The notes: generated by a model from the sequence alone, not told the origin. A stretch of DNA of 64,000 nucleotides from Bacteroidota bacterium (GCA_021779665.1 JAJYAG010000016.1:1-64000), one strand, 5' to 3'; positions 1 to 64,000 are shown, numbered from the stretch's first letter. Program-made: numbers and translations.

Positions 1-151
1 CTTCGTAAGCACGCATCATTAACTCGGACCGATTCAGTCCGAAGGCTTTCACCTGAATAAGTACCCAGCCCGGTTTTACCTTCGGAATTGGAACTTCGCT
101 GACAGTTAGTTCTTCGGGCTGACAGGTTTTATATAGTACTACTGCTTTCAT
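1..151 (-). CDS. Zinc-type alcohol dehydrogenase/quinone oxidoreductase, 5' part only
   Basis: This is the first 50 codons of a gene that leaves the window at its left edge. The start of the protein, MKAVVLYKTCQPEELTVSEV, followed by PGWVLIQVKAFGLNRSE, is typical of the N-terminal GroES-like domain of medium-chain dehydrogenases, which reduce quinones, enals or aldehydes with NAD(P)H. Seen in the sequence: the ATG lies only 3 bases beyond the stop of the radical SAM gene, so the two are almost certainly on one transcript. Whether it binds zinc cannot be told, because the catalytic part is outside the window. It may process the modified peptide, or it may be the redox output of the divergent HxlR regulator. 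The family call is firm; the substrate is unknown. Confidence 0.8.
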   Translation of the reverse strand, partial: MKAVVLYKTCQPEELTVSEVPIPKVKPGWVLIQVKAFGLNRSELMMRAYE

Positions 152-154
152 TTT

Positions 155-1183
155 TTAATTCTCTATTTGTTTCCAACACTGAGGATCGGCACCGTAAAAA
201 TTGTTGGTGTAACCATACGTTACAGCAGGGCAGCCCCGGCAAAATTGTTTCAACTCGCACTTCGAACATTTCTCAAACTTTGAATAATCGCGATAGGCAT
301 CCATCTTTTCGCTGGTAAAAATGTCAAATAACTTTTCGTTGAACACATTCCCAACATTACTTTCAAACCTTCGGCATGCATATGCATCGCCTTTCGGTAA
401 AATAGTCAGATGGCAATTAGCACAGTTGCAGCCTTCGTAAATTAGTTCAGGATCCAAATTCTCTGGTATTTCAAAAAGTCCTTTTTCGTAGAGAAACAAA
501 GTCCACAAGTGGTCTTTCAGATTGAAACTGGTTCCACTGTCTTTATAGGTTTCAAATTTCTGCCAGCAAATCTCCAACAAATCCCGATATTGTTCAGGTG
601 TTAGATGTGCACTTTTCTCTTTACTTGTGGGGCAATATCTGGCAAAAGCGAAAATGTCGGCTTTGTATTCCACCACTAAATCAATTATTCCCGGTATCTC
701 ACTCACATTTGTCCCTGAAACAGTGGTCATAATAGCGCATCGAATACCGGCATTGCGCAACACCTGAATTTTTTCAAGCGTATTATCAAACGACCCTTTC
801 TTTCGGATACCGTCATGAGTTTCACGCAATCCGTCAATCGAAAGTTGATAACGTTCGCATCCGGACTCTTTCAGTCGGCGACAAACTTCATCGGTCAAAT
901 GAAAAGGATTACCCAGAATAGTGAATGGAATGTTGTGTGATTTAAGCAACTCCATAATATCCCAAAAGCGGCTATGCAAAATAGGGTCTCCTCCCGTGAT
1001 GTAAAAATAAGGCAAGCGATTCGCTTTTTCGCAGAAATCCATGCAGTTTGCCAACGTAGATTCTACATCCGCCCAACTCATTTCATGCAATTTAAGTTGT
1101 TTGTTTTCTGAAAAAATGTAGCAATGCTCACAACGTTGGTCGCAACTATCAGTGATATGCCATTGAAATGCAAAATATTCCAT
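155..1183 (-). CDS. Radical SAM/SPASM peptide maturase (ACGX-type system)
   Basis: A 342-residue radical SAM enzyme. The [4Fe-4S]-SAM cluster motif CDQRCEHC is at residues 14-21, and a C-terminal SPASM cysteine cluster runs through CNCANC, CSKCELKQFCRGC and a last PQCW. Such enzymes bind auxiliary Fe-S clusters and often install thioether or carbon-carbon links in ribosomal peptides. The gene directly upstream encodes a short Cys-rich peptide with two ACGA motifs, which fits what I recall as the ACGX radical SAM system in NCBI family naming. A TTG at 1219 would add 12 residues, but it lies in the loop of a hairpin; the ATG at 1183 fits the family start (MEYFAFQWHITD) better. The modification chemistry is not known from sequence. 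Confidence 0.85.
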   Translation of the reverse strand: MEYFAFQWHITDSCDQRCEHCYIFSENKQLKLHEMSWADVESTLANCMDFCEKANRLPYFYITGGDPILHSRFWDIMELLKSHNIPFTILGNPFHLTDEVCRRLKESGCERYQLSIDGLRETHDGIRKKGSFDNTLEKIQVLRNAGIRCAIMTTVSGTNVSEIPGIIDLVVEYKADIFAFARYCPTSKEKSAHLTPEQYRDLLEICWQKFETYKDSGTSFNLKDHLWTLFLYEKGLFEIPENLDPELIYEGCNCANCHLTILPKGDAYACRRFESNVGNVFNEKLFDIFTSEKMDAYRDYSKFEKCSKCELKQFCRGCPAVTYGYTNNFYGADPQCWKQIEN

Positions 1184-1198
1184 GTTGAATTTTTGATT

Positions 1199-1235
1199 GA
1201 AGTCCCGCTGCAAAATCAATTACAGCCGGGACTTC
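1199..1235 (-). promoter_or_regulatory. Hairpin between precursor and maturase genes
   Basis: Two arms, 1199-1210 (gaagtcccgctg) and 1223-1235 (cagccgggacttc), pair over 12 bases with one bulged base. The hairpin sits after the precursor stop codon and just before the maturase ATG. It has no clear U-run after it on the minus strand, so it looks like an mRNA-stabilising or partial-attenuation hairpin, not a full terminator. Such elements are common where a peptide precursor must outnumber its enzyme. Confidence 0.6.
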
Positions 1236-1244
1236 GTTTAATAA

Positions 1245-1466
1245 TTACTTGCCATCACCAGCCCCGCAAGCCGAAGGTTGTGGTTTAGCATCATCACCGG
1301 CGCCACAAGCCGATGGTTGTGGTTTGGCATCATCGCCACCACAAGAAGAACTGCAACCCGAAGCTGCCATAGCCATTTGATTAGAGTTTAAATAACTCTG
1401 TGCGCTGCGACGTGAGAAGTAGCTTCCGATACCAGCCCAGCCATTTAAAAGATTTAACTTACCCAT
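1245..1466 (-). CDS. Cys-rich ACGX-repeat RiPP precursor peptide
   Basis: A 73-residue peptide, the likely substrate of the radical SAM enzyme downstream. The first 40 residues form a leader (MGKLNLLNGWAGIGSYFSRR and on, to MAMAASG). The tail holds CSSSCGG and then a 13-residue unit, GDDAKPQPSACGA, present twice in a row, ending GDGK. So there are four cysteines in all, two of them in CSSSC and one in each SACGA repeat. The repeated ACGA pattern next to a SPASM enzyme is the basis for the call. A promoter box lies 32 bases upstream. The finished product and its role are unknown; no transporter or protease gene is visible in the window. Confidence 0.8.
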   Translation of the reverse strand: MGKLNLLNGWAGIGSYFSRRSAQSYLNSNQMAMAASGCSSSCGGDDAKPQPSACGAGDDAKPQPSACGAGDGK

Positions 1467-1497
1467 AATATTTATGTTTTTAGAATTAATTACGGCA

Positions 1498-1505
1498 CAA
1501 AAGTA
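1498..1505 (-). promoter_or_regulatory. Bacteroidetes -7 box for precursor/radical SAM operon
   Basis: Minus-strand TACTTTTG matches the Bacteroidetes -7 consensus TAnnTTTG. Transcription would begin near 1490, giving a leader of about 25 bases before the precursor ATG. Confidence 0.65.
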
Positions 1506-1656
1506 GAACGTTTTGAAAGTTGCGGAAAATGGGTTAGTTACTTACCTCTTAGGTTAGAATTGCTGGAAAACAATGCATTGGAGAGAGAAAAAAAATAAAA
1601 TATTTTTCAGAGCTAAAATACTGATATATAAAACACTCTCCTAAAGAGATTTTATG

Positions 1657-1664
1657 TAATTTTG
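1657..1664 (+). promoter_or_regulatory. -7 box for the HxlR regulator gene
   Basis: TAATTTTG matches TAnnTTTG. It overlaps the TTG codon at 1662, which makes that codon impossible as a start if this promoter is used and supports the ATG at 1686. It faces away from the peptide operon promoter about 150 bases to the left. Confidence 0.65.
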
Positions 1665-1685
1665 CGCCATAAAAAACTATACATT

Positions 1686-2021
1686 ATGCGTCAATTAGAT
1701 TTAAAATACCCAACCTGTCCCATACGCAACGTACTTAGCAGGTTCAGCGATAAATGGTCATTACTTATTCTGTGCTCGCTCGAAGCCAGTGGCACCATGC
1801 GCTACAAGGAGTTAAACAACAATATCCCCGACATTTCGCAAAAAGTACTATCAGGTACGCTCAAACGATTGGAAGAGGATAAACTGATTGTACGCAAGGC
1901 TTATGCAGAAGTGCCTCCGCGTGTGGAGTATTCACTGACCAATATGGCGCGCGAGATAATGCCTGCTGTACAAATAATGATTGGATGGGCTCAAACTCAT
2001 TTCGAAGAAATAACTAAATAG
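1686..2021 (+). CDS. HxlR-family transcriptional regulator
   Basis: A 111-residue winged-helix DNA-binding protein of the HxlR (DUF24) family. Diagnostic parts are [20 protein letters not shown] at residues 8-27, the MRYKEL helix, [18 protein letters not shown] as recognition helix, and RVEYSLT in the wing. The cysteine at residue 11, in TCPI, matches the conserved redox-sensing cysteine of relatives such as YodB, HypR and QorR (known for the family). The gene is divergent from the peptide/radical SAM/oxidoreductase operon, so it may repress that operon until quinone or electrophile stress occurs; this is inference. It is followed 23 bases later by panB, possibly on the same transcript. Confidence 0.88.
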
Positions 2022-2044
2022 GAAATTTTAAATATCACATTTAT

Positions 2045-2866
2045 ATGTCAACTGCAATTCAGGAAGATAAACGAAAAGTTACAACACATCGTCTCAAGGA
2101 GATGAAAGACCGAGGAGAAAAAATATCTATGCTAACTGCTTATGATTTTTCAATGGCATCAATTATCGATCAGGCAGGAATGGATGTTATTTTAGTAGGC
2201 GATTCTGCTGCAAACGTTATGGCAGGTACTGTCACAACTTTGCCAATGACTATTGAACAAATTATTTATCACGGAGTCTCTGTTATGCGTGCGGTTAAAA
2301 GAGCTTTAGTGGTGGTAGATATGCCATTTGGAACATGTTCGGGCAATCCCATGAAGTCGTTGGATGCAGCCATTCAAATTATGAAAGAAACCGGTGCCGA
2401 CACCCTTAAAATAGAAGGTGGAGAAGAAATAATTGAAGATATAAAAAAAATCATTGGTGCCGGAATTCCTGTTATGGGACACCTCGGCCTTATGCCGCAA
2501 TCGATAAATAAATACGGCACATATACAGTCAGAGCAAAAGAGAAAGAAGAAGCAGATAAACTGATAAGCGATGCATTATTGCTAGAAGAAGCGGGCTGTT
2601 ATGCCATAACATTAGAGAAAATACCTGCTAAACTTGCTGGAGAAATTACAAAAAAAGTTTCAATACCAATTATTGGAATTGGTGCAGGGCCTCAAGTTGA
2701 TGGTCAAGTGTTGGTTATGCACGATATGTTGGGGATCAACAATAGCTTTTCTCCAAAATTTCTAAGGAAATATGAGAATTTGAATGAAATAATAACTAAT
2801 GCAGTTAAACATTATATTTCTGATGTTAAGAGCAAGGATTTCCCCAATGAAAGGGAATCTTATTGA
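2045..2866 (+). CDS. panB: 3-methyl-2-oxobutanoate hydroxymethyltransferase
   Basis: A 273-residue enzyme of pantothenate (coenzyme A) synthesis. It transfers a hydroxymethyl group from methylene-tetrahydrofolate to 2-oxoisovalerate to give ketopantoate in the cytoplasm. Family marks are [39 protein letters not shown], the loop [10 protein letters not shown], and IPIIGIGAG near residue 215. Length is normal for PanB (about 264-275). No panC or panD is seen nearby. A terminator hairpin follows it. Confidence 0.95.
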
Positions 2867-2889
2867 AAATTGACTCGATTTACACAAAA

Positions 2890-2923
2890 AGAGCAGATAA
2901 TCATTTTCTCGATTATCTGTTCT
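2890..2923 (+). terminator. Intrinsic terminator after panB
   Basis: Arms 2890-2902 and 2911-2923 pair (core cagataatc/gattatctg), with an 8-base loop, followed by a T-rich run. It closes the hxlR-panB unit and may also serve the minus strand, where the recombinase gene ends at 3011. Confidence 0.6.
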
Positions 2924-3010
2924 TTATTTATAGTAGGTAGTTTAATTTAAACCGCGATTCTATACAATTAGTTTATATTCAAGGATTAAATCAAACTAAG
3001 GGTTAAATAA

Positions 3011-4258
3011 TCAACCTGCCGATTGCTTAAGTTTCAAATGAGCTCCATTCCCAAATTTCTCTTTTAGAATCTGCATATCGTTACTTACTTTCAAATCCAG
3101 AATCTTGGCGTAATGCTGAGTTGTCTTGAGATTCTTATGACCAAGCATTTTAGAAACGCTTTCAATCGGTACGCCATTTGAAAGCGTGACTGTGGTAGCG
3201 AAAGTATGCCGGGCAATATGGAATGTCAGTTCTTTGGTGATGCTGCAAGCATCGGCTATTTCCTTTAAATATGAATTCATCTTTTGATTGCTGAGTATTG
3301 GTAGAAGCTTTTCCTGGTTGACTACTTGTGGGTGGTCTTCGTATTTTTCCAATAAATAAGATGCAATGGGAAGAATAGGAATATTGGACCTAGTGTCTGT
3401 CTTTGTCCGATTGATGTAAATCCAGCGGCCACCATCTACACCAATAGCAATGTTCCTTCTGGAGAGTTTCTTTACATCGGAATAAGCCAAGCCAGTAAAG
3501 CAACTGAAAAGGAAAATATCTTTCACCTGATTGAGCCGGTCGGAAACAAATACTTTGTTGAGCATCGTTTCAATTTCTTCCATAGATAAGAATGCGCGTT
3601 CAACTTCAACCATCTTGCTTTTGTAGTTGATAAACGGATTTTTTTGAATCCAACCATTGGCCAGGCAAATCCGGATTATTTTTCCAAAGTTTTTGATGTA
3701 CTTGGATGTCGTGTTTTGACAGCAATTGCAAACGCTCTTCAGGTAAAATTCATAGCTCGTTATGAATTCGTGGTCAATCTTCCTAATGTCGAGGTCGGAA
3801 ACTTTGTATTTCCATTTCAGAAAATCGGCCGTATGCTTCAAAGAGGTTTCGTAACGGACATGTGTTGCAGCTGCGTAATCTTTGCCAATAAGGGCTTTTA
3901 TTTCATCATTATGCTGTTGAAATATGCCGATAATCATGTAACTCCGTTTTTCAATACCCAGGATCTTGTTTCGCATATTTTCGGCATTGACAAGTTCATC
4001 TTCCCGGATAAGTTGCTGTTGGTAGTCGTACACTTTTGCTTTGAGCGTGTCCAAGTAGGAATTTGTGGCTTTTGATTCGGCACTGGTACCCTTCATGCGA
4101 TTGCCTTCGACCGACCATCTTTCAGAAGTGGTAAATCGTTTTGTACTGAGTTCGATACGTTCGCCGTTTACTGTAACGCGAATAAAGATGGGTAGTAATC
4201 CATCAACATTGGTCTTTGTTCTCTTTACGAAAAAGAGAATGGATAGTTTTGTGTTCAT
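3011..4258 (-). CDS. Tyrosine site-specific recombinase/integrase
   Basis: A 415-residue tyrosine recombinase of the Bacteroidetes type. It has an arm-binding N-terminal domain (MNTKLSILFFVKRTKTNVDG), a SAM-like core-binding domain (about 110-210), and a C-terminal catalytic domain. The catalytic set is visible: the Arg region GLAYSDVKKLSRRN, HIARHTFAT, LGHKNLKTTQHYAKI with the nucleophilic Tyr. Length and motifs look intact. It starts 252 bases from a tRNA-Ser gene but reads away from it, and no other mobile genes follow. It could be the leftover of an integrated element, a phase-variation invertase, or a chromosomal integrase of unknown use. I see no paired inverted or attachment repeats around it. 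Confidence 0.85.
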   Translation of the reverse strand: MNTKLSILFFVKRTKTNVDGLLPIFIRVTVNGERIELSTKRFTTSERWSVEGNRMKGTSAESKATNSYLDTLKAKVYDYQQQLIREDELVNAENMRNKILGIEKRSYMIIGIFQQHNDEIKALIGKDYAAATHVRYETSLKHTADFLKWKYKVSDLDIRKIDHEFITSYEFYLKSVCNCCQNTTSKYIKNFGKIIRICLANGWIQKNPFINYKSKMVEVERAFLSMEEIETMLNKVFVSDRLNQVKDIFLFSCFTGLAYSDVKKLSRRNIAIGVDGGRWIYINRTKTDTRSNIPILPIASYLLEKYEDHPQVVNQEKLLPILSNQKMNSYLKEIADACSITKELTFHIARHTFATTVTLSNGVPIESVSKMLGHKNLKTTQHYAKILDLKVSNDMQILKEKFGNGAHLKLKQSAG

Positions 4259-4280
4259 TGTGGTAACCTTTAAAAGTTTT

Positions 4281-4288
4281 CAAAAATA
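4281..4288 (-). promoter_or_regulatory. -7 box for the recombinase gene
   Basis: Minus-strand TATTTTTG matches TAnnTTTG; a start near 4274 leaves a short leader before the ATG at 4258. Confidence 0.55.
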
Positions 4289-4453
4289 CTTACTTTTAAA
4301 TTCCCAATCAAGATGTTCAAATATTGAACTGCTTGATTATAAACACTTTTAGTTCAAATTCGGTGGAGGTAATGTTTCCATTTTTTAAGTCCACCGAATT
4401 CAGCACCTACAGATTGATAGATATTGAATGTTTTGTGAACTGTCTGAAAACAT

Positions 4454-4487
4454 AAAAGCCTGTAAATCATAGATTTTACAGGCTTTT
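4454..4487 (-). terminator. Terminator downstream of tRNA-Ser
   Basis: Arms 4454-4466 and 4475-4487 form a 13-base stem (core gcctgtaaa/tttacaggc) with runs of A and T on either side, so it can act in both directions. On the minus strand it lies 24 bases after the tRNA-Ser 3' end. Confidence 0.6.
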
Positions 4488-4510
4488 GTATGTTATTGAA
4501 ATTCTTTTGG

Positions 4511-4598
4511 CGGAGAGGAAGGGATTCGAACCCCCGGTACCCTTTTGGAGTACACACGCTTTCCAAGCGTGCCTCTTAAACCACTCGAGCATCTCTCC
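4511..4598 (-). tRNA. tRNA-Ser (GGA)
   Basis: The minus strand folds as a class II tRNA with a long variable arm (gtactccaaaagggtac). The anticodon loop is cttGGAaag, reading serine codons UCC and UCU. The acceptor arm begins ggagaga; the 3' end is ctctcc plus discriminator G with no encoded CCA. One acceptor pair (position 7) is mismatched as I read it. Confidence 0.95.
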
Positions 4599-4611
4599 TT
4601 TTTTTGTATTG

Positions 4612-4619
4612 CAAAAGTA
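4612..4619 (-). promoter_or_regulatory. -7 box for tRNA-Ser
   Basis: Minus-strand TACTTTTG, 14 bases ahead of the tRNA 5' end, matches TAnnTTTG. Confidence 0.6.
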
Positions 4620-4650
4620 AAACAAAAAACCGAAATACTAAAATAATAAA

Positions 4651-5415
4651 TCAGATTGCAAAGAGTGAAGTTGCATTGAGAGTAGTTTGTTTGTCGATTT
4701 GTTCAGGTAAAAAGTTATAAATTCCGGCTAATTTTTGGCAAACCAGCGAAACGTTAGCACTTTCATTCCGTTTACCTCTGTACGGTGCGGGAGTGAGGTA
4801 AGGAGAATCTGTTTCGAGTACTATATGCAGTAAATCAATATCTTTTAATAGTTCAGATAATCCTGAATTTTTAAAGGTAACAATACCGTTTATTCCCATA
4901 AAAAATCCGCCAAAGTTAATAATTTCTCTTGCTTCTTCTAATGAACCTGTAAAGCTATGGAAAACACCTTTTAAACCCGAGTTTTTATAAGGTTCAATCG
5001 CATTCATAGTTTCGCGAAATGAATCCCGAACATGAATAATTACCGGCAACTTGTATTCCAAAGCCCATTCAATTTGCTGTTGAAAAGCTAAGCGTTGTTC
5101 ATTTATGAACGTTTTGTCCCAGTATAAGTCAATACCGATTTCACCTATAGCAATCCAGTTTCGTCTTTCAAGCTCCGATTTTACAATTGCTAATTCATTT
5201 TGGAAATTTTCATTCACACTGGTTGGATGAAGTCCAATTGCTGCATGACAATATCCGGGGAAGTCAGCTTCTAACGCCAGCATTTGTGGTAATGTACCGC
5301 TGTCGCAATTGGGTAAAATAATATGTGTAACGCCTGCTTCTTTGGCACGCAAAATGGTTTCTGCACGGTCTGTGGCAAAATCATTGGAATAAATATGGGA
5401 ATGGGTGTCTATCAT
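4651..5415 (-). CDS. TatD-family metal-dependent deoxyribonuclease
   Basis: A 254-residue TIM-barrel hydrolase of the TatD/YcfH group. The metal ligands are visible: DTHSHIY at residues 3-9, the Glu in IGEIGIDLYW, HVRDS near 128, HSFTG near 153, and ETDSPYLTP near 203. Family members remove nucleotides from the 3' ends of DNA and RNA, use two metal ions, and act in the cytoplasm in repair or turnover. Length is usual (about 255-265). It lies downstream of guaA on the same strand, separated by a terminator, so it is probably transcribed separately; I see no clear -7 box for it. Confidence 0.9.
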   Translation of the reverse strand: MIDTHSHIYSNDFATDRAETILRAKEAGVTHIILPNCDSGTLPQMLALEADFPGYCHAAIGLHPTSVNENFQNELAIVKSELERRNWIAIGEIGIDLYWDKTFINEQRLAFQQQIEWALEYKLPVIIHVRDSFRETMNAIEPYKNSGLKGVFHSFTGSLEEAREIINFGGFFMGINGIVTFKNSGLSELLKDIDLLHIVLETDSPYLTPAPYRGKRNESANVSLVCQKLAGIYNFLPEQIDKQTTLNATSLFAI

Positions 5416-5473
5416 TGGTCGATTTTAGGCAGGCGATTTAAAGTTTAATTTTATTATCAGAACATAATGAAAG

Positions 5474-5505
5474 ACAGATGGTTGATTTCAAAATCAACCA
5501 TCTGT
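5474..5505. terminator. Bidirectional terminator between guaA and tatD
   Basis: A perfect 13-15 base stem: arm acagatggttgat at 5474-5486 pairs with atcaaccatctgt at 5493-5505. The guaA stop codon is 10 bases away. Confidence 0.75.
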
Positions 5506-5514
5506 ACTTTTATC

Positions 5515-7032
5515 TTATTCCCACTCAATAGTTGCGGGTGGTTTCGAGCTAATGTCATAAACCACGCGGTTCACTCCTTTTACTTTATTGATGATTTCAT
5601 TGGACATTTTAGCCAGAAAGTCGTAAGGCAATTGTGCCCAATCAGCCGTCATGGCATCGGTAGAGGTTACTGCGCGCAATGCCACGGCATTTTCGTATGT
5701 TCGTTCGTCGCCCATAACACCAACCGATTGCACTGGAAGGAGAATAACGCCTGCTTGCCAAACCTTATCGTAAAGATTCCACTCGCGCAATCCATTGATA
5801 AAGATATCGTCAGCATCCTGCAAAATTCGAACCTTTTCGGGAGTGATGTCACCAAGGATACGTACGGCTAGTCCTGGTCCTGGAAATGGCTGACGTTTAA
5901 TCAGATGATGCATCATGCCCAATTCAGTTCCAACTTTGCGAACTTCGTCTTTAAAAAGTAACCGAAGTGGTTCACAAAGTTTAAGATTCATTTTTTCAGG
6001 AAGTCCGCCAACATTATGATGCGATTTTATGGTTGTTCCCGTTATTGAAAGCGATTCGATAATATCTGGATAAATAGTTCCTTGTGCCAGCCATTTTACA
6101 TTTTTTATTTTATGGGCTTCTTCGTCGAACACGTCAATAAATCCGCTGCCGATAATTTTACGTTTCTTTTCTGGGTCGGATACTCCAGCCAGCGCTTTGT
6201 AGAACCGTTCTTTTACATTAACGCCTTTCACATTCAGTCCCAAATGTTCGTAATCGCGCATCACGTTTTCGAATTCATTTTTTCGTAATAAACCATGATC
6301 AACGAAAATACAGGTCAGATTTTTCCCTATAGCTCGGTGTAAAAGCACCGCTGCAACCGACGAGTCGACGCCACCAGAGAGTCCAAGAACTACTTTATCG
6401 TTTTTCAATTGCTCCTTTAAATTAGCAACAGTTGTTTCGATAAACGATGCCGGCGACCAATTTCGACTGCATCCGCAAATATTTAAAAAATTATCTAAAA
6501 TTTGAATGCCATCCAATGTATGAAAAACTTCGGGATGAAATTGAACGCCCCAGGTTAGTTCGTCATCAATTTTAAAAGCAGCCAATTCAACATTATCTGT
6601 GCTGGCAATTTTTTGGAAATTATCAGGCAAAAGGGTTATGCTGTCACCATGCGACATCCAGATTTGAGAGCCAGAAGGAATATCATTTAACAAAGCGTCA
6701 TCATTTTTAATAAACGATAAGTTAGCCCTGCCGTATTCACGCGAACCCGCTGATTCAACTTTACCTCCTGATTCATGTACCATTAACTGAGCACCATAAC
6801 AAATTCCCAGTACAGGGAAGCGTCGAAGAATGGAATTTAAATCAATTTTAAAAGCAACAGGATCATAAACCGAATAAGGACTTCCTGATAAAATAACACC
6901 TTTAATGTCATCCGTTTGGTCAGGAAATTTGTTGAAGGGGAGAATTTCACAATATTCATTCAGCTCACGTAAACGGCGGCCTATTAATTGTGTAGTTTGG
7001 GATCCGAAATCGAGAATGATTATTTTTTCCAT
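5515..7032 (-). CDS. guaA: GMP synthase (glutamine-hydrolysing)
   Basis: A 505-residue enzyme that converts XMP to GMP with ATP and glutamine. The N-terminal class I glutamine amidotransferase domain starts [20 protein letters not shown] and has the Cys nucleophile in GICYGAQLM and the His-x-Glu in QFHPEVFHT. The ATP-pyrophosphatase domain has the P-loop [13 protein letters not shown] near residue 222. The dimerisation domain ends with KPPATIEWE, the classic GuaA C terminus. I chose the ATG at 7032 ([10 protein letters not shown]) over one 18 bases upstream by homology. A -7 box lies just upstream. Confidence 0.97.
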
Positions 7033-7067
7033 GCGCAGAAAAGTTTTCAAGAGTGATTATACGGAGG

Positions 7068-7075
7068 CAAAATTA
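7068..7075 (-). promoter_or_regulatory. -7 box for guaA
   Basis: Minus-strand TAATTTTG matches TAnnTTTG and would start transcription near 7061. The rest of the 7033-7238 gap is AT-rich with nothing else recognised. Confidence 0.6.
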
Positions 7076-7238
7076 CAAAAAATGAAAGGGTTTCGCAAAT
7101 TAAAAAAAATCAAACGATTTTGCAATTAATTCAAAAATTGGGGTCAACAATTTAATTGTAAATGTATTATAATATTTTTTGTAAATGCATTTGGACAAGA
7201 AATATAAAAATAAGTTGTAAAATTTTAGATTACTAAAA

Positions 7239-7976
7239 TTAATATTCAAAATTTTCCAATTTAAAATTTTCGCCATCGAAAACGCCATAAGAGAAGATTC
7301 CGACAAAATCGCCCAGAATAATTAGCCGTTTTTGTGCTTTCAACTGCATATCAAGCATAATGTGCCTATGACCAAAAACAATAAAGTCAACATCATGATT
7401 TTCTGCATATTGCTTGGCGTAAAGCACTAAAATTTCTTGCTGTTCTCCTAAAAATTTATTTTCGATATGAAGAATTTTTTCTCGGTTTCGCTTTGACCAA
7501 TTGTAACCAAATTCCTGACCAATTTGAGGAGGCAACAATCTGAAAAGTTTTTGTGCGGTTCGACTGTGAAAAACACTGCGTATCAGCTTGAATCCGCGAT
7601 CATTCGCATCAAGTCCATCTCCATGAGCCAAATAAAAGTTATGGTTTCCTAATCTGACTGTATATGGTTGGTAATGAACAATCAACCCAACTTCTTGCTC
7701 AAGATACCCGAAAGTCCAGATATCGTGATTTCCTGTAAAAAAATGGATTTCAATTCCGGCATCAATCAACTCGGTTAATTTTCCAAAAAAACGAACAAAA
7801 CCTTTGGGTACTACTGTTTTATACTCAAACCAAAAGTCAAAAATATCGCCCAGTAAAAAGATGGAAGTAGCATCGGATTTTACCCGATCAAGCCAAGCTA
7901 CAATTTTGAGTTCGTGCAAACGATGGTCTGGTACCAACCGTGAACCCAAATGGGCATCAGAAAGAAAATAGATCAT
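7239..7976 (-). CDS. lpxH: UDP-2,3-diacylglucosamine diphosphatase (LpxH-like)
   Basis: A 245-residue calcineurin-like metallophosphoesterase. All metal motifs are present: FLSDAHLGS at residues 4-12, LLGDIFDFWFEY near 45, FTGNHDIW, YLAHGDGLD and FGHRH near 198. LpxH cleaves UDP-2,3-diacylglucosamine to lipid X plus UMP, the fourth step of lipid A synthesis, at the inner membrane face. An open frame upstream would add 31 residues, but the ATG at 7976 (MIYFLSDAHLG) is where the family starts. lpxB, the next step, is at 20.2 kb. Other diphosphatases share the fold, so the exact substrate is inferred. Confidence 0.85.
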   Translation of the reverse strand: MIYFLSDAHLGSRLVPDHRLHELKIVAWLDRVKSDATSIFLLGDIFDFWFEYKTVVPKGFVRFFGKLTELIDAGIEIHFFTGNHDIWTFGYLEQEVGLIVHYQPYTVRLGNHNFYLAHGDGLDANDRGFKLIRSVFHSRTAQKLFRLLPPQIGQEFGYNWSKRNREKILHIENKFLGEQQEILVLYAKQYAENHDVDFIVFGHRHIMLDMQLKAQKRLIILGDFVGIFSYGVFDGENFKLENFEY

Positions 7977-8105
7977 TAAAAAACAGGGATTAATGGTTAT
8001 TACGGATAAGAATACGAGTTTCAAAAAAGTACTGATCCGGAATTTTGCAAATAAAGTGCAAAATAACAATTGCTTTAATCGTGTATATGATTGTATTATT
8101 TATAG

Positions 8106-8420
8106 TTACAAAAATCCCAGTTCCAATTGTGCTTCTTCACTCATCATGCTTTTATCCCAAGGTGGATCGTACACAATATTCACATCTACACCGGAAACAC
8201 CTTGTAAACCTTCTGTTTTCATACGCACATCTTCCACTAAAAAATCGACAGCAGGGCAACCGGGTGCTGTAAGGGTCATATCAATAGAAAGATGTCCATC
8301 ATCAGCCAAATCGATTTTATAAATCAACCCCAGGTCATATATATTAACCGGTATTTCAGGATCGAAAACCGTTTTAAGTACTTTTACTATTTGCGCTTCT
8401 TTTTCTAAAAATTCATTCAT
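8106..8420 (-). CDS. MIP18/SufT-family Fe-S cluster assembly protein
   Basis: A 104-residue protein of the DUF59/MIP18 family. Family marks are VFDPEIPVNIYDLGLIY at residues 18-34, MTLTAPGCPAVDFL with a conserved Cys near 55, and the C-terminal DPPWDKSMMSEEAQLELG. Relatives (SufT, PaaD, human CIAO2) help deliver Fe-S clusters to target enzymes. No other suf genes are adjacent. It lies between an LpxH-like gene and a thioesterase gene, both on the same strand. Confidence 0.88.
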   Translation of the reverse strand: MNEFLEKEAQIVKVLKTVFDPEIPVNIYDLGLIYKIDLADDGHLSIDMTLTAPGCPAVDFLVEDVRMKTEGLQGVSGVDVNIVYDPPWDKSMMSEEAQLELGFL

Positions 8421-8560
8421 AAGGCATACTTAAAGTTATAATATTCATAAGTTATTCATTTACAGGTTACAATTGAATAAATGACTTCCAATTGACATTA
8501 TTTACACAATTCACTCAGCCAACCAATCTCCTCGATAAACAAAGAAATGGCTTATAAAGT

Positions 8561-8971
8561 TTAATCAGAAACCGGCTGACTTCGTTTTACTAATTCGTCA
8601 AATTCAGGCAAAGCCGCTACCAATTTTCCGTTAATCACTACAACTGCATGAACTTTAGCTTTGATGGCAAGCTTATTATCCGATTTTCTAAAAATTCCTT
8701 GATGAAAAATATAGCGAACACCTTCTTTAGTTACATATAATTTTGAAGTAAATCTGTCGCCTGGCTTCAAAGGGGATTTATATGCAATCTCGATACTTGA
8801 AACCACTGCATCAATACCTTGTTGGTGCAAAACGGCAAAACTGATGCCATTTTCTTCCAAAAACTCGTGGCGCGTATGCTCAAGATATTGCTGATACACC
8901 GAATTATTTACAATTCCCTGAATATCACATTCATAATCGCGTACTTTTAATTCTAATTCAAAGATATACAT
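8561..8971 (-). CDS. Acyl-CoA thioesterase, hotdog fold (4HBT/YbgC type)
   Basis: A 136-residue hotdog-fold protein. The pattern RDYECDIQGIVNNSVYQQYL at residues 11-30, with Asp, Gly-x-Val-x-Asn and Tyr, followed by EHTRHEFLEENG, is that of 4-hydroxybenzoyl-CoA thioesterase and YbgC-like enzymes, which hydrolyse acyl-CoA or acyl-ACP thioesters. The length is standard. It is one of several same-strand genes with short gaps (9682 down to 8106) that may share transcripts. Substrate chain length cannot be predicted. Confidence 0.85.
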   Translation of the reverse strand: MYIFELELKVRDYECDIQGIVNNSVYQQYLEHTRHEFLEENGISFAVLHQQGIDAVVSSIEIAYKSPLKPGDRFTSKLYVTKEGVRYIFHQGIFRKSDNKLAIKAKVHAVVVINGKLVAALPEFDELVKRSQPVSD

Positions 8972-9055
8972 AATGTTGATTTCTACTTAATTAATTTATT
9001 ATTACGGCAACATAAATTTATAAGAGCGTTGAACGGTAGCATAATCATAATTCAT

Positions 9056-9682
9056 TTATTTTTTCATTATTACGGTCAATCCATCTCGAATAGGCAACAT
9101 CACCTTTTTAATCCGTGAATCGGCAGCCACATAGTCATTAAACTTCATAATTTCGTTGGTTTGTCTGTCATTAGCGTCCACCGGTTTCAGCACTTTTCCG
9201 TCCCATAAAGTATTATCAGCAATAATAAAACCCCCTTTTCGGACAGCAGGCAAAACGGTCTCATAATAAGCCAAATATTCCCTTTTATCTCCATCCATAA
9301 AAACCAGATCAAACACTTCATTAAGCATTGGAATTATCTGAAGGGCATCGCCAATATGTAACTTAATTTTATCGGCAAAAGGTGAAAGTCGGAAGTTTTG
9401 TAAAATAAAATCTTCCAGTTCATCGTCTCGTTCAATTGTATGCACCAACCCCTCATCGGTTAATGCTTCAGCCATACACAAAGCTGAATAACCTGTAAAT
9501 GTACCAATTTCGAGAATCTGCTTTGGTTTAATCATTTGGCATATCATTGCTAACATACGGCCTTGTAAGTGCCCCGAAAGCATTCGTGGGTTTATGGTTC
9601 GTAAATGTGTGTCTCTATTCACCTGAGCCAGATATTCCGGTTCGGCATCTGAATGAAGTTCTATGTAGGTTTGCAAATCCAT
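9056..9682 (-). CDS. SAM-dependent O-methyltransferase (class I, family 3)
   Basis: A 208-residue methyltransferase resembling catechol and caffeoyl-CoA O-methyltransferases. The SAM loop LEIGTFTGYSALCMAEAL is near residues 76-93, VHTIERDDE follows, and VFDLVFMDGDKREY near 128 supplies the metal/substrate Asp, with IIADNTLWDGKV after it. These enzymes methylate catechol-like hydroxyls using a divalent metal. The natural substrate is unknown. The gene sits downstream of the M16 peptidase gene with a 64-base gap. Confidence 0.88.
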   Translation of the reverse strand: MDLQTYIELHSDAEPEYLAQVNRDTHLRTINPRMLSGHLQGRMLAMICQMIKPKQILEIGTFTGYSALCMAEALTDEGLVHTIERDDELEDFILQNFRLSPFADKIKLHIGDALQIIPMLNEVFDLVFMDGDKREYLAYYETVLPAVRKGGFIIADNTLWDGKVLKPVDANDRQTNEIMKFNDYVAADSRIKKVMLPIRDGLTVIMKK

Positions 9683-9746
9683 CTGATGATATAACTCTAA
9701 TATTAAACTGATTATTTATGTATTTCAGCATGAATTTCGATAAAAA

Positions 9747-10973
9747 TCACGCTTTAATATATTGAAGTGTCGATAATTGGTCTTTTCGAAAAATATCTTG
9801 TGCAATACGTTGAATATCTGCTGGTTGAATGGATTCTAATTCTTTTTTTATAAAATCGAGTTCATCCACTTTACCATATCTCAAAAAACTTTTCCCCACA
9901 CCCATAGCCAAATTTTCTTTGTTATCCCATGAAATAGCCATTTGTCCGGTCAATTGCATTTTATATTTTTGAAGCTCGGCTTCAGTAAAAGGTTTGTCCT
10001 GTAATTTCATCAATTCACTATCAATTAGTTTCTCAATTTTATTAACATCGGCAATATCACATCCGAAATAAACGGTCCAGAGCCCCGTGTCGGTAAATGG
10101 CTGAAAAGTCGATTCGACAGTATAAACTAAGCCACGTTTTTCACGAAGATTTAAATTGAGCAAACTATTCATTCCAGGTCCACCCACAATATTGTTCAAT
10201 AAATAAAGTCCCAATCGTGAGGCATGATTCATATCATAAGCACGATTACCAATAATGACATGGGCTTGATGGGTATTTTTGTCAACAACTTTTTTGGAGG
10301 GTTGATAAGTAGCCGGAGCAATACGCTGAATGCCATCAAAATTAAGAAATTCAGGAATAAAATATTTTTCAGCCCAACGAACAAGCATATCAAATCGAGT
10401 TTCGCCAACGACAAAAAACACCATTTGAGCAGGTTGATAATGTCTTTTTACAAAATCTAAAACATTGTTATGATGAAAATTTGATAAGGTATCAATTTTT
10501 CCTAAGATGTTGTGTCCCAACGAATGAGATTGAAATAGCAACTCTTCGAAATCATCGTAAATTAATTCAGATGGACTATCATTATACGAGCTGATTTCGT
10601 CAATAATAACTTCTTTTTCTTTGTCAAGTTCTTTTTGAGGAAAAACAGAATGAAAAACTAAGTCGCCAATCAGCTCGGTTGCACGTTCAAGATATGGATT
10701 TAAGACTACGGCATAAACCACCGTTTCTTCTTTCGATGTATAGGCATTCAATTCACCTCCAACGACTTCCAATCGATTGATTATGTGAGTTGCACGCCTT
10801 TTTTTCGTACCTTTAAACAATCCATGTTCGATAAAATGCGCCATCCCTTCCTCGTCTTTTTGCTCGTCGCGAGAGCCGGTATTAATCACCATTCCACAAT
10901 AAGTAACATCTGAATAAAGAGGTAAATAAATTAACCGAAGTCCATTGGAAAGTGTATGCGTTTTATAATTCAT
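9747..10973 (-). CDS. M16-family zinc peptidase
   Basis: A 408-residue pitrilysin-like peptidase. The inverted zinc motif HFIEH is at residues 46-50 in EGMAHFIEHGLFKGTKKR, and the third ligand lies in the following ELNAYTSKEETVVYA segment. The second half (DKNTHQAHVIIGNRAYD, LREKRGLVYTVEST) is the usual inactive partner domain with the RGLVY motif. No signal peptide is seen, so it is likely cytoplasmic, a possible degrader of short peptides. A -7 box precedes it, suggesting it heads the run of minus-strand genes toward lpxH. Confidence 0.92.
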   Translation of the reverse strand: MNYKTHTLSNGLRLIYLPLYSDVTYCGMVINTGSRDEQKDEEGMAHFIEHGLFKGTKKRRATHIINRLEVVGGELNAYTSKEETVVYAVVLNPYLERATELIGDLVFHSVFPQKELDKEKEVIIDEISSYNDSPSELIYDDFEELLFQSHSLGHNILGKIDTLSNFHHNNVLDFVKRHYQPAQMVFFVVGETRFDMLVRWAEKYFIPEFLNFDGIQRIAPATYQPSKKVVDKNTHQAHVIIGNRAYDMNHASRLGLYLLNNIVGGPGMNSLLNLNLREKRGLVYTVESTFQPFTDTGLWTVYFGCDIADVNKIEKLIDSELMKLQDKPFTEAELQKYKMQLTGQMAISWDNKENLAMGVGKSFLRYGKVDELDFIKKELESIQPADIQRIAQDIFRKDQLSTLQYIKA

Positions 10974-11390
10974 AAATTATATTTCTAAAAAAATAAAAGG
11001 CAAAGGTACAAAATTTCGATAAAGTAATGAAACAGGCATTTGCTGACAATAATTCAAATCAAAAATAAGTTCAGTGAAGTAAGTTTTTAATGAAAAATTG
11101 ACGATTTTTTTCTGCGCGTCATAAAAATAAGAAAATGGAACTAAATAATATTCTAAACGACTTTGAGTTTCTTTGAGCCTTTGAAGCAAAAAAAATAGCC
11201 ATTAAGCCACGAAAAATTTCCATTAACTATTTTCAAAATTTTAAAAAAAATAAAACGAAATAAATTTGACATTATAGTTGTCTTGCTACTTAAGTATTTT
11301 TGTCTTAGACTACTAAATATTCTAATTTATATTTTTTCTGCATTTATATAATACTTACGGAGCTGACTCAATCTCCTTTAAAAAATAATT
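10974..11390. other. Intergenic gap between topB and the M16 peptidase gene
   Basis: AT-rich sequence of about 420 bases. The only element I can support is the promoter box at 11001-11008. An open frame at 10977-11189 (minus) has no recognisable protein pattern and I do not call it. Confidence 0.5.
11001..11008 (-). promoter_or_regulatory. -7 box for the M16 peptidase gene
   Basis: Minus-strand TACCTTTG matches TAnnTTTG, 28 bases before the ATG. Confidence 0.6.
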
Positions 11391-13313
11391 TTATTGAAAA
11401 GGTATCCTATAATCACAGCCATTTTTCCAATCACTACATCCATAAGCGGTTTTCCCTTTGAGAATTATGCCTCTTCCACATTTAGGACATTTGCTACCCT
11501 CGATGGCCGATAATTTTTCTTTTTGAATTGAGCCAAGTAACCGATTATCGCGCTTCACGTTGAACACAATTTGTGTAACGAGGGCTTTGAGTTCATCAAT
11601 AAAATCTTTAGCTTGATATTCACCGCGCTCCACCTGACGGAGTTTTTTTTCCCAACGTCCGGTCAATTCAGCCGATTTCAATAATTCTTCCTGAATTTGT
11701 TGAATTAATTCGATGCCTGTGGGTGTAGCAATCAGATTCTTGCGTTCTTTACGCATGTAATTCCGTTTGAAAAGCATTTCGATAATGGCAGCACGGGTCG
11801 ATGGTCTACCTATACCGTTTTCCTTCAGGGCATCGCGCAACTCTTCATCGTCGACAAACTTGCCTGCGGTTTCCATTGCCCGCAGTAAAGTAGCTTCGGT
11901 ATAAAGTTTAGGCGGTGTAGTCCATTTTTCAGTTAAAGAAGGCTGATGCGGTCCGCACTCACCTTTAACAAAAAGGGGTAGAGTTTTTTCTTCGTCATTC
12001 TCATCTGGTTCATCTCCATTCGTTTTTACTTTTGAAAAAACTACCCGCCAACCCGCATCTAGGATTTGTTTTCCGTTTACTTTAAATTCAACTTTATCCA
12101 CTTCACCCAGTACGGTAGTCGTCGAAATTTTACATTCAGGATAAAAATTAGCTATAAACCGAAGAGCTACCAAATCAAAAACCCGTCGTTCATAATCGGT
12201 CAATGCTGTGGGATGAATGCCTGTAGGGATAATGGCATGATGATCGGTTACTTTCGTATTATCAAATACTTTTTTAGTTTTCGGGAGTTTATTAGCGAGC
12301 AAAGGTTCGGTCAGCAATTCATAGTCCTTTAATCCTTTGAGTATTTCAGGAATTTTCGGGTAAATATCTTCGGTCAGGAAAGTAGTGTCGACACGCGGAT
12401 AGGTTGTAATTTTTTTTTCGTAAAGCGTTTGAATAGTTTTCAATGTTTCGTCGGCTGAGAAACCGAATTTTTTATTGCATTCCACTTGCAATGAAGTCAG
12501 GTCAAACAAACGGGGAGCTGACTCAACACCCTTTTTTGTAGACATATCAGTAACTTCAAAATCGGCATTTTGTACCGTATTCAAAAATTCCGTTCCTTCA
12601 TCCATGCTTGAGAATCGACCTTTTGAAGAAGAAAAAACGGTGTCGCGGTAAGTAGTTTTCAATTCCCAGTAAGCTTCGGGTTTAAAATTTTCAATTTCCA
12701 GCTGTCGGCTGACAATCAAAGCAAGCGTGGGTGTTTGCACTCTGCCAATGGATAGCACTTGTTTGTTTTTACCATATTTCAGGGTATACAACCTTGTCGC
12801 ATTCATTCCCAACAACCAATCGCCAATTGCCCTCGAAAGTCCAGCTTCATATAAATGTTGAAATTCATCCTGACTTTTCAATTTTGAAAACCCATCTCGA
12901 ATGGCTTCCTCTGTAAGAGATGAAATCCAAAGTCGTTTCACGCTACAGGTACAGCCGGCTTTTTGAAGTACCCAACGTTGAATTAATTCTCCCTCCTGCC
13001 CTGCATCCCCACAATTAATCACTTCATCAGCATTTCTCACCAACGATTCGATAATATGAAATTGTTTTTTCACACCACCATTGTCCATTACTTTTATGCC
13101 AAATCGAGTCGGAATCATGGGTAAATGACTCAAAGCCCATGCCTTCCATTCAGGAGCATATTCATGAGGTTCAAGTAATCCGCATAAATGTCCGAATGTC
13201 CAGGTTACTTGGTATCCATTTCCCTCGATATACCCATCTTTTTTTGTCTTTGCTCCCAATACATCGGCTATATCGCGGGCTACGCTCGGTTTTTCTGCAA
13301 TGCAAACAATCAT
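11391..13313 (-). CDS. topB: DNA topoisomerase III (type IA)
   Basis: A 640-residue type IA topoisomerase that nicks and relaxes or decatenates DNA through a tyrosine link. The Toprim start IVCIAEKPSVARDIADVLGA is at residues 2-21; INCGDAGQEGELIQRWVL holds the acidic metal site; TYPRVDTTFLTEDIYP holds the catalytic Tyr. The C terminus has one zinc ribbon, CPKCGRGIILKGKTAYGC and on. The ATG at 13313 (MIVCIAEKPS) is preferred to one six codons upstream. At 640 residues it is a little short of the usual 650-700, with a compact tail. It could be a chromosomal or element-derived TopB; nothing mobile is adjacent. Confidence 0.93.
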   Translation of the reverse strand: MIVCIAEKPSVARDIADVLGAKTKKDGYIEGNGYQVTWTFGHLCGLLEPHEYAPEWKAWALSHLPMIPTRFGIKVMDNGGVKKQFHIIESLVRNADEVINCGDAGQEGELIQRWVLQKAGCTCSVKRLWISSLTEEAIRDGFSKLKSQDEFQHLYEAGLSRAIGDWLLGMNATRLYTLKYGKNKQVLSIGRVQTPTLALIVSRQLEIENFKPEAYWELKTTYRDTVFSSSKGRFSSMDEGTEFLNTVQNADFEVTDMSTKKGVESAPRLFDLTSLQVECNKKFGFSADETLKTIQTLYEKKITTYPRVDTTFLTEDIYPKIPEILKGLKDYELLTEPLLANKLPKTKKVFDNTKVTDHHAIIPTGIHPTALTDYERRVFDLVALRFIANFYPECKISTTTVLGEVDKVEFKVNGKQILDAGWRVVFSKVKTNGDEPDENDEEKTLPLFVKGECGPHQPSLTEKWTTPPKLYTEATLLRAMETAGKFVDDEELRDALKENGIGRPSTRAAIIEMLFKRNYMRKERKNLIATPTGIELIQQIQEELLKSAELTGRWEKKLRQVERGEYQAKDFIDELKALVTQIVFNVKRDNRLLGSIQKEKLSAIEGSKCPKCGRGIILKGKTAYGCSDWKNGCDYRIPFQ

Positions 13314-13351
13314 TATTTTAATGATTAACAATTTATAATTAAAATCGAATA

Positions 13352-14578
13352 TTACCTTAACAACAGAGAACTGTCGCCATAACTTAAAAATCTAAAATCA
13401 TTTTTCAATGCATAATCATAAATCATTCTCCAATTGCCATCGACAAAAGCCGAGACCAACAGCAGCAGGGTACTTCGAGGTTGATGAAAATTGGTAATTA
13501 TTCCATTTGTTATTCTGAATTCATATCCGGGACGAATCATGATTTGCGTTTCGGCATGAAGGGTTTGATAGTGATGCCGGTCGAGGTAATCAAGGATATT
13601 TTGTAAAGCTTGTTGAGCTGTAAGCAAATGAATTTTTTCATAGGGAGTCCATTGATTAACCCGAATAGGATATAAATTATCGTCTGTTAAATATTGAGTA
13701 TTACTTCCAATATAATACAGGCTTTCGAGTGTTCGCACCGAAGTAGTTCCAACAGCTATAATGTTTCCAAGATTTTTCAAAATATTTGCCACCGTATCGC
13801 GTTTCACTGAAATCACTTCGGAATGCATGATGTGTTCATCGATATTGCGAGTTTTCACCGGTTGAAACGTGCCGGCTCCTACATGCAGGGTAACCTCATC
13901 AATTTCTATGTTTTTTGACTTCAGACTATCAAAAACCCGATTGGTAAAATGCAGTCCGGCAGTAGGGGCTGCCACCGAACCTTTAATTTTTGAATAAATA
14001 GTTTGGTAGGTTTCCAAATCCTGTGGTTCAGTTTTGCGGTGTAGATATGGAGGGATAGGCAATTCACCGGCATTTTCCAAAATATCGGCAAAATGAATAT
14101 CGGCATTATCCCAACTGAATTTCACTAAATGGGTGTTGCCATCGGAGCTAAGCAGCTCAGCATGCAATGTGCATTTGCTGTTTTTCAATTCGAGAACCTT
14201 GGTCAAATATCCCATTTTCCATTTCTTAAGATTGCCAACCATGCATTTCCAGATGCAACAATTAGTAGCACTTAGCGATAAAGCATAATCAGCCGGTTCT
14301 TTCGGTTCAAGGCAAAACACTTCAATATGAGCTCCTGTATTTTTTTTAAAAATCAATCGCGCTTGAATGACACGGGTATTATTGTATACCAATAAACTTT
14401 GTTGCGGCAAATAATCGGCGATTTTATTAAAAACAATTTTATTAATTTTATTGTTTTTGTAGAATAAAAGTTTAGATGAATCACGAGGTATCAAAGGGTA
14501 CTTTGCGATGCGTTCGTTAGGCAATGCATAGTCATATTCATCGATAAAAAGCGGTGGATGCGGAGTTGGTTGATTCAA
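13352..14578 (-). CDS. queA: S-adenosylmethionine:tRNA ribosyltransferase-isomerase
   Basis: A 408-residue QueA, which adds the ribose-derived ring of SAM to 7-deazaguanine in tRNA to make epoxyqueuosine. Family marks are DYALPNERIAKYPLIPRDSS near residues 14-33, LLVYNNTRVIQARL, VAAPTAGLHFT, EVTLHVGAGTFQPV and TNFHQPRSTLLLLVSAF. There is no ATG before the conserved start. The frame runs open to 14734, but a -7 box at 14606-14613 places the transcript start near 14600, which leaves the TTG at 14578 (fMet-NQPTPH) as the first good start. No other queuosine genes are in the window. Confidence 0.93.
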   Translation of the reverse strand: MNQPTPHPPLFIDEYDYALPNERIAKYPLIPRDSSKLLFYKNNKINKIVFNKIADYLPQQSLLVYNNTRVIQARLIFKKNTGAHIEVFCLEPKEPADYALSLSATNCCIWKCMVGNLKKWKMGYLTKVLELKNSKCTLHAELLSSDGNTHLVKFSWDNADIHFADILENAGELPIPPYLHRKTEPQDLETYQTIYSKIKGSVAAPTAGLHFTNRVFDSLKSKNIEIDEVTLHVGAGTFQPVKTRNIDEHIMHSEVISVKRDTVANILKNLGNIIAVGTTSVRTLESLYYIGSNTQYLTDDNLYPIRVNQWTPYEKIHLLTAQQALQNILDYLDRHHYQTLHAETQIMIRPGYEFRITNGIITNFHQPRSTLLLLVSAFVDGNWRMIYDYALKNDFRFLSYGDSSLLLR

Positions 14579-14605
14579 TTTGATATTGTTATTTTGAATA
14601 AAAAG

Positions 14606-14613
14606 CAAAAATA
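14606..14613 (-). promoter_or_regulatory. -7 box for queA
   Basis: Minus-strand TATTTTTG matches TAnnTTTG. It decides the queA start: longer readings of the frame would begin upstream of the transcript. Confidence 0.6.
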
Positions 14614-14842
14614 CAAAAAAGCAAGGCTTCCTGAAGCATATTCCGTCAAGAATTTTCTTTGATTTTTCCCAATTTTTACAAAGCAGAAGCGCAAAATCTC
14701 TGAAAAACCTCAAAAAACATGTTTTACAACACAATATTTATAAAATCTTTATCTTTCAAAGATATAATTTTATACCATATTTATAAAAAACTTCGGAACT
14801 TTGCATCGAAAATATTAATCGAAAAAAACAAATAGTAAAACT

Positions 14843-16867
14843 ATGGCAGATGTAATAGAAAAAGTAAAAGAAACTTTGTTGGGAAATGCTCGAGATTTGA
14901 ATGACAGCAGCACATTCCGACAAATTGCATTAGTGGTATTTTTTGCATGGGTCGGATTAGGATCAGATGCACTATCTTCCTCTTGTTATGGTCCTGAAGA
15001 AATTTATAAAACGTTAGGTGTTCATGTAAATTTATCGTTGATAGTGGGATTTATAACCATGATCACTATTTTTATCATAAGCACCAGCTATTCTCAGATC
15101 ATAAAACTTTTCCCCCATGGCGGTGGCGGATATTTAGTTGCAAGCCGTTTAATTTCACCTACAACGGGAATGATTTCAGGTTCGGCGTTACTCATTGATT
15201 ATGTTTTAACAATTTCTATATCGATTTCCAGTGGAGCAGATGCGGTTTTCAGTTTTTTACCGGTTCAGTACCACGAATATAAGGTGTTAATGGCTTTAAT
15301 TGTTTTGGGAATATTGGTTTTGTTGAATTTAAGAGGCGTAAAAGAATCAGTAGTAGCATTAACACCAATATTTATCATATTTTTAATAGCGCATGTATTT
15401 TTAATTGGCTACGCGCTCACCACACATGTGCCTCAATTGCAAAGTGTTGCGGTTAAAACGGGTACCGACTTTTCAAGTTCTCTTCATCAATTGGGAATTT
15501 TTGGTACTATCTTTCTGATTATGAAAGCCTACAGTATGGGAGCAGGAACCTACACCGGTATTGAAGCCGTGAGTAACGGAATTCCTAATTTAAGAGAACC
15601 TCGCGTTAAAACAGCAATTAAAACCATGCGATTACTTGCTACTTCGTTGTCGGTGGCAGTGATAGGATTAATAATTTCGTACTTTCTTTTCAATGTTCAT
15701 ATTGAAGCCGGAAAAACGCTCAATGCAGTATTAATAACAAAAATTATTTCAACCTGGAATCCATTTCTCGGAAATTCTTTTCTGTATATTACATTAATCT
15801 CAGAAGCAGCTCTCTTATTTGTTGCTGCTCAAACGGGTTTTTTAGATGGTCCGCGCGTAATGGCAAACATGGCACACGATTCGTGGTTGCCCCGTAAATT
15901 TACTATGTTAAGTGATCGATTAGTTTCACAAAATGGGATTCTGATCATGGGAGTTGCTGCCTATTTTGTTATTTGGCTTTCAAAAGCAACAGTCGGATTC
16001 TTAGTAGTTCTTTATAGTATTAATGTATTCATAACCTTTTCATTATCACAATTTGGAATGGTCAAGCATTGGATATCAGTAAGAAAGACAGAAAAAACAT
16101 GGTTTTGGAAATTTCTTATTAATGGAACCGGATTAATGCTTACTCTTTTTATTTTAATCACCGTTATTGTAATTAAATTCGACGAAGGAGGTTGGATCAC
16201 CATACTTATCACCTCAACCTTAATTGCATTTTCATGGTATATAAAAAGACACTATAACCAAATTGGAAAGGAAGTTGGACGAATTCAAAACGTTATGAAC
16301 GTAAAAATGCCTGAAACCATTAATGAATTAAAACAACTTCATGTACGAAAATCTATTGATGAAATTTACGATGTCAGCGATATGACTGCAGTCATATTGG
16401 TAAACGGATATTCAGGTGTGGGGCTTTATTCGCTATTTAAAATATTGAATAAATTCAAAGAAGTTTACAAAAATTTCGTTTTCATTCAGGTGGGGTTGGT
16501 GGATGCTGATAGTTTTCATCAAGAAGCTGTCATGGAAACTATTTCTCAAAATATTCAACAAGATTTAGGAAAGTATGTTTATCTGATTCATCAATTAGGG
16601 TATAATGCCGAATATCGCTATGGCATTGGTACCGATGTTGCTGAAGAAGTTATTAAATTAGTTCCCGAAATTGTTGAAAAATATCCAAATACTACCTTTA
16701 TTGGTGGACAATTGGTATTCGGTGGCACGTACAGATTATCCCGTCTGCTGCACAATTATACTATTTTCTCGATTCAAAGGAGATTATATAAATTAGGATT
16801 GACAACCATTATAATTCCTATATCGCTTCGAAAAGCTTTACAAGTAAATAATTACAAACAAGAATAG
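14843..16867 (+). CDS. KimA/KUP-like APC-superfamily potassium importer
   Basis: A 674-residue membrane transporter with about 12 hydrophobic segments up to residue 465 and a cytoplasmic tail of about 200 residues. It shares with Bacillus KimA (YdaO) the segments GSDALSSSCYG at 40-50 (KimA: SSDALSSVAYG), FPHGGGGYLVASR at 90-102, and LLIDYVLTISISISSGADAV at 116-135. KimA brings in potassium with protons and is inhibited by c-di-AMP (known for that protein). The tail (AVILVNGYSGVG, FIQVGLVDADSF, TTFIGGQLVFGG) may be a regulatory nucleotide-binding domain; this is inference. KdpD- and KdpE-like genes follow, which supports a potassium role. An amino-acid permease is the alternative. Confidence 0.8.
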   Translation: MADVIEKVKETLLGNARDLNDSSTFRQIALVVFFAWVGLGSDALSSSCYGPEEIYKTLGVHVNLSLIVGFITMITIFIISTSYSQIIKLFPHGGGGYLVASRLISPTTGMISGSALLIDYVLTISISISSGADAVFSFLPVQYHEYKVLMALIVLGILVLLNLRGVKESVVALTPIFIIFLIAHVFLIGYALTTHVPQLQSVAVKTGTDFSSSLHQLGIFGTIFLIMKAYSMGAGTYTGIEAVSNGIPNLREPRVKTAIKTMRLLATSLSVAVIGLIISYFLFNVHIEAGKTLNAVLITKIISTWNPFLGNSFLYITLISEAALLFVAAQTGFLDGPRVMANMAHDSWLPRKFTMLSDRLVSQNGILIMGVAAYFVIWLSKATVGFLVVLYSINVFITFSLSQFGMVKHWISVRKTEKTWFWKFLINGTGLMLTLFILITVIVIKFDEGGWITILITSTLIAFSWYIKRHYNQIGKEVGRIQNVMNVKMPETINELKQLHVRKSIDEIYDVSDMTAVILVNGYSGVGLYSLFKILNKFKEVYKNFVFIQVGLVDADSFHQEAVMETISQNIQQDLGKYVYLIHQLGYNAEYRYGIGTDVAEEVIKLVPEIVEKYPNTTFIGGQLVFGGTYRLSRLLHNYTIFSIQRRLYKLGLTTIIIPISLRKALQVNNYKQE

Positions 16868-16883
16868 TATAATGATTTCATTT

Positions 16884-16914
16884 CGGGATTCAGATTTTTA
16901 AAATCTGAATCCCG
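16884..16914 (+). terminator. Terminator after the KimA-like gene
   Basis: A perfect 14-base stem, cgggattcagattt (16884-16897) with aaatctgaatcccg (16901-16914), followed by a short T-rich run. It separates the transporter from the two-component genes. Confidence 0.75.
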
Positions 16915-17001
16915 ATTCTTTCAGAATATTAATATAATTTAATTATAGTTTTTTTGGAATTCTATTAAATTAATCTGCTTGCTGTCCGCAAGTTATAAAT
17001 A

Positions 17002-18207
17002 ATGATTATGGAAACACAGAAAAAGGGACTTACCATGTTTCGTCAGTTTTTTATCGCAAACCTTTCGGTTATAGTTGTTTCAGCATTGGGTTTTGTTGCC
17101 ATTGATTTTATTGGATATAGAAGTGTGGCTTTACTTTTACTTGCGACCATTTCAATTTTATCAATTTTCGTCACGTTATATCCGGTTTTAACTGCGGCAG
17201 TTATGAGTGCATTGATTTGGGATTTCTTCTTCATTCCTCCCCATTTCACTTTTCATGTCGGAAGTTCAGAAGATGTATTGTTTCTTCTCATGTATTTTGT
17301 TGTCGCACTGATCAATGGCTTTTTAACATCGAGAATAAGAGATTTGAAGGCGTTGGAGCTTCAAAAAGAAGAACGTCACAACACCATAAAACTATATAAA
17401 ACTCTTTTTGATTCGATTTCGCATGAGTTGCGGACGCCCATTGCCACGATAGTGGGAGCATCCGACAATTTGTTGCAAACAGAATCTAAAATTTCAGAGG
17501 ACGATAAGACTAAATTAATAAACGAAATATCAATTGCAGCATTCAGATTAAACCGATTGATAGATAATTTATTGAGCATGCAACGGTTAGAGTCAGGAAT
17601 GCTAAAAATTAAACCCGATTGGTTTGATATAAATGAACTTATTAACAGCCCTTTAAATAGATTGAAAAATGAATTATCTACCCATCATGTAGCGTTAAAT
17701 ATAGCCTCAGATATTCCAATTCTTAAGTTTGATTTTGGTTTGATTGAACAATCTTTATTTAATCTTTTACACAACGAGACGCTGTACACTCCCGAAGATT
17801 CAACAATAAGTATTTCGGCAGACTATAAACAAGGAATTTTAAGCATAGAAGTGGCGGATAATGGAAGCGGATTTACGAATGAAGAATTATCCCAACTATT
17901 CAGTAAATTTTATCGTTCACATTCAAAACTTAATGGTGGAACAGGGCTTGGTCTATCAATTGTAAAAGGTTTTGTAGAAGCACACGAAGGAACTGTTTCC
18001 GTAGAAAATAATTTTCCTAACGGGGCTAAATTTACAATAAAAATTCCATCGGAGTCTCTTGAAATGAACGATTATTTGGATTTTACAAATACTACTATAT
18101 CCCAAAATTCTGATCATAAAACTTTATCTGAAGAATATAATTCGCAAACAAAACAAAATAAAACCTCGACATCAAAAAATGCTAATGAAATAATTACCGA
18201 CTTTTGA
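17002..18207 (+). CDS. KdpD-like sensor histidine kinase (DUF4118 type, truncated form)
   Basis: A 401-residue membrane sensor kinase. The first 110 residues hold four hydrophobic segments of the DUF4118 type (the membrane part of KdpD), including LIWDFFFIPPHFTFHVGSSE. HisKA follows with SISHELRTPIATI (phospho-His near residue 141), and the ATPase domain has the N box LLHNETLYTPEDS, VADNGSGF and GGTGLGLSIVKGFVEAHEG. It lacks the long N-terminal KdpD and USP domains. A polar tail of about 45 residues follows the kinase. In KdpD these membrane segments help sense potassium limitation. The start may also be the ATG two codons in. The response regulator gene begins 43 bases downstream. Confidence 0.88.
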   Translation: MIMETQKKGLTMFRQFFIANLSVIVVSALGFVAIDFIGYRSVALLLLATISILSIFVTLYPVLTAAVMSALIWDFFFIPPHFTFHVGSSEDVLFLLMYFVVALINGFLTSRIRDLKALELQKEERHNTIKLYKTLFDSISHELRTPIATIVGASDNLLQTESKISEDDKTKLINEISIAAFRLNRLIDNLLSMQRLESGMLKIKPDWFDINELINSPLNRLKNELSTHHVALNIASDIPILKFDFGLIEQSLFNLLHNETLYTPEDSTISISADYKQGILSIEVADNGSGFTNEELSQLFSKFYRSHSKLNGGTGLGLSIVKGFVEAHEGTVSVENNFPNGAKFTIKIPSESLEMNDYLDFTNTTISQNSDHKTLSEEYNSQTKQNKTSTSKNANEIITDF

Positions 18208-18250
18208 ATAAGAACCCTTACCTTTGGACTATTTATAAAATGAATGTCAA

Positions 18251-18946
18251 ATGAACACAAAAAGCAACATATTGATCATTGATGATGAAGTTCAATTACG
18301 TAAATTGCTTGAAATCACGCTTAAAAGTAACGATTACAACCCCACAACCGCATCGACCGCTAAAGAAGGATTGACAACAGCTATTGTTCATCCGCCCGAT
18401 TTAATTCTACTCGATTTGGAATTACCCGACGAAGATGGTCAGATATTATTGAAAAAACTCAGAGAATGGTATTTAGGTGCTATTATTATTCTTTCGGTTA
18501 GGAATTCAGAAGAAGAAATTATCAAATCACTCGATAATGGAGCAAATGACTACCTGACAAAACCTTTCCGCACAGGTGAATTACTGGCAAGAATCCGTAC
18601 CGCTTTACGTCAGACACAATTAGGTAATACGGTTCAAAAATTAAATTTTTCAAACCTTAATATTGACTTAACGAACCGTTCGGTTACACTCGATAAAGAA
18701 TCTGTAAAACTTACCGCCACTGAATATTCCCTCCTGACATTGTTAGCCAAAAATGATGGAAGAGTTCTTACACATCAATTTATTTTAAAAAATATCTGGG
18801 GACCCGGATATACCGATCAGGCTCAATACCTACGGGTATTTGTTGCCCAACTTCGAAAGAAAATTGAACCCAACCCTAACAATCCTAAATTCATTCTTAC
18901 CGAATCGGGAATCGGCTATCGATTCTGCACGAAAATGGAAGATTAG
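18251..18946 (+). CDS. KdpE-like OmpR-family response regulator
   Basis: A 231-residue response regulator. The receiver domain (residues 7-120) has the acidic pocket IIDDE, the phospho-acceptor Asp55 in LILLDLELPDEDG and Lys104 in LTKPF. The C-terminal winged helix (about 130-228) has LTATEYSLLTLLAKNDGRVL and YLRVFVAQLRKKIEPNP, which is close to KdpE (known to activate kdp potassium-pump genes). No kdpFABC genes are in view. The likely local target is the KimA-like transporter just upstream, though this is inference from order only. Confidence 0.88.
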   Translation: MNTKSNILIIDDEVQLRKLLEITLKSNDYNPTTASTAKEGLTTAIVHPPDLILLDLELPDEDGQILLKKLREWYLGAIIILSVRNSEEEIIKSLDNGANDYLTKPFRTGELLARIRTALRQTQLGNTVQKLNFSNLNIDLTNRSVTLDKESVKLTATEYSLLTLLAKNDGRVLTHQFILKNIWGPGYTDQAQYLRVFVAQLRKKIEPNPNNPKFILTESGIGYRFCTKMED

Positions 18947-18958
18947 GTAATTTTTCAT

Positions 18959-18966
18959 TATCTTTG
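18959..18966 (+). promoter_or_regulatory. -7 box for the Smr-protein gene
   Basis: TATCTTTG matches TAnnTTTG. A transcript from about 18973 would carry an 80-base leader before the ATG at 19057, with a small cccc/gggg hairpin in it. Confidence 0.5.
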
Positions 18967-19056
18967 TCCTAAAAATAAATCTTGCCCCTTTCATTTTCAA
19001 ATCGGGGATTATTAACATTCAAATTACTGAAGTAAATTTAGAGCCACTTAATTAGT

Positions 19057-20142
19057 ATGATAAAAATAGGTGATACCGTGCGTTTTCTGAACGCAGTGGG
19101 CGGAGGGATCGTTACCCGAATTGATGAAAAAAAAAGTTTAGTATATGTAGAAGACACGGATGGTTTTGAAACACCTGTTCTCGAACGCGAATGCGTATTA
19201 ATGGGCACCATAAATTCAGAGACAAATTTCCCTGTAAAAGACTTTAAATCTAAGTTAAATTTCCCTGTAAATCAGACTCAAAAAATTGATACGGAATCAA
19301 TTAAAACTGATCCCCAATTACAAGCAACCGAACAAGTTATCGAAACTCCCGAAGGAGACAAACTGAAAACTTTACTGGCTTTTTTCCCGATTGATATCAA
19401 GCAGTTGCAAACTACCAGCTACGAATGTTATTTTGTGAACGACAGTAATTATTTTTTATATTATAATCTGATTTCCACCGAAAACAATAATTGGAAAAGT
19501 ATAGCCCATGGTTTGATTGAACCAAATATGCAGGAACTGATGACCGAAATATCAAAAGATAATCTTGGCTTATGGGAGCACATTCAGGTACAGCTGATTC
19601 CATTCAAAAAATCTAAAAATTACAATCCGCAGCCAGTCATTGATATTCAATTAAAAATTAATACGGTCAAATTCTATAAACTACACAGTTTTTCCAAAAA
19701 CGATTATTTTGATGAATTGTCGCTGATGATAGAGATAAATACAGATAAAGAAACTGAAAATCAAAAACTGTCTGAAATTTCGCCCGAAGAAATCAAGTCG
19801 GCAATGTTTGAAAAAAAAGAACAAGTCCGACCACGCATCATTAAACGCTCTCAAGTTGCCGAAGTAATTGAAGTTGATTTACATATCAACGAATTAATTG
19901 ATTCAACCTCTGGTTTGACAAATGGCGACATGCTTCAACTTCAGCTCGACAAATTTCATGAAATTCTTGATCAAAACAAAAATCGCAAAGGTCAGAAAAT
20001 TGTTTTTATTCATGGTAAAGGAGAAGGCGTTTTACGAAATGAAATTGAAAAACTACTAAAAACACGTTATAAAGACTACTATTTTCAGGATGCTTCCTTT
20101 CGTGAATACGGATTTGGGGCAACAATGGTAACCATAAAATAA
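19057..20142 (+). CDS. DUF2027 protein with C-terminal Smr domain
   Basis: A 361-residue protein. The N terminus, MIKIGDTVRFLNAVGGGIVT with VEDTDGFETPV, resembles the small barrel of DUF2027 proteins. A middle beta-rich part (about 110-230) follows. The C-terminal Smr domain (about 275-361) has VDLHI and IVFIHGKGEGVLRNEIEKLL with His319. Smr domains occur in MutS2 and bind or nick DNA or RNA; Bacteroidetes carry this stand-alone form, whose role is not settled. The gene lies 69 bases upstream of lpxB on the same strand and may be transcribed with it. Confidence 0.85.
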   Translation: MIKIGDTVRFLNAVGGGIVTRIDEKKSLVYVEDTDGFETPVLERECVLMGTINSETNFPVKDFKSKLNFPVNQTQKIDTESIKTDPQLQATEQVIETPEGDKLKTLLAFFPIDIKQLQTTSYECYFVNDSNYFLYYNLISTENNNWKSIAHGLIEPNMQELMTEISKDNLGLWEHIQVQLIPFKKSKNYNPQPVIDIQLKINTVKFYKLHSFSKNDYFDELSLMIEINTDKETENQKLSEISPEEIKSAMFEKKEQVRPRIIKRSQVAEVIEVDLHINELIDSTSGLTNGDMLQLQLDKFHEILDQNKNRKGQKIVFIHGKGEGVLRNEIEKLLKTRYKDYYFQDASFREYGFGATMVTIK

Positions 20143-20211
20143 AGCACTTCAACCTTTTTCAATAGAAAAAAAACTATTTCAATATTAGAACAACCAACCC
20201 CAACAAATCTC

Positions 20212-21327
20212 ATGCGATATTTTATCATTGCCGGTGAGGCTTCGGGCGATTTACATGCTTCCAATTTAATGCGCGAGCTCAAAAAACAAGATTCCAATGC
20301 TGAATTTTGCTTTCTGGGTGGCGATTTAATGCAGTTACAAGGCGGAACTCTGGTTATTCATTACCGCGAAATGGCTTATATGGGTTTTGTGGCAGTTATT
20401 CAAAATGCCCGGAAGATTTTAAAAAATATGACTGATTGTAAACAAGCACTTCTCAATTTTAAACCCGATATAGTAATTTTAATTGATTACCCTAGTTTTA
20501 ATCTTCGGATAGCTCAATTTGTTAAAAAAAGGCTCAACTCTCTTGTTTATTATTATATTTCACCTAAAATATGGGCATGGAAAGAATACCGGATTCATAA
20601 AATTAAACGCTATATCGACCGAATGTTCACCATTTTCCCCTTTGAAACTGAATTTTATGCCCTACATCATTTTGCGGTGGAATACGTCGGTAATCCGACG
20701 GTTGATTCTATTTATCAACGACCAAACCAACTTCAAACTTTCGAGGAATTTTGTTTAATAAATAATTTACCCGCCAAACCCATTATTGCCTTATTGGCTG
20801 GTAGTCGGAAACAGGAAATATCCAACTGTCTTCCCCTCATGTTGAAAGCAACTGCTCAATTCGGAAACTTCCAGACCTTAGTTAGTGCAGCTCCGGGTAT
20901 TGAACCTGACTTTTATTTACAATACATTGATAAAAAGCAGCTTATTATCGGGCAGACGTACGAATTAGTAACTCAAGCCCAGGCTGCCATTGTTAACTCG
21001 GGAACAGCAACACTTGAAACAGCGTTGATTGGCACACCGCAAATGGTGGTTTATTATCAATCCTTAGGCAGATTGGCGTTTTGGACCAAAGAATTGATTA
21101 TAAAAGTTAAATACATATCGTTGGTGAATTTGATAGCTAAAAAAGAAGTCGTTAAAGAATTAATTGCCCATTTATTTACTGTGAAAAACATGGCAAATGA
21201 ACTTGAATTGATGTTGAATGACAAAAATTATAGAGCGAATATGATTTCGGAATATTTAACAATTGGAAAGGAGTTGGGAGAAGTGGGAGCTGCCGAGCGC
21301 ACAGCGAAAGCAATGATGAAACGGTGA
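20212..21327 (+). CDS. lpxB: Lipid-A-disaccharide synthase
   Basis: A 371-residue glycosyltransferase that joins UDP-2,3-diacylglucosamine and lipid X to make the lipid A disaccharide at the inner membrane. The N terminus MRYFIIAGEASGDLHASNLM is diagnostic, followed by FLGGDLMQLQGG, MAYMGFVAVI, YYISPKIWAWKEYRI, YVGNPTVD, IALLAGSRKQEI and VNSGTATLETALIGTPQMVV. Length is normal (about 370-390). Together with the LpxH-like gene at 7.2 kb it completes two successive steps of the pathway within the window, though they are not in one operon. Confidence 0.95.
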   Translation: MRYFIIAGEASGDLHASNLMRELKKQDSNAEFCFLGGDLMQLQGGTLVIHYREMAYMGFVAVIQNARKILKNMTDCKQALLNFKPDIVILIDYPSFNLRIAQFVKKRLNSLVYYYISPKIWAWKEYRIHKIKRYIDRMFTIFPFETEFYALHHFAVEYVGNPTVDSIYQRPNQLQTFEEFCLINNLPAKPIIALLAGSRKQEISNCLPLMLKATAQFGNFQTLVSAAPGIEPDFYLQYIDKKQLIIGQTYELVTQAQAAIVNSGTATLETALIGTPQMVVYYQSLGRLAFWTKELIIKVKYISLVNLIAKKEVVKELIAHLFTVKNMANELELMLNDKNYRANMISEYLTIGKELGEVGAAERTAKAMMKR

Positions 21328-21331
21328 TATG

Positions 21332-22240
21332 CTATGCCATCACGCATGCCATGGCAATGCTATAGAATTTTGAAAGCGTGCTTTCGCTGCGTGAAGTCAA
21401 AACAACAGGATGATCAGTTCCTTGCAATAGCCCTCCCATTTGTGCTCCGGCAAAAAGAGCTAATCCTTTATAAAAGATATTGGCGCTTTCAAAATTTGGT
21501 AAAATAAGAATATCAGCATCACCCAGCACCGGTGAAGGAACATTTTTAATACTGCCACGCTCTTTATCAAGTGCCAGAAAAACATCCAACGGCCCGTCCA
21601 TGATTACGTCGCCAAATTCACCTTCTCGCCAAAGCTGCATGACATCTAAGTAATCCTGCATGTATTGAATTTTTGGGTTTGCAACTTCCGTTGCATGAAT
21701 AAGTGCAATTTTTGGCTTTGGAATACCAAATTTCTGTGCAGTGTGAATGGCATATTTAATCATCGCAATGCGTTGAATCAAATTTGGAGAAGGAATAACC
21801 ACCGGATCGGTAAAAAAAATCAGTTTACGGTAATTCGGAATTTCCATTGCTGCATTATAAGTCATCACGGTTCCATGTTTTAAAATGCCCTTTTCTTTAT
21901 CGAGAATAGCCCGTAAAAGCACATCGGTATTGACTAATCCTTTCATCAGGATGTCCGCTTCGCCCTCCTTTACCATGCGCACCGCTTCAATAGCCGAAGC
22001 TTTGACATCAGGAACATCGATAACATGTATAAAAGGGGAAGGATTGTGTTCGAAAAGTTGAGGCGACTCAATAGAAGCCACATCGCCAATAAGAAAAGCT
22101 TCGATAATTCCTAAATCAACAGCCTGAAAAACGGCATCCAACGTATGAAAATCTACCGCATTGGCAATAGCCATACGTTTTCGACAATTCACACGGGCAA
22201 GATGAGCAGTCAGTTCGGCAAACGATGAAATTGATTCCAT
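21332..22240 (-). CDS. Phosphate butyryl/acetyltransferase family enzyme
   Basis: A 302-residue acyltransferase of the Pta/Ptb family, which exchanges CoA and phosphate on acyl groups. Marks are AVDFHTLDAVFQAVDLGIIE, EGEADILMKGLVNTDVLLRA near residues 93-112, FTDPVVIPSPN, VIMDGPLDVFLALD and PVLGDADILILPNFESANIFY. Similarity to Ptb (phosphate butyryltransferase) seems closer than to Pta. Its usual partner, butyrate kinase, is not adjacent. It is convergent with lpxB, with only 4 bases between them. Confidence 0.88.
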   Translation of the reverse strand: MESISSFAELTAHLARVNCRKRMAIANAVDFHTLDAVFQAVDLGIIEAFLIGDVASIESPQLFEHNPSPFIHVIDVPDVKASAIEAVRMVKEGEADILMKGLVNTDVLLRAILDKEKGILKHGTVMTYNAAMEIPNYRKLIFFTDPVVIPSPNLIQRIAMIKYAIHTAQKFGIPKPKIALIHATEVANPKIQYMQDYLDVMQLWREGEFGDVIMDGPLDVFLALDKERGSIKNVPSPVLGDADILILPNFESANIFYKGLALFAGAQMGGLLQGTDHPVVLTSRSESTLSKFYSIAMACVMA

Positions 22241-22270
22241 AAAATGGCAGGTGTTTCAAGGATTGATGGG

Positions 22271-22278
22271 CAAATGTA
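22271..22278 (-). promoter_or_regulatory. -7 box for the ptb-like gene
   Basis: Minus-strand TACATTTG matches TAnnTTTG, 31 bases before the ATG at 22240. Confidence 0.6.
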
Positions 22279-22647
22279 GAAATTTTATTTTAGTGCTGCA
22301 ACAAGCATAATGATTTTCAATCCCATAAATTTAAACATTTGTGTGATAAGTTTTTATAAAAAAAATGGCTTTGCCGATTTATTCTTTCCAATTTTAATTA
22401 TTTGAATGAAAATCCAAAAAGAATGCACGTATTTTAATTTTTAATATTTCAATCTGTAAGTTCAATTTTTATTCAATTTAAAAAATCAAAAAAATATTTA
22501 TGTTGGAAATCAAATTAATTTAACAAATAAACACTGATTTTGTTCCCCCGACTTCATTTTCTTCGAAACATTTATCGCATTTCTTTCAGAATCATTTAAT
22601 TTAATCTAAAAATAAATTCACATTTAGCATCAACAAAAATTTCTTTG

Positions 22648-22655
22648 TATCTTTG
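22648..22655 (+). promoter_or_regulatory. -7 box for the DUF2723 operon
   Basis: TATCTTTG matches TAnnTTTG. The transcript would start near 22662, just before a 20-codon leader frame (22665-22727) that ends in tandem TAA codons directly in front of the DUF2723 ATG. Confidence 0.55.
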
Positions 22656-22730
22656 ATCGCTTTTATGAAAGGCAAAATCAACGAATTGAACAAATTACGA
22701 GTCAAACAAAAACCAAAACATTTGTAATAA

Positions 22731-25700
22731 ATGAAACGATTCAGATTATTGAACAACATTTTTGGCTGGGTAGCATTTGCCATAGCCGCGGTTACGTATT
22801 TGCTGACGATTGAACCCACTGCCAGTTTTTGGGATTGTGGTGAGTTTATTTCAACAGCATATAAATTAGACGTGGGACATCCTCCTGGAGCACCATTTTT
22901 TATGTTAACTGCTCATTTTTTCTCTCTATTTACTTCCGATCCCACCAAAGTGGCATCTTTAGTAAATTCCATGTCTGCTTTGCTAAGTGCTTTCACCATT
23001 TTATTCCTTTTCTGGACTATTACTCATTTGGCACGCAAAGTATTGATTAAGAAAGAAGAAGATTACACTATCGGTAATATTATCGGTATTCTTGGAGCCG
23101 GAATGGTTGGTGCGTTGGCTTATACTTTTTCAGATACTTTCTGGTTTTCGGCAGTCGAAGGTGAGGTTTATGCTTTCTCGTCATTTTTCACAGCCATTGT
23201 TGTCTGGCTTATGTTAAAATGGGAGCGCGTTTCCGACCGTCCCGGTTCTGACCGTTGGCTGGTTTTAATTGCCTATATGATGGGCTTATCAATTGGAGTG
23301 CACTTGCTGAACTTGCTGGCAATTCCCGCATTGGTTTTAATTTATTATTTCAAAAAATTTACACCTTCATTCAAGGGAATTGTTTTAGCGTTACTTGCTT
23401 CTGTTGTATTATTGGTTGCAGTTTTATACGGTGTGATCCCCGGGTTCGTACAAGTGGCAAGTTGGTTCGAATTGTTGTTTGTAAATGTACTTGGATTCCA
23501 TTACAATACCGGACTATTTGTATATATTATTTTGACTTTTGGTACATTAACCTGGGCAATTTACGAATCGTATTTTAATAAAAGCTATATCCGATTGAGG
23601 ATTTCAGCCATTTTGGGTATTACCTTGGTAGGAATTCCATTTTTGGGAAATCATGTTTTACTGGGAATTCTGATCACAGCAGCTTTGAGTTTTTATTTCT
23701 TTTACAAGAAATTTAAAGTTGATCCACGTTGGGTAAACACTGCCATGATCATGATAACACTTTTGCTCATTGGATATTCATCCTATGCAGTCATTGTAAT
23801 TCGTTCATCGGCTAATCCCACAATGGATCAGAACAATCCGGATAATGTGTTTTCACTGCAATACTACCTTAACCGTGAACAATACGGTGACCGTCCGCTT
23901 TTTTACGGGCCATATTACAATGCTCCGGTCAAACTGAATATTGAAGGCAATATGTGTGTTCCTGTTCAAACAACAGGCGAAGCCCAATATGCCAAGAAAC
24001 CTAAAACTTCGCCCACCGACAAAGATGAATATATCATAACTGGTTATAAAACCGATTATGTGATGGACGACCGTTTTATGACCTTCTTTCCCCGTATGTA
24101 CAGCACGACACCTTCTCACATTGATGCCTACAAAAGCTGGGGAAATATTACCGGTAAAACTATAAATTACGACTATTGCGGTCAGCAAAAAACAGATATA
24201 GTTCCTACTTTCGGAGAAAATCTGCGCTTTTTCTTTACTTACCAGGTTAATTTCATGTATTGGCGTTACTTTATGTGGAATTTCAGTGGTCGTCAAAACG
24301 ACATGCAAGGGTATGGCGAGATTGATCATGGAAATTGGATTACCGGTTTTAAATTTATTGATAATATGCTGGTAGGAGATCAAAGCAAATTACCATCTGA
24401 ATTAAAAAATAACAAAGGACATAACGTGTATTACATGTTACCTTTATTACTCGGTATATTCGGTATTTTATTTTTAATTTACGGAGGGAAAGAAGGTATT
24501 CAGGGATTTTGGATTGTAATGTTACTATTCTTCCTTACCGGGTTAGCCATTGTGCTTTATCTAAATCAAACACCCTATCAACCACGAGAACGTGATTATG
24601 CCTATGCAGGTTCGTTTTATGCCTTTGCCATGTGGATAGGATTCGGTGTACTCGGTATTATTAAATTTGTCGAGAAATATTTGCCTAAAACACTTACAGC
24701 AATCATTGTTAGCATCGTATGTTTGGGTGTCCCCGCATTAATGGCACAACAAAACTGGGATGATCATGATCGCAGCGGTCGTTATACAATGCGCGATTTC
24801 GGTGGTGATTATCTGGCATCATGCAAACCAAACGGAATTATTTTCACCAATGGAGACAACGATACATTCCCTCTTTGGTATAATCAAGAGGTTGAAAATT
24901 ATGGCACTGATTTACGTGTTTGTAACCTGAGTTATCTTCAAACCGATTGGTATATCGATCAAATGAAACGAGGAGCATACAAATCGGCTCCATTGCCCAT
25001 CTCATGGCAACCGAAAGATTACATTTCAGGTAAAAACGAGGTATTATGGGTCGATTCAATTATACCCAAATTGGATGTGAAAACTGCCATGAAGTTTATT
25101 CTCGATCCCGATCCTGCTACTAAAAAGCAAGGTGAAGCGTTTATTCCAACAAATCATTTATACTTACCGATCGATGCCGACGAAGTAATTAAGGCTGGAG
25201 CATTGCCCAAAGAAAGAGCAGCTGAAATTATTCCGCAAATCGATTTCAAATTAGGACACAGACTTACTAAAAGTGAACTGATGATCATTGAAATGCTGAA
25301 AGAAAATAAATGGAAACGACCTATTTACTTTGCGGTTACCGTGGGCGACGATTATTATCTTGGGCTTAACGATCACTTTGAACTCACGGGGTTGGCTTAT
25401 CAAATTTTGCCAGTCGGTGTAAAAGGTGCAGGTCCGAGCGTCAATGTAGATGAAATGTACAATAACATGATGCATAAATTTAGATATGGTAATATCTCCG
25501 ATCCAAAAGTATATTTAGATGAAAATATCACGCGGATGTGTCGTACACAACGCATGATGTTCTCTCAGTTAATAGGAGCCTTAATCGCTAAAGGAGATAC
25601 CGTAAGAGCAAAAAAAGCACTGATTTATTGCGATAAAATGATACCAGGCTATCAGGTTCACCATGATTACATTTCTACACAACTGGCTGATGACTACTAT

Positions 25701-25943
25701 AAATTAGGTGAGTTTGCCAAAGGAAATGCAATTATGAATGATGTAGCAACGAATAGCGTAGAATACTTAGATTGGTATTTTAGCCTTACACCAAGTCAGC
25801 AAAATAGTGTTTCAGAAAGTATTGGACGAAATATCGCCATATTGAATCAAGTATTGCGCATTGCTGATGGGGCAAAACAAAAATCCATTATGGATAAATT
25901 CTTGCCCAAATATATGGAATATACCAAACGTGTTCAAATGTAA
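22731..25943 (+). CDS. DUF2723 membrane glycosyltransferase (GT117, protein O-glycosylation type)
   Basis: A 1070-residue membrane protein. The N-terminal DUF2723 region has EPTASFWDCGEFISTAYKLD near residues 28-47 and VGHPPGAPFF, with the acidic pair expected of GT-C transferases, followed by about ten hydrophobic segments. A large outer part (about 690-1070) holds FTNGDNDTFPLWYNQE near 705 and a helical C terminus. The human relative TMEM260 is a protein O-mannosyltransferase (CAZy GT117), so a role in glycosylating exported proteins is likely. The next gene starts on the base after its stop, so the two are translationally linked. Confidence 0.88.
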   Translation: MKRFRLLNNIFGWVAFAIAAVTYLLTIEPTASFWDCGEFISTAYKLDVGHPPGAPFFMLTAHFFSLFTSDPTKVASLVNSMSALLSAFTILFLFWTITHLARKVLIKKEEDYTIGNIIGILGAGMVGALAYTFSDTFWFSAVEGEVYAFSSFFTAIVVWLMLKWERVSDRPGSDRWLVLIAYMMGLSIGVHLLNLLAIPALVLIYYFKKFTPSFKGIVLALLASVVLLVAVLYGVIPGFVQVASWFELLFVNVLGFHYNTGLFVYIILTFGTLTWAIYESYFNKSYIRLRISAILGITLVGIPFLGNHVLLGILITAALSFYFFYKKFKVDPRWVNTAMIMITLLLIGYSSYAVIVIRSSANPTMDQNNPDNVFSLQYYLNREQYGDRPLFYGPYYNAPVKLNIEGNMCVPVQTTGEAQYAKKPKTSPTDKDEYIITGYKTDYVMDDRFMTFFPRMYSTTPSHIDAYKSWGNITGKTINYDYCGQQKTDIVPTFGENLRFFFTYQVNFMYWRYFMWNFSGRQNDMQGYGEIDHGNWITGFKFIDNMLVGDQSKLPSELKNNKGHNVYYMLPLLLGIFGILFLIYGGKEGIQGFWIVMLLFFLTGLAIVLYLNQTPYQPRERDYAYAGSFYAFAMWIGFGVLGIIKFVEKYLPKTLTAIIVSIVCLGVPALMAQQNWDDHDRSGRYTMRDFGGDYLASCKPNGIIFTNGDNDTFPLWYNQEVENYGTDLRVCNLSYLQTDWYIDQMKRGAYKSAPLPISWQPKDYISGKNEVLWVDSIIPKLDVKTAMKFILDPDPATKKQGEAFIPTNHLYLPIDADEVIKAGALPKERAAEIIPQIDFKLGHRLTKSELMIIEMLKENKWKRPIYFAVTVGDDYYLGLNDHFELTGLAYQILPVGVKGAGPSVNVDEMYNNMMHKFRYGNISDPKVYLDENITRMCRTQRMMFSQLIGALIAKGDTVRAKKALIYCDKMIPGYQVHHDYISTQLADDYYKLGEFAKGNAIMNDVATNSVEYLDWYFSLTPSQQNSVSESIGRNIAILNQVLRIADGAKQKSIMDKFLPKYMEYTKRVQM

Positions 25944-26549
25944 ATGAAAGTTCAGTTTCCTGATTTACTTCGACCGTTTTTGGGAAAACTTACCTGGAGA
26001 AAAGATCCGTCGTCGAAAGTGATTTACATCACTTTCGACGACGGTCCTGTACCGGAAGTTACCCCTTTAGTACTCGACATTTTAGATAAATTTCAGGTAA
26101 AAGCCACTTTTTTTTGTGTGGGTGAAAATGTTGAACGTTACCCTGAAATCTACACCGATATTTTAAAACGCGGTCATAAGACGGGCAACCATACTTTTAA
26201 TCATTTGAAAGGGTCGGTTGTAAATGAAGACGTTTATATTAAAAATATTTTTAAAGCAGCACAATTCATTGACAGTAAACTACTTCGACCACCACACGGA
26301 CGAATTAGTCATCGCCAAAAAAAAAGACTTCAATCTGATTTTGAAATCGTGATGTGGGATGTGCTTTCCGAAGATTATGATGTAAAACTACCAAAAGAAA
26401 AGGTTATGAAAAATATTACGCGCTATTCACGCAATGGCTCAATCGTAGTTTTTCATGACTCCCTAAAAGCCAGTCAACATGTTTTGTCGGTATTACCTGA
26501 AGCAATCACATTTTGGCAAATTAAAGGGTTCGAGTTCGGAATGCTTTAA
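25944..26549 (+). CDS. Polysaccharide deacetylase family protein (NodB domain)
   Basis: A 201-residue carbohydrate esterase family 4-like protein. Motif 1 is IYITFDDGPVPEVT near residues 28-41, motif 2 is TGNHTFNH near 80, and RPPHGRISH is near 112; the late HDS is near 171. These ligate a divalent metal and remove N-acetyl groups from sugar polymers. It has no clear signal peptide, which is unusual for an enzyme that acts on cell-wall or exported glycans, though short hydrophobic stretches exist. It abuts the DUF2723 gene, which suggests a shared glycan or glycoprotein process. Confidence 0.88.
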   Translation: MKVQFPDLLRPFLGKLTWRKDPSSKVIYITFDDGPVPEVTPLVLDILDKFQVKATFFCVGENVERYPEIYTDILKRGHKTGNHTFNHLKGSVVNEDVYIKNIFKAAQFIDSKLLRPPHGRISHRQKKRLQSDFEIVMWDVLSEDYDVKLPKEKVMKNITRYSRNGSIVVFHDSLKASQHVLSVLPEAITFWQIKGFEFGML

Positions 26550-26630
26550 CTGTAAAGCGACCTTATGTATTGGTAGTTAACCTATTTGTAATTTACTGAT
26601 TCATTGTTTATTTTGTTTTACGGTTATGAT

Positions 26631-27917
26631 ATGAAAGAATCAATTTTACATTACGTTTGGCAACAAAAACTTTTCAACATTCAAAATCTTTCAAGTACAG
26701 AAGGAGAAAGGCTGGAGGTAATTGATGTAGGCAAATTTAATACAGATGCAGGTCCGGATTTTTTTAATGCAAAAATTAAAATTGGCTTAACCATTTGGGC
26801 AGGCAATATCGAGATTCATCAAAACTCGAGTGATTGGTTCAAACATCATCATCAGGCAGATAAATCGTATGACACTGTAATTCTTCATGTTGTCCAAAAA
26901 GCAGATACAGAGATATTTCGAACAGATGGAGAAAAAATTCCACAACTCGAACTCACTTTTCCGCAAGAAATTGAACTCAATTACAAACAATTACTTGAAG
27001 AAAAAAAATGGATTTCATGTGCCGATAAGGTTGGAGATATTCCTTCAATTTTTATTCAGAGTTGGAAAACCTTTTTGTTGACCGAACGATTAGAACACAA
27101 AATGGAATCTATCCACCAATTATTGCATGATAATAAACAACATTGGGAAGAAGCATTCTATAGTGTGCTGGCACAAAATTTTGGATTCAGTACCAATGCG
27201 TTACCTTTTAAAAATTTAGCAAAATCCATTCCGCTATCTGTACTGAGCAAACACAAAGATCAACTTTTACAATTGGAAGCCCTTTTATTTGGTCAAGCCG
27301 GTTTATTGGATGAAAATTCGACGGATACCTATTTGCTTTCGTTAAAAAAGGAGTATTTTTTTTTGCAATCAAAATATGCATTGCAGCCTTTATCCAAAGG
27401 TCAGTGGAAACTTTTAAGATTACGTCCCGTAAATTTTCCACATATCCGTATTGCACAATTCGCAGCATTCATTCATTCATCATCAAAATTATTTTCAAAA
27501 ATAATTGACCATCCTGATATTGCATATTTACATTCTTTATTTAATGCTGAACCTTCAGCATATTGGCAAAACCATTATGTTTTTGGCGTTGAAAGTCCCG
27601 CAAAAAAGAAAAAAATCGGTACACAATCAGTAAACGGAATTATAATAAATACTGTTGTCCCATTTTTGTTTTGTTATGCCTCTCAAAAAAATGATCAAGC
27701 ATTAAAAGACAAGGTATTACAATTACTTGAAACCCTCCCCGTTGAACATAATTCTATTGTTTCTGGTTGGGATTCGTTGGGCATTCATGCTAGGTCAGCA
27801 TTTGATTCTCAAGCCCTTATTCAACTCAAAAAGTGTTACTGCGACGATAAAAAATGTTTACGTTGTCGCATTGGACATAAAGTATTAACTATTTCACAAG
27901 AAAAGTTTGTTAAATAA
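26631..27917 (+). CDS. DUF2851 family protein
   Basis: A 428-residue protein of a Bacteroidetes-specific family with no known function. The conserved start is MKESILHYVWQQKLFNIQNL, followed by GKFNTDAGPDFFNAKIKIG and WAGNIEIHQNSSDWFKH. Near the C terminus is CYCDDKKCLRCRIGHKVL, a Cys cluster that may bind zinc. I use the ATG at 26631, ten codons into the open frame, because the family begins there. It is cytoplasmic by sequence. The gene ends 8 bases before the lipoprotein gene, so they are probably one unit. Confidence 0.85.
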   Translation: MKESILHYVWQQKLFNIQNLSSTEGERLEVIDVGKFNTDAGPDFFNAKIKIGLTIWAGNIEIHQNSSDWFKHHHQADKSYDTVILHVVQKADTEIFRTDGEKIPQLELTFPQEIELNYKQLLEEKKWISCADKVGDIPSIFIQSWKTFLLTERLEHKMESIHQLLHDNKQHWEEAFYSVLAQNFGFSTNALPFKNLAKSIPLSVLSKHKDQLLQLEALLFGQAGLLDENSTDTYLLSLKKEYFFLQSKYALQPLSKGQWKLLRLRPVNFPHIRIAQFAAFIHSSSKLFSKIIDHPDIAYLHSLFNAEPSAYWQNHYVFGVESPAKKKKIGTQSVNGIIINTVVPFLFCYASQKNDQALKDKVLQLLETLPVEHNSIVSGWDSLGIHARSAFDSQALIQLKKCYCDDKKCLRCRIGHKVLTISQEKFVK

Positions 27918-27925
27918 TTGAATTC

Positions 27926-29746
27926 ATGAAATTTACGCATTATTTCCTGTTTTTTTTCGCCATCATACTGGTATTGTCTATTCATTCGTGTGCCAACAAA
28001 GCCCAAGGTCCTACCGGCGGACCGAAGGATACTATTCCACCACGCGTACTTAAGTCATTTCCAATGAACGGTTCGCTGAATTTCAAAAAAAAATCTATTG
28101 AAATTGATTTTGATGAAAATGTGTCCATCGAAAAGCCGAGCGAAAATGTGATTATCTCGCCTCCACAACAAAAAATTCCGGATGTAAAAGCCTATATGAA
28201 AAAGGTTACGGTTGATTTTAACGAAGCTCTTAAAGATAGCACTACTTATACCGTAAATTTTGGAAATGCTATTGTTGATTTAGACGAAAAGAATGTATTG
28301 AAAAATTATTTATTTTCATTTTCAACAGGGGACAAAATTGATACATTGCAAATTTCGGGTACAGTTATTAATTCCGAAGATTTAAACCCTATTTCAGGTG
28401 TATTAGTAGGCATTTATGCTCAAAATGACTCGAGCAATGTTTTTCAAAAAAAACCTTTTCTGCGGATTTCGAAAACGGATAATAAAGGACATTTTACGAT
28501 TAGCAATATTAAAAAAGGCACTTACAACGTATATGCACTCGATGATGTAAGCCATGATTATTTTTATCAACCCGGTGAAGGATTAGCTATGCTCGATTCA
28601 ATGGTTACACCTACTTTCAGAATGGAGCAAATGAAAGATACCGTTTGGAAAGATTCGACCCATATTGATAGCGTTCACTCCTTCATTGGAACCCATTTCT
28701 TGCCCGATAATATTACCCTTCGATATTTTAAAGAAAACAAGAAACGCCAATATTTAGTCAAATCGGAGCGTAAAGTTCCGTATTCGTTCAGTCTTTTCTT
28801 TAATGATCATCAAAAAGAACTTCCCAAAATAAAACCCTTGAATTTCAATTGGGATGGCAAATACATTGTCGAAAAAAGCAATCATTTGGACAGCTTAACT
28901 TACTGGTTGACTGACTCGGTGGTATGGAAAACAGATACCCTTCAAATGGCAGTTACATACTTAAAATCTGATTCCTTACTTAATTTAGTTTCAACCACCG
29001 ACACCTTGAACCTCTCGATGCGAAAGTTACGTATCTCCGGCAAAGCTGCTAAATCAAAAGCAATTCGAAAAATTGAGAATTATAAATTTAACACTAATAT
29101 GGCATCCACTTTTGAAATTTACAACCCGATCATCATTCGGTTTGATGAACCAATTCAAACTGCGGATATATCAAAAATCCATTTAAGCCAGAAAATTGAT
29201 ACCACCTTCAAAAGCATTCCTTTCAAGTGGATAGCATTGGATTCTACGCGTATGGTTTTTGCGATTGAAAACAAATGGATAGCCGAAAAATCTTATGAGT
29301 TGGCTGTTGATTCTGCCTCTTTTACAAGTATTTATAAAAAAACGAATCTCAAAGCTACTTTCCCTTTTAAAATTCGTTCGTTGGATGAATATTCCAGTAT
29401 GAAAATACTTGTAAGCCCTTTCAATCCGAAAGCTGTAATTCAGGTACTCGATAACAGAGATCAACCACTTGCAACGAAAAATGCAGTTGAGAAAGGTACT
29501 GTTTTTGAATATCTAAAACCCGGTGAATTTTATTTGCGATTATTTATTGATGAAAATGGTAACGGGAAATGGGATACCGGCGACCTCCTTGCTCACCGAC
29601 AACCTGAACCAGTCTATTACTACACTAAAAAAATGACCCTGAAAGCCAATTGGGAATTCGAAGAAACCTGGAATTACCTTGATACGCCTCTTTTGCTACA
29701 AAAGCCAGCAGCTTTGAAAAAAGATGCTGCGAAGAAAAAAGAGTGA
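27926..29746 (+). CDS. Secreted lipoprotein with Ig-like (Big_5) domain
   Basis: A 606-residue exported protein. The lipoprotein signal ends in SIHSC, with the lipid-bearing Cys at residue 22. An Ig-like SbsA/Big_5 domain follows (about 35-130: TIPPRVLKSFPMNGS, IDFDENVSI, STTYTVNFGNAIVD). Then come a carboxypeptidase-like repeat (ISGVLVGIYA, GHFTISNIKKGTYNVYALDD) and a second Ig-like part. It ends in a Lys/Ala-rich tail. Proteins of this build are common in Bacteroidetes next to DUF2851; their function is unknown, presumably at the outer membrane. Confidence 0.85.
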   Translation: MKFTHYFLFFFAIILVLSIHSCANKAQGPTGGPKDTIPPRVLKSFPMNGSLNFKKKSIEIDFDENVSIEKPSENVIISPPQQKIPDVKAYMKKVTVDFNEALKDSTTYTVNFGNAIVDLDEKNVLKNYLFSFSTGDKIDTLQISGTVINSEDLNPISGVLVGIYAQNDSSNVFQKKPFLRISKTDNKGHFTISNIKKGTYNVYALDDVSHDYFYQPGEGLAMLDSMVTPTFRMEQMKDTVWKDSTHIDSVHSFIGTHFLPDNITLRYFKENKKRQYLVKSERKVPYSFSLFFNDHQKELPKIKPLNFNWDGKYIVEKSNHLDSLTYWLTDSVVWKTDTLQMAVTYLKSDSLLNLVSTTDTLNLSMRKLRISGKAAKSKAIRKIENYKFNTNMASTFEIYNPIIIRFDEPIQTADISKIHLSQKIDTTFKSIPFKWIALDSTRMVFAIENKWIAEKSYELAVDSASFTSIYKKTNLKATFPFKIRSLDEYSSMKILVSPFNPKAVIQVLDNRDQPLATKNAVEKGTVFEYLKPGEFYLRLFIDENGNGKWDTGDLLAHRQPEPVYYYTKKMTLKANWEFEETWNYLDTPLLLQKPAALKKDAAKKKE

Positions 29747-29856
29747 AATTGTTGATATTGGATTATTTTAATTTCTAAAATAATTTACTTAACTCATGTA
29801 CAAAATTTTCAATATAAAAGTTGGCGTAGGCACTTGCCATTATTAAAAAATAAACT

Positions 29857-29864
29857 TACATTTG
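29857..29864 (+). promoter_or_regulatory. Promoter of tRNA-Gly
   Basis: TACATTTG (-7) with TTG at 29834-29836 about 20 bases upstream, which matches the Bacteroidetes -33/-7 spacing. Confidence 0.65.
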
Positions 29865-29884
29865 CACGAACATTCAAATGTCAG

Positions 29885-29960
29885 GCGGCAATAGCTCAGT
29901 TGGTAGAGCGTTGGCTTCCCAAGCCGAAGGTCGCGGGTTCGAGTCCCGTTTGCCGCTCCA
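29885..29960 (+). tRNA. tRNA-Gly (CCC)
   Basis: A full cloverleaf: acceptor gcggcaa/ttgccgc, D arm agctcagttggtagagc, anticodon stem ttggc/gccga around the loop TTCCCAA (anticodon CCC, reading GGG), T arm gcgggttcgagtcccgt, discriminator T and an encoded CCA at 29958-29960. Confidence 0.97.
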
Positions 29961-30087
29961 ATTTTCTCGGAAATTAATAAAGTGTTTCGCGTAAATAAAA
30001 GTTTGTTCAATTGAGTAAAATCCAATTTGTTAGTTTTTTTTGAGCAAATATTAAAAAGACATATTAAAAAGTGTTTGCGTTAAATTT

Positions 30088-31368
30088 CTACTTTTCAGTA
30101 AGGAATTGAATTCGTTTTTCAATTGCTTGCCTGCATACTTTACAAAATTCAGGTGCTTGATTGGTACGCATTCGACAATCATAGAAAGCACGGTACATTC
30201 CTTTTTTCAGATAACCTCCTCCTTCAAAAACACCGATCTTGGTTTTGGTCGAATCAGTAACCGGAGTCGGGATTTTGATTCCCAGCGGTAATTCAGCTTT
30301 CCATTTGCAATCGAATTGTACCAACGAAGTGATATTCGGCTCCCATGGTTCTTTCTTAATGTCGTATGTATTATCTAAAACGTCCTGATCATAAAAATAT
30401 TCATCGGCAAGACCTGCAAACGAATGACCAAATTCATGTACGGTAACCTGTGTCGCCAATTTATTATCGGCAGCAGTAAGTGCATAGAAGTTATAAATTC
30501 CTCCTCCGCCATAGGTTTTGGTATTGGCAAGTACGTAAATGGCATCGTAGGGTACCAGAGCGGCATAATCGCGAAGTTTGAATATTCGCGTTGTGGTGAG
30601 ATAACGCGGCTCATAAAAAGTAAAGAAATGGGATTCAACAGCCGTATTTTTCCAATCGTTGTTTTGAGGCATAGAAATTCCTGCATCTTCAGATGGAGCT
30701 GCAATGGCGTAAATATTGATTCGATCCTTATATTTTGTAAAAGGTTCGTGGGAAAGAATATTATCCGTCAACCGATGAACATCGGTATAAAATTTTGAAA
30801 TCTGACGTGAAGTGTATCCTTCAGCGACAACAGCAATATCAATGGCATTTTCCGGAGGAGCTGTTTTGCGTATCACTTTCACAGGAATTGATCGTAAAAT
30901 ATTATGCCGGATAAGCTTATCGGTTGGTGACAAATTGAGTCGAAACAATTGCTGCCAATGATCTAAATCCAGCCGTTTTTCAATAATGAGTGTTACAGCT
31001 GACTTAGGAAAAGGAAACTGGATGCTTTGCTCAAAGCTTTTGCTTGTGTGGAGGGCTTCGGGAGTGGTTTGCCATTCATGAAAAAGCGCACTGAAACCAT
31101 CAACATATATCAGTTTATTACTCAAACTATCAACTATCTGAAAACGAAAATCACCCAGATTCATGGTTGTGGATAAATGATAACGCCTTCCACCCCAAAA
31201 GGATTCCCTTTTCACCTTATTGACATAAACCAATGTATGTGTGGCATTTCCACAAAAATGAAAATCGACTCGACACGCATCATTATTAAAAAAATCGGCA
31301 TAATGCTGCGAAAAAATGTTGCTGCTTACAAAATAAAGCAGCAACAGACTAAACTTGATTTTTTTCAT
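30088..31368 (-). CDS. Secreted M64-family (IgA) metallopeptidase
   Basis: A 426-residue peptidase with a signal peptide (MKKIKFSLLLLYFVSSNIFS). The N-terminal domain (about 25-165) is of the kind found in peptidase M64 proteins. The catalytic domain contains VAEGYTSRQISKFYTDVHRL, APSEDAGISMPQ and the zinc site HEFGHSFAGLADEYF near residue 311. The name comes from a Clostridium protease that cuts immunoglobulin A, but most Bacteroidetes members have unknown targets. The ATG at 31368 gives a good signal peptide; 15 further codons upstream are open. It is exported, likely to the periplasm or outside. Confidence 0.9.
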   Translation of the reverse strand: MKKIKFSLLLLYFVSSNIFSQHYADFFNNDACRVDFHFCGNATHTLVYVNKVKRESFWGGRRYHLSTTMNLGDFRFQIVDSLSNKLIYVDGFSALFHEWQTTPEALHTSKSFEQSIQFPFPKSAVTLIIEKRLDLDHWQQLFRLNLSPTDKLIRHNILRSIPVKVIRKTAPPENAIDIAVVAEGYTSRQISKFYTDVHRLTDNILSHEPFTKYKDRINIYAIAAPSEDAGISMPQNNDWKNTAVESHFFTFYEPRYLTTTRIFKLRDYAALVPYDAIYVLANTKTYGGGGIYNFYALTAADNKLATQVTVHEFGHSFAGLADEYFYDQDVLDNTYDIKKEPWEPNITSLVQFDCKWKAELPLGIKIPTPVTDSTKTKIGVFEGGGYLKKGMYRAFYDCRMRTNQAPEFCKVCRQAIEKRIQFLTEK

Positions 31369-31495
31369 GATTGTAATTAGAATTAGAATGCAAATTAACG
31401 AAAAAGAAAACATTCATCCTAATTCTTCAGAAAAATTTCAATAGCACACAGGGTTAGATTTCAACAAAAAATTAATTATCAACCTTTCCGTAACG

Positions 31496-31939
31496 CTATA
31501 AACTTATTATGTTTGAAAGTTCCGACGACTGACACCGTGTTGTAAGTAAATAGCTTACTACTTTAACCTCAGGAAGTTCAACTGCTAACTCTTTTAATTG
31601 AATGGAAAGTGCGATGGTTCGATTCGTTTTGTGGTTTACATTGACTTTTACGAATTTGTTTTTCTCAAACCCCAATCGTCGAACCGATAAGATGTAATTT
31701 CCTTGTTCTACATGGTCAATATTAAATGCTCCCTGATTATCACACATACCGCACGATACGATTTGCAAAGTTTTGAGATTGATTAATCGTACAACAGCGC
31801 ATTCCACCGGTTGTTGATTTTCGTCTATAACTCTTCCTTTTAAAGTACTCGAAGCAAATACTGAAAATGTAGAAATCAAACTGAAAATGATGATAAATAA
31901 GGGCTTGTCTACAAAGTGATTAGTACGTTTTGTTTTCAT
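31496..31939 (-). CDS. Small exported protein with carboxypeptidase-regulatory-like domain (possibly truncated)
   Basis: A 147-residue protein with an N-terminal hydrophobic signal (IIIFSLISTFSVFASS) and one carboxypeptidase-like beta-sandwich (TLKGRVIDENQQPVECAVVR, NQGAFNIDHVEQGNYILSV). This domain normally heads larger outer-membrane beta-barrel or TonB-linked proteins, where it is followed by hundreds of residues. Here the frame stops soon after LKELAVELPEVKVVSY, the point where a TonB-box region would begin. It may be a small free protein or the remains of a broken receptor; the nearby decayed frame and IS support breakage. I do not recognise a specific function. Confidence 0.6.
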   Translation of the reverse strand: MKTKRTNHFVDKPLFIIIFSLISTFSVFASSTLKGRVIDENQQPVECAVVRLINLKTLQIVSCGMCDNQGAFNIDHVEQGNYILSVRRLGFEKNKFVKVNVNHKTNRTIALSIQLKELAVELPEVKVVSYLLTTRCQSSELSNIISL

Positions 31940-31998
31940 AATTTTATCCTTTCGAAAAATTAAATAATGGTTTAGTAAATTCTATGTCGATTTGATAA

Positions 31999-32303
31999 TT
32001 ACATGTAAAGTCCAGTCATTAATACTTGATTATCAGCATTAATATGTAATGAATAAGCTCCAATTCCCATGAGAAATGGATTCAACTGATATTGTTCGGA
32101 ATTTTTGCAGAAGTACATCTGTGTACAAGATTTATTTACATAATAAAATGAATTTTCGGGACATATAAATCTTTTTCCATGAAATCGAAATCCATTCTCA
32201 TCTTTCTGAATCGGAATTTTTGAAAATTCATCCCGTTTAAAGTCGTAAAATTTACCGAAAAAAAATAGATATTTCCTTTGTTCAAGTTTATTATATAGAT
32301 TAC
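31999..32303 (-). pseudogene. 3' remnant of an unidentified gene beside the IS630 element
   Basis: On the minus strand an open frame of roughly 100 codons runs from the IS edge to a stop at 31999-32001. It has no start codon in its first third and contains FRFHGKRFICPENSFYYVN and SLHINADNQVLMTGLYM. It reads right up to the insertion sequence end, so it looks like the tail of a gene cut off by the insertion or by a deletion. I find no matching 5' part on the other side of the element. The protein family is not recognised. Confidence 0.35.
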
Positions 32304-32329
32304 AATAAATAATTACACAAATAATTTAT

Positions 32330-32337
32330 TATCTTTG
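32330..32337 (+). promoter_or_regulatory. -7 box for the IS630 transposase
   Basis: TATCTTTG matches TAnnTTTG, 26 bases before the first transposase ATG and inside the element. Confidence 0.6.
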
Positions 32338-32362
32338 TCCCATAATTTCAAAACAACATATT

Positions 32363-32872
32363 ATGGGACGAAAAGTAAAAGCATTAAAAAATTACACAAC
32401 AGAACAAATCAAGGCGTTCATTGACAATGATGATAAATACAATCTGGGTATCAGGCTTTATGCCGTTTACCAATTATCTAAAGGTAAATCCAGCAGAGAA
32501 CTTGAAGATTTGTACAATACAAGTTTTAAGCAGATTTGCAATTGGGCAAACCGTTTTGACCAAGAAGGGATCGAAGGATTAATGAATAAGCCACGAAGTG
32601 GACGTCCAACTAATCTTACGGCAGAACAACTTATCGAATTGCGAGAGTCACTTTTGAGAAGCCCTGAAAGTTTCGGTTATAATACAGGTTCTTGGTCTGG
32701 TCCGGTTGTAAGAGACTATATAGAAAAGAAGTTTCAGGTAATCTATAAACAAGCTAATGTGTACAATCTTATGCACTCGTTAGGTCTTAGTTATCAACGC
32801 ACCAAAGGGAAATATCCTGAACAAGATCCAATCAAGAGAGAAATCGCCAAAGCTGATATAAAAAAACTTTAG
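32363..32872 (+). CDS. IS630 transposase, N-terminal HTH part (OrfA)
   Basis: A 169-residue DNA-binding part of an IS630 transposase: two helix-turn-helix units (LYAVYQLSKGKSSRELEDLY; FDQEGIEGLMNKPRSGRPTN with its typical GRP hinge) and a winged-helix stretch (YIEKKFQVIYKQANVYNLMH SLGLSYQRTKGKYPEQ). It ends in ADIKKL-stop. Directly before the stop is a run of seven A at 32860-32866 (frame ATA AAA AAA CTT TAG). A -1 slip there continues as TLAECELDSSMVILFQDEF, into the catalytic part. Confidence 0.85.
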   Translation: MGRKVKALKNYTTEQIKAFIDNDDKYNLGIRLYAVYQLSKGKSSRELEDLYNTSFKQICNWANRFDQEGIEGLMNKPRSGRPTNLTAEQLIELRESLLRSPESFGYNTGSWSGPVVRDYIEKKFQVIYKQANVYNLMHSLGLSYQRTKGKYPEQDPIKREIAKADIKKL

Positions 32873-32895
32873 CTGAATGCGAACTGGACTCTTCG

Positions 32896-33414
32896 ATGGT
32901 CATTCTCTTTCAGGACGAATTTAGTTTAAGCAATACAGCTACACTTTCTGCCGCATGGTCTGCCAAAGGTCAACAGCCAAAAGTTGATTGCAAACAAGTT
33001 AAGAAGGAGCGTGTAACAGGCATTGGAAGCGTCAATCCAATAACGGGACAGCTGATTGTAAACTTTGAACAAATAGGAAATTACAAAACTTTCAAAAAGC
33101 ATTTGAAAAAAGTCATAAACCAATATAAGGACAAACGAAAGATAATTATGTATGTTGATAACGTTAGGTTTCATCACGCAAAAAATCTGAAAGGATTTCT
33201 GGAAGCTAATCCTATATTGGAAATACGATACCTGCCTGCATATTCTCCCGACTTAAATCCGGTTGAACGTGTCTGGTGGTATATGCGAAAGTCAATTACT
33301 CACAATCGATATTTATCATCTATCAAAGAACGTATTGCCAAATTCTGGCAGCTTTTGTCTCAAACATTAAAACCTAATGAGACTTTGAGAAAATTATGTG
33401 TAATTAATTATTAG
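32896..33414 (+). CDS. IS630 transposase, C-terminal DDE part (OrfB)
   Basis: A 172-residue DDE-superfamily catalytic part. The first Asp is in ILFQDEFSLSN, the second in IIMYVDNVRFHHAKNL, and the Glu in YLPAYSPDLNPVERVWWYMR, which is the IS630 DDE triad region. The ATG given is only the first in this frame; the true product is probably an OrfA-OrfB fusion made by a -1 ribosomal frameshift at 32860-32866, since the frame is open back to that point. The stop codon lies within the right terminal repeat. Confidence 0.85.
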   Translation: MVILFQDEFSLSNTATLSAAWSAKGQQPKVDCKQVKKERVTGIGSVNPITGQLIVNFEQIGNYKTFKKHLKKVINQYKDKRKIIMYVDNVRFHHAKNLKGFLEANPILEIRYLPAYSPDLNPVERVWWYMRKSITHNRYLSSIKERIAKFWQLLSQTLKPNETLRKLCVINY

Positions 33415-33430
33415 AAATTATAGAATATGA

Positions 33431-33468
33431 AAAATCCCTGATCATCAGTTCGATTGTCAGGGATTTTT
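33431..33468. terminator. Terminator between IS630 and the CBM9-like gene
   Basis: Arms 33431-33441 (aaaatccctga) and 33457-33468 (tcagggattttt) form an 11-base stem flanked by A and T runs, so it can work in both directions. It closes the minus-strand sulfatase-to-CBM9 operon. Confidence 0.7.
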
Positions 33469-33493
33469 TGTTTGTGAATAAGACTGATTCGTC

Positions 33494-34141
33494 CTAAAAG
33501 ATAATCTCTCCGAAAAACTCCGGCCGATGGAAATCAGGTTTTTCAGTTTGAATATGATTCCAGCTCAGATAGTGGGGAGATTTGGTTTCGTCGCCGCATT
33601 TGTAGAAGTTGGCCGTGGCTTTCTGACGAAGGTTTTCTGAATTCAAACCGATAATCTCCAGTGGAATTTCTACAGTCAACTTCCATTCGGTCAACCCTGA
33701 TTTTTCTTCGAACGGTTTGGTGCCAAGCGAAGGAAATCTAGCGATGGCATTCAGTTGTTCGGCTGATAGCGGAACAACAACTTCATTCCTGCCTTTTCGC
33801 TGCGTGGCCAGACATGTCCCGATACAGTTGAACTCAAAGTTGTAGTAAAAATCAGCTTCAGATGGACGGAAGAAAAATTCGACACAACTATCCGTCCACA
33901 CCGGATCCTGATCGTTGTTCCAAATGGCGCGGATACTTTTTTCCACCACGTAATATTTTAGATAGAGTTTACTGTCGCTTCTGACGGCTTTGAACCTTAC
34001 CATGGGTTTATATGGAAATTCCCGTGGCCAGTTTAACATGTCGATATATCCGAAATGGAGATGATGGTCAAAATAATCATCCACGAACCGCAGACTTTTG
34101 TCGTTCAGTTCCACGGCATGTTCAATTCGCAGTGTCTTCAT
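33494..34141 (-). CDS. CBM9-like carbohydrate-binding protein
   Basis: A 215-residue single-domain protein like family 9 carbohydrate-binding modules. Marks include FRAVRSDSKLYLKYYV-like strands, the WNNDQDPVWTDSCVEFFF segment near residues 75-92, FEFNCIGTCLATQRKGR and the C-terminal KPDFHRPEFFGEIIF. Such domains usually bind chain ends of sugars, but stand-alone forms in Bacteroidetes are of unknown role. No signal peptide is seen, which puts it in the cytoplasm and makes simple substrate capture unlikely. It is the last gene of the minus-strand operon, 10 bases after the NagB/PIG-L gene. Confidence 0.82.
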   Translation of the reverse strand: MKTLRIEHAVELNDKSLRFVDDYFDHHLHFGYIDMLNWPREFPYKPMVRFKAVRSDSKLYLKYYVVEKSIRAIWNNDQDPVWTDSCVEFFFRPSEADFYYNFEFNCIGTCLATQRKGRNEVVVPLSAEQLNAIARFPSLGTKPFEEKSGLTEWKLTVEIPLEIIGLNSENLRQKATANFYKCGDETKSPHYLSWNHIQTEKPDFHRPEFFGEIIF

Positions 34142-34151
34142 GGTTTTTTAA

Positions 34152-36143
34152 TTAATAGTGAAAGATTTTATATTCTACAAAGGCTTCGATGGCTTCGTAC
34201 GAAGCCAGACCGAGTTCTTTGTACAAATCGGCCGTGGCTTTGTTCCGGTCTTCTGAGCGTTGCCAGAACAGCCGCTCGTCGTCGCCAAGGAAAGGAGCGC
34301 TTTCGGTTTGTGATTGATGTTTGAGGATGGAATTTCGCTTTTTGCGAAGTTCTTCTGGGCTGATGGGAACGGCCATTTGGATATGATCGATTTCCCATTC
34401 GGACCAGGCACCGCGGTACATCCAGATGCGGCATTCTTTCATCCATTCTACGTTTTTCAGCTCGTGAAGTGCTGCCAACGCTGCGTCCAGACACACTTTG
34501 TGCGTTCCGTGTGGATCGGCTAAGTCGCCCGCCAAATAAATCTGATGCGGACGGATTTGTTGCAGCAACGGAATGATTTTCAGAACATCTTTTTCCGAGA
34601 GTTTATCCTTCTGAATTCGTCCTGTTTCGTAAAACGGTAATTCCAGAAAATATACGTTTTCGGAAGCTATACCAATGTAACGGCAGGCCGTCAGGGCTTC
34701 TTCTTTGCGAATTTGTCCTTTCAGGAACAGCACATCCTTTGAATCGGATTGTCCGATTTGTTTTTCATTTTCCAGAAACTGAAGAATTTCCCCGCATTTT
34801 TCCATCAAGGTTTGTTCGTTGTGGTTAAGCGAACGGTTCACATGCTTAATCAGCGATACAGTGCGAACCACATCTTCGTCGCTCACGGCAATATTCCCCG
34901 AAGTCTGATAAGCCACATGCACTTCATGATGTTGATCGACAAGCCGTTGAAGCGTACCGCCCATCGAAATAACATCGTCGTCGGGATGAGGACTGAACAC
35001 CAGTATCCGTTTGGGATACGGAGTCGCCCTTTCGGGGCGGTAGGTGTCGTCGGCATTGGGTTTTCCGCCCGGCCAACCGGTAATGGTTCGTTGTAAATCG
35101 TTGAATATCTTTATGTTGACATTGTAGGCAGAACCGTATAGGGCAAGCAGTTCGTCGAGACCATGCTGATTGTAATCCTTGTTGGTGAGCTTCAGAATCG
35201 GTTTGCCGGTTTCAATGCAGAGCCACACGATAGCGCGTCGAATCAGTTTGTCGTTCCATACGCAGGGGCCCACCAGCCAGGGCTGGCTGATACGGGTCAA
35301 ATGCTGGGCGGCATTCAGGTCGATCACTGCCTTGGCGTTATTGTGTAGTTGCAGGAACGAAGCAGGAACGCTATCGTCGACTTTTCCCTGCACAATTTTC
35401 TGGATAATTTCAGCTTTATGTTCACCCCAGGCCAACAGAATAACTTCTCCAGCATTCTGAATCGTGGACAATCCCATGGTTATGGCACTGTCGGGCACTT
35501 CGGAAACCGACGAATAGAACCGCGAAAGATCGAGTTGCGATTCACTGTCGAGCAGCATAAGCCGGGTCAGCGTGCTGATTTGCGAACCAGGTTCGTTGTA
35601 GGCAATGTTGCCGACTAATCCCACGCTTACCACAATCAGATCGAGACCGTCGTAAGCATCAATCAGTTCTTCGTATTTTCGGCAAAATTCGTACACGTTG
35701 GTCCGGTTGATCGAAGCATCGGGTGTGTGGAAATTCTCAGGCCAGATGTTTACCTTATCAATCAAATGTGTTTTCAGGACTTTCGCATTCGAATGCCGGT
35801 CGTTTCCATAAAACGGGAAAAATTCCGAAACATTGAAAACCACCACGTCGGAGAAATTCAGGTCTTCTTCTTCGTACATCCGGACCAGTTCTTCGTAAAC
35901 GCCCAGCGGTGAGGAGCCTCCGGATAATCCCAAAACGCATTTTTCGCCCAGATTTTCTTTTTCGCGAATAAGTTGACCGATTTTTCCGGCGGTGAAGACG
36001 GCGCCTTCAGTGGCATCTTTGTAAATATTGGTTCGCAGTTTCTCGAAGCGTTTTTGCCTCAGATCCTCAATTGTATCGGTGGTGCGGTAATAACTTTCGG
36101 GAATCATTTCCAGACTTATTTCTGAACTTAAATCGAATTTCAT
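34152..36143 (-). CDS. NagB-like isomerase/deaminase fused to PIG-L deacetylase domain
   Basis: A 663-residue two-domain protein. Residues 1-320 resemble glucosamine-6-phosphate deaminase (LGLSGGSSPLGVYEELVRMY, VVFNVSEFFPF, LVGNIAYNEPGS), but the active-site stretch differs from true NagB (VFNVSEFFPF where NagB has [22 protein letters not shown] where NagB has [15 protein letters not shown]). So it may not deaminate, or may use another substrate. Residues 375-650 are a PIG-L/LmbE domain with the metal motif FSPHPDDDVISMGG, a family that removes N-acetyl groups from sugar substrates. This fusion is common in Bacteroidetes beside nagB. Deacetylation feeding NagB is a reasonable inference. Confidence 0.88.
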   Translation of the reverse strand: MKFDLSSEISLEMIPESYYRTTDTIEDLRQKRFEKLRTNIYKDATEGAVFTAGKIGQLIREKENLGEKCVLGLSGGSSPLGVYEELVRMYEEEDLNFSDVVVFNVSEFFPFYGNDRHSNAKVLKTHLIDKVNIWPENFHTPDASINRTNVYEFCRKYEELIDAYDGLDLIVVSVGLVGNIAYNEPGSQISTLTRLMLLDSESQLDLSRFYSSVSEVPDSAITMGLSTIQNAGEVILLAWGEHKAEIIQKIVQGKVDDSVPASFLQLHNNAKAVIDLNAAQHLTRISQPWLVGPCVWNDKLIRRAIVWLCIETGKPILKLTNKDYNQHGLDELLALYGSAYNVNIKIFNDLQRTITGWPGGKPNADDTYRPERATPYPKRILVFSPHPDDDVISMGGTLQRLVDQHHEVHVAYQTSGNIAVSDEDVVRTVSLIKHVNRSLNHNEQTLMEKCGEILQFLENEKQIGQSDSKDVLFLKGQIRKEEALTACRYIGIASENVYFLELPFYETGRIQKDKLSEKDVLKIIPLLQQIRPHQIYLAGDLADPHGTHKVCLDAALAALHELKNVEWMKECRIWMYRGAWSEWEIDHIQMAVPISPEELRKKRNSILKHQSQTESAPFLGDDERLFWQRSEDRNKATADLYKELGLASYEAIEAFVEYKIFHY

Positions 36144-36272
36144 ATCATTATAATTTGCCTCCCCAAGCCACTCCGAAAGAGGAGATGTGAAGATAGTTTA
36201 ACTTTTATCAATTCCTTGTGTTTTCTGAATTCTGAGTGAGGAAGATTTTTGATTTTATTGAATAAAACGGCT

Positions 36273-37082
36273 TCATGGTCTTCTTGTAGCCTCGTAACCT
36301 TGTTTGCTCATTTCTTTAAAGTAACGATAAGTACCCACTTTCAGTTCCGAAGTGGCTTCTTCGTCGCAAATGATAATTCCGTGGGGATGAAGTTGGAGCG
36401 CCGAAATCGTCCAGAGATGATTGACCGATCCTTCGACAGCCTGATAAAGCGCCCGTGCTTTTTTATGTCCGTTGGCAATAATCAGCACTTCGCGGGCATC
36501 CATAATGGTTCCAACGCCTACCGAGAGCGATTGACGGGGCACCGAATCGAGATTTTTATCAAAAAACCGGGAATTGGCAATAATCGTATCTTCGGTCAGG
36601 GTTTTAATACGGGTTCTGGATTGCAACGACGAACCGGGTTCGTTGAAAGCAATATGACCATCGGAACCGACGCCACCGAGAAACAGATCGATACCACCTG
36701 CTTTTACTATCCGTGCTTCATAATCGTGGCATTCGGCCTTCGGATCAGGATTGTTTCCGTTCAGAATATTGACATTTTCGGGAAGTATATCGATATGGCT
36801 GAAAAAATTACTCCACATAAAAGTGTGGTAGCTTTGCGGATGATCTTTCGGAATGCCGACATATTCATCCATATTGAAAGTGATAACGTTTTTGAAGGAA
36901 ACTTTGCCTTCGTGAACCATTTCAATCAGTCGGTTATAGGTACCAAGCGGTGTCGAACCGGTCGGGAGTCCCAACACGAAGGGACGACTGGAAGTTGCAT
37001 GGCGTTCGTTGATTTTTGAACAGATATAACCGGATGTCCACTCCGAAATTTCATTGTAATTTTCCTTGATAATGAGTTGCAT
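36273..37082 (-). CDS. nagB: Glucosamine-6-phosphate deaminase
   Basis: A 269-residue NagB that converts glucosamine-6-phosphate to fructose-6-phosphate and ammonia. Full motifs are present: [20 protein letters not shown] near residues 38-57, [20 protein letters not shown] with the catalytic Asp, [20 protein letters not shown], and [23 protein letters not shown]. Length matches E. coli NagB (266). It lies between the sugar kinase gene (9-base gap) and the NagB/PIG-L fusion gene. In this locus it would channel amino sugars released from glycosaminoglycans into glycolysis. Confidence 0.95.
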
Positions 37083-37091
37083 AGTGTTGTT

Positions 37092-38174
37092 TTATTTTGC
37101 CAATTCAGCTATAAAAAGCTCCATTTGGCTGTGTTTCCGTTCAATGTCCTGCAGGAGCGTAAACTGCGATTTCGACCGTTGCAGGTTGTGTTCGGGATAT
37201 TCGGTTTTGTAATAAGTATCGCCGTTGATATAATCGCCAAGAAAGCGAACCAACTGCATGTAAGTAATCAGTTTGGCGCCAAACGGAAGCATTTCGGTTT
37301 CGAGAGGCGTCAGAAAACCTTTTGCCAGACTCAGGTATCCGATGGTATACGCTTTGAAAATATCCATTCTGAACCATACATTGGCCAGTTCGGTATCATC
37401 TTCTTTCCCGTTATTGGCGGCAGAGCGCATGAAATCCCCAAAATCGGAAAGTACAAATCCGGGCATTACGGTATCCAGATCGACAATGCAAATAGGTTCG
37501 TCAGTTTCATTAAAAAGCAGATTGTTTACTTTCGTATCGCAATGGTTGATTCGTTTCACCAGCTTTCCTTCCCGGAAAAGTCGTTGAGGCAGGCACATTT
37601 CTTCGGCGCGCAGCTCAATTTCTTCAATCAGCTTGCGGCACGATTCCACACGTCCTGCAGCATTATTATCCACCGCTTCCCTAAATTGCCGCAGACGGAA
37701 TTCCATGTTGTGAAAATCGGGAATGGTTTCAATCAGTTCGTCGTGCGAAATGTCGGAAAGAAGCAACTGAAAATTTCCGAAAGCTTTGCCCGCTTTTTGC
37801 GACAGTTCCTCGTTGACAATATCGTAGCTTTTCGTGCCATGAATGTTAATGTACATTCGCCAGTAATCGCCCGCTTCATCTTTGTAAAACAGCTTGTTGT
37901 TTTTGGTGGGAACCAAACGAAGCACTTTCCGGTCGATATCCGTTTCTTTGGCCTGTAGCAGTTTTTCCCGCAAATGATCGGTGACCAGTTGAATGTTTCG
38001 TTGCAATCCTTCCACATCCCTGAAAATGTGATGGTTGATTTTTTGTAAAAAGTAAGAATCGCCCTTCGCATCGTTATTTTCAACAATAAAAGAATCGTTT
38101 ATGTGGCCTATTTTCAGCGGCTTAATTTCAGCGGCTTCACCTTTGATGGCAAATTGTTGGATAATGGAGTCCAT
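37092..38174 (-). CDS. Phosphotransferase, likely N-acetylhexosamine kinase
   Basis: A 360-residue kinase of the aminoglycoside-phosphotransferase fold. Features: KIGHINDSFIVENNDAKGD (nucleotide loop), FLQKINHHIFRDVEGLQRNI, the catalytic loop HCDTKVNNLLFNE near residues 215-227, and the metal Asp in ICIVDLDTVMPGFVLSDFGD. It resembles N-acetylhexosamine 1-kinase (NahK) of bifidobacteria, which phosphorylates GlcNAc and GalNAc; next to nagB that would suit hyaluronan or chondroitin sugars. The exact phosphate position is inferred. Its start overlaps the end of the upstream sulfatase gene by 38 bases. Confidence 0.82.
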   Translation of the reverse strand: MDSIIQQFAIKGEAAEIKPLKIGHINDSFIVENNDAKGDSYFLQKINHHIFRDVEGLQRNIQLVTDHLREKLLQAKETDIDRKVLRLVPTKNNKLFYKDEAGDYWRMYINIHGTKSYDIVNEELSQKAGKAFGNFQLLLSDISHDELIETIPDFHNMEFRLRQFREAVDNNAAGRVESCRKLIEEIELRAEEMCLPQRLFREGKLVKRINHCDTKVNNLLFNETDEPICIVDLDTVMPGFVLSDFGDFMRSAANNGKEDDTELANVWFRMDIFKAYTIGYLSLAKGFLTPLETEMLPFGAKLITYMQLVRFLGDYINGDTYYKTEYPEHNLQRSKSQFTLLQDIERKHSQMELFIAELAK

Positions 38175-39714
38175 ATTTATGTGTTATATATTTATCGGAT
38201 TTCTCCCTTTTTAAAATTTTCTGAAGTTTCGCAGTTATTTTTTTATGGTTGGCATCTGCCAAATTATTTTTTTCTCCCGGATCATTTTTCAGATCATAGA
38301 GCTGATCGACAGGAGAATTTCCAAGTTCGGTGTTGGTGCCTTCATTAATGGCCGGACCCTTGCCTGGCTCGATATATTTCCAGTTGGCATTTACCACCGA
38401 AAGGGTGTTATTCATATTTTGTTCGATAAGGTAATCGCGGCCTTTTTCGGTTTTTCCCAGAAGAGCATTCAGTTCATTTCGGCTGTCGGTTGCCGCTTCT
38501 TTCGGAATTTCAACTCTGGTCATAGCTGCCAGCGAACGCATAAGGTCGATTTGCGAAACCAATGCACCGGAAATTCCATTTTCTTTGATGCTGTTTTTCC
38601 AGCGGATAATCATGGGAACGCGGGTCCCCGCTTCGAAAATACTGTATTTTCCACCCCGAAAAATTCCTCCGGGTTTGTGCTTGCCGAGCAGTTCCACAGC
38701 GTTATCCTTGTATCCATCGTCGAGAACGGGTCCGTTGTCACTGGTAAGCACAATGATGGTATTGTCGGCAATACCGAGGCTGTCCAACGCGTGCATAATT
38801 TGCTCAACGGTATAATCGAACGAAAGAATGGCGTCTCCACGCGATCCCATTCCACTTTTTCCAGCAAATTTTTCATTGGGTACGCGCGGAACGTGAATGT
38901 CGTTGGTGCAGAAATAGAGGAAAAACGGCTGTTGTTTGTTTTTTGTAATAAAATCGATGGCGCGGTTGGTAATGCGCCCTGCAATGTCTTCATCATGCCA
39001 GAGCGCCGACTTACCTCCCTGCATATAGCCAATTCGCGGAATTCCATCGACAATCGCCATATCGTGGCCGTCGGAAGGATGCAGACGCAGCAATTCGGGA
39101 TGATCCCGGCCTAACAATTCGCCCGGAAATGGTTTTTGGTAACTGACTTGGATAGGGTCGTTCGGATCGGCATTGACTACCCGGTTATTTTCGACAAACA
39201 CACACGGAACACGGTCGGCAGTAGCGGCAATAATCAACCAGTCGTCGAAACCAATGTCGTTCAGCGCCGGCGAAATACATCCGTTCCAGTTTTGTTTCCC
39301 TTTTTCACCACCCAGCCCGAGATGCCATTTCCCAACAGCTCCGGTGGTATATCCTGCCTGCTTAAACATGTCGGCAATGGTGTACTGGTCGGGATGAATA
39401 ATCATGGGGGCATCGCCATTGGCAATTCCAGTATCCTTTCTTCGCCAGGGATACATACCGGTGAGCAAGCCGTAGCGCGATGGGGTGCTGGTAGACGAAG
39501 TGGCATGGCAGTTGGTAAAACGGATGCCTTCATCGGCCAAACGATCGACGTTAGGAGTTTGAATAGTTTTTGCGCCCATCCAGCCTAAATCACCATAGCC
39601 GATATCGTCGGCCAGAATGAAAATAACGTTGGGTTTTTCTTTATCTGCCGAAAACAGGTTTTGCGAAAGTAAGCAAAGGACAGAAACGGAGATAAATGAC
39701 AATTGGCTTTTCAT
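38137..39714 (-). CDS. Secreted serine-type sulfatase (S1 family)
   Basis: A 525-residue sulfatase with a signal peptide (ISVSVLCLLSQNLFSA). The metal motif is FILADDIGYGD at residues 32-42. The active-site motif is Ser76-Thr-Pro-Ser-Arg80 followed by YGLLTG, so the formylglycine precursor is Ser, which requires an anaerobic sulfatase-maturing radical SAM enzyme; none is seen in the window. Other marks are GAVGKWHLGLGG, LTSDNGPVLDDG and HKPGGIFRGGKYSIFEAGTR-like text. It likely removes sulfate from an amino sugar in the periplasm, feeding the kinase and NagB genes behind it. The exact position cleaved is unknown. Confidence 0.93.
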   Translation of the reverse strand: MKSQLSFISVSVLCLLSQNLFSADKEKPNVIFILADDIGYGDLGWMGAKTIQTPNVDRLADEGIRFTNCHATSSTSTPSRYGLLTGMYPWRRKDTGIANGDAPMIIHPDQYTIADMFKQAGYTTGAVGKWHLGLGGEKGKQNWNGCISPALNDIGFDDWLIIAATADRVPCVFVENNRVVNADPNDPIQVSYQKPFPGELLGRDHPELLRLHPSDGHDMAIVDGIPRIGYMQGGKSALWHDEDIAGRITNRAIDFITKNKQQPFFLYFCTNDIHVPRVPNEKFAGKSGMGSRGDAILSFDYTVEQIMHALDSLGIADNTIIVLTSDNGPVLDDGYKDNAVELLGKHKPGGIFRGGKYSIFEAGTRVPMIIRWKNSIKENGISGALVSQIDLMRSLAAMTRVEIPKEAATDSRNELNALLGKTEKGRDYLIEQNMNNTLSVVNANWKYIEPGKGPAINEGTNTELGNSPVDQLYDLKNDPGEKNNLADANHKKITAKLQKILKREKSDKYITHKYGLHYPTICHQR

Positions 39715-39735
39715 TGTTCTCAGAATTATTTCCTA

Positions 39736-39743
39736 CAAAATTA
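39736..39743 (-). promoter_or_regulatory. -7 box for the sulfatase-nag operon
   Basis: Minus-strand TAATTTTG matches TAnnTTTG, 21 bases before the sulfatase ATG. It faces away from the HTCS promoter about 120 bases to the right. Confidence 0.6.
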
Positions 39744-39862
39744 AACATAATAATCAGGCATGGAAAGCACTCTCATCTGCTTCAGTGAATTATGTACGAT
39801 TTTATACCTAAATTCGGACAATTTAAAACTCTGGAATTAAGTGTGTAGTCTCTCTTTTTGTC

Positions 39863-39870
39863 TATCTTTG
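39863..39870 (+). promoter_or_regulatory. -7 box for the HTCS regulator gene
   Basis: TATCTTTG matches TAnnTTTG. A transcript from about 39877 excludes the earliest in-frame starts and leaves ATG 39916 or 39946. Confidence 0.6.
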
Positions 39871-39945
39871 CAAAATACATGGGCTTATTGTTTCAGATTT
39901 TTCCCGCTGGTAAAAATGAAACCTGGTTTCAGAAAAAAAATAATC

Positions 39946-42900
39946 ATGAAAAAAATACGACTGATCATCACATTGTTGCTTGTTCGCGCTTCGATTTCGC
40001 TGTTTCCGGCCAACGATATTTATTTTTCCCGGATCGGGATTGAACAGGGATTATCACAATTATCGGTCATGAGTATTTACCAGGACGAGTTGGGCGAAAT
40101 GTGGTTTGCCACCCGCGAAGGATTGAACCGTTATAACGGAAACGGGATGGAAGTTTTTCGTCCCGTACCCAATGATTCGAATTCGTTGGGCGAAAACCTG
40201 ATATTGAGTGTTTGCGGCGACAAAAACGGTCATGTTTATATTCATACGCAGAATGGCATAAATGAATATGATATCCGTGCTGCCAAAATGAAACTCATTC
40301 AAAACCGACCAGTTGATGCCATTGTCTGGGGAATCAATACGTTATGGATTTCAGAGAAAAATGTGCTGTATTCGTACGCTGACGGAAAGAAAACCTTTTA
40401 TTGCCGGGTGGAACAAAGCAATACCCCCATCGAGAAAATTTTGCAGACTTCCGATCAGCGAATTTTTGTCGGTACTTTTTCGTCGGGCGTTTTTGTCATT
40501 GATCAGAATAAGAAAATCAGGCCGGTGATTCCCAATTCAAGCCAGGTTTCAAATCTGTTCGAAGACAGTCATAAGAATATCTGGGTGTCGACCTGGGAAA
40601 ATGGGCTGTACAAAATTCAACCGAATGGCAATATCCTGAATTACCGACAAACAGCTGTCAAATCGGACAAATCGATTTCTTGCAATTTTGTGCGGGTGGT
40701 GTGCGAAGATAACAATGATTATATCTGGATTGGAACTAAAAAAGGACTTGACCGATTAACTGTTGAGACCGGTTTCTTCAAACATTACGATTCAGAGGAA
40801 TTTAATAACCGTCAGTTATCGAACGAGTCGGTATGGTCGCTACTGAAGGACAGTCAGGGAACAATATGGGTGGGGACTTACTTTGGTGGTGTGAATTTTT
40901 TTAATCCGGATATAAATTTCTATAGCTTTCATAACCTGCAAAACGGTGTTTTAATGAACAAACCGTTTCCCATTATCAGTAATATTGTCGAGGATAAAAC
41001 CGGCAATCTTTACCTGTGTTCGGAAGGCGATGGACTGATTTATTATCTCCTGAAAGATAAAACGTACCGTATTTTCAGAGCCGATGAAAATAATCCGAAC
41101 AGCCTTACTTCGGATAATATCAAAGCGGTGTATTACGACCGGGATAAAAACGAACTGTGGCTGGGAACTCATCTGGGCGGACTTTGTGTGCTGAATACGG
41201 GTACTAATCAATTTACACAATACAAAACCATTCGTCCGCAATGGGATCAGACCAATATCCTGAGTTCAATTGCCGTATATAACAACGACTTGCTGATTGG
41301 AACTCACGGTGGACTTTTTTTGTTCGACCGTCAGAAAAGAACGTTCCGGCTTTTCTCCGAAAAAGTCAACAAACAAATCAGTTATATTCAGGACGTCAAA
41401 CTCGATCATTCGGGAAATATCTGGATTGCCGGATATAACGGAGTGTACCGTTACACGATTAAAACCGGCAAAATCCGCGCGTTCCATTCTGACCCGACTG
41501 ATTCCACCAGTCTGAGCAACAACAATGTGTCGAAAATTCTGATCGACTCGAAAAACCGTGTCTGGATAGCTACCAGTGGGGGCGGAGTCAATCTTTTTCT
41601 GCCCAAAACTAACTCTTTCCGTCGGTACGACAGCAAACATGCCGGCCTGAAAAACGATTTTGTCAGCAATATGCTTGAGTCGAAATTCGGCTACCTGATT
41701 ATTACCACCACGCAGGGTTTTTCGCTGTTGGATGTGGAAAATAATAAAATCCATAATTTCAATTCCGAAAACGGACTTCCGCTTAATTCGCTGTATTCCG
41801 GTGGTTTATGCCTGACAAGAAAGGGCGAAATTTTTATGACAGGGATGAATGGCATGGTGTCGTTCAACGAAGAAAATCTTTCGGTGCCTGCCCGTCCGTT
41901 TAATCTAAATCTTGTTAATTTATGGATTAACAATAAGCTAGTAATGCCGGGCGACAAAACCCATATTCTTTCGATGGCGCTGGCTTACACGCCGTCCATT
42001 AGCCTGAATCACAAACAAACCATGGTGACGGTGGAATTTGCTTCGAACAATTACATTCCGGCTAACCAACCGCTTTACCGCTACCGGCTCGAGGGTTTTT
42101 CCGACTCGTGGACCAACCTCCCGCAGGGAATCACTAAACTGAACTTTATGAATCTCGGTTCAGGTTCGTATAAGCTTATAGTTCAGGCTATTTCCCCGGT
42201 AGATGCATCGCTTATTTCCTCTGCCGATCTGAATATCCGGGTTTACCCGCCGTTTTATTTTGCCTGGTGTGCCTGGCTGTTTTATGTGGCGATAGTTTTG
42301 TTCATTATCTGGCGATACATTGTTTTCAGCCGTTCGCGATTGTTGCTCGAAACATCGTTGCGCTACGAAAAAAAGGAAAAGGAACATCTCGAAGAAGTGA
42401 ATCAGTCGAAGTTACGGTTTTTTACCAATATTTCCCATGAATTTCGGACCCCACTTACGCTGATTGCCGGTCAGGTGGACATGCTGCTCCAAATGCATAA
42501 TATTCAGCCTTCGGTGTATAACCGTATTCTGAATGTAAAAAGGAATACGCAGACCATGAGCAATTTAATCAACGAGTTGCTTGAATTCCGGAAAAGTGAA
42601 CAGGGACATTTGACGGTGAAAGTTTCGCAACTCGACTTCGTAAAATTCCTCTACGAAATTTATCTTTCTTTTGACGAATATGCCAACTACCGGCAAATTA
42701 AGTTGAATTTTGAATGTGAACCCGAACAACTTCTGCTTTGGGTGGATCCTGTTCAGATGCAAAAAGTGTTTTATAACCTGATTTCCAACGCATTTAAATT
42801 CACACCCAGAGATGGATTCATCACGGTTTCGGTGATTGATTCGGCAAACACGGTTTTTGTAAAAATCACCGATAGTGGTATTGGCATCGAAAAGGAAGCG

Positions 42901-44007
42901 CTTGACAAAATCTTCGACCGCTTTTATCAGGCCGAAAATGGCTTGCAAATCAGTAATATGGTTCCGGGAACAGGCATCGGACTGGCGCTGACCAAAAGCA
43001 TTCTCGAACTGCACTCCGCCGAAATTACTGTGGAAAGCTTGCCAAATGTGGGTAGTACGTTTACCATTATTCTGAAAAAGGGTGATGCTCATTTCACCGA
43101 CGAACAGAAAGCGGAATACGAAGATGCTGACATCAATTGTCTGAATCAAATCAGCGAAGTAGACGACGAATTTATGCAGGAAGTTGTCAGCACACAGGTC
43201 AGGGAAAACCAGCAACGCTATTCGATGCTGATTGTGGAAGATAACGACGAGTTGCGCAACATGCTGAAAAATATTTTTGAGCCGATCTATACCATTCACA
43301 CCGCGGCCAATGGACAGGAAGGTTTGGATAAAACGATGGAGTTTCAGCCGGATATTGTGTTGAGTGATGTGATGATGCCGGTGATGTCGGGCAGCGAAAT
43401 GTGTTCGAAAATCAAGAATAATTTTTCGGTTTGCCATATTCCCGTTGTTTTGCTCACGGCGCGAACGGCCATCGAATACAATATCGAAGGATTGCGGCTC
43501 GGCGCCGACGATTATATCACCAAACCGTTCAATGTGAAGGCGCTGATTACCCGTTGCAACAATCTGGTAAACGGCCGCAAACTGCTTCAGGAGAAATTCA
43601 GTGGCCAAACCGATTTCTCCCCGCGATTGATTGCCACGAATAATATGGACCGTGAATTTCTGGATAAAGTGCTCGAAGTGATTGAGAAAAATCTGGATAA
43701 TTCGGAGTTTGATGTTCCCCTGTTTTCGCGCGAAATGGCACTTGGGCGCACAAAATTATTCAGCAAAATAAAGGGAATAACCGGACAGACGCCAAACGAT
43801 TTTATCCTGACGGTAAAGATGAAAAAGGCAGCCGATTTGCTGAACAATCATCCGGAATACAATATTTCGGATATTACCTATCTGCTTGGATTCAATTCGC
43901 CGAAGTATTTTGCCAAATGCTTCAAGGAACAGTTTGGAATATCGCCATCGGCTTACCGCAAATCGGACGAACCTTCACCGGAAGAAGAGGAAGATGTTCC
44001 AGAATAG
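39946..44007 (+). CDS. Hybrid two-component system regulator (HTCS)
   Basis: A 1353-residue single-protein signalling system. In order: signal peptide (MKKIRLIITLLLVRASISLF), periplasmic two-component propeller repeats (about 25-680, with repeated EDSHKNIWVSTW-like units), a Y_Y_Y domain (about 690-760), one membrane segment (771-794), HisKA with ISHEFRTPLTL (His near 831), an ATPase domain with GTGIGLALTKS near 1007, a receiver domain (MLIVEDNDELRN; VLSDVMMPVMSG; YITKPF) and an AraC-type DNA-binding domain to the end. HTCS proteins bind oligosaccharides in the periplasm and switch on nearby polysaccharide-use genes. An ATG at 39916 is possible; 39946 gives a clean signal peptide. Confidence 0.95.
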   Translation: MKKIRLIITLLLVRASISLFPANDIYFSRIGIEQGLSQLSVMSIYQDELGEMWFATREGLNRYNGNGMEVFRPVPNDSNSLGENLILSVCGDKNGHVYIHTQNGINEYDIRAAKMKLIQNRPVDAIVWGINTLWISEKNVLYSYADGKKTFYCRVEQSNTPIEKILQTSDQRIFVGTFSSGVFVIDQNKKIRPVIPNSSQVSNLFEDSHKNIWVSTWENGLYKIQPNGNILNYRQTAVKSDKSISCNFVRVVCEDNNDYIWIGTKKGLDRLTVETGFFKHYDSEEFNNRQLSNESVWSLLKDSQGTIWVGTYFGGVNFFNPDINFYSFHNLQNGVLMNKPFPIISNIVEDKTGNLYLCSEGDGLIYYLLKDKTYRIFRADENNPNSLTSDNIKAVYYDRDKNELWLGTHLGGLCVLNTGTNQFTQYKTIRPQWDQTNILSSIAVYNNDLLIGTHGGLFLFDRQKRTFRLFSEKVNKQISYIQDVKLDHSGNIWIAGYNGVYRYTIKTGKIRAFHSDPTDSTSLSNNNVSKILIDSKNRVWIATSGGGVNLFLPKTNSFRRYDSKHAGLKNDFVSNMLESKFGYLIITTTQGFSLLDVENNKIHNFNSENGLPLNSLYSGGLCLTRKGEIFMTGMNGMVSFNEENLSVPARPFNLNLVNLWINNKLVMPGDKTHILSMALAYTPSISLNHKQTMVTVEFASNNYIPANQPLYRYRLEGFSDSWTNLPQGITKLNFMNLGSGSYKLIVQAISPVDASLISSADLNIRVYPPFYFAWCAWLFYVAIVLFIIWRYIVFSRSRLLLETSLRYEKKEKEHLEEVNQSKLRFFTNISHEFRTPLTLIAGQVDMLLQMHNIQPSVYNRILNVKRNTQTMSNLINELLEFRKSEQGHLTVKVSQLDFVKFLYEIYLSFDEYANYRQIKLNFECEPEQLLLWVDPVQMQKVFYNLISNAFKFTPRDGFITVSVIDSANTVFVKITDSGIGIEKEALDKIFDRFYQAENGLQISNMVPGTGIGLALTKSILELHSAEITVESLPNVGSTFTIILKKGDAHFTDEQKAEYEDADINCLNQISEVDDEFMQEVVSTQVRENQQRYSMLIVEDNDELRNMLKNIFEPIYTIHTAANGQEGLDKTMEFQPDIVLSDVMMPVMSGSEMCSKIKNNFSVCHIPVVLLTARTAIEYNIEGLRLGADDYITKPFNVKALITRCNNLVNGRKLLQEKFSGQTDFSPRLIATNNMDREFLDKVLEVIEKNLDNSEFDVPLFSREMALGRTKLFSKIKGITGQTPNDFILTVKMKKAADLLNNHPEYNISDITYLLGFNSPKYFAKCFKEQFGISPSAYRKSDEPSPEEEEDVPE

Positions 44008-44082
44008 TGTTCAGCAGGATATTGTCGAACGATATTGCACCTTTTTAGTCATATTTTGGAATAAGGCGGTGGGGATTCGTAG

Positions 44083-44090
44083 TATTTTTG
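44083..44090 (+). promoter_or_regulatory. -7 box for the rightward glycan operon
   Basis: TATTTTTG matches TAnnTTTG, 29 bases before the sulfatase ATG at 44119. Upstream, gatattg occurs twice, at 44019 and 44032, 13 bases apart, and could be part of a regulator site. Confidence 0.6.
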
Positions 44091-44118
44091 CCGGGTACAA
44101 ATATCTTTTTATCATTCT

Positions 44119-45669
44119 ATGAACATATCCCGTTTTACTTCCGTTGGACTGAAACCTCTCACACTGGTTTCGGGACTGATTTACGGTGGTCTTCTTAATG
44201 GAGCCGATCATCCCAACATTATTTATGTCATGCCCGACCAGTTTCGCAATTGCGCCATGCATTTCTGGAGCGAACCTGATTTTAACCGGTATGTCCGTTT
44301 CAAAGCCGATCCGACGCACACGCCCCATCTCGATAATTTTGCCCGTGAAGCCGTGGTGCTGACTTCGGCCATGAGCAATTGTCCGCTGAGCAGTCCGCAT
44401 CGGGGCATGTTAATGACCGGAATGTATCCTGACGGAAGCGGAGTGGCGTTGAATTGCAATTCGGACCGTCCGTCCAGTAATTTAAAGCAGGATGTGGTAA
44501 CGATAAGCGATGTGCTGAGCCGGAACGGGTACGATTGCGCTTACATTGGCAAATGGCATTTGGATTTTCCGACCCGTAATAATCCGCAACATCCCGGAAC
44601 GTACGTCGAAAACCGCAATCCGGTTTGGGATACGTACACCCCCAAAGATCAGCGGCACGGATTTGATTTCTGGTATGCTTACAACACCTTTGACGAACAT
44701 AAAACACCGCATTACTGGGACACGAACGGCGAACGACACGATATTCACGAATGGTCACCGGAATACGAAGCCGGAAAAACCATCGAATACCTGAAATCGA
44801 GAAAGCAAAGCGGGCAACCGTTTTTCCTCGTTATTGGGTTCAATCCGCCTCACAGTCCGTACAACTCGTTGAACGATTGCATGGAACAGGATTATGATTT
44901 GTATAAAAATGTGCCGTTGTCCGAATTGCTCGTACGGCCGAATATCAATCCGGAGCTGAAAAAAAAGCAGGCCTGCGCTCCGTATTATTTTGCTTCGGTA
45001 ACGGGCGACGACCGCGAATTCGGAAAAATTCTGGCTGCTCTCAAAGAGTTGGGACTGGATAAAAACACGATTGTTGTCTTTTCGTCCGACCACGGCGAAA
45101 CGATGGCCAGTCATGTGGAAGATCCGAAAAATTCGCCTTACATCGAAGCGCTGAACGTTCCGTTTATGATTCGGTATCCCGAAAAACTCAAGCCCCACGT
45201 TAGCGATTTGTTATTGTCCACTCCGGATGTGATGCCAACCTTGCTTTCGCTGGCCGGATTGAAAAAAGAAATTCCCGCCACGGTGGAAGGAAATGATCTG
45301 ACGCCCGACCTGATGTCACTGAAACCTCTGAAAAACGCACCAACAGCAGTTTTATATATTAAGAATGCCGATGGCAACAGAGATGCAAACGGCAAGGTTA
45401 TCAGCTATTTCCCTATGTCGCGAGGTGTCAAAACCGACCGCTACACCCTGGCGCTCACCATCGACAGAAAGACAAACGTGCTGAAGAGTGTGTTGTTTTT
45501 CGATGACGTGAAGGATCCGTACCAACTGCATAATCTTTCGGTGAAGGATAACCGGGCTGTTTTTCAGTCGCTGTGCAAACTGATGCCGGCCCTGCTCAAA
45601 CGGGCCAACGACCCGTGGTACCGCGAAAAAATTCTGAGCGATATTATTCCGTATTCCAATCCGAAGTAA
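44119..45669 (+). CDS. Secreted serine-type sulfatase, first gene of rightward operon
   Basis: A 516-residue sulfatase with a probable signal peptide (LTLVSGLIYGGLLNGA). The active-site motif is Ser91-Ser-Pro-His-Arg95 followed by GMLMTG, a serine type. The metal site contains VMPDQFRN, KWHLDF and VVFSSDHGETMASH. The form with NCPLSSPHRG and DHGE is typical of sulfatases acting on glycosaminoglycan or fucan-like glycans; the precise target is not readable. A 19-base gap joins it to the PL8-like lyase gene, so it is the head of a seven-gene operon with its own -7 box. Confidence 0.93.
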   Translation: MNISRFTSVGLKPLTLVSGLIYGGLLNGADHPNIIYVMPDQFRNCAMHFWSEPDFNRYVRFKADPTHTPHLDNFAREAVVLTSAMSNCPLSSPHRGMLMTGMYPDGSGVALNCNSDRPSSNLKQDVVTISDVLSRNGYDCAYIGKWHLDFPTRNNPQHPGTYVENRNPVWDTYTPKDQRHGFDFWYAYNTFDEHKTPHYWDTNGERHDIHEWSPEYEAGKTIEYLKSRKQSGQPFFLVIGFNPPHSPYNSLNDCMEQDYDLYKNVPLSELLVRPNINPELKKKQACAPYYFASVTGDDREFGKILAALKELGLDKNTIVVFSSDHGETMASHVEDPKNSPYIEALNVPFMIRYPEKLKPHVSDLLLSTPDVMPTLLSLAGLKKEIPATVEGNDLTPDLMSLKPLKNAPTAVLYIKNADGNRDANGKVISYFPMSRGVKTDRYTLALTIDRKTNVLKSVLFFDDVKDPYQLHNLSVKDNRAVFQSLCKLMPALLKRANDPWYREKILSDIIPYSNPK

Positions 45670-45688
45670 CCGATAAAACAGTGAGCTT

Positions 45689-48163
45689 ATGAAAACCCGA
45701 TTCAGTTTAATCGCCGGATTGTTGATTTTGGTGGTGTCGGTTGCCTTCGCCCAAAAAGCAGAAATAAAATTGGCCGTGGATAATTATCATCGTTATTATG
45801 CCGATGGTCAGAAAGTAAAAGATGCTGTAAAAGAAAAATCCATTGCCGGGTTCAGAGAGTATTTTTCGAAACAGGCGTATCGGTTTACCGAATTGTCGAA
45901 ATGCCGCCTGAATGTTTCGGAATGTAAAACCCGTCTCACTGAAGAGGGGCAGTTCAGTGACCTGAATCAGACGGAAAGGCAGATTTTCGATCAGCATTTA
46001 TTGTCGGCTCCGAGCTATTCAACGGATAATGTGGTGGCCAATTTTCTGACCGAAGCGTTTAACCGTTTGTGGAAAATCGCCGAATCGTATCGTGGAACGC
46101 CCGCGGACACACGTTCTTCGGGATTCCGGTCATTGCTGAAAGGCATTATTCATTACGGAACCATCGAAGCCGGACGTTCGAACAAGTTACCGCGTTTTCA
46201 TGCTTCCTGCTTTGCCATTCCCACCGCTTCGGTCAATATTTATTTTGCGTTATTGCCCGAAATGGCAACTGTGGAAGCGGGAAAATCGCAGAACGACGAG
46301 CTGAATTCCGCCTGCGATATACTGAAAATGCTTGGTTTGCAGGCCTGGACGCAACCTTTGCGAAACGATTCGACGGACAACAACGTGGTGCAGATCGACC
46401 GTTTCCAGAATCACGTGTGGTGGGTTGGCGGAAATGCGCTGGCCTATCGTTCGCTGTTGCCGGTGGCGTTTATGTACAAATCCATTCCAATGGTGGATGT
46501 GGTGGCGGAAGTTTCGCAACGTTGCATTAGCACCACCTCGCAAACCACCAATCATTCGTCCTTCTGGACCGAAGGTTTTACGGCCGATGGCGCCGGGTGG
46601 GGGCATGGTCGCCAGAGTCTGGTTTGGGGATATCCGATTGACGGAACTTCGAACGCGTTGTCGCTCCTGAATTTTCTGCGGAAATCGCCGTGGGAAAAGC
46701 CGTTGAGCAAAGAAAACACGGAGGCGTTGATGAATTTTTTCAGAGGTTCCAACTGGTATTATTCCAACGGTCATGAACTCCCGGGACTCAATCGTGAGAC
46801 GATGCGTTTTGATACGACACAACAAACCATTCGTTACGATAAAATGCTGAAAACCTTGCTCACCGACTGGAAAAAATACTTCAGCAGGGATGAACAGGCC
46901 GAGTTGCAACAATTACTGAACGAAACGCAGACCTATACTATCCGGATGAAATCGTATCCGGCCGGTTTTTATAACGGCACCCGCTGGTTTTTCAACAACG
47001 ATGATTTGATAAAGAAAAATGACCGCTATCATATCATGGTGAATATGGCCTCGGTGCGTTGCGATGGTCTCGAAAGTGCGGTTGATTTTGCGGATGAGTA
47101 CAATTTTTTCACCGACGACGGCATGACTTTGTTCGAAAAATCGGGAAATGAATATCGTTCCGTTTTTGGGGGTTGGGATGTGACGGCGTCGCCCGGAGTT
47201 ACCGCCCGCGAAGGCATGGATAAGCTGACGCCGGTTACCAACTGGCGGGGGTATTGCAGTAAATTTAATTTTGCGGGAGCGGCCACAGCCGGTGGCGATA
47301 ACGCGGTGGCAGGGTTTATTTTCGAAAAAATGAATGCTTCGAAAAAAAATAATGTGAACGACCGCGGAACCAGCGCCAACGAAAATCCGGTTTTATACGG
47401 TGTCAAAGCGCACAAAGCCTGGTTTATGTTGGGTGATTATTTCGTTGCCCTGGGAGCCGGAGTGACCAATCTGCATCCCGAAATGGAGGGGAAAATCCGC
47501 ACGACAATTGATCAAACGGCTTCGAATGAACCGCTTAAGCTGTTCCAGGATGGGAAAACGCTGAAAATGAAAACCGGCGTGCAGTCGTTTACCGAAAACG
47601 GAAAACCGCTTTGGGTGATTCAGAAGAATCAGTTTGCCTATACCATTCTTCCGGAATGGACGCAAAACGCTTTTTTTGTGAATGAAACCAAACAGGACGA
47701 CTGGATAAAGCTGAATAAACAGAATAAATCCATTGCGGGCTTGCCCGAAAGTGTAAATATTCTTCGCTTGTGGGTCGATCACGGACAAACGGTGAAAGAT
47801 GGAACGTACGGTTATGTGGTGTATACCGGAGAAAATCAGCCGGATAAACTATTGCCGTTTAGTGTTTTGCGGAATGATACACTCGTCCAGGCCATTCAAT
47901 CGACTGATGGAAAAGTGACCGAAGCTGTTTTTTATTCGGCCAATGCGTCGTTGCGGGCCGGAAAGGAAATCATAAAGGTTTCGGCGCCCTGTGTTTTGCT
48001 GATGGACAAATCCGGAAAAAATGCCGTACTTTCGGTGGAAGATCCGCAAATGAATACACGTTTAAAGCAAATCAGGATTTCGGCAGGTACGAATACTTAT
48101 TCCGTTGATTTACCTCAGGGAGCACTTGCGGGAAAGCCGGCGGTTGTTCAATTGAAAGATTAG
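45689..48163 (+). CDS. PL8-superfamily polysaccharide lyase (divergent, long form)
   Basis: An 824-residue exported protein (signal MKTRFSLIAGLLILVVSVAF). The helical N-terminal half and beta-rich C-terminal half match the chondroitin/hyaluronate lyase fold. Probable catalytic residues: Asn249 in WWVGGNALAY, His306 and Tyr315 in GWGHGRQSLVWGY, the nine-residue His-Tyr spacing being that of chondroitinase AC. The second half has GVKAHKAWFMLGDYFVALGA, also found in the PL8 protein at 52.3 kb. Its first 200 residues are unlike common PL8 members, so it may be a distinct subfamily. It cleaves uronic-acid polymers by beta-elimination if active. Confidence 0.8.
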   Translation: MKTRFSLIAGLLILVVSVAFAQKAEIKLAVDNYHRYYADGQKVKDAVKEKSIAGFREYFSKQAYRFTELSKCRLNVSECKTRLTEEGQFSDLNQTERQIFDQHLLSAPSYSTDNVVANFLTEAFNRLWKIAESYRGTPADTRSSGFRSLLKGIIHYGTIEAGRSNKLPRFHASCFAIPTASVNIYFALLPEMATVEAGKSQNDELNSACDILKMLGLQAWTQPLRNDSTDNNVVQIDRFQNHVWWVGGNALAYRSLLPVAFMYKSIPMVDVVAEVSQRCISTTSQTTNHSSFWTEGFTADGAGWGHGRQSLVWGYPIDGTSNALSLLNFLRKSPWEKPLSKENTEALMNFFRGSNWYYSNGHELPGLNRETMRFDTTQQTIRYDKMLKTLLTDWKKYFSRDEQAELQQLLNETQTYTIRMKSYPAGFYNGTRWFFNNDDLIKKNDRYHIMVNMASVRCDGLESAVDFADEYNFFTDDGMTLFEKSGNEYRSVFGGWDVTASPGVTAREGMDKLTPVTNWRGYCSKFNFAGAATAGGDNAVAGFIFEKMNASKKNNVNDRGTSANENPVLYGVKAHKAWFMLGDYFVALGAGVTNLHPEMEGKIRTTIDQTASNEPLKLFQDGKTLKMKTGVQSFTENGKPLWVIQKNQFAYTILPEWTQNAFFVNETKQDDWIKLNKQNKSIAGLPESVNILRLWVDHGQTVKDGTYGYVVYTGENQPDKLLPFSVLRNDTLVQAIQSTDGKVTEAVFYSANASLRAGKEIIKVSAPCVLLMDKSGKNAVLSVEDPQMNTRLKQIRISAGTNTYSVDLPQGALAGKPAVVQLKD

Positions 48164-48194
48164 AAAATGTTGATTCATTAATCATTATACTATT

Positions 48195-49562
48195 ATGCGA
48201 AAAGCACTTCTATTTTTATCGGTTATTTTGGTTGCCAACCTTGCTTTGGCTCAGGACAATCCTTCTGCCGGATACATGAAACGGTACAACGAAGAAATGC
48301 AACGAACTCAGTGGTGGCGCGATGCCCGTTTCGGGATGTTTATTCATTTCGGGGCTTATGCAGTTGCCGGGCGTGGAGAATGGGTAAAATCGAACGAACG
48401 ACTGACTACAGAACAGTATCAGAAGTACGTGGATGCTTTTCAACCCTATGCTTTTGATGCCCGCAAATGGGCGAAAGCGGCCAAAGCTGCCGGAATGAAA
48501 TATGCCGTGCTGACGGCCAAACACCACGATGGATTTTGTATGTTTGATTCAAAATACACCGATTACAAAATCAGCACCTACTTCAATGGCCGGGACATTG
48601 TGCGCGAGTTTTTAGACGTTTTCAGGGCTGAAGGACTAAAAGTGGGACTGTATTATTCGCTGATTGACTGGCATAACCCCGATTATCCGAATGTGGGAAA
48701 TCATCCGCAGCGCGACGACAAGGAATACGCGAAGCGGAAATTCGATTGGGATAATTACCTGAAATACATGTTTAATCAGGTGCAGGAACTCACCACGCAA
48801 TACGGAAAAATCGACATTATGTGGTTCGATTATTCGTTTGGCGAGTACAGCGGCGAAAAGTGGAAAGCTTCGGAGCTGGTGAAAATGATTCGGAAAAATC
48901 AGCCCGGCATACTTATCGACAAACGGCTGGAAGTAAATCCTGGCGTTCGGGGAAATGTCCGAACATTAAGCGATTTGGGTGATTTTGAAACGCCCGAGCA
49001 GGGAATTCCCGATCAACCGCTGGTGGATAAATACGGTCAGCCAATGCCCTGGGAAACCTGCATGACCATGAACGGCGTGTGGGGCTACAGCGAAATGGAC
49101 AAAAACTGGAAATCGCCGGAACTGATTATTCATTCGCTGGTCAATTGCGTCAGCAAAAACGGAAATATGCTGCTCAACGTGGGTCCCGATGCGCGTGGAA
49201 ATTTCCCCGACGAATGCAAATACATTCTGCGTGAAGTAAGAAAATGGATGGATAAAAACCACGAAAGCATTTACGGTTGCGGCGCGTGCAATCTGCCCCG
49301 TCAGGATTGGGGACGATATACGCAAAAAGGGAATGAAATTTACGCGCACTGGCTTTACCCGTACCTCGGCAACATAAATGCCAAAGGAATTAACGCCGAT
49401 TCGGTGAAAAATGTATTTATGCTTTATTCCGGGGCCGAATTGCCCACTTACAAAACCTGGTTTGGCGATAACGACAGGGACAATCTTTTTATCCGTACCG
49501 GAAATTCGCCTCAGAAACCGTATGAATATGATACGGTGATAAAAATTGATATGCAGCAATAG
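48195..49562 (+). CDS. Alpha-L-fucosidase (GH29)
   Basis: A 455-residue exported glycoside hydrolase (signal MRKALLFLSVILVANLALAQ). The GH29 barrel shows FGMFIHFGAYAVAGRGEWV near residues 46-64, LTAKHHDGFCMFDSKYTDY near 106-124, and IMWFDYSFGEY with the nucleophile Asp212. GVWGYSEMDKNWKS and LLNVGPDARGNFP are further family marks. GH29 removes fucose with retention. Its place among lyases and sulfatases suggests the target glycan carries fucose branches, as in fucosylated chondroitin or mucin-type glycans; this is inference. Confidence 0.94.
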   Translation: MRKALLFLSVILVANLALAQDNPSAGYMKRYNEEMQRTQWWRDARFGMFIHFGAYAVAGRGEWVKSNERLTTEQYQKYVDAFQPYAFDARKWAKAAKAAGMKYAVLTAKHHDGFCMFDSKYTDYKISTYFNGRDIVREFLDVFRAEGLKVGLYYSLIDWHNPDYPNVGNHPQRDDKEYAKRKFDWDNYLKYMFNQVQELTTQYGKIDIMWFDYSFGEYSGEKWKASELVKMIRKNQPGILIDKRLEVNPGVRGNVRTLSDLGDFETPEQGIPDQPLVDKYGQPMPWETCMTMNGVWGYSEMDKNWKSPELIIHSLVNCVSKNGNMLLNVGPDARGNFPDECKYILREVRKWMDKNHESIYGCGACNLPRQDWGRYTQKGNEIYAHWLYPYLGNINAKGINADSVKNVFMLYSGAELPTYKTWFGDNDRDNLFIRTGNSPQKPYEYDTVIKIDMQQ

Positions 49563-49596
49563 GACGGAATAAGTTTATAAACGACATATTTTGGTT

Positions 49597-52257
49597 ATGA
49601 GAAAAATATTGGTATTGATTTTTTCAGTATTGTCCATCGTTTCTTTATCCGGAACAACCAATTTGTTTTCGACAGCAGGATTTTACACGGTTCCCAATTC
49701 GGGACGTGACGTGTATGATTTCAATGTTGGTTGGCGGTTTCATAGGGGCGATGTAACCGGTGCCGAAAAAGTTGATTTTAATGATCATGGTTGGAGTATA
49801 GTATCAACTCCTCACACGGTTCAGCTGGTTCCGGCAGCAGCCAGCGGCGGTAAAAACTATCAGGGAATAGCCTGGTACAGAAAGCATTTCCATACTCCGG
49901 CTGCATTTACCGGCAAGAAAATATGGCTGTATTTTGAAGCCATTATGGGGAAATCAAAAATTTATGTCAATGGTAAAATGGTCACCGAACATTTCGGAGG
50001 TTACCTGCCCGTGATAATTGACCTGAGCCGTGCCGGAGTTGGGCCCGATCAGGATTGTCTGATAAGCGTGTGTGCCGACAACAGTGATGATCCGACCTAT
50101 CCTCCCGGAAAATCCCAAACGGTACTTGATTTCTGTTATTTCGGAGGAATTTACCGCGATTGCTGGTTGTATACAACCGACGATATTCATATTACCGACC
50201 CGAATTATGCCGCGCAAACGGCAGGCGGCGGTGTATTTATTGCTACTGAAAAAGCCGGAGTATCCGAAGCGGTTATTAAACTTAAAACTCAGGTGAAAAA
50301 CGAAGGGCCTTCAACAAAAACAATTGTGGTTTCTAACCGATTGACAGATAGTCATGGAAAGCTGAAAGCCTCAATTGCAACTCCCGTGACCCTGAAAGCC
50401 GGCGAAAGCCAATCGGTAGAACAGACTCTACGGGTTAAAGATCCTCAGCTTTGGCATCCCGACCATCCGTATCTGAACACATTGCGCACCTCATTATTCC
50501 TGAAAAATAAACTGGTAGATGCCATCGATACACGGACCGGAATCCGCACCATCGAATTTATTCCGGGGAAAGGTTTAAGCATTAACGGAGAGATTCTTCA
50601 CCGCAAATTGCTGGGCGTTAACCGTCATCAGGATTTCGGTTATATTGGTAACGCACTGACCAATAATTTGCAAATGGCCGATGTGCGTAAAATGCGGGAT
50701 GCCGGAATTACCATTATCCGCAGTGCTCATTATCCACAGGATCCTGCTTTTATGGATGCCTGCGATCAGCTCGGGATGTTTATTATTGTGGCGACTCCCG
50801 GATGGCAGTTCTGGAACAATAACGGCGAATTCGAAGACCGGGTAGTTTCGGATATCCGTAACATGGTGCGGCGCGACCGCAATCATCCCTCGGTTTTGCT
50901 CTGGGAACCTATTCTGAACGAAACGCATTATCCTGTCGAATTTGCCGGAAAGGCCTACAAAACGGTGCATGAAGAATATCCGTATAAAGGCTGTTATGCT
51001 GCCTGTGATGGGATAAGTCCCGGTCATGAGGTGTATGATGTGCTCTATACCGGTCCGAATAATGAGGAATTTTATACCAAATTGGGAAAATGTTGTTTCA
51101 CCCGGGAGTTTGGCGATTGTGTTGATGATTGGTATTCGCACAATTCCTACAGCCGTGTTTCACGCGACTGGAGCGAGCAGGCACTGATTTTCCAGGCTCA
51201 GCATTATGCCAAGAAGGATTATGAGGGTTCGCTTACCATAGATCAACTCTTTAAGTCGCCTCCATCGCATGTTGGCGGAGCTTTGTGGGCGGGATTCGAT
51301 CATCAGCGGGGATATCATCCCGATCCGTTTTTCGGTGGATTGATGGATGTGTTTCGCCAGCCGAAGTATTCTTATTTTATGTTTATGAGTCAACGCGATC
51401 CTTCGGTGAAATATCCGTTCGCCGATAGCGGTCCCATGCTTTTTATTGCCAATGCCATGACTCCCTTTTCACCAACCGATGTTACGGTTTATTCCAATTG
51501 CGATAGTGTTCGGCTGATCATTATGAAGCAAAAAACTGTGGCGGGGACCCGGATTTTCTATCGGGATACGATTTGTCAACCGGTAGTGAAAAATAATCCC
51601 GGAATACCCAACGAACCGGTGACTTTCAGGAATGCTTTCGATTTTGTTACCGTCAGGGTTATGCAAAGAGCCAACCGGCGCGACGATGTGAAAATGATTG
51701 CCGAAGGAATTATTGGCGGAAAAGTGGTTGTCCGCAAAGTGCAAATGCCATCGCTGCGTTCGGCAAAGATTCAGCTTAGCATCGACACCATCGCTTCACC
51801 GTGCCCATTGGCAAACGGAAGTGATATTGTGGAAATAATCGCTTCGGTGGTCGACGACAGAGGCTATGTCAAACAACTGGCCGATGAACAAATTCAGTTT
51901 TCGGTGAGTGGCGAAGGAAGTGTTATCGGTGATTGCAGCATAGGTGCAAATCCCGTCAGAGTGGTAAAAGGTACAGCGCCACTGTTAATCCGGACAACCA
52001 CCAAAGCCGGAAAAGTTACTGTTATTGCCCGTACCTATTTTGGAGGAATCAACTCTCCGGCTCCTGATACGCTGACTTTTTACACCTATCGGCCTGAAAC
52101 CGGGTTGTTGTTTACCGATTCGGTGACCCCCGAACCGTCGTCCATGCAGATGAATGAGCCGGATAATTCTGCTTCTTCGGAAAAGGAGAGAGAAAAGCTG
52201 TTGCAAAAAGTGGAAGCCGATCAGCAATATTTTGAAAGTACGGAAAAGAAAAAATAA
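49597..52257 (+). CDS. Exported GH2 glycoside hydrolase (beta-galactosidase/glucuronidase type)
   Basis: An 886-residue enzyme. Signal peptide first, then sugar-binding and immunoglobulin-like domains (VYDFNVGWRFHRGD; GIAWYRKHFHTP; FGGYLPVIIDLS; CYFGGIYRDCWLY) and the barrel with GVNRHQDFGYIGNALTN. The acid/base Glu442 is in ILNETHYP and the nucleophile Glu504 in TREFGD. A long C-terminal part (about 620-860) carries Ig-like domains. GH2 members include beta-galactosidase, beta-glucuronidase and beta-mannosidase; in this locus a beta-glucuronidase or beta-galactosaminidase role is plausible but not shown. An ATG two codons upstream is possible. Confidence 0.92.
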   Translation: MRKILVLIFSVLSIVSLSGTTNLFSTAGFYTVPNSGRDVYDFNVGWRFHRGDVTGAEKVDFNDHGWSIVSTPHTVQLVPAAASGGKNYQGIAWYRKHFHTPAAFTGKKIWLYFEAIMGKSKIYVNGKMVTEHFGGYLPVIIDLSRAGVGPDQDCLISVCADNSDDPTYPPGKSQTVLDFCYFGGIYRDCWLYTTDDIHITDPNYAAQTAGGGVFIATEKAGVSEAVIKLKTQVKNEGPSTKTIVVSNRLTDSHGKLKASIATPVTLKAGESQSVEQTLRVKDPQLWHPDHPYLNTLRTSLFLKNKLVDAIDTRTGIRTIEFIPGKGLSINGEILHRKLLGVNRHQDFGYIGNALTNNLQMADVRKMRDAGITIIRSAHYPQDPAFMDACDQLGMFIIVATPGWQFWNNNGEFEDRVVSDIRNMVRRDRNHPSVLLWEPILNETHYPVEFAGKAYKTVHEEYPYKGCYAACDGISPGHEVYDVLYTGPNNEEFYTKLGKCCFTREFGDCVDDWYSHNSYSRVSRDWSEQALIFQAQHYAKKDYEGSLTIDQLFKSPPSHVGGALWAGFDHQRGYHPDPFFGGLMDVFRQPKYSYFMFMSQRDPSVKYPFADSGPMLFIANAMTPFSPTDVTVYSNCDSVRLIIMKQKTVAGTRIFYRDTICQPVVKNNPGIPNEPVTFRNAFDFVTVRVMQRANRRDDVKMIAEGIIGGKVVVRKVQMPSLRSAKIQLSIDTIASPCPLANGSDIVEIIASVVDDRGYVKQLADEQIQFSVSGEGSVIGDCSIGANPVRVVKGTAPLLIRTTTKAGKVTVIARTYFGGINSPAPDTLTFYTYRPETGLLFTDSVTPEPSSMQMNEPDNSASSEKEREKLLQKVEADQQYFESTEKKK

Positions 52258-52275
52258 CCCATCAAATACATTCTA

Positions 52276-54306
52276 ATGAAGACGGTTGATAAAATTAAAA
52301 TTACTATTGTACTCCTTGTCCTGTCGATGGCCCTTTCTGCCTCCGATTTTAAAACTATTTACGACCGGATGTATTATGATTATCTTGGGAATCCATCGCC
52401 AACGTCTGTAGAAAGTATACTGCATAAAATGCAGTATGATGGAAGTTTTTTCGGGATGAATTATAAAACGCAGGATGGAACGCCAAGAAGTCACCCGATA
52501 TGGCTCACAACATTGGCTCAGGCCTATAAAAGTCCTTCAAACAAGTATTACAGAGACCCTGAAGTGCGTGACAAGTTTTTGTCGGGACTGAGGTTTTGGA
52601 TTAAAACCAATCATAACGTGGCAAACTGGTGGTATCGCTACATTGCTTATCCGAAAGAAACGACCAAATGTGTGATTTTGATGAGCGATGAGATTAAAAA
52701 AGATCCGGAGCTTTTCGACCAAACCATGAAATATTTGCGATGGAGTTACGAACATTCCGATAGCGGCCGGTTGACCGGAGCCAACGGCGCCGATATTATT
52801 ATTGGTTCGATGGCGGCCAGCGTACTGACTGAGAATGATGCGCAAATGATGGATTACAAGGATAAAATGACGGGTTTGTTGACCATTCAACCTGCCGAAG
52901 GCATCTTGTCGGATTATCTTTTCGGGCAGCATTGCGGACATGGTCGGCAGCTTTATTTTTGCAATTACGGAAAGGAATTTGTCAATTCGATGATGTATTA
53001 TCTGGAATTCTGCAACGGAACAAAATACCAGACGCCGGGTGTGGATTTGTTGCAGGACTTGTTTGTGAAAGGGGTTCAGTGGATTTTCTACGCGAAACAT
53101 TACGATCCGAATAATTCAGGACGTTACGACAGTTCCGATCAGTATTACGAACAAATAAAAGGACTGGCTCAACGGCTTCAGAAACTGGATGTTTCCGACA
53201 AAACGGAAGTACAGAAAATCGCAAAACGCATTTCGGGCGACAACAGTCTGAGCGGTAACCGCATGTTCTGGCGGTTTGATTATATGATAAACCGCCGTCC
53301 AAATTATATGGTCAGTTCGCGCATGACTTCCACCCGCACCGTGGGCAACGAAGCCGGTAACGGGGATGGTGAATACAATTATTATGCAGCCAATGGTGTG
53401 AATTATATTTTCGTGAACGGAGATGAATACGACGGAAAATATTTCAAACAATTCAACAACCGCCAGTTTCCCGGAATAACCGCCGAACAGGACAATCGTC
53501 CGCTCCCCATCCCTAACTGGGGCGAAAATGCCGGAAATAACAACGCTTTTGCCGGTGGCGCTTCCGACAGCACGTACGGTGCTTGCGGAATGATTCTCGA
53601 CCGTCGAGGATTGACGGCGCACAAAGCCTGGTTTTATTTCGATGATGAATTTGTATGCCTTGGCGCCGGAATAACCGAAAGCGATGGAATTGCCCCGGTT
53701 TATACCACCATCAATCAATGTAATAAATCGGGTGCCGCCCGTTACTGCGATAATAAGAAAAACGGAACATTGCGTAAAACAGCTTATTTGCATCAGCCTG
53801 AATGGGTTCTGGAAGGAAATGTTGGTTATTTTAATCTCGATCCCGCATCGGTGTTTAAACTGAAAACCGACAGCGCTCTGTTCAGTCTGAATATTGATCA
53901 TGGAGTGAATCCGGCCAATAAAACCTATGCTTACGTGGTTTATCCGGCCATGAAATCAACCAAAGATGCCACAGGATATTTTAAACATCTTCCGGTTGAA
54001 GTGCTTTCGAATACGCCTGACGTTCAGGCCGTAAGGCAAAAAAATCTGCACATTACCGAAATCGTATTTACGAAAGCAGGAGAACTCGCCACTCCACAGG
54101 GAACGCTGACGGTGGATGCTCCGTGCGTGTTACTCTGGAAAGAAAATGACGGAACCATTACCCTGGGAAATCCGTATGCCGAAACGAATAATCCTGAAAA
54201 GATCAGCGTGAAAGTCGATATCGGCGGAAAAGTAAAAGTCCTCGATTTTGTATTGCCAACAGGGGAATTTGCCGGAAAAAGTGGAACGCAAAAGATAAAC
54301 AAATAA
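52276..54306 (+). CDS. PL8-family polysaccharide lyase (chondroitin AC/hyaluronate type)
   Basis: A 676-residue lyase with a signal peptide (KITIVLLVLSMALSAS). It has the PL8 marks NWWYRYIAYPKE at residues 117-128, LTGANGADI at 166-174 (catalytic Asn170), and FGQHCGHGRQLYFCNYG with His222 and Tyr231. The spacing of Asn, His and Tyr agrees with chondroitinase AC. A super-sandwich domain with NYYAANGVNYIFVNGDEYD and GLTAHKAWFYFDDEFVCLGA follows. PL8 enzymes cut hyaluronan, chondroitin or xanthan by beta-elimination; the neighbours favour a glycosaminoglycan. An 18-base gap separates it from the GH2 gene. Confidence 0.92.
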   Translation: MKTVDKIKITIVLLVLSMALSASDFKTIYDRMYYDYLGNPSPTSVESILHKMQYDGSFFGMNYKTQDGTPRSHPIWLTTLAQAYKSPSNKYYRDPEVRDKFLSGLRFWIKTNHNVANWWYRYIAYPKETTKCVILMSDEIKKDPELFDQTMKYLRWSYEHSDSGRLTGANGADIIIGSMAASVLTENDAQMMDYKDKMTGLLTIQPAEGILSDYLFGQHCGHGRQLYFCNYGKEFVNSMMYYLEFCNGTKYQTPGVDLLQDLFVKGVQWIFYAKHYDPNNSGRYDSSDQYYEQIKGLAQRLQKLDVSDKTEVQKIAKRISGDNSLSGNRMFWRFDYMINRRPNYMVSSRMTSTRTVGNEAGNGDGEYNYYAANGVNYIFVNGDEYDGKYFKQFNNRQFPGITAEQDNRPLPIPNWGENAGNNNAFAGGASDSTYGACGMILDRRGLTAHKAWFYFDDEFVCLGAGITESDGIAPVYTTINQCNKSGAARYCDNKKNGTLRKTAYLHQPEWVLEGNVGYFNLDPASVFKLKTDSALFSLNIDHGVNPANKTYAYVVYPAMKSTKDATGYFKHLPVEVLSNTPDVQAVRQKNLHITEIVFTKAGELATPQGTLTVDAPCVLLWKENDGTITLGNPYAETNNPEKISVKVDIGGKVKVLDFVLPTGEFAGKSGTQKINK

Positions 54307-54324
54307 TCAGTAATTCAGTTGTAT

Positions 54325-55455
54325 ATGAATACGTTCAATCGGAGTCTGACGTTAGTGTTCTGCCTTTGTTTAACTTCGTATGCTTCTGCTCAGGCGGTCG
54401 ATCCTTATCAGCCTGATTTTTCTTCACCCGCAACGGTTTCGGGTATGAAGCTGGTGTGGAATGATGAATTCAATACGGATGGAGTCCCGAATACAGCTAA
54501 CTGGAAACCGGAAACGGGTTTTGTTCGGAATCAGGAACTGGAATATTATCAGTTGTCGAACGCTACCTGTAAAAATGGAGTTTTACTGATTACCGGAAAA
54601 CGAGACACGGTGGTGAATGCAAAATACGTACGTGGAAGCACCGATTGGCGGTATAAAGATTCGCTTGCTTACTGGACGTCGGCCAGTATGATTACACAGG
54701 GTTTAAAGTCGTTCCAGTACGGACGAATAGATGTACGTGCCCGCATCGACACTACTTACGGTGCATGGCCGGCTATCTGGCAAAAAGGTGTTACAGGTTC
54801 ATGGCCGGCTTGTGGCGAAACAGACATTATGGAGTTCTACAATAAGAAAATTTATGCCAATGTCATTTATGGTGCGATTGGTTCGGCAAATTACAGCAAA
54901 TGTATTTATAAATCATTCGCGGCAGTAGCCGGCAGCGATGCCAACTGGGTACAAAAGTTTCATTTGTGGACAGAAATATGGACAGCTGATTCCATAAAAC
55001 TTTATCTGGATGGGATGTTAATGAATTCAGTATTGGTGAACAATATCGCGAATCCGGCTGGAACGACTCCTGCCAACGGATTTCTGCAACCCCATTTTTT
55101 TCAGTTGAATCTGGCTATCGGGTCGAATGGAGGAACACCACGTAACTCCACTTCACAAATTACCTACGAAGTGGATTATATCCGTGTTTATCAGGCGTCT
55201 TCCACCGGTTTTGTCAGTCCTTCGGTTGATCCCGTTCAGTTAGCTCCGAACCCCGCAGCCGATAAGATTGGACTCATTTCGGAACAAAAACCTTCCATGT
55301 TGTTAATTCGTGATTTGACTGGTCGTAGCATACTCAGATTATCTCATCCCGAATCAGTTATCGATGTGAGTTCATTCCCTCCGGGAAATTATATTGTACA
55401 GCTTTACTTTCCCGATCGGCCGGCAGTTTCGCTGAAAATGATTAAATTAAGATAA
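54325..55455 (+). CDS. Secreted GH16 glycoside hydrolase with T9SS sorting tail
   Basis: A 376-residue enzyme. Signal peptide (TLVFCLCLTSYASAQA), then a GH16 jelly-roll domain (about 40-290) with KLVWNDEFNTDG, YGRIDVRARIDTTYGAWPAI and the catalytic GETDIMEFYN (Glu165, Asp167, Glu170). The last 75 residues (LAPNPAADKIG to the end) form a type IX secretion tail, so it is sent to the cell surface or outside. GH16 cleaves beta-1,3 or beta-1,4 linkages in galactans and glucans; keratanase-type and beta-agarase-type members exist. In this locus a keratan- or galactan-like linkage is possible. I use the ATG at 54325; a TTG lies two codons upstream. Confidence 0.92.
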   Translation: MNTFNRSLTLVFCLCLTSYASAQAVDPYQPDFSSPATVSGMKLVWNDEFNTDGVPNTANWKPETGFVRNQELEYYQLSNATCKNGVLLITGKRDTVVNAKYVRGSTDWRYKDSLAYWTSASMITQGLKSFQYGRIDVRARIDTTYGAWPAIWQKGVTGSWPACGETDIMEFYNKKIYANVIYGAIGSANYSKCIYKSFAAVAGSDANWVQKFHLWTEIWTADSIKLYLDGMLMNSVLVNNIANPAGTTPANGFLQPHFFQLNLAIGSNGGTPRNSTSQITYEVDYIRVYQASSTGFVSPSVDPVQLAPNPAADKIGLISEQKPSMLLIRDLTGRSILRLSHPESVIDVSSFPPGNYIVQLYFPDRPAVSLKMIKLR

Positions 55456-55459
55456 ACCT

Positions 55460-56878
55460 GTGATAAAAAAATCTATCAAACCGGGTGGGATATTGCTCCT
55501 GTTAAGTTCTCCTTTTGCTATGGGGCAATCGGAGCGCCCGAATATCATATATATCCTTACCGATCAGCAAACAGCCACTGCCATGAGTTGCGCGGGCAAT
55601 TCCGACCTGAGAACTCCGGCTATGGACAGACTGGCTGACGAAGGAATTCGTTTTGACAATGCTTATTGTTCCTTTCCGTTGAGCTCACCCTCGAGAGCCT
55701 GCATGATGACCGGTGCTACTCCCACACAACTCGAATACAAACAAAACAGTTTACCATTGAAGGCCCCTTTTGCGGAACAATCGCTGGGCATTTTGTTGTC
55801 GAATGCCGGTTACGATTGCGAATATGCAGGAAAGTGGCATATTCCTGAAGCCAGTATTCCTGATCTGAAAGATGGTTTCAGAAATATCCATAACCACAAC
55901 GATTATAGGTTGGCTGATGATTGCGTGAAATTTCTGGATAACCGGAAGGATAAAAGCAAACCCTTTTTTCTGGTGGCCGCCTTTGACAATCCTCATAATA
56001 TCTGCGAATATGCCAGACATCAAAACCTGCCTTTTGCGACCATTACAGAACCTCCGACTGAAAACTGTCCCAATCTGCCTGCCAATTTTGCGGTTAATCC
56101 GTTTGATGCAGTTGTTTTGAACTATGAGAAGTCTCAGAATTTTAATGTTTATCCGACTTCCGTTTTCAGCTCCGAAGATTGGAGACATTACAGAAATGCT
56201 TACTTCAGGCTGATTGAACTTATTGACAGTCAGATAGGAAAAATTCTGGATGAATTGAAGAAACAGAATCTGTTGAATAACACACTGGTTATTTTTTCAA
56301 GCGATCATGGTGATGGAAATGCCTCACATCACTGGAATCAAAAGACGGCTCTTTACGAAGAAGTGGTTAATATCCCATTCATGGTTCGTTTGCCCGGGGC
56401 GGCGAACAAAGGAACAGTGAATCATCACCTGCTAAACAACGGAACCGACTTATTTGCAACTATTTGCGATTATGCCGGTGTGAAAACCCCCGAATATTCT
56501 CATGGAAAATCACTCCGTAGTATTCTGGAAGGAAAACATGAAACCCTGAATGACTTTGTGGTTTCCGAAACATTGTTTTCTCCCAACGGAACATTGTTTT
56601 CTCCCAACGGAACATTGTTTTCTCCCAACGGAACATTGTTTTCTCCCAACGGAACATTTGGTTACATGGTGCGTACCGTAAATTTTAAATATATCTGCTA
56701 TAATAAAGGTCTGTACAGGGAACAACTTTATGATATGAGAACCGACCGGGATGAAATGATAAATCGGGCTGTCGAAAAAAAATACGATAAAATACTGAAT
56801 GACCATCGGAAAATTCTTTCAGATTGGTTGAAGAACAATGGCGATTCGAACGCAATAAGCATAATTCCTAATGAATAG
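55460..56878 (+). CDS. Secreted serine-type sulfatase with internal 7-residue repeat
   Basis: A 472-residue sulfatase started by GTG, 4 bases after the GH16 stop. Signal peptide GGILLLLSSPFAMGQ. The active-site motif is Ser75-Ser-Pro-Ser-Arg79 in FPLSSPSRACMMTG; YILTDQQTATAM supplies metal ligands and VIFSSDHGDGNASHHW the late metal site. Residues 371-398 are four exact copies of TLFSPNG, coded by a perfect 21-base tandem repeat; normal sulfatases have a single pass here (a beta-strand before GYMVRT). This may reflect replication slippage and could change loop length or activity. A decayed copy of its 3' end is at 58.7 kb. Confidence 0.92.
   Translation: MIKKSIKPGGILLLLSSPFAMGQSERPNIIYILTDQQTATAMSCAGNSDLRTPAMDRLADEGIRFDNAYCSFPLSSPSRACMMTGATPTQLEYKQNSLPLKAPFAEQSLGILLSNAGYDCEYAGKWHIPEASIPDLKDGFRNIHNHNDYRLADDCVKFLDNRKDKSKPFFLVAAFDNPHNICEYARHQNLPFATITEPPTENCPNLPANFAVNPFDAVVLNYEKSQNFNVYPTSVFSSEDWRHYRNAYFRLIELIDSQIGKILDELKKQNLLNNTLVIFSSDHGDGNASHHWNQKTALYEEVVNIPFMVRLPGAANKGTVNHHLLNNGTDLFATICDYAGVKTPEYSHGKSLRSILEGKHETLNDFVVSETLFSPNGTLFSPNGTLFSPNGTLFSPNGTFGYMVRTVNFKYICYNKGLYREQLYDMRTDRDEMINRAVEKKYDKILNDHRKILSDWLKNNGDSNAISIIPNE
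56570..56653 (+). repeat. 21-base tandem repeat, four copies, inside the sulfatase gene
   Basis: Four exact units of 21 bases beginning acattgttttctcccaacgg, with a partial fifth start (acatt). The unit is a multiple of three, so any change in copy number keeps the frame and alters the protein by seven residues. Confidence 0.97.
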
Positions 56879-57044
56879 AGTTTATACGGTAGGGATGATG
56901 ATATGCTTCAGAATTTCATCATTATCAGTACAAAGCTATCCGGCAACTCCCTCCGCAAACGCAAAGTGCCGATTGTCATTCGGAACAAAGGGAAAAAATA
57001 TAGCTTATAAGCAACGTAAGGTGATTTTGCCGTATAGCATTGAT

Positions 57045-57743
57045 TTAAAGGGTAATACCGGCAACAAAATAAAGGTTCCCGGAATATGGATTTGCTTCCA
57101 GAATGCCATAAACCGGTAGACTAAATTTGTCGGTAATTTCAATAGCCCTGGTTATTTTTAAACCAACGTTCACAATTCCGAATCCTGAAGTAAAATAGAT
57201 ATCCGGACTTTTATTTAATGCAGCGCCTAAAATAATTTTGTCTGAGGGTGTCAGCTGATAATTTAATTCGAGATAGGATGAATAGGCGTTATTCCCATTT
57301 GACAACTTGTCGGCACCTGCAAACATGCTATTTAGCGAAGCACTAAAGGCGGCATTAGTATAATTTAATGTTGCTTCATAAATATGATCGGTTCCTTTAC
57401 CATAGTTGAAATAGCTGTTTCCCGGACTAAATCCCCAATTGTAGTCGTTTAATGTAAATGAAAATGCGTCAGAAAAAACGTAAGTAGCGTATAAATCAAT
57501 TTCTTTTATATTCCCCTGAAAGCTGGTGGAAGCCGTTGATCCAAGTATGAACTTACCTGTGGCAAATGATATAAATGGCTGGACGTTTGGACTTCCAAGT
57601 GTTGGATTCCCTTCAATTGTCCGATCCTGAGGTATTCCACGCCATATATACGAACTAACAATGTCGGCTCCTGTAGCAAATTGGGCTTTCACATTCATTG
57701 TTGCTAAAATAGTAATTGTGCTAATTACCAGTACTTTGTTCAT
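57045..57743 (-). CDS. Small outer-membrane beta-barrel protein, putative porin-like
   Basis: A 232-residue protein with a signal peptide (VLVISTITILATMNVKAQ) and alternating beta-strand pattern, ending in NLYFVAGITL. The start of the mature part, TGADIVSSYIWRGIPQDR, resembles the TorF/Gcw_chp family of putative porins. It is the only gene on the minus strand between 44 and 64 kb and interrupts the otherwise rightward operon. Its function is not known. The ATG at 57743 (MNKVLVIST) is chosen over one five codons earlier. Confidence 0.65.
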   Translation of the reverse strand: MNKVLVISTITILATMNVKAQFATGADIVSSYIWRGIPQDRTIEGNPTLGSPNVQPFISFATGKFILGSTASTSFQGNIKEIDLYATYVFSDAFSFTLNDYNWGFSPGNSYFNYGKGTDHIYEATLNYTNAAFSASLNSMFAGADKLSNGNNAYSSYLELNYQLTPSDKIILGAALNKSPDIYFTSGFGIVNVGLKITRAIEITDKFSLPVYGILEANPYSGNLYFVAGITL

Positions 57744-58030
57744 TTTAAAGTAATTCATCTCAAAATTCTGTGGTTTAATTGTTTATATTTTTTTTCGTTG
57801 AATCAGTAGTATCAACTCAATTATTTAATTATATGCAGACTTACAAAATTGTGTTATGTACTCAACCGAATTTCTCTTTTTGTAATTTACACAGCTAAAA
57901 TCTGTTTCAATGCAGGATAAAACATATTTTTTTATTTATGCTGTCTTTTTCTCTGTGCAACTCTATCGTCCCCGAACAATAACGGACTTTTTTCGAATGG
58001 TTTTATCCCCTGTTGAGTGAAGATCGGTGT

Positions 58031-58038
58031 TAGTTTTG
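58031..58038 (+). promoter_or_regulatory. Candidate -7 box with upstream GTGCAA and T-run
   Basis: TAGTTTTG matches TAnnTTTG. GTGCAA at 57955 and six T at 57988 lie upstream, an arrangement also found before the promoters at 61163 and 63044. It would give a leader of about 850 bases before the heparinase gene, which includes the sulfatase remnant. Confidence 0.4.
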
Positions 58039-58422
58039 TAATCTGAATGTCTGTTTATGAGTGTCGCTATTTTTTTAAGTGTTTATGATTAATGCCCATC
58101 AAGAGTTGGAAAAATGCCTGGTTAGAGGCTATATATTGGTAAAGAAATCCATTCTTCATCTGTCTTTGCCCCGTTAAAGGCAAGATATTAACCCTCATTG
58201 CGCTCCTGACGGGGCTTTTGCCAGAGGGCGATGTTAACTTTCTACCGATATCATGTTTCTGACGGAACTTTTAAAATCTAACTCCTGATTCGCACAATGG
58301 ATTGATATAATCAGTTTACCAGGAAAGGTCAAACAAGTAAATTGTACACGCAAAGAACGCGATGCAATAAAGACGCAAAGCATAGATGTTCTATATCAAT
58401 TTTTCATACCGTCCTGGCAACA

Positions 58423-58455
58423 TTGCAAATTTGCGTTCATGAAATGGTATAAACT
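58423..58455 (+). repeat. Intergenic repeat, copy 1 (inverted partner at 61.2 kb)
   Basis: This 33-base stretch, starting ttgcaaatttgcgttcat, is nearly the reverse complement of 61197-61232, differing at about two positions. The copies bracket the heparinase gene in opposite orientation. Confidence 0.7.
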
Positions 58456-58543
58456 CATGTTATGTTAGCAAAGTTTTGTCGGTCATATTTAATTGCCTGC
58501 TGCTTTAACTGCCGATGATGGTTGATTAAGTTTGTGTGGCTTT

Positions 58544-58613
58544 AGAAACTGTTTAAAAATAAATCGGTTATTTTTAAACGGTTTCTTAGCCAAAACAGAC
58601 AGAATTTTGGCTA
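58544..58613 (+). promoter_or_regulatory. Double hairpin with competing arms
   Basis: Arms 58544-58562 and 58568-58586 form a 19-base stem with one G-T wobble and a 5-base loop. The next segment, tagccaaaa at 58587-58595, can pair with ttttggcta at 58605-58613, or instead with tggct just left of the first stem. There is no T-run right after, so a plain terminator is unlikely. It may be the remains of a small mobile element or an attenuator. Confidence 0.5.
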
Positions 58614-58738
58614 AAGCCGATTTCGATTCCGATTTTTTTTACCGCTCCATAAATGGGACGAAAATTCATAAAAAAATGCCATTCCCGACTTAACATTACA
58701 CTGGTTATGAGTCCCTGCTTACCTTAATTGGCTAATGT

Positions 58739-58891
58739 CAACTCTGTGATATGAGAACCGACCAGGGTGAAATGATAAATCGGGCAGGAAAAAAAATACG
58801 ATAAAACACTGAATAACTATCGGAAAATTCCTTCTGATGGGTTGAAAAATATGACGATTCGAACGCAACAAGCATAATTCCTCATGAATGA
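58739..58891 (+). pseudogene. Decayed 3' end of a sulfatase gene
   Basis: About 150 bases align with the last 150 bases of the sulfatase gene ending at 56878, with roughly 85-90% identity by hand alignment. Two small gaps (2 and 1 bases) break the frame. Its final TGA (58889-58891) overlaps the heparinase ATG (58888) in the ATGA arrangement typical of coupled genes. So a sulfatase gene once ran straight into the heparinase gene and most of it has been lost. Confidence 0.8.
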
Positions 58892-61026
58892 AAACACTAA
58901 ATAAGTTTTACCCGATTATTTTGGTCCTCTTGCTGACCATTTTTTCCGCTGATGCAGTGACGTTTTCCCGTCTTTCGGCCAAAACGGTTTTCAATACTTC
59001 CGGCTACAAATCCGAACAGGATTTTATGAAGTTTCTTCTGAAATATTTCCGTCAAAAGCCTGATTTATATCGTGATGCAAACGGGTTAAGTCCTGAAGAA
59101 TTTCGTTCTGAATTTCCGGATGAGGTGAAGAAAACCCTGAAAACAGCGGACGAAGTCTGCAACAGAACTTTCGTGTTTCGCCACGACTGGGATATGGAAA
59201 AAACCAATATTCCGTATCATTTTGCAACCGGTATCGATTGGAAAAAAATACCTTTTGGCGATGAAGAATGGTGCTTTATGCTCAATCGTCATGCTTATTG
59301 GGTGGATTTGGGACGTGCCTATTTTCTTACCCGAAACGAAAAATACGCCCGTGAATGGGTGGATCAGGCGACCGACTGGATTCGGAAAAATCCGGTTGAC
59401 GATTCGGCATCCGGTATGTTGATCTGGCGGCGGATTGAAGCGGGTATTCGTTGCGAAAACTGGATAAAGGCATTCGGATATTTTAAAAACTCACCGGCTG
59501 TAACGCCTGGTTTCCTGTCGCTCTTTCTGAATTCGCTGTACGAACATGCCGGATTTATCGACCGTACTTTTTCCGGATTTTCCGCTACCAGCAATTGGGG
59601 AGTCCTCGAATTTCAGGGTTTGTATAATGTTGCCCTGTTTATGCCTGAATTCAAAAAGGCGGCTCAATGGCGCGAAGATGCACTGAAACATCTTCAGACC
59701 TGTGCTGCTCTTCAGGTCTTTCCCGATGGGGCTCAGTGGGAAGATTCGCCTATGTATCATAATGAGGTGTTGCATTGTTTCTTGAATGTTTGTCTGATTT
59801 CAAAAAGAGCGGGTGTGAAATTGCCGGATGCTTTTATCAATATCACCGCAAATATGGCTATGGCAGATGTTAAATGGCAACAGCCCGATTTTCACCAACC
59901 TCTTTCCGGCGACAGTGATGATACTGATTTAAGGGGAATTTTGACGCTCTCGGCCTGGCTTTTCGGCGATGCCGCTTTAAAAAGCCGCGCTTACCCCACA
60001 TGCGACTTTGCGACCTGCTTTTTACTGAGCAATAAGGAACTGTCTGATTATCGGAATGAAAAATCAACTGATCCCGGTTTTACTTCGGTTTATCTTGGAA
60101 ATTCGGGTAATATGATTATGCGAAGCGGTTGGAAACCGGATGACAATTACCTGTTGTTCAGGATGCAACGAAACGGATGCGGACATACACACGACGATCT
60201 TTTGCACATTTCCCTGTTTGCGCACGGAAAAAATTATCTGGTGGATGGCGGACGATACACTTATGTTGATTCGAACGAACGAAAGGAACTGAAGTCGTGT
60301 TTTGCTCATAATTCGCTGGTGGTCGACGACAGCATGAACAGCACGTACAATGATTCGTGGTCGGACAGGAACAATGCTTATTCACGAAACCGGTTGAGCA
60401 TTATCCGAAGCGATATCGATTATAGTCAGGCCGATAATTTTGCCTATATGCGTTTGCAAAATCCTGTACTGATGACCCGGAGAATCTTATACATTAAACC
60501 TGCTCTTTGGCTGATTTTTGATAGTTTTGATACGAACGGAACGCATCATTTCTCCCAATTTTTCCATTTTGGGGAATCTCCCGTAGAAAACAACGAAGAA
60601 GGTATTTCCATCTCAAAAGGGATGGATAAATTACTTATTCAACCAATAAATCCGGTATCTGTTACCCTGTCCGAAAGCCGTTGGTCGCCTGAATACAATC
60701 TGCTGAAAAGGAATAAAATGGCTGAATGTTATCGTGAGGCCACAGGTTTTACCTCTTTTATTTCTGCGGTTTATTTTCCGGAACGTGATAAGGTACAGGT
60801 TGTGAAAATTCCTGTATATGACCGGAATAACCAACCTTGCCACGATAAAAATGTAGAAGCGGTGAAAATCCGGTACAACTCACACGACTATATTTTTCTG
60901 GTGTCTTATCAACCTATCGATAATTTTACTCCGTTTTTTAAGGTGAATAATGTGTTTGTGAAAGGACATGTGGTCCTTCTGAAATATGAAAATGCTATTC
61001 CAGTGCAGGAGGTGCTGGTGGATTAA
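58888..61026 (+). CDS. Heparinase II/III-family polysaccharide lyase (PL12-like)
   Basis: A 712-residue exported lyase (signal YPIILVLLLTIFSADA). The N-terminal alpha-toroid (about 25-370) shows WCFMLNRHAYWVDLGRAYFL, IRCENWIKAFGYF, SATSNWGVLEFQGLY and WEDSPMYHNEVL, as in heparin-sulfate lyase N domains. The C-terminal beta-sandwich has NGCGHTHDDLLHISLFAHGK at residues 429-448, with the conserved His433 and His435, and LVDGGRYTY. Family members cut heparan sulfate or related acidic glycans by beta-elimination. It lies after the sulfatase remnant and is followed by a 380-base gap. Confidence 0.9.
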   Translation: MKTLNKFYPIILVLLLTIFSADAVTFSRLSAKTVFNTSGYKSEQDFMKFLLKYFRQKPDLYRDANGLSPEEFRSEFPDEVKKTLKTADEVCNRTFVFRHDWDMEKTNIPYHFATGIDWKKIPFGDEEWCFMLNRHAYWVDLGRAYFLTRNEKYAREWVDQATDWIRKNPVDDSASGMLIWRRIEAGIRCENWIKAFGYFKNSPAVTPGFLSLFLNSLYEHAGFIDRTFSGFSATSNWGVLEFQGLYNVALFMPEFKKAAQWREDALKHLQTCAALQVFPDGAQWEDSPMYHNEVLHCFLNVCLISKRAGVKLPDAFINITANMAMADVKWQQPDFHQPLSGDSDDTDLRGILTLSAWLFGDAALKSRAYPTCDFATCFLLSNKELSDYRNEKSTDPGFTSVYLGNSGNMIMRSGWKPDDNYLLFRMQRNGCGHTHDDLLHISLFAHGKNYLVDGGRYTYVDSNERKELKSCFAHNSLVVDDSMNSTYNDSWSDRNNAYSRNRLSIIRSDIDYSQADNFAYMRLQNPVLMTRRILYIKPALWLIFDSFDTNGTHHFSQFFHFGESPVENNEEGISISKGMDKLLIQPINPVSVTLSESRWSPEYNLLKRNKMAECYREATGFTSFISAVYFPERDKVQVVKIPVYDRNNQPCHDKNVEAVKIRYNSHDYIFLVSYQPIDNFTPFFKVNNVFVKGHVVLLKYENAIPVQEVLVD

Positions 61027-61162
61027 TACCTGAGAACAGGAATCAGAAGATGTAATTATTTGTGTTAATAATCCTGTTGACAGTTGTCTGTCGATATTAA
61101 AAAAATGTGCAATATGGAATCCACAACGACTTTTTTCTCCCTGACAGGTAGTTTTTCTGCTT

Positions 61163-61170
61163 TACTTTTG
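61163..61170 (+). promoter_or_regulatory. Candidate regulated promoter of the GH56-like gene
   Basis: TACTTTTG matches TAnnTTTG. GTGCAA lies 56 bases and a T6 run 32 bases upstream; spacing is almost identical at 62987-63051. The leader before the ATG at 61407 would be about 230 bases. Confidence 0.5.
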
Positions 61171-61196
61171 TTTCTGATAAGTAGGTACTCATAATT

Positions 61197-61232
61197 AGTT
61201 TATACCATTTCCATGAACGCAAAGTTGCAAAG
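61197..61232 (-). repeat. Intergenic repeat, copy 2 (inverted partner at 58.4 kb)
   Basis: Reverse-complement relative of 58423-58455, with gaaatggtataaact and a ttgcaactttgcgttcat core on the minus strand. Confidence 0.7.
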
Positions 61233-61406
61233 TCGCTATGAAATAGATTTGCTGTTTATCAATGCTTTGCAACTTAATCTCTTAACGTTCCTTGTGTTGA
61301 AAATTTATTTTTTAATCTTTATTGGTTAACTGATAATATTGATTAATTGTCAACACTTGTTTATAACAATCAATTCTGTATAAACTCAAATAAAATTTAT
61401 TCTGGA

Positions 61407-62558
61407 ATGAAAAAAATCACCACATTTTTCCTGTTTTGTTTCTTTATTGTATTTAATGCGAATGCTGTATGCCGTTTTATTGACTCAATCGGTAACATAA
61501 AATCAGATAATGCCAATAAAACGAAAAGCGCTACCAATACATTTAAGATTTTCAATCAGATACGTTACAATAAAACCCCTGATTTGAGTGGTTACGGATT
61601 TATACCGATAAGTGTGCCTCCTCAACTGTTGATGATTGATACGGTGGCTCCGTACGCAACTCTGTTTCCTGAAGTTGTCAAATACGCAAAAGCGAATGTT
61701 AGTGCGGATTATATTTGTCTGGACATTGAAAAATGGTCGTATGCTACATCTCAAATTTCGGCCACCCGAAAAAAGTTAATAGCAGTGCTGGATACCACCC
61801 GGGTATACAACACTCATTCGCTGTTGGGTTATTATAATGTGCCGAATAAGCCTGCCTACCAGTGGAGCAGCATAGCTCCGGCCGGAAGCAGCGCCTATAC
61901 CAACTGGCAGGCATTGAACGATAGCCTGTCGCAATTGTATCGGGCTGTGGATTTTATTGCACCATCTTTTTATGCTTACGACAACGATACTGCTTCGTGG
62001 CGACTGTTTGTTCAGGCCAATGTCAGTGAAATAAAACGGAAACTCAACGGCATTACCCGGCCGGTTTATGGTTTTATCTGGCCTCAGTATCACAACAGTA
62101 CCACTTCGTTTAATTTGCAGTTTATCGACACTGTTCGTTGGAAGTTTCAACTGGAAACCCTTTATCGTCTGACTGATGGAGTAATTATCTGGACCAGTAA
62201 CAAGGATAGCGCAGGAAACACTCTTTACTTCAGCACTTCGATGCCGTGGTGGATAGCCACGCTCAATTTTATGAAACAACATGGTCTGCTGCCGGATTCG
62301 TCCCCCAATCTGATTCAAACTCCATCCGTTCAGTCTGATATTTCGGTTTTTCCCAATCCGGCTTCAGGAAGTTTTTCCATTAAAAGTGAATTCCGGATTA
62401 ACTACCTGGAACTGATAAATATGAACGGACAAACCGTTTTTCACCGCGAAATAAATGCCCGGGAAGCAAGTCTTTTCTTCAACAGTCCGGGATTATATCT
62501 TGCTGTTATGAACACCGAAAACGGAACTTTCACCAGAAAATTCATCATTCAACGCTAA
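61407..62558 (+). CDS. Secreted GH56-like (hyaluronidase-fold) protein with T9SS tail
   Basis: A 383-residue exported protein (signal KKITTFFLFCFFIVFNANA). Its order of motifs recalls GH56 hyaluronidases of bee venom and mammals: CLDIEKW with Asp106, Glu108 and Trp110 (bee enzyme: VIDFESW, where Asp-x-Glu is catalytic), LLGYYNVP at 139-146, VDFIAPSFYAYD at 181-192, RPVYGFIWPQYH at 218-229 and DGVIIWTSNKD at 257-267 (bee: DGFIIWGSSDD). Residues 311-383 (VFPNPASGSFS and on) are a T9SS sorting tail. If right, it is a cell-surface hyaluronan/chondroitin hydrolase; GH56 is rarely reported in bacteria. It may instead be another TIM-barrel family. An upstream ATG would remove the signal peptide. Confidence 0.6.
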   Translation: MKKITTFFLFCFFIVFNANAVCRFIDSIGNIKSDNANKTKSATNTFKIFNQIRYNKTPDLSGYGFIPISVPPQLLMIDTVAPYATLFPEVVKYAKANVSADYICLDIEKWSYATSQISATRKKLIAVLDTTRVYNTHSLLGYYNVPNKPAYQWSSIAPAGSSAYTNWQALNDSLSQLYRAVDFIAPSFYAYDNDTASWRLFVQANVSEIKRKLNGITRPVYGFIWPQYHNSTTSFNLQFIDTVRWKFQLETLYRLTDGVIIWTSNKDSAGNTLYFSTSMPWWIATLNFMKQHGLLPDSSPNLIQTPSVQSDISVFPNPASGSFSIKSEFRINYLELINMNGQTVFHREINAREASLFFNSPGLYLAVMNTENGTFTRKFIIQR

Positions 62559-62710
62559 AAAACACATCTCCAATCATTTGATGTGACTAAAAAATAACGA
62601 AGTTCAGCTCATTTCAGGTTGGGATATTTGTAAGTGAGTTCGACCTGCACCGGAGAAACATGCACCTAACGACTGATAACTTACCGGTGTTTGTTCAGTG
62701 CTTATCAGCC

Positions 62711-62780
62711 GGTTTGACAGGTACGAGTCAAACTGTTTGACTCGCAGGTGTCAACACTCTTGACAGGTACCTGTCAAACC
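62711..62780. repeat. Nested perfect inverted repeats
   Basis: Outer arms ggtttgacaggtac (62711-62724) and gtacctgtcaaacc (62767-62780) are exact complements. Inside, 62724-62744 is a perfect 10+1+10 palindrome (cgagtcaaac t gtttgactcg), and 62760-62777 (ttgacaggtacctgtcaa) is a perfect 18-base palindrome that overlaps the right outer arm. The piece could form a branched hairpin in DNA or RNA. Confidence 0.85.
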
Positions 62781-63043
62781 AATTGAATTCTTGCTGTCAG
62801 ACCAACAGAGCACAGGGTTTCAAACGAACTTAAAGCCGTGGAACAATCTGTTGAGGGTTGGAGAATCAGATGAAAACGAAATTAAGCGGGTGTGGGGAGC
62901 TAAAGTCCGACACAGGTATACATTTTAACATAAATGTAGTACCGAAACAGCCTGTTAAGCCTGTTCTCAGCAGTTTTTTTTTCTGCGTACAATTTCGGGC
63001 ATAATTGGAATTTTTTTGTCCCGTGCTGTTTTAATGCATGATT

Positions 63044-63051
63044 TACTTTTG
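63044..63051 (+). promoter_or_regulatory. Candidate regulated promoter, upstream copy
   Basis: TACTTTTG with GTACAA 57 bases and a T7 run 33 bases upstream, matching the promoter at 61163 in layout. Confidence 0.5.
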
Positions 63052-63241
63052 TAGCAAGAAAATCGGGGGAAGTAAATCTGACTGAAAGTTGGGAAGTATT
63101 AATTCAGGTAACTTATACTATCATTCAGGTTCTTTAGTACATTCCGGTTTAAGAATAGCTTCTCAATTAGTTCAAACGAGTTTAGTACAAATTCGACCCT
63201 TATTCGTACAATTTTATGCCCATGTACAATTAGGCGGAAGC

Positions 63242-63249
63242 TATATTTG
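63242..63249 (+). promoter_or_regulatory. -7 box near the last gene
   Basis: TATATTTG matches TAnnTTTG, 45 bases before the ATG at 63294. Three GTACAA copies lie just upstream (63185, 63206, 63224), 21 and 18 bases apart. Confidence 0.6.
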
Positions 63250-63293
63250 CAGGACAATAAACAATGAAATACTAACATTAAAAAATATCAATC

Positions 63294-64000
63294 ATGAAGA
63301 AAATCATTACTCTGCTATTTAGTGCTTTTTTACTCACTTCATTAACGGGTGCACAAAATCTGGTTACTAATCCGGGATTTGAGAATGATCCCAGCACATT
63401 TACAGTTGTTGAGAATACAACAAATGTTTTGATGCGGGTAGCTGCTCTGCAGGATGCCACTACGCAAACTACATCTCCAACAGCCATAGCCACGACTGTT
63501 TCAGCAGGGATGTGGGTTAAAAAGGCGGCCAACTCCGGTTATGTGAAAGGCGTTGTTGTAACAACCGATTTCCATTCCGGTACCAGTTGTCTTAATCTGA
63601 AAATTAATTCGAATACAACTCAAACCGGTTTGAATTTTTGGTATAACTGCGTAAATCTCCAGAAGCTGACGACTGGTCTGAATGCAACCAAGAAATACAT
63701 TGCTTCCGTTTGGGCGCGTGCGGATGACACTTCAGGAAATCAATGTAATCAATTGGTTCTTTTTGTAACTGATGGCGTTTTGAAAACCAATTATACAAAA
63801 ACTATTTCCTTAACAGGGGGAACAACCTGGACACAGTATCAGACTACATTCGACCTGCCGACTTGGGTAACCAACAATCCAACTGCCGATTTTACTAACA
63901 GCTATTTTGGGGTGGGCATAACCACCAACTACGATAGCAATTCAAAGACATTGTATTCCGGAATTTTGATGGATGATTTTAGCCTGACAGAAGATACATC
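63294..64000 (+). CDS. Secreted protein with CBM4/9-like N-terminal domain, cut by window end
   Basis: The first 235 codons of a gene that continues past the window. A signal peptide (KKIITLLFSAFLLTSLTGAQ) is followed by NLVTNPGFENDPSTFTVVEN, the usual opening of CBM4/9-type carbohydrate-binding beta-sandwiches, then YIASVWARADDTSGNQC and GILMDDFSLTEDT, which is a typical end of such a domain. The catalytic or sorting part, if any, is outside. It has a promoter box 45 bases upstream and lies in the glycan locus, so binding of the target glycan at the surface is likely. Confidence 0.75.
   Translation, partial: MKKIITLLFSAFLLTSLTGAQNLVTNPGFENDPSTFTVVENTTNVLMRVAALQDATTQTTSPTAIATTVSAGMWVKKAANSGYVKGVVVTTDFHSGTSCLNLKINSNTTQTGLNFWYNCVNLQKLTTGLNATKKYIASVWARADDTSGNQCNQLVLFVTDGVLKTNYTKTISLTGGTTWTQYQTTFDLPTWVTNNPTADFTNSYFGVGITTNYDSNSKTLYSGILMDDFSLTEDT

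Follow-up and report, generated by a model that had tools for sequence, protein, structure and literature searches.

The ACGX-type peptide encoded at the start of the 64,000-nucleotide stretch of DNA analyzed here (the window) probably serves its own cell's response to oxidants or electrophiles rather than warfare, judging from its genomic context. The account that we favor, with slightly more belief than doubt, is a cytosolic, stress-regulated RiPP operon in which a redox peptide matured by a radical SAM enzyme would be derepressed from HxlR control along with a quinone or nitro reductase. A redox or electrophile response, as opposed to antibiosis, is the best-supported view because of the linkage of HxlR and oxidoreductase genes and because of the putative operators. 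It had already been put forward in a first-pass annotation of this DNA and stands as a probable reading, helped by the family-wide absence of exporters. The ACGX peptide/maturase pair has so far had a family name but no function, and 84 loci in two phyla now tie it to a redox-type repressor, to interchangeable reductases, and often to an ADP-ribosylation pair.

Literature searches for ACGX, for TIGR04340, and for HxlR with radical SAM or RiPP, which had subscription papers outside their scope, returned nothing on point. The maturase and precursor families are already named, and the HxlR/oxidoreductase/SirTM wiring was not found in the literature searched; what the present analysis adds is the connection to redox genes, the swapping of oxidoreductase partners, the CX3[D/E] rule, and the link to SirTM. 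Three questions become testable: whether the role of radical SAM peptides can lie in the physiology of stress instead of competition, whether this maturase links CX3[D/E] cysteines through thioethers, and what SirTM/Zn-Macro pairs without GcvH-L have as their targets.

Gene order at the ACGX locus

Base 1 of the window is base 1 of contig C230 in a 6.9-Mb assembly, and from the contig end the gene order is the MDR start, the maturase, the precursor, a 219-bp divergent region, HxlR, and panB (Table 1), with about 60 bp between precursor and maturase. The positions and strands of the four genes named in the first-pass annotation were all confirmed by ORF calls and family profiles. The cluster had been described as free of transporters and peptidases, which holds for the window, and none is conserved among the relatives (84 loci). 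The MDR oxidoreductase had been given its right family and place, but it had been missed that the gene is just a contig-cut fragment, reduced to 50 codons because contig C230 ends there. This fragment is 72% identical to the start of the full MDR of L006, the nearest relative, and the rest of the gene was absent from every other contig of the window genome when these were searched. Three full-length MDR matches elsewhere in the genome were considered as the missing part and rejected, as they are distant paralogues with 28–30% identity.

Table 1. Features of the ACGX locus, in window coordinates
Feature	Position	Strand	Basis or remark
MDR-family NAD(P)H:quinone-oxidoreductase-like gene, first 50 codons	2..151	-	TIGR02824, 34.6 bits on fragment
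Radical SAM/SPASM peptide maturase, ACGX system, 342 aa	155..1183	-	TIGR04340, 593 bits
ACGX-type precursor peptide, 73 aa	1245..1466	-	ORF; homologues at the same position in nearly all loci
Precursor operon, Bacteroidota-type -7 element (TACTTTTG)	1497..1504	-	TAnnTTTG column conserved in aligned intergenics
Putative HxlR operator TAACCTAAGAGGTAA, dyad ACCTnnnAGGT at 1544-1554	1542..1556	-	Upstream of precursor promoter
Second putative dyad CTCTnnnAGAG, one mismatch, HxlR promoter	1638..1648	+	Window-clade intergenics
HxlR gene, Bacteroidota-type -7 element (TAATTTTG)	1657..1664	+	Sequence reading; CAAA..TA columns conserved
HxlR-family regulator, 111 aa, Cys11-Pro	1686..2021	+	PF01638, 99 bits
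Second (paralogous) panB	2045..2866	+	PF02548/TIGR00222; 23 bp 3' of the HxlR stop

Neighborhoods of related loci

The window locus is not a chance arrangement, and its specific neighborhood is found family-wide. The set of 84 loci comprised the 80 nearest by sequence from a GTDB scan, three from genomes of the same order, and the window itself, divided between Bacteroidota (56) and Bacillota (28); these loci are mutually related, so that raw counts overstate independence, and some end at contig ends. The system is sparse in the window's order, being present in 4 of 393 sampled genomes, its own included. Partners were assigned by Pfam, NCBIfam, and PDB matches, the oxidoreductases by family and not by structure, and were scored as near when within 4 kb of the maturase (569 kb in total) and as far when more than 5 kb away (497 kb).

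HxlR genes were near the maturase in 62 of the 84 loci and far in 2, and an HMM profile count placed them near in 66, when 0.57 of 84 loci would be expected by chance from the density in 14 genomes with one to six HxlR genes each. The linkage was seen at 46/56 loci in Bacteroidota and 16/28 in Bacillota. The other recurrent partners (loci near versus far) were the ACGX precursor (67 versus 1), MDR (37 versus 1), a PF00881 nitroreductase (30 versus 1), a flavoprotein that combines PNPOx and 2x[4Fe-4S] ferredoxin domains in one fusion (20 versus 0), SirTM (23 versus 1), and a macrodomain of the Zn type, a protein-ADP-ribose hydrolase (PRK04143; 19 versus 1). In L060 and L065 the maturase is masked by opposite-strand ORFs, and neighbor counts there are low as a result.

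An MDR, nitroreductase, or PNPOx-ferredoxin oxidoreductase lies beside 73 of the 84 loci. MDR and nitroreductase largely substitute for one another, occurring together in only 3/84 loci, and whichever is present begins 1–42 bp 3' of the maturase in all measured cases but one. Their labels on the maturase tree require at least 10 changes, suggesting that the oxidoreductase partner has been exchanged repeatedly. The earlier reading, which would have been refuted by relatives missing their HxlR and oxidoreductase neighbors, survives this comparison (62–66 and 73 of 84 loci have them); what it had missed are the nitroreductase and SirTM/Zn-Macro alternatives.

The same position and exchange of the oxidoreductase also suit a peptide-derived redox cofactor, that is, a mycofactocin- or PQQ-like electron carrier for the adjacent MDR or nitroreductase whose supply HxlR would time, and the maturase scores 84 bits with TIGR03962, the family of mycofactocin maturases. 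We consider such a cofactor unlikely, as a peptidase or further tailoring gene is not conserved, the unrelated MDR, flavin nitroreductase, and PNPOx-ferredoxin would need one common carrier, and the number of core cysteines varies, most precursors having between four and ten.

Genes for export, proteolysis, or immunity are not conserved among the 84 loci, which sets them apart from exported bacteriocin-type RiPPs with their dedicated genes of this kind. Some ranthipeptides and sactipeptides are signals or bacteriocins, and ABC transporter genes do occur at 7/84 loci, so an exported antimicrobial or signaling RiPP whose genes lie by chance in a redox regulon was weighed; with HxlR and an oxidoreductase as the conserved partners instead, we find it improbable.

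HxlR was not near the maturase in 18 of the 84 loci, and two of these (L068 and L072) carry a gene for an Rrf2 regulator upstream of the precursor instead; SifR, another Rrf2 protein, is a described quinone sensor (PMC9218516). In many Bacillota, the PNPOx-ferredoxin fusion comes directly after the maturase (L055:13560-14183; L077:11051-11662), where it could supply the maturase with electrons or act as a redox partner of the peptide.

HxlR and the divergent regulatory DNA

The window HxlR is the only one detected in its genome (a single match at E<=1e-8) and scores 99.4 bits with PF01638 (cut-off 20.8), while remaining below the cut-offs of the RrpA and RrpB models. The first-pass annotation had described it as divergent and as carrying Cys11 in a TCPI motif, which is correct, and of the 65 linked HxlRs that were aligned, 64 have Cys-Pro; a similar N-terminal Cys is, however, found in 12 of 16 unlinked ones. 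Cys-Pro is weak evidence alone because it is common in HxlR proteins, and we dropped it as specific evidence for redox sensing. A presumed redox-sensing role of the linked HxlRs is instead drawn from what is known of YodB, HypR, and QorR, which are redox regulators of the same family. The window shares with such systems an HxlR protein with an N-terminal Cys, an oxidoreductase operon alongside, and putative dyad operators, and it differs from them in that the unit starts with a RiPP precursor and a maturase and in that redox sensing is putative here. One clade of ACGX-dedicated HxlRs was considered and not adopted: the tree, built on few columns, needs at least 3 changes on the starred branches, and a common origin across phyla is no more than a possibility.

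The best-conserved non-coding block in the window clade, TTCTAACCTnnnAGGTnnGT, lies upstream of the -7 box of the precursor, TAnnTTTG, a consensus that we take to be of the Bacteroidota type. Dyad counts were compared with dinucleotide-preserving shuffles, and shared descent adds to these counts: ACCTnnnAGGT, with at most one mismatch, is present in 10 of 14 window-clade intergenics (0.47 in shuffles), CTCTnnnAGAG likewise in 10 of 14 (0.35 in shuffles), and GTTACn6GTAAC in 9 of 10 Bacillota intergenics (0.07 in shuffles), with a wider GTTACn14GTAAC-like dyad in most intergenics of other Bacteroidales. The putative operator occurs once in the window, where 0.07 would be expected, and the extended window operator has one exact site in the whole 6.9-Mb genome. 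We regard the dyads as putative clade-specific HxlR operators in the divergent region and infer that HxlR is a dedicated local repressor with autoregulation. An HxlR regulon beyond the locus was rejected, since one-mismatch sites numbered 3 versus 6 for the reversed control and the 2 extras were not credible.

The dyads also bear on the idea of two independent modules, with an ACGX-maturase pair having been inserted into an ordinary HxlR-oxidoreductase pair to which it is unrelated. HxlR genes beside MDR or nitroreductase genes are common in bacteria, which lends this idea some substance, but the dyads precede the precursor, which is the first gene of the unit, and the linkage to HxlR persists in both phyla despite the exchange of oxidoreductases, making this idea the least probable of the explanations weighed.

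Precursor peptide and core cysteines

In the window precursor, a leader (KLNLLNGW...RRSAQSYL) is followed by CSSSC, CGGDD, and two SACGAGD units, and its core cysteines read, in order, CX3C, CX3D, CX3D, and CX3D, with an acidic residue at +4 of all three eligible cysteines (3/3). The peptide has no match to TIGR04341 (cut-off 28 bits) at E<=0.1. The precursor of L008, a close relative, reaches 26.4 bits, also below the cut-off, and other precursors at the same position in Bacillota and other Bacteroidota reach 58–84 bits. A precursor-type ORF lies directly upstream of the maturase in nearly every related locus, and, as position and repeat motif are conserved, the miss seems to lie with the model.

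Among 403 core cysteines from 74 precursors, the +4 residue is Cys (174), Asp (162), or Glu (39) in 375, and for cysteines without Cys at +4 it is Asp or Glu in 201 of 229 (88%), although these two residues make up 12.6% of the core. The pattern C-x3-[C/D/E] is conserved across loci, and Ala or Ser at -1 and Gly at +1 are nearly invariant. The core cysteines outside CX3C thus mostly follow at sequence level CX3[D/E], the thioether motif of ranthipeptides, in which PapB joins Cys to Asp or Glu within CX3D/E (PMC9413430). A Cys-rich repeat peptide had been recognized in the first pass, and this motif overlooked. If all CX3D cysteines were cross-linked, the window peptide would keep one free thiol only, a point against the reading that we favor.

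Maturase

The maturase belongs to TIGR04340 (rSAM_ACGX; E=1.4e-178, with a cut-off of 400 bits), and across the 84 loci, in both phyla, the maturases have an invariant CX3CX2C and the full SPASM cysteine set. With a maturase above cut-off and a repeat precursor directly upstream, the window corresponds to the ACGX system (TIGR04340/TIGR04341), from which it differs in the TIGR04341 miss and in the HxlR/oxidoreductase/SirTM context and CX3[D/E] rule, which we did not find described. The best structural match of an AlphaFold model of the maturase (pLDDT 89.9) was CteB (Z 26.6, 3.1 A over 308 residues), with SuiB and anSME tied within Z 1. The alignment begins at CteB residue 92, and the N-terminal part of CteB, presumably the RRE, is without counterpart; on this model the window maturase has no N-terminal RRE domain.

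The best-scoring other named radical SAM/SPASM family was SbtM (TIGR04082), at 187.7 bits against a cut-off of 350. Its model aligns over the whole window maturase, which has no equivalent of the N-terminal ~200 residues of SbtM. The PapB family NF047865 gave 58.9 bits against a cut-off of 340, and a PapB-type ranthipeptide was dropped on this ground as the class for the window peptide. Similarity to the ranthipeptides freyrasin (PapA/PapB) and thermocellin (CteB) consists of the Cys-x3-Asp/Glu repeats (PMC9413430) and of CteB being the top structural match, whereas the missing RRE, the low PapB score, and the redox-type regulation are differences.

SbtM makes a thiooxazole (PMC11002830), and its rank among the named families would suit a metal or Fe-S ligand peptide, in which thiooxazole-like or metal-binding groups at [A/S]-C-G chelate or buffer metal under redox stress. 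The nearly invariant residues flanking the cysteines and the CX3C pairs, which could bind metal, also fit. However, the SbtM score is far under its cut-off and the SbtM N-terminus is longer, no metal transporter is conserved near the 84 loci, and the acidic +4 position is left unexplained, so we hold a metal-binding role to be unlikely as well. From the CX3[D/E] motif we favor a thioether over a thiooxazole, which is kept as a live rival; the thioether reading may be wrong, as the maturase sequence is nearer to SbtM (188 bits) than to PapB (59 bits).

SirTM/Zn-Macro pairs at ACGX loci

Full-length class-M sirtuins (SirTM), identified by matches to 5a3a (E 2e-74 and 4e-61), are encoded near 22 related loci, mostly with a Zn-macrodomain; such pairs include L010:12824-13711, L016:7670-8530, L017:5047-5895, and L077:12482-13402. 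In L010, L016, and L017, which belong to the window clade, a divergent HxlR is followed on one strand by ACGX, rSAM, MDR, Macro, and SirTM, with one more gene after MDR in L016 and L017; none of the gaps between maturase and SirTM exceeds about 30 bp in L010. The Blautia schinkii order was sampled with 295 genomes, of which 81 have SirTM, 20 have ACGX, and 11 have both (Fisher p=0.008), and in 7 of these 11 the two lie within about 4 kb. SirTM has no match in the window genome, and within the bounds of the contig neither SirTM nor Zn-Macro adjoins the window locus.

Related ACGX operons resemble the described SirTM/Zn-Macro operon (Rack et al. 2015, PMC4518038; PMC11490716) in having SirTM, Zn-Macro, and a redox enzyme, and differ from it in that the ACGX peptide and maturase are present where GcvH-L and LplA were not found. 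A scan of small ORFs in the SirTM loci for size and a lipoyl-like motif detected no GcvH-L, the motif being present only in ACGX itself and in one L080 ORF without a Pfam match, and LplA is not among the recurrent neighbors of ACGX loci. Targets of SirTM/Zn-Macro outside the GcvH-L operon were stated to be unknown in a 2024 Zn-Macro study (PMC11490716), and the ACGX peptide is a reasonable candidate target for the pairs without GcvH-L.

A bolder possibility, which we think rather unlikely, is that ACGX is the ribosomal counterpart of lipoyl-GcvH-L: a thiol/thioether redox carrier that is built by a radical SAM enzyme, comes under HxlR-dependent induction, and receives electrons from an oxidoreductase of the quinone/nitro or flavin type. 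Many lineages would in addition ADP-ribosylate it reversibly, with the neighboring SirTM modifying acidic residues and Zn-Macro releasing it. If this were true, the ACGX peptide would be a substrate of the SirTM/Zn-Macro pairs without GcvH-L. In L064 (3657-3989), two tandem ACGX precursor ORFs precede one maturase, and SirTM genes lie on both sides.

Proposed mechanism

In the stress-regulated RiPP operon that we favor, HxlR would bind the dyads and repress both divergent promoters until quinones or other electrophiles oxidize or alkylate its Cys11 and release it. The peptide would then be made and each of its repeats modified by the maturase, most likely with a thioether from Cys to the Asp or Glu four residues on, and in the CX3C pair the other cysteine would be left free. 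The oxidoreductase may clear quinone or nitro compounds or pass electrons to or from the peptide, and the product would remain intracellular, acting as a redox-active peptide or as a scavenger of electrophiles. Where a lineage has SirTM/Zn-Macro, ADP-ribosylation may switch the peptide.

Genes flanking the window locus

The second panB, which was missing from the first-pass inventory of the locus, is 65% identical to the other panB of the genome. L007, L008, and L012 have the same paralogue at their ACGX loci with 74–82% identity, the other PanB copies in these genomes standing at about 67%; this panB may be a member of the HxlR/ACGX unit or regulon that is specific to the lineage. Farther along, a Bacteroidota-type tyrosine recombinase gene (3011-4258, minus strand) adjoins tRNA-Ser(GGA) (4508-4598, minus strand), suggesting an integrated element whose edge or remains lie next to the ACGX locus.
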